A DNA stretch of 27,415 nt from a virus: positions 1-27,415 of the IMG/VR virus record IMGVR_UViG_3300017692_000006; one strand, given 5' to 3'. Every line of letters starts with the position of its first letter. Within the stretch, counting starts at the first letter, position 1. Position numbers and translations under genes: made by a program. Positions 1-27,415 of the stretch are shown here, piece by piece. Below the pieces are notes generated by a model. The model was not told where the DNA came from and did not search any database. It saw nothing but the letters and a program-made list of their open reading frames with translations.

Positions 1-1140
1 TCAGCGCTAGGACGGCCTGGGCCTATTTCCAGTGGCGCAGCCGCAAGTTGGATCAATCGCAAGAACGGAAAGGAAGAGATCACTTATCTTCATCCGAGCC
101 TTGAGCCGTATCTAAAACCGTATCTTGGTACGCTCGTGATGCAAGAAACGTTCATGGCTATTGCCCATGATATCGTCGGCTTGTCGTGGGGACAAGTCAA
201 CAAGATGCGAAAGGCTATCAGCAAGTCTATGGGCGCTGAAGGCCTTCGGGAATACGAAGAGTCGTTTAAGGCGGGACTGGCAAAGGCTGACTGGTCAGAA
301 GAACAGGCCAATCGCTTCTGGCGAGATATCGTCGGTTGGGGCTCTTACGGGTTTTGTGCGGCCCACGCATATAGCTACGGATTGATGAGCTATTATAGCT
401 TCTATCTAAAGGCGAATCACGGTCTTGAGTTTGCGGCCGCAAGCCTTTCTTTCGAAGACGATAGCGAGAAGCAGCTTTTGATGCTTAGGGAACTTGCGCG
501 GGAGGGGATTCGCTATGTTCCGGTAGACGCTGAACAGTCAACGGATAAGTGGCGTGTTGGTTATCGGGATGGCAGTAAGATTCTGATTGGCCCTCTTAGT
601 TCCGTTCAAGGACTAGGCCCTAAGATGCAGAACGCTATCCTCTCAGCGCGCGCTCGTGGCGAGTCGTTGCCGGACAGAGCCGCTAAGCTACTAGCAAAAG
701 CAGAGACCAAGATCGATACTCTATGGCCGATCAAGGACGCGATTGCTAAGATTGATCTTATGTCTAAGGGAATCGTCACGAAGCCTATTCCGATTGATCA
801 GTATGAGGCGACAGAAGAATGGGAAGAGGATCGCGTTGTTGTCGGTGTCGTGACGATCTGTAAGGAGCGAGATGAGAACGAGCCAGCCCGTATCGAAGAC
901 CGTATCGCGAATGGACGAGAAGGCAAGATGACGGGAAAGACGGCATATCTCGAAATGCGCGTTTCCGATGACAGTGGGACACTCCTCTGCAAGGTAGGGC
1001 GCAACGATTTCGAACAGCTAGGGAAGCAGCTTGTCGATAAGATCAAGGAAGGAAAAACCCTGATCGCCTGTAAAGGCACTTGCCCTCCTGGCATCGGTAT
1101 GCTACTTGTCAAACAGGCTCGAATTTTGGGAAGTTTGTAA
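1..1140 (+). CDS. DNA polymerase III alpha subunit (DnaE-like), C-terminal part, 5'-truncated by window edge
   Basis: The reading frame is open from base 1 and encodes the last 379 residues of a C-family replicative polymerase, which copies the phage genome. Visible family landmarks are LGRPGP near the left edge (bacterial DnaE has a similar RPGP), then VMQETFMAIAHDIVGLSWGQ, matching the 'YQEQVM.IA..LAGFS' stretch of the fingers. Next come CAAHAYSYGLMSYYSFYLKA, equivalent to the 'KSHAAAYALVSYQTAYLKAH' region, and a helix-hairpin-helix-like 'SVQGLGPKMQNAI' around codons 203-215. A C-terminal OB-fold-like segment ends the protein. The PHP domain and catalytic aspartates would lie upstream, outside the window. 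The stop is followed directly by the next ATG, so the gene heads a co-transcribed series. The family call is firm; phage rather than host origin is inferred from the neighbours. Confidence 0.9.
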   Translation, partial: SALGRPGPISSGAAASWINRKNGKEEITYLHPSLEPYLKPYLGTLVMQETFMAIAHDIVGLSWGQVNKMRKAISKSMGAEGLREYEESFKAGLAKADWSEEQANRFWRDIVGWGSYGFCAAHAYSYGLMSYYSFYLKANHGLEFAAASLSFEDDSEKQLLMLRELAREGIRYVPVDAEQSTDKWRVGYRDGSKILIGPLSSVQGLGPKMQNAILSARARGESLPDRAAKLLAKAETKIDTLWPIKDAIAKIDLMSKGIVTKPIPIDQYEATEEWEEDRVVVGVVTICKERDENEPARIEDRIANGREGKMTGKTAYLEMRVSDDSGTLLCKVGRNDFEQLGKQLVDKIKEGKTLIACKGTCPPGIGMLLVKQARILGSL

Positions 1141-1443
1141 ATGGTCAACAATTGCTCAGCCGAAGATTATTCGTCTTCTCACCGCAAAGGCCGTCTCGAA
1201 TACCTCGGCCAACGCTTCCTCATCGTCAAGCAGCGAAAGGCTGGCAAGCCCATACCCAACCATTTCGCGCTTCTCACCATGGACCTTGAGCCCGTGTCGT
1301 TGGGCTCTAATTTCAAGACGAAGGAATGGCCTCACGGCCCGCAGACAGAAGACGACTGGCTGGCCTTGTTCAAGGAGTGCTTTCCTGATACGGATGGTGG
1401 GCGCAAGGCGCTGAAGGAAGCGATGGAAAGGGTTGTGGGATGA
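1141..1443 (+). CDS. hypothetical protein (100 aa)
   Basis: The ATG follows the polymerase stop with no gap and the 3' end overlaps the next gene as ATGA, so translational coupling is likely. GGGAAG a few bases upstream can serve as ribosome binding site. The 100-residue product is mixed charged with no signal peptide or membrane segment. Its middle reads HFALLTMDLEPVSLGSNF and its C-terminus is a charged helix (ALKEAMERVVG). I do not recognise the family. Its place after the polymerase suggests a replication-linked role, but nothing in the sequence proves that. Confidence 0.75.
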   Translation: MVNNCSAEDYSSSHRKGRLEYLGQRFLIVKQRKAGKPIPNHFALLTMDLEPVSLGSNFKTKEWPHGPQTEDDWLALFKECFPDTDGGRKALKEAMERVVG

Positions 1444-1730
1444 GAGTTGTTTGTGTCGATGATTCGCGAAAAGAGGAAGTTAATGGCTGCGGGCAGCTTC
1501 AACCTGCTCTTGAAAAGGGAAGAATTTATACCGTTCGCTGGCAAGGTCTTTCTATTTTTCAAGACGGCAATCATAGCTCGCAAAGGATGTCTTATCGACT
1601 TGAAGAAGTCGCTCGACAAGATGATTACCCTTGGTGTGCTAAGCGATTCCGCCCCATTGACGAATCCAAGATCGACTGCCTGCGAGAGCACCTGACGAAG
1701 TTTCCTAAATCTGTGAAGGAGGATGCGTGA
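1440..1730 (+). CDS. hypothetical protein (96 aa), MRVVCVDD...GRIYTV type
   Basis: It starts with an ATGA overlap on the preceding gene. The N-terminus MRVVCVDDS, then GRIYTVRW near residue 27 and RFRPID near residue 70, resembles a layout I recall from small proteins of many phages and prophages; its function is unknown. The product is soluble and 96 residues long. An alternative frame at 1447-1695 is also open but lacks the coupled start. Its end overlaps the next gene's start as TGATG, after a very strong AAGGAGG at 1716-1722. Confidence 0.8.
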   Translation: MRVVCVDDSRKEEVNGCGQLQPALEKGRIYTVRWQGLSIFQDGNHSSQRMSYRLEEVARQDDYPWCAKRFRPIDESKIDCLREHLTKFPKSVKEDA

Positions 1731-1918
1731 TGAGCGACTGGATTGAGTGGAAGGGCGGTCCTAGCCCTGTGACGGATGATCAGGTTGTTGAGGTGCGGTA
1801 TTGGGACGGAATGGTAATAAAAGAACGTGATTTTGGACCTGATGTTCTGTGGCTTTACAGCGATGAAGACCCTGAAAATAACATCGAAGCTTACCGGATC
1901 GTTGAGGAAGGCAAGTGA
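1730..1918 (+). CDS. hypothetical protein (62 aa)
   Basis: The ATG at 1730 is preferred over the in-frame GTG at 1727 because AAGGAGG (1716-1722) sits 7 bases upstream. The protein is acidic and soluble: SDWIEWKGGPSPVTDDQVVE, then VRYWDGM, ending EAYRIVEEGK. This 'W..W.GG..PV' opening and 'AYRI' close are familiar from small uncharacterised phage proteins, but I cannot give a function. The stop overlaps the thyX start (TGATG), so it is part of the polymerase-thyX operon. Confidence 0.8.
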   Translation: MSDWIEWKGGPSPVTDDQVVEVRYWDGMVIKERDFGPDVLWLYSDEDPENNIEAYRIVEEGK

Positions 1919-2559
1919 TGTTTCTATCAGCTAAACTAGTCGGAAAGACCGTACCGCTTTTTATCCCTAACGTTGAAACGCCAATCGAATTCATCGCATA
2001 TATGGCTCGCGTATCTTCGCCAGCCAGCCAGACGGAAAACTTGAATTCAAAAAAGCTAGTGGAATATTTGATTCGCAATAAGCATTGGTCGCCGCTTGAA
2101 ATGGTGGACTTTGCTGTTGAAGTTGAAGCGCCAAGAGATATTTCGCGGCAGATCCTTCGTCATGTCTCGGCTCGATTTCAAGAATTCTCGCAGCGATATG
2201 CGGAACCACAGAAGTTCACTGTCCGCGAGCTTCGCCGTCAAGATCAGAAAAACCGCCAGAATTCGATTGATGATTTTTCTGACGAAGATAAGGAGGAGTT
2301 TGAAAAGGATTGCGAAAGAGCAATTAAATTTGCAAAAAATCATTACCAAAAATGGATTGATCGGGGAGCCGCCAAGGAATGCGCTCGTGTTTTTCTACCT
2401 GAAGGATTGACTATGAGTCGTCTTTACATGAAGGCATCTGCGCGAACTTGGATTCATTACCTAGACGTACGAGAAGGCAACGGAACGCAACTTGAGCATA
2501 TTCTGGTCGCAAACGCAGTTAGAAAAGTATTGCGAGAAGAAGAGCCGGATCTGTTTTGA
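1918..2559 (+). CDS. thyX: flavin-dependent thymidylate synthase ThyX (variant signature)
   Basis: ThyX makes dTMP from dUMP using methylene-tetrahydrofolate, FAD and NADPH. The 213-residue product has the family frame: HWSPLEMVDF (residues 56-65), the ThyX signature region RHVSARFQEFSQRY (81-94) and WIHYLDVREGNGTQLEH near the C-terminus with the conserved Arg and Gln-x-Glu. The canonical signature is RHR-x7-S. Here the third residue is Val (RHV-x7-S), while the active-site Ser (91) is kept. ATG 1918 is chosen over GTG 1915 because of the TGATG overlap and a GAGGAAGG ribosome binding site. It lies with RNR and dCTP deaminase, completing a dTMP route. Family certain; full activity of the variant is not. 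Confidence 0.92.
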   Translation: MFLSAKLVGKTVPLFIPNVETPIEFIAYMARVSSPASQTENLNSKKLVEYLIRNKHWSPLEMVDFAVEVEAPRDISRQILRHVSARFQEFSQRYAEPQKFTVRELRRQDQKNRQNSIDDFSDEDKEEFEKDCERAIKFAKNHYQKWIDRGAAKECARVFLPEGLTMSRLYMKASARTWIHYLDVREGNGTQLEHILVANAVRKVLREEEPDLF

Positions 2560-2572
2560 AACGATTCGTGAC

Positions 2573-2601
2573 TTGACTTTCCAATTCAAATCGTGTATTA
2601 T
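2573..2601 (+). promoter_or_regulatory. sigma70-type promoter P1 upstream of RNR
   Basis: TTGACT (2573-2578), a 17-bp spacer and TATTAT (2596-2601). The spacer carries CAAAT at positions 9-13, matching the GAAAT seen at the same place in other rightward promoters here. The start would be near 2608, so the transcript begins upstream of the hairpin at 2636-2658. Confidence 0.75.
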
Positions 2602-2635
2602 CTAAGGTTCTGCACTCAATAAAAGATGCTTTCGG

Positions 2636-2658
2636 GCGGGGCTTTGGCTCCGCTTTTT
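2636..2658 (+). terminator. intrinsic terminator or attenuator before RNR
   Basis: A 7-bp stem (2636-2642 with 2647-2653, one G-U pair) and a TTTG loop are followed by five T. It ends the thyX operon. Because promoter P1 lies upstream of it, its own transcript would also meet the hairpin after about 30-50 nt, giving either a short RNA or an attenuator for RNR. Confidence 0.7.
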
Positions 2659-2690
2659 CTTTCATAATCATATCAATGGGATAAGACTAA

Positions 2691-4622
2691 ATGCGAAATT
2701 CTGAGCCGTTCCACTCCGATTACGAACGCTTCATCTATACCAGCCGGTACGCGCGCTGGATTGAAGAGGAGGGTCGGCGCGAAAACCTGAATGAGACTGT
2801 GAGCCGCTATGTCGGCTTTATCGAAAAGCATCTCAAGGCCAATCACGACTATTCCATTGATCCTGGCACGCGCGAAGAACTGTTCAACGCGATCTATAAT
2901 TTCGAGGTCGTACCTTCGATGCGGGCGCTTATGACGGCCGGTCCCGCTCTCCAGCGTGACAACGTTGCAGGCTTCAATTGTTCTTATCTGCCTGTTGACG
3001 ATCCGAAGTCGTTCGATGAGGCGATGTATATCCTGCTTTGCGGAACAGGAGTTGGCTTCTCTGTCGAGCGCCAGTACGTGCAGAAGCTTCCCGAAGTTCC
3101 CGATACTCTCTATGCCAGCGACACCAAGATTGTAGCAGCCGATTCAAAGGCCGGCTGGGCCAAAAGCTATCGCCAGCTTCTCGCGCTTTTGTGGAGCGGC
3201 GAAATCCCGAAGTGGGACTTCTCCAAGATCCGTCCCGCTGGCGCGCGGCTCAAGACGTTTGGTGGGCGAGCTTCTGGCCCTGGCCCGCTGGAAGAGCTTT
3301 TCAAGTTCACGATTGCCATCTTCAAGAAGGCTGCGGGCCGAAAGCTGACTTCGATCGAATGCCATGATCTCATGTGTCAGATTGGCCACGTTGTCGTTTC
3401 TGGTGGCGTTCGGCGCTCAGCGATGATCAGCCTATCCAATCTCACGGACGACCGTATGCGGCACGCCAAGGCCGGGGCATGGTGGGAGACCGCAGGGCAG
3501 CGAGCGCTAGCCAACAACTCGGTCGCCTACACGGAGAAGCCAGACGTTGGGGCCTTCCTGCGCGAATGGTCGTCGCTCTATGAATCGAAGTCGGGCGAGC
3601 GTGGCATCTTCAATCGTCAGGCGAGTGAGAAGCAGGCCGCTAAGAATGGTCGTCGTGAGCTGGGGCACGAGTGGGGCACTAACCCGTGCTCGGAGATCAT
3701 CCTACGGCCTTACCAGTTCTGTAATCTTTCTGAGGTCGTTGTCCGTGCGGAAGACACGTTCGAAGACCTTGCGCGAAAGGTTCGCGTTGCGGCTATTCTC
3801 GGCACGTTCCAGAGCACCTTGACCAACTTTCCATACCTTCGCAAGATTTGGCAGAAGAACACAGAAGAGGAACGGCTGCTTGGCGTATCTTTGACCGGCA
3901 TCATGGATTCGATCCTGATGAACGGCAAGGAAGAGGGGCTAGCTGAACGGCTGGAGCTTCTTCGACAGGTTGCGGTTGATACCAACGCTGAGTTTGCGGA
4001 TAGCATCGGCATTCAGCGCTCCACAGCAGTCACTGCCGTGAAGCCGTCTGGTACGGTATCACAGCTTGTCAATTCTGCTTCCGGCATCCATGCACGGCAT
4101 TCTGACTACTATATCAGGTCGGTTCGCGGAGCCAATACTGATCCGCTGACAAAGTTCTTGAAGGAATCCGGGATTCCGAGCGAACCAGACGTGATGAACC
4201 CCGAACGGACAACGGTATTCTTCTTCCCAGTCAAGGCTCCAGAAGGTAGCATTACCCGAAGCGAGATGACGGCCATCAGTCAGCTTGAGCTTTGGAAGCT
4301 CTATCAGGAGCACTGGTGCGAACACAAGCCGTCCGTGACTGTAACAGTTCGTGAAGAGGAATGGCCTGCCGTTGGTGGGTGGGTCTATGATAACTTCGAT
4401 GCGGTCTCAGGCGTATCTTTCCTTCCGCATTCGGAACACAGCTACAAACAGCCTCCTTATGGGGATTGTACGAAGGAAGAATACGAGGCCGCGCTTGCCA
4501 AGATGCCGGCGCGGATTGATTGGGACGCCTTGAGGCTCTATGAGCTTGAGGATGGTACAAAGGGCTCACAGACGCTAGCGTGTAGCGCTGAGGGTTGTGA
4601 AGATGTGGATATCGCCGCCTAA
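2691..4622 (+). CDS. nrdJ: class II (adenosylcobalamin-dependent) ribonucleoside-triphosphate reductase
   Basis: It reduces ribonucleotides to deoxyribonucleotides with a B12-generated radical and needs no oxygen. The 643 residues fit the monomeric Lactobacillus leichmannii RTPR type (739 aa there). Cys97 (GFNCSYLPV) and Cys344 (QFCNLSEV) form the reducible pair. NPCSEI at 331-336 holds the radical Cys333 and Glu335. Cys333 and Cys344 are 11 apart, as in the reference enzyme (408/419). GTGVGF (118-123) is also typical. The C-terminal shuttle pair is C631-x4-C636. The following glutaredoxin is a plausible reductant. Spacing from promoter P1 and the terminator suggests its own transcription unit. 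The ribosome binding site is weak (GGGATAAG). Confidence 0.95.
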   Translation: MRNSEPFHSDYERFIYTSRYARWIEEEGRRENLNETVSRYVGFIEKHLKANHDYSIDPGTREELFNAIYNFEVVPSMRALMTAGPALQRDNVAGFNCSYLPVDDPKSFDEAMYILLCGTGVGFSVERQYVQKLPEVPDTLYASDTKIVAADSKAGWAKSYRQLLALLWSGEIPKWDFSKIRPAGARLKTFGGRASGPGPLEELFKFTIAIFKKAAGRKLTSIECHDLMCQIGHVVVSGGVRRSAMISLSNLTDDRMRHAKAGAWWETAGQRALANNSVAYTEKPDVGAFLREWSSLYESKSGERGIFNRQASEKQAAKNGRRELGHEWGTNPCSEIILRPYQFCNLSEVVVRAEDTFEDLARKVRVAAILGTFQSTLTNFPYLRKIWQKNTEEERLLGVSLTGIMDSILMNGKEEGLAERLELLRQVAVDTNAEFADSIGIQRSTAVTAVKPSGTVSQLVNSASGIHARHSDYYIRSVRGANTDPLTKFLKESGIPSEPDVMNPERTTVFFFPVKAPEGSITRSEMTAISQLELWKLYQEHWCEHKPSVTVTVREEEWPAVGGWVYDNFDAVSGVSFLPHSEHSYKQPPYGDCTKEEYEAALAKMPARIDWDALRLYELEDGTKGSQTLACSAEGCEDVDIAA

Positions 4623-4635
4623 AGGAGAAATGCCA

Positions 4636-4881
4636 ATGAAGTATGTCGTCTACGGCTTTGCCGCTTGCCAGTATTGCAAGGAAGCTCAGCGTCTTCTATC
4701 GGAGCGTTGGCTTCCGTTCGATGCCGTCTATATCGAGAGCCGCGATGAGCGGCAGAAGTGGCTAGACGATCGCGGTCTTGAGCCGCCCAACCGCCTCTGG
4801 CCTCGCATCGTGCGCGTCAATGACGACGGCAGCGAAGACATGATCGGCGGATATACGGATCTTGCGAAACTTATCGCTTGA
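4636..4881 (+). CDS. glutaredoxin-like protein (81 aa)
   Basis: A small thiol-disulfide oxidoreductase, most likely the electron donor for the adjacent ribonucleotide reductase. The CQYC active site lies near residue 11 (FAACQYCKEAQRLL). The substrate-binding cis-Pro is in LWPRI, and GGYTDLAKLI matches the glutaredoxin 'GG..DL' end. ATG 4636 is chosen over 4597 and 4630 because AAGGAG (4622-4627) is 8 bases upstream. The gene follows RNR by 13 bases. Its TGA stop is embedded in the -35 box of the next promoter (TTGACA). Confidence 0.92.
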   Translation: MKYVVYGFAACQYCKEAQRLLSERWLPFDAVYIESRDERQKWLDDRGLEPPNRLWPRIVRVNDDGSEDMIGGYTDLAKLIA

Positions 4882-4906
4882 CAAAGATGAATAGTTAAGG
4901 TATGAA
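4878..4906 (+). promoter_or_regulatory. sigma70-type promoter P2
   Basis: TTGACA (4878-4883), 17-bp spacer, TATGAA (4901-4906). The -35 box contains the glutaredoxin stop codon. The expected start near 4912-4914 falls inside the 5' arm of the following terminator hairpin, so transcripts from P2 would lack part of the stem and could escape it. Confidence 0.7.
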
Positions 4907-4907
4907 A

Positions 4908-4940
4908 GGGCTCGCTGTCGAAAGATGGCGGGTCCTTTTT
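4908..4940 (+). terminator. intrinsic terminator after RNR-glutaredoxin
   Basis: A 12-bp stem with four G-U pairs (4908-4919 with 4924-4935), closed by a GAAA tetraloop and followed by TTTTTG. It would stop transcription coming from the RNR operon. Confidence 0.75.
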
Positions 4941-4956
4941 GTTTGTGGAGAAGAAA

Positions 4957-5256
4957 ATGTCAAAAGAATATGCTATCGGTTCTATTATTCATTTGGAAAC
5001 GACCTATATCGGCTCAGGCTATGTTGAATCCGGCAAGGGTTGTAATGCGTTTCAAATTCCCCTTCCAGGCGCTAAAATAATTGCTCACTTTCCTCCAAAA
5101 CTCGAAATTGGAATGGATGTTTCTGTGAATGGATGTTTTTATGAAAAGAAAATCTTTAAGATTATTGGCATTGATGAAGAAAGCGTCTGGCTAAAATGTA
5201 AGCAGACAAACACTCGAACTTATTTGAACGCCAAGGACGTTCACATCATCGCATGA
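4957..5256 (+). CDS. hypothetical protein (99 aa)
   Basis: First gene after promoter P2. ATG 4957 follows GGAGAAGAAA; the longer in-frame start at 4939 would lie in the terminator T-run. The protein is beta-rich in appearance (YAIGSIIHLETTYIGSGY, KIIAHFPPKLEIGMDVSVNG), with no membrane segment or known motif. It overlaps the next gene as ATGA. Function unknown. Confidence 0.75.
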   Translation: MSKEYAIGSIIHLETTYIGSGYVESGKGCNAFQIPLPGAKIIAHFPPKLEIGMDVSVNGCFYEKKIFKIIGIDEESVWLKCKQTNTRTYLNAKDVHIIA

Positions 5257-5432
5257 CAGAAAACGCAGACGACTACAATCACGTACTCCAGCCGGTGAGT
5301 GGCATGACAACGCAATACATTCTGAAGAGCTATGATATTTTTGGCTATGAATACGATGCCAAGGTGACGCTGCCAATGATCACGGTCTTGGGGCCGGGGC
5401 CTCACCGTGTTAAGAGGAGCGATCATGCTTAG
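5253..5432 (+). CDS. small hypothetical protein (59 aa)
   Basis: ATGA overlap with the upstream stop and an 8-base overlap with the next small ORF support it as a real coupled gene. The ribosome binding site is weak (AAGGACG, about 13 bases away). The sequence opens MTENADDYNHVLQPVSGM and has an aromatic middle (YILKSYDIFGYEYDA). No family recognised. Confidence 0.55.
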   Translation: MTENADDYNHVLQPVSGMTTQYILKSYDIFGYEYDAKVTLPMITVLGPGPHRVKRSDHA

Positions 5433-5499
5433 CGATCTCTTACTCGTTGCCGTCGTTGGCACGATGTTCATTTCGTATTTGGGGAGGCCGATGCGGTGA
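5425..5499 (+). CDS. 24-residue single-span membrane peptide
   Basis: ATG 5425 is preceded by GAGGAG about 5 bases upstream and the TGA overlaps the dCTP deaminase start (GTGA). The peptide is one hydrophobic span (LLLVAVVGTMFISYL) with a short basic tail (GRPMR), so it would sit in the inner membrane. Perfect embedding between two overlapping genes argues for reality despite the tiny size. Similar microproteins occur at 6062, 7732 and 15740. Confidence 0.55.
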   Translation: MLSDLLLVAVVGTMFISYLGRPMR

Positions 5500-6062
5500 G
5501 TGTTCTTTCCGCTCAGACGATCCGCCAGCGCGTTGCTAGTGGTTCCCTTGGTATAGAGCCATTCTGTGAACGATCTCGCGCTCACGGTATGTCCTACGGC
5601 CTCTCAGCTTGCGGTGTCGATCTCAGGCTTGGCAGGGGGCTTTGGTTGTTCCCATTTTGGGGTCGGCTAGGTTTCGTGATGGAGCATATTCGAATGCCGC
5701 GCGATCTGCGGGGCAAGATCGAGAACAAAAGTACGCTGGCACGGCGCTTCATTGACGCCAGCCGCACGACGAACGCTGAACCTGGATGGCAAGGCTATCT
5801 GACAGTTGAGATCACGCATGATCGGCCTTGGCCTATCTACCTCAAGAAAGGCACGCCGATTGCTCAGATCGTGTTCGAGGAGTTGGACAGGCCAACGGAT
5901 CAGCCGTATGGCGCTGGAGATAAGTACCAGAATCAACCGGCTAAGGCCGTCAAGGCGATTGCAACGAGCGAAGCCCATGTCGCTCAGTTGACGCAGCAGC
6001 CGGCATGGGCTAGCTTTACGAAGAGCCAGTTGCGCCAGTGCGCGAATAGGGAGACGGATTGA
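5496..6062 (+). CDS. dcd: dCTP deaminase / dUTPase-superfamily protein
   Basis: It converts dCTP to dUTP (possibly on to dUMP), supplying ThyX. The 188 residues begin VLSAQTIRQRV, as in Dcd. GVDLRLG (residues 40-46) is the usual 'SYDLRLG'. KSTLARR (78-84) gives the triphosphate-binding Ser and Arg. AEPGWQGYLTVE (94-106) carries the catalytic Glu106 expected for deamination. KKGTPIAQIVFEEL and YGAGDKY near the C-terminus are also typical. The start is GTG 5496, overlapping the previous stop. The Glu favours deaminase over plain dUTPase; a bifunctional enzyme is possible. Confidence 0.88.
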   Translation: MSVLSAQTIRQRVASGSLGIEPFCERSRAHGMSYGLSACGVDLRLGRGLWLFPFWGRLGFVMEHIRMPRDLRGKIENKSTLARRFIDASRTTNAEPGWQGYLTVEITHDRPWPIYLKKGTPIAQIVFEELDRPTDQPYGAGDKYQNQPAKAVKAIATSEAHVAQLTQQPAWASFTKSQLRQCANRETD

Positions 6063-6184
6063 TGAATGAGAATTTTATGCTCTACGGCTGGATGCTGATC
6101 GTTGGCGTCATGGTTGTCTTGACGTGTATAGGCATCTGGCTGAACTATTATCTCGGGGATGAGGACGAGGATTGGGATGACTAA
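6062..6184 (+). CDS. 40-residue single-span membrane protein
   Basis: It starts by TGATG overlap with dcd and ends 8 bases inside the next gene. The first 30 residues contain one strong transmembrane segment (MLIVGVMVVLTCIGIWL). The tail is strongly acidic (GDEDEDWDD), predicting an inner-membrane anchor with an acidic terminus. Function unknown; the tight packing supports it as a real gene. Confidence 0.65.
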   Translation: MNENFMLYGWMLIVGVMVVLTCIGIWLNYYLGDEDEDWDD

Positions 6185-6359
6185 GCCCCACTCGTTCGAT
6201 CCCGTGACATTCTACTGCGTTGATTGCGGCAAGGGCCAAGATTGGATCGTCGCCAATCGCGAGTGGAGGGCTTGTCATGGCGGCGGCAAGGTGGTAGGGA
6301 TTAGTCACTTGATACGCGGCGCTGGGCTGCGGCGGGTTTGTGAGGAGATTTTGAAGTGA
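6177..6359 (+). CDS. small cysteine-containing hypothetical protein (60 aa)
   Basis: ATG 6177 lies behind GAGGACGAGG; the longer start at 6159 is inside the preceding gene without a ribosome binding site. YCVDCGKG (residues 13-20) is a half zinc-ribbon knuckle and a further Cys-His follows (RACHGGG). Metal binding with an irregular second half, or as a dimer, is possible. The basic C-terminus (LRRVCEEILK) ends by overlap with the GTG of the next gene. Confidence 0.7.
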   Translation: MTKPHSFDPVTFYCVDCGKGQDWIVANREWRACHGGGKVVGISHLIRGAGLRRVCEEILK

Positions 6360-6622
6360 GCGATATGGAAGAAAATAATTGGAATTCTAAGACTGTGCAT
6401 CTCAATCTGATCGATTGGCCAGAAGGGAGATGGACATCTGAGATTGAGAAGCTTGTTCGTGACGATCTTAGTTTTTCTCTAGACGATCTCGAAGAAGCTT
6501 CAGATTTGATCTTTCATGATTTCAATGTTAGCACTGGATTAGATAGCCCTTCGATCTTGATTCGAGGCGGTGATGTTGGGTTCGATGTCATTTATATGGG
6601 AGAGGTTGCTGAATATGAATAA
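6356..6622 (+). CDS. acidic hypothetical protein (88 aa)
   Basis: GTG 6356 is the preferred start: GAGGAG (6342-6347) is 8 bases upstream and it overlaps the previous TGA. An in-frame ATG follows at 6365. The product is acidic and soluble (DDLSFSLDDLEEASDLIFHD) with no recognised domain. It overlaps the start of the next gene by 8 bases. Confidence 0.7.
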   Translation: MSDMEENNWNSKTVHLNLIDWPEGRWTSEIEKLVRDDLSFSLDDLEEASDLIFHDFNVSTGLDSPSILIRGGDVGFDVIYMGEVAEYE

Positions 6623-7040
6623 GATCGAAGTCGATAGCGGCAAGATGGAAATGCTGAGCCGTGAGCTTGGCAAGCTTCAGTGCTGGCTTACGGGCTATCA
6701 TGCCGGTAAGGGGCATAGTGCAAACATGCTCGGTGCGGGAATTCCTGGCGAAGACGCCGTTCGGCAGGCAAAGCTTCTGTTCCGCGATATGGTTCAGGCG
6801 TCTAGTGCTCCTGCTATGACGCGCGAAGTGCCGGATGCAGATCAAGATGGCTGGATCGTTCACAACGGGAAGGGAATGCCAGTAAATGCTGAAGACATCG
6901 TAGACTTCAAGTTTCGCGACGAAGTGGTTATGCGAAATATTCGCGCTGGCCTTTACCATGACGAAGAAGAATCTGATAGTAATTGGTTTCACGATGGCGA
7001 AAATCATGATATCGTTGCGTACCGGCCATATCGCCCATGA
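6615..7040 (+). CDS. hypothetical protein (141 aa) ending in DIVAYRPYRP
   Basis: ATG 6615 is preferred (GGGAGAGG about 9 bases upstream, overlap with the previous TAA) over 6570, which lies inside the previous gene. The N-terminal half is helical (KMEMLSRELGKLQCWLTGYH). The C-terminal half has DGWIVHNGKGMPVNAEDIVD and ends DIVAYRPYRP, a layout I recall from uncharacterised phage proteins. No catalytic motif seen. Confidence 0.75.
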   Translation: MNKIEVDSGKMEMLSRELGKLQCWLTGYHAGKGHSANMLGAGIPGEDAVRQAKLLFRDMVQASSAPAMTREVPDADQDGWIVHNGKGMPVNAEDIVDFKFRDEVVMRNIRAGLYHDEEESDSNWFHDGENHDIVAYRPYRP

Positions 7041-7183
7041 TTGCCAACTTCGAAGCCGGCTTTGACGCATATTTTCTAGGTGACGACACGATGAAGGTTT
7101 ATGGTGAGATGGCCGTTCTGCCGTGGTGGCTGAATGGTTGGGATCTGGCAATGGAGCTTGATGCTTGGATGAGGGAGGAGTGA
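7037..7183 (+). CDS. RMF/CrpP-like small protein (48 aa), tentative
   Basis: ATGA overlap with the upstream gene. The pattern G-x2-A-x3-G in EAGFDAYFLGDD, followed by WWLNGWDLAMEL, resembles ribosome modulation factor, in which a 'G..A...G' helix precedes 'W..GW..A'. The NPY turn of RMF is not evident here (LPWW instead). If the resemblance is real, it could bind ribosomes and alter translation during infection. The better match of this type is at 18719-19081. The family call is inference; the gene itself is well supported. Confidence 0.6.
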   Translation: MIANFEAGFDAYFLGDDTMKVYGEMAVLPWWLNGWDLAMELDAWMREE

Positions 7184-7185
7184 GC

Positions 7186-7407
7186 GTGATCAATAACAAC
7201 CGTGTGGTTCTAAATTATGGCAGCTTTACTTGTACGGCAGATTATGCAGTCAAGGAAGCATTTATTTTATCGACGGCATTTGACGCGCTTCAACGCGATC
7301 TTAGCGCTCGGATCGAGATAGGAGAGATTTTGTCGGAATATATTGCAGGTATCAGCAGTTTCGAGGAGACGATTGCAGCGCTCAACGAAGATTTGGACCC
7401 GGAGTAA
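7186..7407 (+). CDS. hypothetical protein (73 aa)
   Basis: GTG 7186 is chosen: GGAGG (7174-7178) is 7 bases upstream, whereas GTG 7180 is too close and 7165 lies in the upstream gene. The sequence begins with a beta-like stretch (RVVLNYGSFTCTADYAV) and continues as helices (AFDALQRDLSARIEIGEILS). It ends acidic. No family recognised. Confidence 0.65.
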   Translation: MINNNRVVLNYGSFTCTADYAVKEAFILSTAFDALQRDLSARIEIGEILSEYIAGISSFEETIAALNEDLDPE

Positions 7408-7412
7408 CGCTG

Positions 7413-7739
7413 ATGAGCTATTGCCGATGGAGTTCCGACAACTGGAAGTCAGACGTTTACGTGTATGAATCGGCGGCTGGCATTGAGATTTACGTGGCCG
7501 GGATGCGTTACCAGGGCGACGCACCAGATGGCGATTACTTCGACGCGGAACATCGCGCTAAGCTGACGGCTTGGCTTCGGGATACAAAGCGCGAATCGAT
7601 TGACGGTCCAAGCGACGCCAAAGCCTATGTAGCGGATCATGAAGAAGCTATCGAGGTTCTTGAGCGCTTGCGACGCGAAGGCTATCATGTGCCTCAATAT
7701 GCGATTGATGCAATCAGAGAGGAATTGGAAGATGTATAA
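7413..7739 (+). CDS. conserved-type phage hypothetical protein (108 aa), MSYCRWSSDNW
   Basis: GGAG (7401-7404) lies 8 bases before the ATG. The N-terminus MSYCRWSSDNWKSDVYVYES matches a type I recall in many phage and prophage genomes, always uncharacterised. After it comes IEIYVAGMRY, then a long charged helical C-terminus (EEAIEVLERLRREGYHVP). No enzyme motif. The stop overlaps the start of the next microprotein. Confidence 0.8.
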   Translation: MSYCRWSSDNWKSDVYVYESAAGIEIYVAGMRYQGDAPDGDYFDAEHRAKLTAWLRDTKRESIDGPSDAKAYVADHEEAIEVLERLRREGYHVPQYAIDAIREELEDV

Positions 7740-7815
7740 TTTCCGCAACGCAATGGTTCTGAACGTCTTGCTTTGGGTGGCGATTGGGGTTATCGTTTGG
7801 CTTGTGGTTTCTTGA
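7732..7815 (+). CDS. 27-residue single-span membrane peptide
   Basis: ATG 7732 overlaps the previous stop (ATGTATAA) behind AGAGAGGAA. The peptide is MYNFRNAM followed by one hydrophobic span (VLLWVAIGVIVWLVV). It ends one base before the next ATG. A third example of the tiny membrane peptides slotted between overlapping genes. Confidence 0.55.
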   Translation: MYNFRNAMVLNVLLWVAIGVIVWLVVS

Positions 7816-7816
7816 G

Positions 7817-8032
7817 ATGCGAATCATCATTGACCACGAGCCCGGCACAGATCATGTCTGGGCGCTGAAAGCGGCGCTCGCGGCTATCGAGAACTATGGC
7901 AAGCCTACTGACGGCGTGCTTGCAAAAGGACGGCCCTTCAACGTGATTGAATATACGCTGATGGGTGGTGACAAACTGGTGTTCGCTGTGGTATGGAACA
8001 AGGATTCGGTTAGGGTTTGGAGGCAGACCTAA
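7817..8032 (+). CDS. hypothetical protein (71 aa)
   Basis: ATG 7817 follows the membrane peptide's stop by one base; an upstream in-frame start (7784) would lie inside that peptide. The sequence MRIIIDHEPGTDHVWALKAA begins beta-like, then a helix, then strands (VIEYTLMGGDKLVFAVVW), suggesting a small alpha/beta fold. No function recognised. Confidence 0.7.
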   Translation: MRIIIDHEPGTDHVWALKAALAAIENYGKPTDGVLAKGRPFNVIEYTLMGGDKLVFAVVWNKDSVRVWRQT

Positions 8033-8053
8033 CAGTCAACAAAGGAGAGAGTT

Positions 8054-8359
8054 ATGGGATTCAACACGGCATTGATTGTTCTCAACGATCATCTTAACGA
8101 CTTGGAGCGTGATACTCAGACAGGTGAAAAGCTTTCTCGTTTGATTCAGGGTAAAGGCTATTCCGATCATGTCTACATGAGCGGTGTTGATTGCTTGCCT
8201 TCGGTTCACGCTGACGGGACGCAGATTGTCGCTATCGGGCAGAATAGCATCAATCTTCTGACGGTAAGCTTTGCGCGTTCGAACGATGAGAAGGCGTTGC
8301 TAAAAGACTTTGCGGATCATCTGGGATATCGGTTGGTTAAGAAAGGAAAGAAGTCATGA
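8054..8359 (+). CDS. hypothetical protein (101 aa)
   Basis: A strong AAAGGAGAGAG precedes the ATG. The protein reads MGFNTALIVLNDHLNDLERD, then VDCLPSVHADGTQIVAIGQN, and ends lysine-rich (VKKGKKS). This arrangement is familiar from phage proteins of unknown role. It overlaps the HD hydrolase start by ATGA, so the two are co-translated. Confidence 0.78.
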   Translation: MGFNTALIVLNDHLNDLERDTQTGEKLSRLIQGKGYSDHVYMSGVDCLPSVHADGTQIVAIGQNSINLLTVSFARSNDEKALLKDFADHLGYRLVKKGKKS

Positions 8360-8895
8360 CGAAATTTGCTCTTCGAAAAGAGCTTATGTTTCATAACCAG
8401 ATCGATTATTGCGAAGCCCGCGCCTTCTCTGTCGGTGCTCATAACGCCGTTGGTCAGGTCCGCAAGTACACGGGCGAGCCGTATTGGAAGCATACGGTTG
8501 CGGTTTCGCAGAAGCTTTTCCATCTAGACGATCTCAGCCTCGCTATGGCGGGGCTTTTGCATGATGTTCTAGAGGATACGAAGGTGACGTATGATCAGTT
8601 GCTATCGGAGTTCGGGCACGATGTAGCTGAGCTTGTCTATCAGGTCACGGACGTAGCGAAGCCGGAAGACGGCAACAGGGCTGAGCGCGTTCGAATAAAC
8701 CGCGAGCATCTAGCCAGGGCGTCGCCACGGGCCAAGAGCCTCAAGCTGGCGGATCTTATCGACAACACGGCATCGATCGTTGCTCACGATCCGAAGTTCG
8801 CGAAGGTGTACCTAGAGGAAAAGCGGCTTCTGATGCCGTTCTTGAGTGAGGGTTGCTCTATTCTTTATCGTCAGGCTATGGAGCAAGTTGGATAG
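8356..8895 (+). CDS. HD-domain phosphohydrolase (MESH1/RelA-SpoT-type)
   Basis: The 179 residues carry the HD signature: RKYTGEPYWKHTVAV (His46), GLLHDVLEDT (His69-Asp70 with the E-D pair 73-74), and KLADLIDNTAS with the last metal-binding Asp (133). 'RKYTGEPY..H...VA' and 'LLHDVLEDT' are hallmarks of the (p)ppGpp hydrolase branch, including stand-alone MESH1-like enzymes. There is no synthetase or ACT domain. It may degrade ppGpp or another nucleotide (NADPH is a known MESH1 substrate), countering host stress signalling. Family firm, substrate inferred. It starts by ATGA overlap. Confidence 0.88.
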   Translation: MTKFALRKELMFHNQIDYCEARAFSVGAHNAVGQVRKYTGEPYWKHTVAVSQKLFHLDDLSLAMAGLLHDVLEDTKVTYDQLLSEFGHDVAELVYQVTDVAKPEDGNRAERVRINREHLARASPRAKSLKLADLIDNTASIVAHDPKFAKVYLEEKRLLMPFLSEGCSILYRQAMEQVG

Positions 8896-8898
8896 ATT

Positions 8899-9126
8899 AT
8901 GCGTGAGCTTTTTATGATTGTTCCTCCGCTCAATCCTTGGGATAAGCCATACGCCGAGGACATCTATTTCGATCTAGGGCTTATGACGATTGCAAAAACG
9001 GCGGGGGAAGCTTGGCGAAGGCAGACGCGCGGCGATATGTCGAAGGTGCAGTTTTGGCATGATCGTGGTTATCGGTTGAAGCGCGTTCAATGCGCGTTCA
9101 TCGAAGAGCCGTCCGGCAAAGGTTGA
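8899..9126 (+). CDS. hypothetical protein (75 aa)
   Basis: It starts 3 bases after the HD hydrolase stop with only a weak ribosome binding site. The protein includes KTAGEAWRRQTRGDMSKV and then WHDRGYRLKRVQ, an 'AW...GYR..RV' layout I recall from small phage proteins. Function unknown. Its TGA lies inside the -35 box (TTGACA) of promoter P3. Confidence 0.72.
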   Translation: MRELFMIVPPLNPWDKPYAEDIYFDLGLMTIAKTAGEAWRRQTRGDMSKVQFWHDRGYRLKRVQCAFIEEPSGKG

Positions 9127-9151
9127 CAAACGCTGGAAATTGGTGTATGGT
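9123..9151 (+). promoter_or_regulatory. sigma70-type promoter P3 before primase-helicase operon
   Basis: TTGACA (9123-9128), 17-bp spacer aacgctggaaattggtg, TATGGT (9146-9151). It shares the 12-mer TTGACAAACGCT with promoter P4 at 13740 and the AAAT of the spacer element. The -35 contains the upstream gene's stop. Confidence 0.75.
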
Positions 9152-9175
9152 GCGGGATTGGTGAGAGGAGAGATT

Positions 9176-9436
9176 ATGATTGAGCAAGTCGCAAGAGCGA
9201 TTGAAAATGCGGCAGGGACTTGCAGTCAGGATGTTTCGTGTTGGCATGAGCACGCTCGCGCAGCCATTGAAGCAATGAGAGAGCCGACGAAGAGAATGCT
9301 TCAGTTTGCCGATGGATATACAGATTTATCAGGATACGATTCCTCGTGTGATGCCTCTTGGAGGCAAAACGAATTTAAGATTGCTTGGCAAGTTATGATT
9401 GATGAAGCCCTTGGCAAAATGGAGCATACCAAGTAA
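9176..9436 (+). CDS. conserved-type phage hypothetical protein (86 aa)
   Basis: ATG 9176 has GAGAGGAGAG just upstream; a longer in-frame start at 9140 would lie inside promoter P3. The opening MIEQVARAIENAAG and the stretch HARAAIEAMREPTKRML, with WQVMIDEAL near the end, match a widespread alphaproteobacterial phage/prophage small protein of unknown function (recollection). The stop overlaps the primase-helicase start (TAATG). Confidence 0.8.
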   Translation: MIEQVARAIENAAGTCSQDVSCWHEHARAAIEAMREPTKRMLQFADGYTDLSGYDSSCDASWRQNEFKIAWQVMIDEALGKMEHTK

Positions 9437-11643
9437 TGGCATTGAAGACCGTCGAAGAACTAGCTCCCGTCAAGCGCTATATCGAGCGCATCGGGGCGCA
9501 CGTAGACAAGATGAAGCACGCGACGATTCGCGTCATGGACGGTAAGTATTTTAAAGAAGTCGGCTCCGTGACCTTCACACAAGAAGGAGAGGTCACGGCG
9601 AGCGCAGGCTATGAGCCGACGCCAGAGGAACGCGAGTCGATCAAGTATGCGCTGAAGAACGCTGAATGGCCGATCTATCGATTTATCCGTGAAGACGAGC
9701 CAAGGCCGAAGGCGGTCATCGAAGCCGACAAAAAGGATGTGTTCGAGTTCAAGGATCATGATGGCAATATCGTCATGATCCAAGTGCGAATGGAGTTAAA
9801 GAAGGGGGAAAGAGCCTACGTTCCGTTCACGCAATATAATGATGATGTCTGGCGAGCTATGCATCCAGAGGGGGAGTACCCGCTTTGGGGCCTTGAGAAT
9901 GTAACGCAAGGCTGCACTGTCATCATTAGTGAAGGGGCGAAGTCGGCGCGGCGAATGCAACGTATGATTGAGCAAAAGACGCGCGCTGATAAGGAGCTTT
10001 ACGCCTCCCATCCGTGGGCGACTGAGCTTGATCATGCCGTTCACATCGGCTTTATCGGTGGCGCTTACGCAACGGACAAGACGAATTGGGGCGTGCTTCG
10101 AAAGCTAGGCGTGCGAAACGTCATCATTGTGGCTGATAACGATCGAGCGGGGCAAAGCGTTGTTCCGCTCATTTCGCGTGCCGTCAACCTTCCTTGCTGG
10201 TGGATTCAGTTCACCGGGGCTTTTCCTGTGGCGCACGATCTTGGCGACGACTTCCCGCCCAATCTCTTCCGAGAGATCAAAGGAAAGCGTTATTATGTCG
10301 GGCCTGCGTTCGAAGATTTGCTTCAGTTCGGGACATGGGCGACGGACGTTGTTCTAGATCCTGACGACCCGAAGGGTAAGAAGACGAGTGTTTTTCTTCG
10401 CGATAGCTTTCGCGAGCAATGGGCTTATCTTGACAATCAGGCGCTTTTCGTCTGCGCGCGAAAGCCTGAGATGATGTACGACAAGGACAAGTTCAATATG
10501 TTTGCGGCTGGGTGGTCCGATACGCCCAACCTAGCGGCCAAGATTTTGCAGCGCCGAATTGGCACGATCAGCCGCTATACTTATCGGCCCGATATTGACG
10601 CTATGGTTGTAAACGACGAGGGGGTGCCGGCGCTTAACATCTATCGGAAACCGAAGATCAAGGCTGTGGCTGGAGACACAACGCCATTCCTAGAATTCAT
10701 GGCTTACATGGTTCCTGATGAAAAAGAGAGGCATGAGGTCATGCGGTGGTGCGCGACGCTGATTGCACGGCCAGAGGTTCGGATGCGCTATGCGCTTCTG
10801 ATGATCTCAGAGAACCAAGGCATTGGTAAGACGACGCTAGGGGAGTCGATCTTGATGCCGCTGCTAGGGGAGGCGAACGTCTCCAAGCCTTCAGTCAAGG
10901 AGCTTGAGGACAAGTACAACGGTTATATCGGGATGAAGCGGCTGGCGATCGTTGACGAGTTGTATGGATCTAAGAAGCTCTACAATCAGATGAAGAGCAT
11001 GGTTTCCGATGATTATGTGAACCTTCGCGAGATGTATCGGGATGGCATTAAGATCCGAAATTGGGTTACGGTCTATGGGACATCGAATAGTGAAGAAGCG
11101 CTTTCGATTGAGAAAGATGATCGACGTTGGTTGATTCCGAAGCTGGCTGAGGACGCTTGGCCACGGGCGAAGTTTGCCGAGTTCAACGACTGGCTTTTTA
11201 GCGGCGGGCTTTCAATCGTCAAGTTTTGGGCGGAACAGTTCGGGGATTATGTGGCTACGGGGGAGCGTGCCCCCAAAACGCGACGCAAGGCTGAGATCGT
11301 TGAGGAGGCTAGGATGCCGGCTGAACGCGAGGCTTATCGATTGGCGAGTATCGCAGTTGAGACGGGGGCCAAGTGCTCTATGTCGTCTGTGGCGGTCGAG
11401 CAGTGGGTGCGCGATGGGAAGGATATTCGCCAACGAGTGACGGCACACAATCTTCTGAAGGCCATGCAAGAGGCCGGCATGATCAAGACGAAGTATCGCA
11501 CGGTCGTCGGGGGCTTTAATCAGTACCTCATCATGACGCCTTCGCTATGGGAAGATCTGAGGAACATGGACGAGGCCGATCAGAAGAAGCAGGCCAAGGA
11601 CTGGATTCGGTCGCCTGATAAGGTTTTAGAGCAAGATATGTGA
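9436..11643 (+). CDS. primase-helicase: Toprim-like domain plus SF3 helicase (DUF5906/D5-like)
   Basis: The 735-residue replication protein probably primes and unwinds the phage genome. A Toprim-like segment has Glu166 (VIISEGAKS) and ADNDRAG (233-239) with the Asp-x-Asp pair. A superfamily 3 helicase follows: Walker A SENQGIGKTT (458-467), Walker B KRLAIVDEL (501-509), sensor Asn551 in YGTSNSEEA, and the arginine-finger region EKDDRRW (559-565). A helical or winged C-terminus of about 100 residues may bind DNA. No CHC2 zinc finger is seen at the N-terminus. The putative origin lies directly downstream, consistent with an initiator role. Confidence 0.88.
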   Translation: MALKTVEELAPVKRYIERIGAHVDKMKHATIRVMDGKYFKEVGSVTFTQEGEVTASAGYEPTPEERESIKYALKNAEWPIYRFIREDEPRPKAVIEADKKDVFEFKDHDGNIVMIQVRMELKKGERAYVPFTQYNDDVWRAMHPEGEYPLWGLENVTQGCTVIISEGAKSARRMQRMIEQKTRADKELYASHPWATELDHAVHIGFIGGAYATDKTNWGVLRKLGVRNVIIVADNDRAGQSVVPLISRAVNLPCWWIQFTGAFPVAHDLGDDFPPNLFREIKGKRYYVGPAFEDLLQFGTWATDVVLDPDDPKGKKTSVFLRDSFREQWAYLDNQALFVCARKPEMMYDKDKFNMFAAGWSDTPNLAAKILQRRIGTISRYTYRPDIDAMVVNDEGVPALNIYRKPKIKAVAGDTTPFLEFMAYMVPDEKERHEVMRWCATLIARPEVRMRYALLMISENQGIGKTTLGESILMPLLGEANVSKPSVKELEDKYNGYIGMKRLAIVDELYGSKKLYNQMKSMVSDDYVNLREMYRDGIKIRNWVTVYGTSNSEEALSIEKDDRRWLIPKLAEDAWPRAKFAEFNDWLFSGGLSIVKFWAEQFGDYVATGERAPKTRRKAEIVEEARMPAEREAYRLASIAVETGAKCSMSSVAVEQWVRDGKDIRQRVTAHNLLKAMQEAGMIKTKYRTVVGGFNQYLIMTPSLWEDLRNMDEADQKKQAKDWIRSPDKVLEQDM

Positions 11644-11651
11644 CGGCAAGA

Positions 11652-11900
11652 GATATACACTTTTTGTGGCTCGAAAAAGTGTATTTGAAAAGTGTATGCC
11701 CTCAAAGCCTTATGGTATAGGGGTTTCAGCACTTACTATACACTTTTTTATTCTTTTCTTATAACTTTAAGAAGAAGAAGAAGAGTTAAATAGAAGAGCC
11801 TATAAAGGAGTTTGCACTTTTCGCCTAAAAAAGTGTATTCTGTTTTTCGAAACCCTTATGCTGTAGGGCTTTGAGGCCTACACATTTTTGAAAGTGTCTG
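11652..11900. repeat. iteron/inverted-repeat array, putative replication origin
   Basis: No gene is placed between 11644 and 11887. AAAAAGTGTAT occurs at 11674-11684, 11687-11697 (first base G) and 11828-11838 on the plus strand, and inverted at 11655-11665 and 11738-11748. Degenerate copies lie near 11814-11822 and 11879-11897. A 28-bp imperfect inverted repeat (23/28 identical) has arms at 11700-11727 and 11849-11876, each itself roughly palindromic (AAA-CC-TA...TA-GG-TTT). Between the arms is an AT-rich stretch and an AAG-repeat (11769-11784). Iterons, dyads and an AT-rich element beside the primase-helicase are what an origin looks like; a repressor-binding control region is the main alternative. 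Confidence 0.65.
11812..11841 (+). promoter_or_regulatory. possible promoter inside the origin-like region
   Basis: TTGCAC (11812-11817), 18-bp spacer, TATTCT (11836-11841). It overlaps the iteron copy at 11828-11838, so a protein binding the iterons could repress it. Weaker than the other promoters. Confidence 0.35.
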
Positions 11901-12328
11901 TTTTGGCCAGTGAAATTCTGTATAAGAAGGCTTTTCGGAAGGAGTACGGAGGCTGGAGTTCGGCTGTGGAACCCGCCCGAGGCGGTGATACGGGCGCCGC
12001 TGACATCAACGTTCTAAGCTATGATGGGCGGATCGTGCCTATCGAGCTAAAGCTTGGTTCGATCAAGGATTCGCGGATCTTTGTCAAGAAGCCCGGCATC
12101 CGGCCAGCGCAAATCGCTTGGCACTACGATCTTCACAGCCAAGGCGGCTTCAGCCTTCTCGCTATCGGCGTCGAGCACGAGAAGAAGTGGCTGACCTATT
12201 TCGTGGCTGGATCTAGGCTGGCTGGCTGGCGGGAAGGGTTCATTCCCGGCGATTCCTATGATGCCAAAACCCTTTTTGGTCGTGTCGCGGCGCTCACGAG
12301 ACAGCATTTCGATTTTAAAGCCCGCTGA
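11888..12328 (+). CDS. PD-(D/E)XK-type nuclease, Holliday-junction-resolvase/VRR-NUC-like
   Basis: The 144-146-residue product has the restriction-endonuclease fold layout: an N-terminal helix, then GGDTGAADINVL with an acidic residue, then VPIELKLG giving the E-x-K pair. Phage proteins like this cleave recombination or replication intermediates. KPGIRPAQIAWHYD and GGFSLLAIGV continue the alpha/beta core. No ATG is available in frame; TTG 11888 or GTG 11894 are the candidates, with GAGG at 11873-11876. It sits between the putative origin and a NusG-like gene. Resolvase versus general nuclease cannot be decided here. Confidence 0.72.
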   Translation: MKVSVLASEILYKKAFRKEYGGWSSAVEPARGGDTGAADINVLSYDGRIVPIELKLGSIKDSRIFVKKPGIRPAQIAWHYDLHSQGGFSLLAIGVEHEKKWLTYFVAGSRLAGWREGFIPGDSYDAKTLFGRVAALTRQHFDFKAR

Positions 12329-12338
12329 GAGGCGTTCT

Positions 12339-12350
12339 AGCCTTAAGGCT
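12339..12350. repeat. 12-bp perfect palindrome AGCCTTAAGGCT
   Basis: It lies in the 110-base gap between the nuclease and the KOW gene. It can form only a 4-bp-stem hairpin with a TTAA loop and has no T-run, so it is more likely a protein site than a terminator. No promoter was seen in the gap. Confidence 0.35.
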
Positions 12351-12438
12351 CCGCAACTACCGCCCAACCCTACAAATCGCGTCAGCGGCCATCCTCGTGC
12401 GAATAAACGCATATCCACATTCAAACGGAGCAATCATT

Positions 12439-12849
12439 TTGCAATTTAACATCATTCGCGTGGTTTCGAGCCGTGAATCTCTCGTTGCGGAGAAGCTGAA
12501 CGCGATCGAAGGCGTCACTGCCGCTGATCCTGGCTTGGGCGGCTATGTCTACGTCAACCTTGACGATGAGAACCTAGCGCAGAAGATCCGAAAGACGTTC
12601 GGGTTCATCAAGTTCGTGATGAGTGGGCCGAAATACGCCGTCGTTGACTATACGCCGCTTGAGCCTGAGAAGCCGAAGGAGGTGCCCGTGCTCGCGATCG
12701 GGGCACCTATCGTGGTTGTCGATGGGCCGTTCAAGGGGCAGAAAGGAATTGTTGCCTTGCAGGATGGCGATCAGGTCGAAGTCAGTATCCAAATGTTCGG
12801 GAAGCTTGCGCTTTTGCGGATGAGCGTTGATTGGATAGAGGGTACATAA
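12439..12849 (+). CDS. NusG-like transcription factor with KOW motif
   Basis: The 136-residue protein looks like a compact NusG paralogue: an N-terminal NGN-like domain (NIIRVVSSRESLVAEKLNAI, then GYVYVNLDDENLAQKI) and a C-terminal KOW domain (GAPIVVVDGPFKGQKGIV, then VEVSIQMFGKLALLRMS). Such proteins bind RNA polymerase and promote elongation or antitermination. TTG 12439 is chosen since CGGAG sits 8 bases upstream and the product then begins like NusG; a GTG at 12397 would add 14 residues without homology-like features. It might let phage transcription pass the terminators found here, which is inference. Confidence 0.8.
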   Translation: MQFNIIRVVSSRESLVAEKLNAIEGVTAADPGLGGYVYVNLDDENLAQKIRKTFGFIKFVMSGPKYAVVDYTPLEPEKPKEVPVLAIGAPIVVVDGPFKGQKGIVALQDGDQVEVSIQMFGKLALLRMSVDWIEGT

Positions 12850-12851
12850 AG

Positions 12852-12872
12852 AAAAAGGCCCCGAAGGGCCTT
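12852..12872 (-). terminator. intrinsic terminator for leftward gene
   Basis: A perfect 7-bp stem (12855-12861 with 12866-12872) and CGAA loop; read leftward it is followed by five U. It overlaps the stop of the leftward gene and separates it from the convergent KOW gene. The rightward side has only a short TT, so it is weaker in that direction. Confidence 0.75.
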
Positions 12873-13098
12873 AAAGGTATTCAGAAGCCATTCGCTTCGC
12901 AAAGCGAGGATCGTGACTAAATTGCTCTAAAGCCTCTTTGGCGTATTTAGTAGCAGTTGCCTTGGAGCGGAACGGGCGTCCTGCATCGCCAGGAATCAAA
13001 ACTTTGGCCTGCTTCGTGCCGTTGGAGACGATAAGAGCAGCACAAAACCAACCATCTTCGTTGGCGGTGTAGCTAGCCTGAACCTTTGAATTTTCCAT
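12871..13098 (-). CDS. hypothetical protein (75 aa), leftward
   Basis: A strong AAGGAGAGAAG precedes the ATG at 13098. The product is basic and soluble: ANEDGWFCAALIVSNGTKQA, then GRPFRSKATATKYAKEALEQ. It looks like a small alpha/beta protein, a possible nucleic-acid binder by charge only. Promoter candidate upstream at 13125-13153 and a terminator at its stop make it a monocistronic unit. Confidence 0.75.
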   Translation of the reverse strand: MENSKVQASYTANEDGWFCAALIVSNGTKQAKVLIPGDAGRPFRSKATATKYAKEALEQFSHDPRFAKRMASEYL

Positions 13099-13124
13099 CT
13101 CTTCTCTCCTTGTTCCGATAATTT

Positions 13125-13153
13125 ATATTCGCACATGGCCTAGAGGCTGTCAA
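13125..13153 (-). promoter_or_regulatory. leftward promoter candidate
   Basis: Read leftward: TTGACA (13153-13148), 17-bp spacer ending GC, then GAATAT; a TATAAA lies 3 bases further on. The -35 is perfect, the -10 weak. Confidence 0.5.
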
Positions 13154-13399
13154 CGAGTTTTTACAGCCAAGTTCCCTTTTTACGTAGTTTCCTAGCCTTA
13201 TCCATATAAATTGCATGGTGCTAAGGCATAGAACGATGAAAAGAGGCCACCAAAAGACAATTTGCATGGCAGGCGCGTGAAGCAAGATGGCCCTTTTCGT
13301 GCAACTTGGTAAAGACCATAAATCCATTATTTCGAACGTTTTGATAGCCTGGAATAACATCGCCGCGTCCAGTTCTTGCCTTGTGTGATACCGGGTTCA
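13154..13399 (-). other. stretch with no confident gene; doubtful membrane ORF
   Basis: About 250 bases between two leftward genes. A leftward frame open from ATG 13360 could encode a protein with one hydrophobic span (MQIVFWWPLFIVLCLSTMQF), but none of its starts has a clear ribosome binding site. The frame also runs on through the promoter and ribosome binding site of the downstream gene to 13073. It may be a decayed gene. Nothing else was seen. Confidence 0.3.
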
Positions 13400-13639
13400 T
13401 TACGCAGCCTTATAGGTAACGAAAACTTCGCCAGACTCGCAGGAAGCGAGACCGAAGTCGCCGCTGGTAGTACGAAAACCATTCTCGTTCAGGACACGGG
13501 CAACAACCTCCCAAGAGCCATCGAATACAACGCGAAAACCGTTATTCAGCATCTTTGTGCGGGCCTTAACGCCTTCGTTGAGGAGGACCAGAGCAACCAA
13601 GGCCTTGTCTTCCTTCGTGGTGTAAAGCAGCTTGGTCAT
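13400..13639 (-). CDS. hypothetical protein (79 aa), leftward
   Basis: ATG at 13639 preceded by CGGAGC. The protein (MTKLLYTTKEDKALVALVLL, then GFRVVFDGSWEVVARVLNEN, ending EVFVTYKAA) is soluble with no known motif. It has its own promoter at 13677-13705, divergent from the strong rightward promoter of the structured RNA. Confidence 0.75.
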   Translation of the reverse strand: MTKLLYTTKEDKALVALVLLNEGVKARTKMLNNGFRVVFDGSWEVVARVLNENGFRTTSGDFGLASCESGEVFVTYKAA

Positions 13640-13676
13640 TTATTTGCTCCGGTTCTTGTCTCGTTCTGTGATTAAA

Positions 13677-13705
13677 GATATAGCTCGCACTCAAACCCCC
13701 GTCAA
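13677..13705 (-). promoter_or_regulatory. leftward promoter, divergent from P4
   Basis: Read leftward: TTGACG (13705-13700), 17-bp spacer ggggtttgagtgcgagc, TATATC (13682-13677). Its -35 lies 34 bases from the rightward -35 of P4, so the two polymerases or a shared regulator could interfere. Confidence 0.7.
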
Positions 13706-13739
13706 CAAAAATCGTCACGTAACCCAAATTATTTTTCGC

Positions 13740-13768
13740 TTGACAAACGCTTCGAAATCGTCTATACT
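13740..13768 (+). promoter_or_regulatory. strong sigma70-type promoter P4 for structured RNA/terS
   Basis: TTGACA (13740-13745), 17-bp spacer aacgcttcgaaatcgtc with GAAAT at positions 9-13, TATACT (13763-13768). Closest to consensus of all promoters here together with P5. The expected start is near 13775, just before the closing stem of the RNA. Confidence 0.85.
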
Positions 13769-13774
13769 ATACCA

Positions 13775-14182
13775 CGCTAAAGGTTGCTCGCTACAACAGG
13801 TTTGGTCTCCTGCCTGTTCCTTGCTTGAGTCTAAGACCTAAAGCCTCCCGCCTCCCCTTGAATGGGTTTGAGGCAGGCGCGCCCAACTAACCTGTCCTCT
13901 CTCCGGGTTGGTTGGGCCTCTAATTGCATACAACCGGCGAAAGCCGCGCGCCGCGAATGGCGTACTTGTTAGGGGCGGTCCGTAAGGATGTAGCTGCAAT
14001 GCTACCGACTCGTTTGCGAAAGCAAAGAGCAAAAGCGCGCCCCATCTTAATCAGGACGTATGAGGCTCGGTAACGATGTCCTCAAGAGGCAGTGACTCCG
14101 ATGGGACTGCTATGCATAGAGCCAATGACTTTCGGATAGGTTGGCTCCGTCCTGATACTATATCTAGCGTAATAAGCAATTT
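13775..14182 (+). ncRNA. large structured RNA (about 400 nt) upstream of terS, unclassified
   Basis: No convincing ORF, but dense complementary segments. The ends pair: 13781-13793 with 14165-14182, with a TAATA bulge. Inside, in order, are: a hairpin (13795-13800/13813-13818) whose loop 13801-13808 can pair with 13834-13842, a pseudoknot; a bulged stem 13843-13857/13864-13878; a 13-bp stem 13881-13893/13905-13917; a three-way junction (13930-13933/13966-13969) with a GAAA-capped hairpin (13935-13946) and a second hairpin (13949-13962); a four-way junction closed by 13972-13977/14038-14043 with a GTAA hairpin (13978-13989), 13990-14005 and a GAAA hairpin (14009-14029); and a four-way junction closed by 9 bp (14050-14058/14148-14156) with hairpins 14061-14084 (GTAA loop), 14089-14110 and 14119-14147. 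Not recognisably tRNA, tmRNA, RNase P or group I/II intron. Confidence 0.8.
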
Positions 14183-14208
14183 CTACACAATATATGGATA
14201 TTTAAATT

Positions 14209-14631
14209 ATGGCCGAAATGCGACCAGTAGGCCGTCCGACGCTTTATCGCGAGGAATACGGCGACGTTATCATTGAATGGATGGACCAGGGTTTCAGCCT
14301 GTCCGCCGCTGCATCGCGCTTGGATGTCAGTCGAGGCACGGTCTATGATTGGCTAGATGCCAATCCCGAGTTCGCAGCCAAGGTCAAGATCGCGCAGAAC
14401 AAGCGCCAGTTCTTCCTTGAGAATCGCTTGCTGAAGGCGACTGAAGGCCCCGTAGTCACATCCTCCATCTTCGCTCTCAAGAACGCCGCCCCTGCCGACT
14501 GGCTAGAGAAGACTCACACAGAACTTACGGGCAAGGACGGCGGCGCGATCGAGACGAAGGCTTCGCTCGACGTCTCAGGCCTCAGCGATAGTGTTCTGGA
14601 AGAGTTGCTATCAAAGTTGGGGCAAAAGTAA
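14209..14631 (+). CDS. terS: terminase small subunit
   Basis: It recognises phage DNA to start packaging together with the large subunit. The 140 residues show RPVGRPTLYREEYGDVIIEW, then a helix-turn-helix (GFSLSAAASRLDVSRGTVYD) and a helical oligomerisation region, the common small-terminase layout. An acidic/Ser tail follows (DVSGLSDSVLEELLSKL). The ribosome binding site is poor (GGATA), with an AT-rich leader; an ATG at 14218 is an alternative start. It is read from P4 through the structured RNA with no terminator between. It is separated from terL by 2.8 kb of leftward genes. Confidence 0.85.
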   Translation: MAEMRPVGRPTLYREEYGDVIIEWMDQGFSLSAAASRLDVSRGTVYDWLDANPEFAAKVKIAQNKRQFFLENRLLKATEGPVVTSSIFALKNAAPADWLEKTHTELTGKDGGAIETKASLDVSGLSDSVLEELLSKLGQK

Positions 14632-14654
14632 AGGGCCTTCAGGGCCTTATTTTT
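14632..14654 (+). terminator. intrinsic terminator after terS
   Basis: 6-bp stem AGGGCC/GGCCTT with one G-U pair (14632-14637/14643-14648), TTCAG loop, then A and five T. The T-run abuts the stop of the convergent leftward gene. Confidence 0.7.
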
Positions 14655-14826
14655 AACTTTTAATATATATATATGATTTATTTACAATGTGCTGAAAAGA
14701 TCCTCCTATTTGTCTTGAAATTCTTTCAGCATGAGCTTTTCCGTCTCCATTATAACTACTTGTCCACAATTGAAAGAATTTTCCTTCCTTTGTCCAAACA
14801 ATGCTAACGGTTTCCCTTTTTGTCAT
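14653..14826 (-). CDS. small hypothetical protein (57 aa), leftward
   Basis: ATGA overlap with the upstream leftward gene. The product reads MTKRETVSIVWTKEGKFFQL and GDGKAHAERISRQIGGSF, ending in an aromatic/Ile tail (SYIYIKS). AT-rich compared with neighbours. No function recognised; coupling supports reality. Confidence 0.65.
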   Translation of the reverse strand: MTKRETVSIVWTKEGKFFQLWTSSYNGDGKAHAERISRQIGGSFQHIVNKSYIYIKS

Positions 14827-14996
14827 GTTTTCTCTACAGTTACATTAAGTCGATAAGTCATGTTTTTATTTGTAATAATAATTTCTCCGATATCTAATCC
14901 AACTACTTCCCAATTCTTCAAACAGCTAGTTGTATCATGATCAATGGCTGTTTGAAGAACATCTGCAACATATTCCGCCATTTCACCAGCATTCAT
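14823..14996 (-). CDS. small hypothetical protein (57 aa), leftward
   Basis: GGAAGGAAA lies about 8 bases before the ATG, which directly abuts the previous gene's stop (TAAATG). The sequence MNAGEMAEYVADVLQTAIDH is helical, followed by a beta-like half (NWEVVGLDIGEIIITNKNM). It is acidic, with no known motif. Part of the operon driven from 15239-15267. Confidence 0.7.
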   Translation of the reverse strand: MNAGEMAEYVADVLQTAIDHDTTSCLKNWEVVGLDIGEIIITNKNMTYRLNVTVEKT

Positions 14997-15212
14997 TTAC
15001 ATTTTCCTTCCACGGTCAAGGAACGCAACATGACTTTTTGCAGCGCTAAATGCTGCAAGCGCATGTTCGCCATACGGCGCGCTAGCGTAAGAAAGTTCAG
15101 TTCGACCGCTTTGGTAGACGGTTAGACAACCGCCACCAGCAATCTGAAGATTACGCTGATGAGCACGAAATTCTTTATAAAATTGAATTTTTTGGTTTTT
15201 CGAAATATTCAT
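14997..15212 (-). CDS. hypothetical protein (71 aa), leftward
   Basis: ATG 15212 follows GGAGAAATGAG and the promoter at 15239-15267. The product is basic (MNISKNQKIQFYKEFRAHQR, then GGGCLTVYQSGRTELSY, ending DRGRKM). Function unknown. First gene of a three-gene leftward unit that ends at 14653. Confidence 0.72.
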   Translation of the reverse strand: MNISKNQKIQFYKEFRAHQRNLQIAGGGCLTVYQSGRTELSYASAPYGEHALAAFSAAKSHVAFLDRGRKM

Positions 15213-15238
15213 CTCATTTCTCCGTTCTCAACACCCAC

Positions 15239-15267
15239 AACATAGCCCGTGATTCGGGGCTTGTCAA
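15239..15267 (-). promoter_or_regulatory. leftward promoter
   Basis: Read leftward: TTGACA (15267-15262), 17-bp spacer agccccgaatcacgggc, TATGTT (15244-15239). The spacer itself holds an inverted repeat (GCCCCGAATCACGGGC), a possible operator. Confidence 0.7.
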
Positions 15268-15272
15268 CTAGG

Positions 15273-15437
15273 CTATTTAATTAATTCAGACCAAACGCTT
15301 GTTAGCGGCAAACCATGATAAGCCGCGAATTTCTTCTTAGCGGCTGTCACTTCCGCTGCTGTTGTGACAATTACCGTTCGGCAAGCAAAGCGCGCACGAA
15401 TATCACCAATCGAGTAGCGGAAAGAAACTGCGCTCAT
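15273..15437 (-). CDS. small basic hypothetical protein (54 aa), leftward
   Basis: ATGA overlap with the gene upstream (15434-15616). The sequence MSAVSFRYSIGDIRARFACR continues with TAAEVTAAKKKFAAYHGLPL, a helical basic centre. No recognised family; the stop is only a few bases before the next promoter. Confidence 0.65.
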   Translation of the reverse strand: MSAVSFRYSIGDIRARFACRTVIVTTAAEVTAAKKKFAAYHGLPLTSVWSELIK

Positions 15438-15616
15438 CGCGCAGCCTCCTGAACGCGGGCCTGAGCCGCAGCCATGCTGTCGGCTACTTCGATGACGCCA
15501 ACCGCGTCTTCAATCGAAACGAAAGAGCCAAAGCGCCCTTCGCGCTCAACAAGCCGCAGCGTACCGGACTTGTTGGCTAGAGCGATAGAGAGGCAGGTGG
15601 AGGAGAGAGTACGCAT
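15434..15616 (-). CDS. hypothetical protein (60 aa), leftward
   Basis: ATG 15616 preceded by AAAGGGCT and a promoter candidate at 15665-15693. The product has a beta-like centre (SGTLRLVEREGRFGSFVSIE) and an Ala-rich helical end (ADSMAAAQARVQEAAR). Function unknown. Confidence 0.68.
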   Translation of the reverse strand: MRTLSSTCLSIALANKSGTLRLVEREGRFGSFVSIEDAVGVIEVADSMAAAQARVQEAAR

Positions 15617-15664
15617 TTGAAGCCCTTTCGGCTAGGAGACTTGTTTGCCTTGTTTCGATGATTG

Positions 15665-15693
15665 ATATTTGCCGATTGCCCAAACCCCGTCAA
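15665..15693 (-). promoter_or_regulatory. leftward promoter candidate
   Basis: Read leftward: TTGACG (15693-15688), 17-bp spacer gggtttgggcaatcggc, AAATAT. The spacer start GGGTTTG resembles that of the 13677-13705 promoter. The -10 is weak. Confidence 0.5.
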
Positions 15694-15739
15694 CATATTT
15701 CTTCGTCAAATCGCAAAATAATGGAAGGACGATCCACAT

Positions 15740-15814
15740 ATGACCATCGAACGCGCCCTCACCATCACTGTCCTCGTGATCCTGGTCGTTTGGCTGGCGT
15801 CTAGGCTTCTTTAA
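15740..15814 (+). CDS. 24-residue membrane peptide, rightward, tentative
   Basis: GGAAGGA (15723-15729) lies 10 bases before the ATG. The peptide MTIERAL plus one hydrophobic span (TVLVILVVWLASRLL) would be a membrane microprotein. It is the only rightward candidate inside the leftward block, has no visible promoter, and overlaps the tail of a leftward gene by 14 bases. Confidence 0.4.
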   Translation: MTIERALTITVLVILVVWLASRLL

Positions 15815-15938
15815 GACCTACGGCTTTCAAAAGCTTTTTGTATCGAAGCTCATCAAAGACTTTGAGTATTTTGTCCGCTGTTAATGGCTTGATTTTTTCA
15901 AGCTCAGCCACCATATCGCGCCAGTCGTCGTTGGTCAT
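15801..15938 (-). CDS. small helical hypothetical protein (45 aa), leftward
   Basis: CGGAGC lies 8 bases before ATG 15938 and overlaps the upstream gene's stop region. The product is fully helical in appearance (MTNDDWRDMVAELEKIKPLT, KILKVFDELRYKKLLKA). No family recognised. Confidence 0.65.
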   Translation of the reverse strand: MTNDDWRDMVAELEKIKPLTADKILKVFDELRYKKLLKAVGLKEA

Positions 15939-15942
15939 GGGT

Positions 15943-16221
15943 CTAAGCTCCGTTTCTCATTGCCGCTAGAAGAATTGGTTTAATGTCGTAAAGCTTTTCT
16001 TCCTGTCTGCCAAGATTTGCATCAAGGATCTTGATTGAGGCTTGCATGGCGCTTCGCAACCGATCCCGCTCCGCAGTCAGGGATTCGATTTCAGCGGCCT
16101 GACGCTTGATACGAGCAGCGCCCTCTTTCATGATCCCGTTAGTTTTGTCACTTAGAATATCGTAACCGTCAAAGTAAATACCATGACGAAGGTTTTCGCA
16201 AAGTTTTTCGTTAGATGTCAT
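15943..16221 (-). CDS. coiled-coil hypothetical protein (92 aa), leftward
   Basis: ATG 16221 overlaps the previous stop (TGATG) behind AGGAGATAAGTG; a GTG at 16224 is less likely. Residues 35-65 form a coiled coil (RIKRQAAEIESLTAERDRLR), almost the same sequence as in the upstream neighbour, so the two genes probably derive from a duplication or share a partner. Function unknown. Confidence 0.72.
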   Translation of the reverse strand: MTSNEKLCENLRHGIYFDGYDILSDKTNGIMKEGAARIKRQAAEIESLTAERDRLRSAMQASIKILDANLGRQEEKLYDIKPILLAAMRNGA

Positions 16222-16571
16222 CACTTATCTCCTGTTTCATTCAGAACCAAACGCCAGCGCGTCCGCAGATAATCGAACTCGCACTCGTTGATAGCGTCTT
16301 CTAGGGCTGCGCGCAAGCGTCCGTTAGCATCTGTTAGGGATTCGATCTGGAGTGCATCCCGTTCTGAATCAGCACATAGCTTTTCCCAACCCTGCATCGT
16401 AGCATCCATGTTCGCGAACTCTTCGTCAAGCCGACGCTTCAACTCGTTGCGTTCAGCCGTCAGGGATTCGATTTCATCGGCCGCTTCCCTAATGACACGA
16501 CGAAGATTGCCTGGATGAGCGTCCTCATAAAGTGTCCATTCGCGGAGCTTCTCGGCAAATGTCTTTTCCAT
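16221..16571 (-). CDS. coiled-coil hypothetical protein (116 aa), leftward
   Basis: The ATG at 16571 is the last triplet position of the upstream gene's stop overlap. The protein is mostly coiled coil, with AADEIESLTAERNELKRRLD and a second weaker copy (QIESLTDANGRLRAAL). The I-E-S-L-T motif occurs three times over this gene and its downstream neighbour. A structural or adaptor role is guessed only. Confidence 0.72.
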   Translation of the reverse strand: MEKTFAEKLREWTLYEDAHPGNLRRVIREAADEIESLTAERNELKRRLDEEFANMDATMQGWEKLCADSERDALQIESLTDANGRLRAALEDAINECEFDYLRTRWRLVLNETGDK

Positions 16572-16741
16572 TACTTCTCTCCCCTCTTCGGCACAGCCAC
16601 CATCTCACACTGATAGACGTTATGGGTTTTGGCGCAGGATGTCAACGGCACGTAATCCTTAAAAATGCCCATAAAAACAGTAGTCCATACCCATCCGAGA
16701 AGCAACCCAAAGATAGCTGGTCCGATCCAATAGTTTTTCAC
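16571..16741 (-). CDS. membrane protein (56 aa), leftward
   Basis: GTG 16741 is preferred: GGGGAGCGG is about 7 bases upstream and it overlaps the previous TGA (GTGA). The longer ATG at 16786 lies inside that gene. One transmembrane span (IGPAIFGLLLGWVWTTVFMG) is followed by a segment with two cysteines (PLTSCAKTHNVYQCEM) and a basic end, suggesting a disulfide if periplasmic. Function unknown. Confidence 0.65.
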   Translation of the reverse strand: MKNYWIGPAIFGLLLGWVWTTVFMGIFKDYVPLTSCAKTHNVYQCEMVAVPKRGEK

Positions 16742-16875
16742 AACACCCGCTCCCCAAAGATCATATACCCCTTCTCCAGAAGCCAAGCCTTGGCCTCTTC
16801 AACGCGGTCGTTGCTGATTTCGTAGTAGCCATTGATGAGGTGGTTGGTGGCCTTGCGGTAATGGAGGATGGTCAT
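16738..16875 (-). CDS. small hypothetical protein (45 aa), leftward
   Basis: ATG 16875 with AAGG about 10 bases upstream; the end overlaps the next gene by GTGA. The sequence MTILHYRKATNHLINGYYEI continues NDRVEEAKAWLLEKGYMIFG, a mixed alpha/beta miniprotein. Function unknown; the overlaps on both sides support it. Confidence 0.68.
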   Translation of the reverse strand: MTILHYRKATNHLINGYYEISNDRVEEAKAWLLEKGYMIFGERVL

Positions 16876-16879
16876 CGAG

Positions 16880-17074
16880 CTAAACCTTCTTGAACTTGAA
16901 GTGGGTTGCGGGAGAAAACATTGCGCCTGGGCCTGGGCGGGTGACGTCCTTTAAAAGCCCCTTCGTAACTAGGGCACGAAGTGTTGCGATGCTCTCTTGA
17001 GCGCTATAAGCCGATTCTTCATTGCCTTCTGTGAACTTGGCAAGCGCTCGTTCTTGAGTTGCTAATAGCTTCAT
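16880..17074 (-). CDS. small winged-helix-like protein (64 aa), leftward, tentative
   Basis: ATG 17074 preceded by GGAGAG. The sequence QERALAKFTEGNEESAYSAQ then SIATLRALVTKGLLKDV resembles the 'S..T...LV.KGLL' recognition part of a winged helix, and the basic end (THFKFKKV) would suit DNA contact. It could be a small regulator of the block. Promoter candidate at 17102-17130. Domain call is inference. Confidence 0.65.
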   Translation of the reverse strand: MKLLATQERALAKFTEGNEESAYSAQESIATLRALVTKGLLKDVTRPGPGAMFSPATHFKFKKV

Positions 17075-17101
17075 CGTCGTCTCTCCATTTGTTCGCTGTT
17101 A

Positions 17102-17130
17102 CGTGTAGCTGAGGGTGGGTTGGGTGTCAA
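17102..17130 (-). promoter_or_regulatory. leftward promoter candidate
   Basis: Read leftward: TTGACA (17130-17125), 17-bp spacer cccaacccaccctcagc, TACACG. The -35 contains the stop codon of the upstream leftward gene, as in P2 and P3 on the other strand. Confidence 0.55.
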
Positions 17131-17351
17131 GGTTGAACGAAGTCGATCTGCCCCTTTTCCCTTAGCTCGTTAAGAGCAAGCCTTACGAAATAAGTCGTCT
17201 CGCCAAGATCGTTATCGTTTCCGTTCATGAAGACTTCAACGGCTGCCATCTTTAGCAACTCAGGCAAGGCAACAAAGCCAGATTCCACGACTGGCGCGCC
17301 AAGCAACTTCGTAAGCTTGGCAATGAGGGTTTCGCGATTGTAGTGGGCCAT
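17127..17351 (-). CDS. hypothetical protein (74 aa), leftward
   Basis: ATG 17351 is chosen with GGAG about 9 bases upstream; an ATG at 17357 would be too close to it. The product MAHYNRETLIAKLTKLLGAP continues ALPELLKMAAVEVFMNGNDN and FVRLALNELREKGQIDF. It is helical and soluble. First gene of the leftward block between terS and terL, with its own promoter. Confidence 0.72.
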   Translation of the reverse strand: MAHYNRETLIAKLTKLLGAPVVESGFVALPELLKMAAVEVFMNGNDNDLGETTYFVRLALNELREKGQIDFVQP

Positions 17352-17378
17352 GGCCATCTCTCCATTGTCTGTGATTCG

Positions 17379-17407
17379 AATGTACCCAAAAGCGCGATAG
17401 GCGTCAA
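17379..17407 (-). promoter_or_regulatory. leftward promoter overlapping terL leader
   Basis: Read leftward: TTGACG (17407-17402), 17-bp spacer cctatcgcgcttttggg, TACATT (17384-17379). The -35 overlaps the terL ribosome binding region, and no rightward promoter is visible for terL itself. Confidence 0.65.
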
Positions 17408-17415
17408 GAGGAAAA

Positions 17416-18759
17416 ATGCCTAAGCCCGCAAAAAATACGACGATTCCCCTGAGCGCTCTGCCGACTGTTGATCAGATCAAGGCTGAACTGGCGCGCCGTT
17501 CTATCGCCCGTTTCGAAGAGCGCACGCCGCCTAGCTTCAGCCCGTTCTTGGAGGCTGGCCGCTACAAGGGCGCTCACGGTGGCCGTGGTTCCGGCAAGTC
17601 GCATTTCTTCGCTGAGATGTTGGTGGTTCGTGCAGCCCGCACCATGGGCTTTCGCGCCGTCTGCTTGCGTGAGGTACAGAAGAGCCTTGCACAGTCTGTC
17701 AAGCGCCTGATCAGCGACAAGATCGAAGCTTTGAAGCTCGGTCACCTATTCGAGGTGCAGGAAAGTCAGATCAAGACCCCAGGCGGTGGGCTGATCATCT
17801 TTCAAGGATTACAAAATCACACCGCCGACTCGATCAAGTCGCTAGAAGGCTTCGATGTGGCTTGGGTAGAAGAGGCGCAGAGCCTTTCCCAAAAGTCGCT
17901 CAGCCTCTTGCGCCCGACCATGCGTAAGGCCGGCAGCGAGCTTTGGTTTTCGTGGAATCCTGACCAAGCTACGGACCCGATCGACCAATTCTTGCGGACG
18001 GAAAGCCCGCCTCCTCGCTCCATCATCAAGCAGGTCAATTGGCAGGACAACCCGTTCTTCCCGGCTGAGCTTGTGGAAGAGAAGGACTATGACCTTCGCC
18101 GAGATCCCGATCGCTATGCGCACGTTTGGGAAGGCGGCTATCAAGCCCGCTCAGAAGCTCGTGTCTTCCGCAACTGGCGAGTTGACGAGTTCGATACGCC
18201 TGAGAATGCGCGGTTCTACTTCGGCGCTGACTGGGGATTCTCGAACGATCCGACGACTCTTGTTCGTATGTTCATCGGGCGCTTCGAAGGCGGCAAGCCC
18301 GTAGACGATCCGAAGGGCAAGACGCTCTTTATTGATTATGAGGTGGTCAAGATCGGATGCTCGATCGACAAGACACCTGAGCTATTCGAGAAGGTTCCAG
18401 GCTCTAAGCTCTGGCCTATTCGAGCCGATAGCGCGCGTCCAGAGACCATCGATTACATGGTGCGCCATGGCTATCCGAAGATGGTTCGATCGACCAAGGG
18501 CAAGGGCTCGGTGGTCGAGGGCGTCGAGTTCTTGAAGTCCTATGACATCGTTATCCATACACGCTGTGAGCACGCGATCTCCGAGTTCACGCACTACAGC
18601 TACAAGGTCGATCCGAAGACGGATGAGATCCTACCTATGCTCGCGGATGAGCATAACCACATTATCGACCCGGCCCGCTATGCAACAGAGCTAGTCAGGC
18701 GGGCCGATAAGTTTGGGGCTAAGACGGTTGGCTGGGGCCCGAAACTCCTCTCTGCGTAA
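17416..18759 (+). CDS. terL: terminase large subunit
   Basis: ATP-driven motor and nuclease that fills the capsid. The 447 residues show Walker A GGRGSGKS (55-62), Walker B VAWVEEA (149-155), the coupling region WFSWNP, and the nuclease acids Asp273 (FGADWGFSNDP), Asp339 (RADSARPETIDY) and Asp419 (HNHIIDPARYA). This is the PBSX/SPP1-type Terminase_3 family, usually headful or cos-packaging. AGAGG just upstream supports the ATG. The 3' end overlaps a convergent leftward gene by 41 bases. Confidence 0.95.
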   Translation: MPKPAKNTTIPLSALPTVDQIKAELARRSIARFEERTPPSFSPFLEAGRYKGAHGGRGSGKSHFFAEMLVVRAARTMGFRAVCLREVQKSLAQSVKRLISDKIEALKLGHLFEVQESQIKTPGGGLIIFQGLQNHTADSIKSLEGFDVAWVEEAQSLSQKSLSLLRPTMRKAGSELWFSWNPDQATDPIDQFLRTESPPPRSIIKQVNWQDNPFFPAELVEEKDYDLRRDPDRYAHVWEGGYQARSEARVFRNWRVDEFDTPENARFYFGADWGFSNDPTTLVRMFIGRFEGGKPVDDPKGKTLFIDYEVVKIGCSIDKTPELFEKVPGSKLWPIRADSARPETIDYMVRHGYPKMVRSTKGKGSVVEGVEFLKSYDIVIHTRCEHAISEFTHYSYKVDPKTDEILPMLADEHNHIIDPARYATELVRRADKFGAKTVGWGPKLLSA

Positions 18760-19081
18760 TCTCATAACCCTTATTACGCAACCCAGCAACAATGCCCGCC
18801 GCCATAGCTTCTTCGCTCGGCAGTGGGCGATCTAGCAGGCTCTTGCCGAAGAGGTGTTCGCGGAATGCCTTGATCTGATTGGCGATGATTTCTTGTGCGT
18901 TTATATTTACAGATGGCTTAATGTTGTCGTTCTTGGTGAAAATACCAACAAGCCATCCGTGATGCCACCAAATGTGTTCTTGTTGTCCATGTAGATAAGG
19001 ATTATGCTTTATCGTTAACCCATCCCTAAACGCCTGCTCACCAGCAAGCGTGATGGCTTCGCGGAGAGGGCTAGTAGTCAT
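18719..19081 (-). CDS. ribosome-modulation-factor-like protein (120 aa), leftward, tentative
   Basis: ATG 19081 with GAGG 6 bases upstream; longer starts lie inside the upstream gene. Residues 13-45 (GEQAFRDGLTIKHNPYL ... WWHHGWLVG) give G-x2-A-x3-G-x5-NPY then W-x2-GW, the spacing of RMF/CrpP proteins, which bind the ribosome and cause hibernation. The remaining 75 residues are not RMF-like (NAQEIIANQIKAFREHLFGK). The stop lies inside terL. The motif match is seen by eye; function is inferred. Confidence 0.65.
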   Translation of the reverse strand: MTTSPLREAITLAGEQAFRDGLTIKHNPYLHGQQEHIWWHHGWLVGIFTKNDNIKPSVNINAQEIIANQIKAFREHLFGKSLLDRPLPSEEAMAAGIVAGLRNKGYEITQRGVSGPSQPS

Positions 19082-19253
19082 ATGCAACCTCATACCATTC
19101 GTAGGGATCTTCTCCATCCTTAAGGCGATCGTTGTGCTTATCACAAAACGCACTCGCCCTTTCTCTTAGATGGAAAACCTGTATAGGTGCTGAGAATCGA
19201 CCATAACCAAAGTCTTTAAGCACGACATATACGCAAACAGTCTTGTTAGTCAC
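19071..19253 (-). CDS. hypothetical protein (60 aa), leftward
   Basis: GTG 19253 is favoured: GGAGG lies about 5 bases upstream; TTG 19268 would precede that site. The product reads TNKTVCVYVVLKDFGYGRFS, then VFHLRERASAFCDKHNDRLK, ending EWYEVAYDY. It overlaps the next gene by 11 bases. Function unknown. Its initiation region is a duplicated 15-mer also found before 19573. Confidence 0.68.
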   Translation of the reverse strand: MTNKTVCVYVVLKDFGYGRFSAPIQVFHLRERASAFCDKHNDRLKDGEDPYEWYEVAYDY

Positions 19254-19276
19254 AAATACCTCCGACAAAAATTCTT

Positions 19277-19573
19277 CTATGGGCGACAGGTAAGCGTAAT
19301 CACCTCACCCATCCCTGAACGATCAAACGATATATAGTTTTTGTAACATCGAAGGTATTCCTCTTTAGAATAATACCTCCATTCGCCCGCATAATCTTCA
19401 GGGTTGCTGTTCATACCCGGAAAAGTTTTGCTATCTGCAAACCAAATTCTATATTCTTTCTCCCCAAAAAGCTTCCTCAAAATCCAAGGAGTTTTCTTGG
19501 GTAGCCCAATAGAGATTGAGTTAGAAGTGCGCGAACGATTGTAATCATCCCAGTATCGCATTCCATTATTCAT
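19277..19573 (-). CDS. hypothetical protein (98 aa), leftward
   Basis: ATG 19573 follows TCGGAGGTATCT and overlaps the upstream stop (ATGA); the open frame to 19615 lies in the upstream gene. The protein is Tyr/Arg-rich (NNGMRYWDDYNRSRTSNSIS, PWILRKLFGEKEYRIWFADS) and AT-rich compared with terL. No motif recognised. Confidence 0.7.
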   Translation of the reverse strand: MNNGMRYWDDYNRSRTSNSISIGLPKKTPWILRKLFGEKEYRIWFADSKTFPGMNSNPEDYAGEWRYYSKEEYLRCYKNYISFDRSGMGEVITLTCRP

Positions 19574-19725
19574 AGATACCTCCGACAAAACAATTCCCCA
19601 TCCGTCACCAACCAATCCGTATCATCGGTGCCGGCATAGGGACGATAGACCGCGCCCTCATAGGCTGTCAAGGGGTCGCCGTTGATGGAGAGGAAGGCTA
19701 GGGTTGCGCGTGTGCAGATGCTCAT
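19570..19725 (-). CDS. small hypothetical protein (51 aa), leftward
   Basis: It starts by ATGA overlap with the -1 frame end of the upstream gene (GAGG about 10 bases before) and ends by ATGA overlap with the downstream one. The sequence MSICTRATLAFLSINGDPLT continues EGAVYRPYAGTDDTDWLVTD, ending CRRYL. Function unknown; the perfect overlaps support it. Confidence 0.65.
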   Translation of the reverse strand: MSICTRATLAFLSINGDPLTAYEGAVYRPYAGTDDTDWLVTDGELFCRRYL

Positions 19726-19897
19726 AGTGCGTTGACCTCTTCAATCCACTGTTGGCGTGTTTGAATGATAATTGATCGCCCTTTATCAGTAGTCTCTTAA
19801 CTACCTCAAGGCATTTATCTAGGTCTTCGTATTCGTTGAAATGAAGCCCGTTATTGTGTACGTACCAAACTTTTGTTGGGTCACGATTATCGATCAT
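19722..19897 (-). CDS. hypothetical protein with apparent -1 frameshift (58 aa merged)
   Basis: ATG 19897, with AAGGA 8 bases upstream, gives MIDNRDPTKVWYVHNNGLHF and CLEVVKRLLIKG. In this frame the ORF runs on to 19658 with an unnatural His/Ser/Pro-rich tail across most of the next gene's start. In the -1 frame the sequence continues GRSIIIQTRQQWIEEVNAL and stops as ATGA exactly at the next gene's ATG, the coupling used throughout this phage. AAAGGGC (19784-19778), read A-AAG-GGC, lies at the switch. It is either a programmed -1 frameshift or a recent mutation or sequencing error. Confidence 0.6.
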
Positions 19898-20072
19898 CCC
19901 ATTGCGTCCTTTGATTCCATTTAAACTGCTTGACTGCTACAGTGAGCATTGCTGGCGGCACGCCCTTATGCTTCTCGCAAGCCGTATAGCCGAACCTTGG
20001 CTCCGATTGATTGTTATCATACTTGCCGCACACAACGCAAGGTTCGGCCGATGGATAGCCCCAAGATATCAT
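19887..20072 (-). CDS. putative zinc-binding protein (61 aa), leftward
   Basis: ATG 20072 has AAGGAG 9 bases upstream; an in-frame GTG at 20090 overlaps that site. Cys12-x2-Cys15 (PCVVCGKYD) and Cys32-x2-His35 (TACEKHKG) form a credible zinc knuckle spaced 16 apart. The rest is basic (VAVKQFKWNQRTQW), so nucleic-acid or protein binding is plausible. It overlaps the next gene by 11 bases. Confidence 0.72.
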   Translation of the reverse strand: MISWGYPSAEPCVVCGKYDNNQSEPRFGYTACEKHKGVPPAMLTVAVKQFKWNQRTQWDDR

Positions 20073-20113
20073 CTTAAATTTCTCCTTCACGGACTGTTGT
20101 AGTGCGTTTAGGG

Positions 20114-20260
20114 TTAATCAATTTCGTAACGAACAGGAAGACGCAAACCTTCTTCCATAATAAACCTTCGTTCTAGTTCCATCCTTTGTTCTTCGGTTAG
20201 CCCAATATCTGCATTTTGATAAAACCAGCGAAGCCATTCGATTTCAGTTGCTCGTTCCAT
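20114..20260 (-). CDS. small helical hypothetical protein (48 aa), leftward
   Basis: ATG 20260 follows GGAGAGAAA. The product MERATEIEWLRWFYQNADIG continues EEQRMELERRFIMEEGLRLP, acidic and helical. It is the first gene of the leftward block, behind a promoter candidate at 20291-20319. Function unknown. Confidence 0.7.
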   Translation of the reverse strand: MERATEIEWLRWFYQNADIGLTEEQRMELERRFIMEEGLRLPVRYEID

Positions 20261-20290
20261 ATTTTTCTCTCCATCAAAACCCAATATACC

Positions 20291-20319
20291 TACTTAACCC
20301 ATCCCATTCGCCTTGTCAA
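20291..20319 (-). promoter_or_regulatory. leftward promoter candidate
   Basis: Read leftward: TTGACA (20319-20314), 17-bp spacer aggcgaatgggatgggt, then TAAGTA; TATATT lies 8 bases further. Perfect -35, weak -10. It is the only visible promoter for the leftward block 20260-18719. Confidence 0.45.
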
Positions 20320-20336
20320 CAGCGAAAGTGAAGAAA

Positions 20337-20546
20337 ATGCCGAAGCGCTATCTGATGGGCAAGAAGCCCATAGCTAAGGTCTATGACGACTTCGATCCTG
20401 AGGGGTTGCCAGATGGTCTTGATTCTCTGAGCCGCATTGTTTTCGAGCTAGAGCCAGCCATCATGCCCACTGGCGTTTTGGATCAGTACGGCGACCCTAT
20501 CCTCTACACTGATGAAATGGACCAAATAGGATTTACGCGATTTTAA
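20337..20546 (+). CDS. hypothetical protein (69 aa)
   Basis: ATG 20337 is chosen; TTG 20313 or GTG 20328 would overlap the leftward -35 box. The ribosome binding site is weak. The protein opens basic (MPKRYLMGKKPIAKVYDDFD) and continues LDSLSRIVFELEPAIMPTGV, GDPILYTDEMDQIGF. It looks like a small conserved phage protein but I cannot name it. It ends 2 bases before promoter P5. Confidence 0.65.
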   Translation: MPKRYLMGKKPIAKVYDDFDPEGLPDGLDSLSRIVFELEPAIMPTGVLDQYGDPILYTDEMDQIGFTRF

Positions 20547-20548
20547 AC

Positions 20549-20577
20549 TTGACATTTAACTGGAAATAGTTTATACT
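20549..20577 (+). promoter_or_regulatory. strong sigma70-type promoter P5
   Basis: TTGACA (20549-20554), 17-bp spacer tttaactggaaatagtt with GAAAT at positions 9-13, TATACT (20572-20577). It drives the endonuclease and probably portal and tailspike genes. Confidence 0.82.
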
Positions 20578-20601
20578 ACTCGCTTTATGAGAGAGGCGAG
20601 C

Positions 20602-21297
20602 ATGGGCTGTGTTTACGAGATTACATTTCCCGATGACAGTCGTTATGTGGGGATGACTAAAAATCCGTTGGCATGGCGACTAGCACAACATCGCTATGAT
20701 TCAAAAGCCCTAAAACACGCTTCTAGCAGCAAAGTTTCTGAATTTGGCCTAACCCCAGAGATGGTTACGGTTCATATAGAGACCGACGATGAAGAGATTC
20801 GGGCGCTGTTAGAGGAAGAGCTTATTGCTCGACGAAGAACAGCTGATCTTGTTGTTCTAAATAATGCCAATGGCGGGTTTACCGCTAAGGGGTTCAGGCA
20901 CAGCCAAAAATCTAAGCAAGGCATGTCACTAGCTAAAAAGGGCATGTATGCCGGCGAGAAAAACCGCTTATCGAAGCTGACAGACGCGCAAGTGAAATCT
21001 ATTTTTATAGAGCTTCATGCCGGCGCGCTAAAAGCCGACATTCAAAAGAAGTATGGCGTTTCTAGTGGCTATATAACTGACCTTTGCACAGGGCATAAGT
21101 GGAAGCATATTGAGAGGCCAGAGGGCTTTGATCGCAAAGGTAAAGATCGACTTGTGACTGATGAACAAGTTAAAGATATTCGTAAGCGTGTCCTTAACGG
21201 CGAAAAACAAAACGCTTTAGGCAATGAATATGGCATATCAAAAGCTACAGTAAGTGCCATTGTGCATAGGCGTCTCTATAAGAATTTGAAAGATTAA
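20602..21297 (+). CDS. free-standing GIY-YIG homing-type endonuclease
   Basis: The N-terminal 95 residues are a GIY-YIG nuclease: VYEITFPDDSRYVGMTKNP (the GIY and YIG equivalents), WRLAQH with the conserved Arg, LLEEELI with the metal-binding Glu, and LNNANGG. The C-terminal half has two DNA-binding repeats: EKNRLSKLTDAQVKSI...YGVSSGYITDL and RLVTDEQVKDIRKRV...YGISKATVSAI. This modular layout is typical of phage homing endonucleases. ATG 20602 is chosen (AGAGAGG upstream); ATG 20587 would almost coincide with the transcription start. It sits one base before portal and may have inserted itself, with the small gene, between terL and portal. Confidence 0.88.
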   Translation: MGCVYEITFPDDSRYVGMTKNPLAWRLAQHRYDSKALKHASSSKVSEFGLTPEMVTVHIETDDEEIRALLEEELIARRRTADLVVLNNANGGFTAKGFRHSQKSKQGMSLAKKGMYAGEKNRLSKLTDAQVKSIFIELHAGALKADIQKKYGVSSGYITDLCTGHKWKHIERPEGFDRKGKDRLVTDEQVKDIRKRVLNGEKQNALGNEYGISKATVSAIVHRRLYKNLKD

Positions 21298-21298
21298 A

Positions 21299-22636
21299 AT
21301 GGCTATAAACCCTTTCTCTTGGTTCGGCCTAAGCGGTGCTGAGCGTAAAGCCGTTGCTCCGACAAAAGAGATGGGGCGAGCTAACATTCAAACTTATGGT
21401 GGATTTCTTGTAAGCCCCGAAAAAAATCCAAAACTTCATGGTCAAGAGAAGTTCAAGTCTTACAGTGAATACGCGAGCAACATCGCTATCGTTGGGGCCA
21501 GCATTCGTTTTTACACGGGTTTATTGACTAAGCCGAAATGGAAAGTCGATCCTGTCGATGATACTCCTGCCGCTCAGGAGTATGCAGACTTTGTGTATCG
21601 CACAATGGAAAGCCTGGACACCTCTTGGGAAAGGGTGATTCGCAGAGCTTCCGGTTTTAAGTTCAGCGGTGTGTCTCTTTCCGAATGGACCGCTCAAAAA
21701 GAATCTGATGGGTTGGTTACGTTCCGAACCATCGAGACGCGCGCTCCTGGCTCTATCACTCAATGGGATATTGACGATAGAGGCGACGTTCAAGGTTTTG
21801 TTCAGCGAGATCCGAACACCTCAGAAGAGTTCTACTTGCCTCGCGCCAAAGTCATTCTTCTGACGGATGATCTTCTGACTGATTCGCCTGAGGGTCTTGG
21901 CCTCATGCGCCACGTCGTTGAGTCTGCTGAGCGTCTGAAGACTTTTCAGCAACTTGAACAGCGTGGATATGAGCGCGACCTTCGAGGAACGCCGATTGGG
22001 CGTGCTCCTTATGGTGCATTGGCTGATTGGGCTGGTGATGATCCCGATCGTCAGGCTTTAGCTCAAAGCCATCTTGGAAATATTGAGAATTTCGTTAGGT
22101 TGCAACTAAAAGGTAGCGACACAGGCGCAGTCTTCGATAGCGCTACTTTTACTTCGCAGTCTGAGACGGGTCAATCAGTTTCTTCTGTCCCTCAGTGGGG
22201 CGTTGAGCTTCTTCAAGGCGGCGCTACTGGTCTTTCCGACATGGCAAAAGCCATTGAACGACTTAACATGGAAATCGCTCGCGTCTTCAATACAGAAGGC
22301 TTGATCTTGGGGCAGTCCGCTTCTTCTCAGGCGCTTTCGAAAGATAAGACGGACAATCTTCATTCTAGTGTTGCAAGCACACTATCTGACATGCGAAGCG
22401 CATTCGATAAAGACTACATCGGACCTTTGTGGGAGTTGAACGGCTTCCCGGATGACATGAAGCCTTCGTTTAGCGTTGAAGATGTTGCGAAGACGACTGC
22501 GCAAGAAGTCAGTACCACCCTCGCCGAACTTGCTCGCGCCGGCCTTCAGCCTGACGACGAAGCCATTGATTACGTTCGGGGCATGATGGGCGTTCCCGCC
22601 GCTCCCGAAACAACCGAAATCGATACCATCATTTAA
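21299..22636 (+). CDS. portal protein
   Basis: It forms the dodecameric capsid vertex through which DNA is packaged. The 445 residues follow the DUF935/SPP1-like portal pattern: SNIAIVGASIRFYTGLLTKP, then W-K-V-D-P, WERVIRRASGFKFSGVSLSE and FRTIETRAPGSITQWDID, with DIDDRGDVQGFVQ. LLTDDLLTDSPEGLGLMRHV precedes the long stem helix, and LERLNMEIARVFN-type helices (ERLNMEIARVFNTEGLILG) follow. Acid-rich C-terminus. It starts directly after the endonuclease stop with a poor ribosome binding site, so it is presumably coupled to it. Confidence 0.88.
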   Translation: MAINPFSWFGLSGAERKAVAPTKEMGRANIQTYGGFLVSPEKNPKLHGQEKFKSYSEYASNIAIVGASIRFYTGLLTKPKWKVDPVDDTPAAQEYADFVYRTMESLDTSWERVIRRASGFKFSGVSLSEWTAQKESDGLVTFRTIETRAPGSITQWDIDDRGDVQGFVQRDPNTSEEFYLPRAKVILLTDDLLTDSPEGLGLMRHVVESAERLKTFQQLEQRGYERDLRGTPIGRAPYGALADWAGDDPDRQALAQSHLGNIENFVRLQLKGSDTGAVFDSATFTSQSETGQSVSSVPQWGVELLQGGATGLSDMAKAIERLNMEIARVFNTEGLILGQSASSQALSKDKTDNLHSSVASTLSDMRSAFDKDYIGPLWELNGFPDDMKPSFSVEDVAKTTAQEVSTTLAELARAGLQPDDEAIDYVRGMMGVPAAPETTEIDTII

Positions 22637-22646
22637 GGAACCATCC

Positions 22647-25600
22647 ATGCCGTCTTCTGATAAGTTCGAGCGCTTGGCGACAAACAATCATAGGTATGCC
22701 TATGTGAGCGCCTTTTCCATGTCGTCCAAGACCGTTTCGGGCAAGTCAGGCCCGAACGCCAAGGTTCCTATCTACCTGAGCGGCAGTCTTGTGACGACTG
22801 TCACGGCAAACGCATCGGGTCAGTGGAATTACGTGTTCGACACGGCTCCGACCGTTGGTCAGGTGATTACCGTTGGCGGTGCGATTCAGTCGGCTCCGTT
22901 CGTTGTGACCGATAGCAATCTGCCTGTCAATCCTAGCCCGCTGATCTCGACACAGGCCGCGCTTGTGTCGGCTCTTGCGACTGCGACGGGCGGTCAGGTG
23001 CTTCGCCTTGCCTCTAGCGGTTCGCCTTATTCGATTGCTGTCGAAAACCTTGCGCCCACGAGCGAACTCAAGATCGTTTCTGACGATCCTTTGGTCCCTG
23101 CAACGATCGATATTGTTGCCAAGGCTGGCTCTGGTGGCGGCATTCTTTCGGGCTGGAAGAACGTCACGTTCGAAAATATCAAGTTCGACCGTACCGCGCT
23201 GAACTACACGGCACGCCAGCAGTTCGTGCCGAATATCCATCTGAATGCTCCTGATACCGTCAAGGTCATCAATTGTATCTTCAAGGGACGTGCAACGGCA
23301 CGTTGGCCCGGCGATACGAACCCAGACAGCATCACCAAGGGCGACATGGGCATTCGCTTCGTCAGCCCGAAGAATTGCGTCGTTTCCGGTAACTCGACGG
23401 ATGGCTATGGCTTCTGGCTTCAGGCCACTGGCGACGGTCAGGACAACAACACCTACTCGAACAACAACATTCGCCGCTCGCAGTTCGATGGAATGCAGTT
23501 CATCGGTGGCGGTAACGGCCTGACGATCACGGGCAACGATATCTCCGATCTTCTCGGTTCGATCAACAACGATTCGACCGATAGCGGCAATCATGACGAC
23601 CTGATTCAGATCGCCACGAGCGGTTCGGCCACAGGCTGGGATAATATCTCCGTTCTCCGCAACTTCCTTGATGGTGGCGGCAAGGATACGCCTCAGGGCA
23701 TCTTTGTCAAGGACGAAGACCTCAAGGGCATCCGCAGCCTCACAATCTCTGACAACGCGATTCGCAATAGTCAGGCGAACGGCATCGGTGTTAACGCCAA
23801 TAGCGGCCCTGGCATCTCTGCGACGATCGCGAACAACCTCGTTCTTTGGTCCGCTGTCCCGCACGATCCGGTCGATGCTCAGATCACGCAGACGAAGCCT
23901 TTTATCAACCTGACGAACGGCGTTACGGGTACGGCTTCGAACAACCTGTCTAGCGGCTATGCCTTTACAGGCTCGACAGTTACGCAGACGGCCAATGTCA
24001 CGATCAATTACACCGATACGGCCAACGTTCTCTATGCGGAAAACATCCTTCCCGGCTCGCTCGCAACTGGCGTGGATAAGTATCGTGTCCGCGAGGCTAT
24101 GCTTCCTGTCGATTACGTCGCTGGTCCTAGCATCATTAAGCGTTCGCTTTCGCTTCAGGCCAATCGCTTCTTTGGCCTCTCCGCTGGTCAGAGCAATCAG
24201 GAATATTTCTATACCAATAGCCGTATGGAATTCCAGTCGGCGCTTAACGACAATTCGCCGGCTGCCGTTTCCTATACGTTCGGTAATGGTGCGACCGAAG
24301 GTTCTGCCCTTCTCGATGTCAACAAGCCAGCTTACGATTCTGCACGCCCAGAAAGAGTTACATACTATTGGTGGAATGAAGGACCTGGAACTCCCGGTCC
24401 TCGCTATGACAAGTGGTCCGCTGCCGTCGATGCGGCTGTGGCTGCCGGTCGTCGTGTAGACTTCACGATCTGGAACCAGGGCGAAGGCGACGCCTTCTTC
24501 ATTGGCGCTAGCGATGCACAGGCGACACGCTACTTCAACGCTCGCGCGCTTTTGTTCGCGACCATGCGCGCCAAGGTTCCGGGGCTGAGGATCTTCCTCG
24601 CGCCTATGAACCGCCGCGACGTGGATTACTCCGCGCTAACGGCCAACTACATCGGGGGTATCGAGAAGATCCGTGATTTCGATCCGGTCTATGCGGCTGC
24701 GAATCCTAGCTTCTGCACGATTCTACCGGAAATGTACGATCAGCCGGGCGATGGTGGAGCGCACTCTGTTGATGCCGGTTATGATACGCTGGCGATTCGT
24801 TTTGCTCGCAAGATCGCGAAGACCTATGGCTATACCGTTTCTGGCGGTGTCGATGGCCCGCGTCTTATTGCGGCGGCGCGTAACGGTACGACGGTCGTCT
24901 TCGAGTTCGCTCATGATGGCGGCACGGCGCTTACTCCTGCAAGCGCGAATGAAGGCCTTCGCTATGCGGCCAACGGTACGGCAATTGCTCTGTCGAATAT
25001 CTCTGTGACGGATGCAACTCATGTGACGGCAACGCTTGCCAGCACGCCCGCGAATGGCGCAACGGAAGTCGCTGAGTTCGGTTATGGTACGCTTGGTACG
25101 ATCGTTTGGCAGAACATGATCCGCGACAACCAGACGGTTCCCCTGCCCGTGCGCCACGGCAAGGTTACGCCGACTGTCAATGCAGCGGCTGACACGACGC
25201 CTCCGGTCATCACGAGCCCGGCAACAGGCACGACGGCGAACAACACGGCCTATACCACGACGCTTGTCGCTAACGAGCCCGTTACCTTCTCCAAGCGTAC
25301 CGGAGATCAAACGGCCAACTTCACTCTGACGCAGGCAACCGTTCCTTCCACGACGGCAACCCTGACCTTCCCTGCAACCACGACGGCCGGCACGAACATC
25401 GCAAACCTTCGGGCTACCGATGCCGCTACAACGCCGAATGTCACTGACTTCACGCATACTCTGACCGTCAACGCGGCAACGGCCAACATCTCTTCCGTTT
25501 GGTCTAACCCGCTCTTCAACCGCAAGGCCTCGGTCAATAACGGCCAGACGCTTCAAAACCAGATTGCGGCACCGGCTGATAGTTCTACGCAGACCGCTTA

Positions 25601-26219
25601 TGATGCGTTCCTTGGCTCGTCTACCTCTACGGGTACGGATGATCCGACCTTTGTTGCAGCCTCTGGCGGCGTTCCCGCCTATTTCCGCAATGATGGTGGC
25701 GATAGCATTCAGACCGTTTCAACCGACTTCCTCAAGACGCTGAGCCTAAACAAGTCGTGGTCTTATGCCATGCTGATCAAGGCACCTAGCGTTTGGACGG
25801 CAGGCACAGTTCCGGTTTTGTTCGGTGCGGGCGCGAACGTTGCTTCTAATCCCGGCATTCAGGCTCGCTACGTCGTCAACAACAATCAGATCCGTATTGC
25901 AACGGCAGACGGCTCAACTGGTCCTTCCGTCAATTTGACGGCTACTCTGCCGACTTCCGGCTACATCATGGTCGCTATGACTTATGATGCCTCTACGAAG
26001 ACGTTGACCTTCTATATCAACTCGACAACGTCTCTAACGGTTCCGGCGACGACCAGCCTTAACGGTGGAACCGCAACTTCTAACTTCCTGACTGGTTCCG
26101 CTCTTTCGGATGGTGCTGGCTGGATCGAAGATGTGATGTCTACCGGCATTAAGACCTCGACTGATGTCGGCGCTCTGCGAGATTACTGGCAGACTCAGTA
26201 TGGCATCACAATCTTCTAA
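22647..26219 (+). CDS. tailspike/adhesin: Ig-like, beta-helix, SGNH esterase and lectin-like modules (1190 aa)
   Basis: A modular receptor-binding protein or depolymerase. Residues about 25-90 form an Ig-like repeat (TVTANASGQWNYVF). About 100-450 form a right-handed beta-helix rich in N-x-I/V rungs (GNDISDLL, ISDNAIRNSQANGIGV). About 505-730 are an SGNH-type carbohydrate esterase: SAGQSNQ with Ser516, IWNQGEGDA (608-616) and GAHSVDAGY with His706. Then come an Ig-like segment (TTPPVITSPATGTTANN) and, from about 970, a concanavalin/LamG-like domain (FYINSTTSLTVPATTSLNGG). The esterase could deacetylate host polysaccharide. AAGGAACC supports the ATG. Its place next to portal is unusual. Confidence 0.82.
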   Translation: MPSSDKFERLATNNHRYAYVSAFSMSSKTVSGKSGPNAKVPIYLSGSLVTTVTANASGQWNYVFDTAPTVGQVITVGGAIQSAPFVVTDSNLPVNPSPLISTQAALVSALATATGGQVLRLASSGSPYSIAVENLAPTSELKIVSDDPLVPATIDIVAKAGSGGGILSGWKNVTFENIKFDRTALNYTARQQFVPNIHLNAPDTVKVINCIFKGRATARWPGDTNPDSITKGDMGIRFVSPKNCVVSGNSTDGYGFWLQATGDGQDNNTYSNNNIRRSQFDGMQFIGGGNGLTITGNDISDLLGSINNDSTDSGNHDDLIQIATSGSATGWDNISVLRNFLDGGGKDTPQGIFVKDEDLKGIRSLTISDNAIRNSQANGIGVNANSGPGISATIANNLVLWSAVPHDPVDAQITQTKPFINLTNGVTGTASNNLSSGYAFTGSTVTQTANVTINYTDTANVLYAENILPGSLATGVDKYRVREAMLPVDYVAGPSIIKRSLSLQANRFFGLSAGQSNQEYFYTNSRMEFQSALNDNSPAAVSYTFGNGATEGSALLDVNKPAYDSARPERVTYYWWNEGPGTPGPRYDKWSAAVDAAVAAGRRVDFTIWNQGEGDAFFIGASDAQATRYFNARALLFATMRAKVPGLRIFLAPMNRRDVDYSALTANYIGGIEKIRDFDPVYAAANPSFCTILPEMYDQPGDGGAHSVDAGYDTLAIRFARKIAKTYGYTVSGGVDGPRLIAAARNGTTVVFEFAHDGGTALTPASANEGLRYAANGTAIALSNISVTDATHVTATLASTPANGATEVAEFGYGTLGTIVWQNMIRDNQTVPLPVRHGKVTPTVNAAADTTPPVITSPATGTTANNTAYTTTLVANEPVTFSKRTGDQTANFTLTQATVPSTTATLTFPATTTAGTNIANLRATDAATTPNVTDFTHTLTVNAATANISSVWSNPLFNRKASVNNGQTLQNQIAAPADSSTQTAYDAFLGSSTSTGTDDPTFVAASGGVPAYFRNDGGDSIQTVSTDFLKTLSLNKSWSYAMLIKAPSVWTAGTVPVLFGAGANVASNPGIQARYVVNNNQIRIATADGSTGPSVNLTATLPTSGYIMVAMTYDASTKTLTFYINSTTSLTVPATTSLNGGTATSNFLTGSALSDGAGWIEDVMSTGIKTSTDVGALRDYWQTQYGITIF

Positions 26220-26226
26220 GACTAAA

Positions 26227-26257
26227 CCCCGACACAAGCCTAACTAAAACTTCGGGG
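26227..26257 (+). promoter_or_regulatory. hairpin masking ribosome binding site
   Basis: CCCCGA (26227-26232) can pair with TCGGGG (26252-26257), whose GGGG is the ribosome binding region of the next gene. There is no T-run, so it looks like a translational control element rather than a terminator. Confidence 0.4.
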
Positions 26258-26262
26258 ATAAA

Positions 26263-26595
26263 ATGCCTTCTTGGGAAAAATTGAGGTATGAACGTCTGGA
26301 GGGCGGCACTTCGCTGCCCTCTAATCCTACAGTCACAGATCAACAGCTTGCAATGTCAGATAAGACCGCAAGCACTGCTTGGATGCCGCTTCTTAGCGTA
26401 GATATGAATCGGCACGGCTTCCTTGTTCAGAATGCCTCTCAGAACGAGATTCGTATTCGAGCCGCTGGCGAGACCTCAGCCGGCACACGGCTTCCGGGCT
26501 ACGGCGATAACTTTACTCCAGACTTCAAGCCTGAGCGCGCATATGAAATCCAAGCGGCTCAAAATAATTCGGCTTATCTATTGGCGGTTTGGTAA
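26263..26595 (+). CDS. hypothetical virion-associated protein (110 aa)
   Basis: The ATG follows GGGGATAAA. The protein has a soluble beta-rich look: LSVDMNRHGFLVQNASQNEI, RIRAAGETSAGTRLPGYGDN, ending AYEIQAAQNNSAYLLAVW. Phages often encode such small proteins next to tail fibres, where they decorate the particle. No specific family recognised. The stop overlaps the next gene's start (TAATG). Confidence 0.7.
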   Translation: MPSWEKLRYERLEGGTSLPSNPTVTDQQLAMSDKTASTAWMPLLSVDMNRHGFLVQNASQNEIRIRAAGETSAGTRLPGYGDNFTPDFKPERAYEIQAAQNNSAYLLAVW

Positions 26596-27332
26596 TGCTT
26601 CAGATCACGTCAGGTCAAAAAGCGCTTCTAGACCGTATCAATGCCTTACAGGCACAAATTCAATCTCTGTCTGGCGATCCTCAGGCAATCTCGGCTCTAA
26701 CTACAACACTCACCAATCTTCAATCTCAAGTCAACGGCATTTCTGTTCCAGATATTTCGGGATTGGCAACGAAGACCGCGCTGACAAACGTCGAAAACAA
26801 AATTCCTATCGTTCCGGCAATTCCTGACATTTCAGGCCTCGCTTCTAAGACAGCCCTTAGCACGGTTGAAGGCAAAATCCCTGCCGGTTCTACCGTTGCG
26901 CCTCCGAACACAGACCTTGTTCAACAGGTTGGCACTTCTACCAAGTTTGCTCGTGAGGATCATACGCACAAGGCTCGCATTAAGCGTGCCATGGTTACGA
27001 TCGGTGCAGATGGGACGGCTAAGTGGGATTTCGCTGAACCTTTCACAATGATACCAATTGTGACACACATGGTTCAAGAAACTTCAGGACAGAACCGAGT
27101 TAACGTCATCATTACCAGTATTTCAACGACCTCTGTAACGGTATATGCTGATCGTATGCGAAACCTTCCAGTCATGCAGCAATTGAACAGCGGCCTTATT
27201 GGAACGGTATCGGCCGTTGTTTCTGGCGTTAACGGCCTGATCACTTCTTTGAGCGGATACAATCTACTTGGCGGGCCTGGGTCGGCAAACGGCGTTAAAG
27301 TTCATCTTTACGCGGCAGAGCCAATTGCCTAA
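26595..27332 (+). CDS. tail-fibre-like protein with coiled-coil repeats (245 aa)
   Basis: ATG 26595 overlaps the previous stop; a TTG at 26589 is less likely. The N-terminus is helical (KALLDRINALQAQIQSL). Two near-copies of a 20-residue unit follow (PDISGLATKTALTNVENKIP and PDISGLASKTALSTVEGKIP), as in trimeric fibre shafts. FAREDHTHKA is a signature-like element of many phage tail fibres. The C-terminal beta-rich part (IVTHMVQETSGQNRVNVIIT) may be the tip. Function inferred from this layout. Confidence 0.78.
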   Translation: MLQITSGQKALLDRINALQAQIQSLSGDPQAISALTTTLTNLQSQVNGISVPDISGLATKTALTNVENKIPIVPAIPDISGLASKTALSTVEGKIPAGSTVAPPNTDLVQQVGTSTKFAREDHTHKARIKRAMVTIGADGTAKWDFAEPFTMIPIVTHMVQETSGQNRVNVIITSISTTSVTVYADRMRNLPVMQQLNSGLIGTVSAVVSGVNGLITSLSGYNLLGGPGSANGVKVHLYAAEPIA

Positions 27333-27341
27333 AAATAAAGC

Positions 27342-27370
27342 TTGACTTTCATCTTGAAATAGATTATAAT
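27342..27370 (+). promoter_or_regulatory. sigma70-type promoter P6
   Basis: TTGACT (27342-27347), 17-bp spacer ttcatcttgaaatagat with GAAAT at positions 9-13, TATAAT (27365-27370). Perfect -10. Confidence 0.82.
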
Positions 27371-27390
27371 ACAACAGACTAGAGGTTTAA

Positions 27391-27415
27391 ATGGCATCTG
27401 TAACGATTAACGGCA
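27391..27415 (+). CDS. start of next gene, truncated by window edge
   Basis: ATG 27391 follows AGAGG and promoter P6; only MASVTING can be read. No function can be assigned from eight residues. The promoter implies a highly expressed gene, possibly a virion component. Confidence 0.6.

Follow-up and report, generated by a model that had tools for sequence, protein, structure and literature searches.

The window, by which we mean the whole 27.4 kb stretch of a viral record that was analysed, carries DNA-metabolism genes followed by terS, TerL and portal genes. Ahead of terS, on the + strand, lies a sigma-70 promoter (TTGACA-17-TATACT, positions 13740 to 13768), recognised by 11 of 12 matches to the consensus, which by its sequence drives an array of RNA modules. 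A preliminary description had placed a near-consensus promoter a few bases before an RNA at this site, and the position of the first module, from 13776, bears this out. This promoter is the best in the surrounding 6.4 kb, with no second one of 11/12 quality across 11.6-18.0 kb, and an A/T-rich run immediately 5' of it appears UP-like by eye. The nearest relatives of the RNR of this phage were found mainly in phages of alphaproteobacteria, whilst for TerL the closest annotated relative was that of a Xanthomonas phage. The cumulative GC skew reaches its maximum near 13 kb (approximately 12000-13500) and falls thereafter, the turn coinciding with the border between DNA-metabolism and packaging genes, where the array also lies. 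Further downstream, a GIY-YIG homing endonuclease-like gene (20587-21297) is situated between TerL and portal, and 3' of the portal gene an ORF of 1190 aa (22647-26219) is without a Pfam or PHROG match. A small minus-strand ORF beside the array (13640-13712) has an apparent promoter of its own (TTGACG-17-TATATC), which falls outside the rule of the promoter scan and so went unflagged by it; the leader of this ORF (...AATCACAGAA...GGAGCAA) recurs before another small minus-strand ORF at 3920-3990 of L006, one of the related loci described below.

Folding of the 469-nt region from 13740 to 14208 gave a minimum free energy (MFE) of -163.7 kcal/mol (z -4.23), which none of 100 shuffled sequences reached, compared with a z of about -0.4 for the terS gene, which is of similar length; the strong fold that had been expected here was thereby confirmed. 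Because of this fold (z -4.2) and of covariation in two of its three modules, the stretch 13776-14158 is a real structured RNA of the + strand. All four GNRA hairpins described previously (GAAA twice, GUAA twice) are visible in the MFE structure. The multi-branch junctions of that description were also recovered, in modules B and C, but its pseudoknot is plausible only, as a contact between two loops of module C, those of P3 and P4. G-U exceeded A-C in the helices by 44 to 7, pointing to an RNA of the + strand, albeit with a bias from the use of this strand in drawing the helices.

Searches of IMG/VR with TerS and TerL retrieved five further loci (L002 to L006), and exact-pattern scans that used fragments of several modules led to these contigs again. 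The six loci, all of them contigs rather than isolates, represent approximately three lineages, four of the loci forming one close clade. In each of the six, TTGACAAAC and the -10 region of the array promoter are kept, with a perfect TATAAT in L004 and L005. The modules behind it, for which the labels A to K were coined in this analysis, differ considerably. In the window the array is at its shortest, A-B-C, whilst L003 reads A-E-K-B-C and L002 reads A-I-D-E-K-B-C, with 222 and 327 nt, respectively, of extra modules at position 13927/13929 of the window. The order in L006 is A-I-D-E-J-F-C-tRNA-Met, in L005 it is A-(unnamed)-D-B'-H-tRNA-Pro-F-C, and in L004 it is A-tRNA-Trp-G-tRNA-Pro. Thus, of the single RNA of about 400 nt envisaged earlier, the structured stretch is real, but as a unit it is incomplete, the organisation being that of a mosaic array of cassettes and tRNAs. 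The position of the extra modules lies in an A/U-rich linker, CUCUAAUUGCAU, at 13918 to 13929 of the + strand; by simple count, AAUU is frequent in the intermodule linkers, where it is mostly predicted to be unpaired.

Module exchange among these phages, as read from the alignments, takes place amid otherwise conserved surroundings, since neighbouring genes are 87-93% identical between phages with differing modules. Module E is common to L002, L003 and L006, module F to L005 and L006, and module D to L002, L005 and L006. As module D has a mean column identity of 94%, whilst the terS nucleotides of the window and L005 are only 79% alike, the modules appear to move, or to be held, apart from their neighbours. 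Transfer RNA genes are array members in three loci (Trp and Pro in L004, Pro in L005 and Met in L006; ARAGORN and Rfam, with good covariance scores), where they share the array with the other modules, and every tRNA detected in these three contigs sits in the array. None was found in the window (27.4 kb), L002 or L003.

Module A (13776 to 13917, + strand) comprises three covarying hairpin domains (13781-13839, 13850-13874 and 13881-13917) and is the first module after the promoter in all six loci. Its identity between the window and L003 is 98%, that of terS being 90%. Covariation was counted on MAFFT alignments that were not structure-fitted, with structures taken from RNAalifold or MFE folding of the same sequences. 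For module A (six sequences), 45 pairs were 93% paired and included 16 double-change pairs against 7.9 in shuffles, a count reached by 0 of 500 shuffles. The 5' and 3' ends of the region (13781-13793 with 14165-14182) had been proposed to close the RNA by pairing, which is not borne out by conservation in the relatives. The 3' strand (UAGCG...AGCAA, 14165-14179) is missing from L005 and L006, and in L002 and L003 its AGCAA part is changed to AGAAA with no compensation. The 5' strand, moreover, has competing local partners within module A (AGGUU/GACCU and GCUC/GAGU), a pairing that is intact in all close relatives and, by eye, present in altered form in L004 and L005.

Module B (13930 to 14043, + strand) consists of an ACAA/UUGU-closed pair of hairpins, one with a GAAA loop, followed by a three-hairpin junction closed by GGGGCG/CGCGCCCC. 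It is the least tested module, its covariation amounting to one stem double change among three close sequences (GUAGC/GCUAC in the window versus GUGGC/GCCAC in L002 and L003); its first 40 nt recur in L005. Module C (14050 to 14158, + strand) is a four-way junction with the closing helix AUCAGGACG/CGUCCUGAU (14050-14058 with 14148-14156), in which P2 is GUAA-capped and the loops of P3 and P4 are complementary (UCCGA with UCGGA). Across five sequences, 30 pairs were paired in 95.3% of cells, with nine double-change pairs against 2.3 in shuffles, and again none of 500 shuffles attained the observed number, so that the covariance sought in homologues was obtained for both A and C. As a control, the pairing of module C collapsed once the partner strand was slid. 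Its outer helix is invariant and hence silent on covariation. Kissing between the P3 and P4 loops is plausible from the alignment, in which 96% of cells are paired and a C to A change in L002 is matched by G to U, a single compensatory change. Protein coding was ruled out, as the lengths of module C (107, 109, 110, 107 and 111 nt) differ by non-multiples of three, in keeping with the earlier view that the region holds no convincing gene. A covariance model of module C gave one match in each of five loci, where it is the last non-tRNA module; L004 is without it.

A place at the front for A and at the back for C is likewise compatible with a single uninterrupted RNA whose central part varies, on the pattern of GOLLD, an RNA that assembles as a 14-mer cage. 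Read thus, the array would be an ornate RNA of the GOLLD or ROOL type, with A as its 5' domain, C as its 3' domain and the remaining modules, whether or not tRNAs are among them, as linker, perhaps forming an RNA-only particle. The layout of GOLLD is alike (PMC12286853), kissing-loop and GNRA elements are at hand, A is always 5', C is 3' in every locus but L004, and ACGCUA/UAGCGU could pair the ends in three loci (window, L002 and L003). Yet L004 consists of A with two tRNAs and no C, L005 and L006 are devoid of the end pairing, tRNA-Met follows directly upon C in L006, and no Rfam likeness to GOLLD or ROOL was found, which together render a continuous RNA rather unlikely in our judgement.

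Downstream of the array, terS (14209 to 14631, + strand; PF20901 / phrog_309) is a neighbour lying outside the RNA, and the first intrinsic-terminator-like hairpin on the + strand past the promoter follows it at 14632 to 14648. The preliminary description was accurate in noting that, in the window, no terminator separates the RNA from terS, whose ribosome site is poor, and had suggested a role in packaging or in control of terS translation. It is on these features that a terS leader, a packaging RNA or a pac-type DNA site could be argued for. However, three features of L006, namely tRNA-Met, a terminator-like hairpin and a minus-strand ORF, stand between the array and a terS that belongs to the unrelated PF03592 family, so that neither the position right before terS nor, by this comparison, the identity of terS is constant for the array. 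The terS genes of L004 and L005 are, in addition, preceded by both an array and a strong AAGGAGG site, and the excess of G-U over A-C favours RNA over a DNA site. A function of this kind accordingly appears very improbable. Comparison of L006 (4023-4484) with the window (14209-14631) further revealed that terS has been replaced by the PF03592 family with the final ~23 codons still homologous, which on these sequences marks a recombination joint inside terS.

Upstream of the promoter, a small NusG/RfaH-like protein is encoded at 12397 to 12849 of the + strand. Its best PDB matches were all NusG, Spt5 or RfaH (best E 0.0056), its KOW match (E 0.0014) was below the cut-off, and an AlphaFold model had a mean pLDDT of 44, too poor to use. 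The gene adjoins the array promoter in L002, L003 and L006, whilst in the window two minus-strand ORFs intervene; this proximity in three loci suggests a link to transcription, the identification of the protein itself being weak. Module A, invariantly promoter-proximal, might on this account promote antitermination from within the nascent RNA, in the manner of put or EAR elements and perhaps together with the NusG-like protein, and so permit readthrough of the structured array and its tRNAs. Against this, A is kept in L004 and L005, in whose contigs (15.8 and 66.5 kb) the NusG-like gene was not found, modules B to F would be left unexplained, and the L006 array stops at a terminator-like hairpin. 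We regard antitermination as improbable.

Module D (L002 3044-3132, L005 4318-4408 and L006 3098-3185) is compact and pseudoknotted, with an HDV-like double-pseudoknot topology and a UCCCC/GGGGA helix of which the fifth pair covaries, and is possibly a new small RNA fold, as predicted from these three copies. Since tRNAs are interspersed with the modules, and theta ribozymes, which are HDV-like, mature tRNAs in other phages (PMC10879173), the modules might be self-cleaving ribozymes with a similar task. An HDV-like ribozyme identity of module D was nevertheless ruled out, the catalytic C being missing: its J4/2 reads GAAA where that C would be expected, and the room for P3 is insufficient. Nor does D ever adjoin a tRNA, at the 3' end of which a ribozyme of this type would be expected to cut. 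With no ribozyme match in Rfam, and no tRNA at all in the window, tRNA maturation by such ribozymes is scarcely credible.

Searches of databases supported the earlier proposal of an undescribed or distant phage RNA class, in that an RNA with covariation was without an Rfam family and without a homologue among GenBank phages and plasmids. Scanning of the window region against Rfam gave no match even at E 10 except by chance, and at gathering and permissive thresholds only tRNA exceeded the cut-off across all loci. The covariance model of GOLLD (RF02032) exceeded its cut-off in none of the six records, with one chance match of 4.4 bits elsewhere, the ROOL model gave no match at E up to 10 (or 5), and the phi29 packaging RNA was likewise without an Rfam match, in a phage that has terS and a Terminase_3 TerL. 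BLAST of the window RNA against GenBank phages and plasmids returned chance matches of 20-37 nt only; for the L005 and L006 arrays, the matches listed among phages were tRNA genes or short matches to tRNA regions. The module C model found known members only in 883 kb of mostly TerL relatives, and none in 385 genomes from the class to which Roseibium belongs, under stricter filters and without a positive control. Candidates L100-L109, obtained when the patterns for A and C were relaxed and run on contigs of IMG/VR and GTDB, were not convincingly supported by the module C model, of which the best match (18.2 bits, E 0.045) had broken pairs and lay in a different place from the pattern match. Rhizobium and Sinorhizobium phages (closest by RNR) and Erythrobacter phage ZS04 were dismissed as array-bearing isolates, there being no module C in the stretches examined. 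Within the collections searched, the known range is one small phage group, with the proviso that exact patterns can miss remote members.

The reading we prefer, at a probability of about 0.55, is that of a non-coding, strongly transcribed operon in a tailed phage, whose structured RNAs would be separate and stable, act in trans and be handled much as a phage tRNA array is. The strong host-type promoter would start one transcript of self-contained folded modules (~70-150 nt each), joined via short A/U-rich linkers and, in relatives, with tRNA genes among the members. Host RNases (of the RNase P and RNase E type) would then cleave this precursor in the linkers and at the boundaries of tRNAs, and the stable RNAs so released would act in trans during infection. 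Their target, in our judgement, would most likely be the translation or tRNA side of host takeover, or a host defence directed at tRNA or RNA, a field that is favoured because of the link to tRNAs and the fast turnover of modules. Such quick turnover amid neighbours that are so closely alike is as expected of an accessory host-interaction locus. More tentatively, the array may represent a locus of a new kind, an RNA 'cassette island'. Non-coding structured modules, each folding in its own way and directed at a target of its own, would here come, go and change places with tRNAs, whilst the promoter and the first module stay the same. Such an island would be an RNA counterpart of accessory anti-defence gene islands; this we consider possible but some way from probable. 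The array would also carry the idea of mosaicism in phage islands beyond genes, to RNA that is non-coding. The modules, being separable, naturally shuffled, backed by covariation and ~110 nt in size, are testable singly, their losses and swaps among close relatives provide natural comparisons, and the tRNA link is directly testable.

Several known systems resemble the array in part. GOLLD and ROOL are large phage-borne RNAs near or holding tRNAs, without known function (PMC12286853, PMC6582537, PMC7567579). In GOLLD, the 3' domain is conserved, the 5' domain less so, and the variable linker sometimes contains tRNAs (PMC12286853); a like layout is seen in five of our six loci, L004 lacking the 3' module, and elaborate junctions and, in some loci, tRNAs in or beside the RNA are further similarities. 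The array differs in comprising smaller, independent modules that move separately, C being missing from L004. ROOL, too, is large, ornate and phage-borne and frequently neighbours tRNA islands, but no array locus matched it in cmscan. The theta ribozymes also lie beside phage tRNAs and have a topology similar to that of module D, which differs in its missing catalytic C and in its position relative to the tRNAs. Phage ICP1, which has no tRNAs, produces an abundant noncoding RNA of ~800 nt (PMC7567579), comparable as an unclassified long phage RNA in gene-free space, though no such match arose in blastn of the phage collection. Phage tRNA arrays with embedded noncoding RNA, such as the mycobacterial phage-derived cluster of 32 tRNAs that contains GOLLD and an HNH gene (PMC6582537), likewise bring tRNAs and structured RNA together; here, by contrast, the non-tRNA modules outnumber the tRNAs and make up the entire array in the window, L002 and L003. 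Whilst a member of neither the GOLLD nor the ROOL family, the array may act in the manner of these RNAs.
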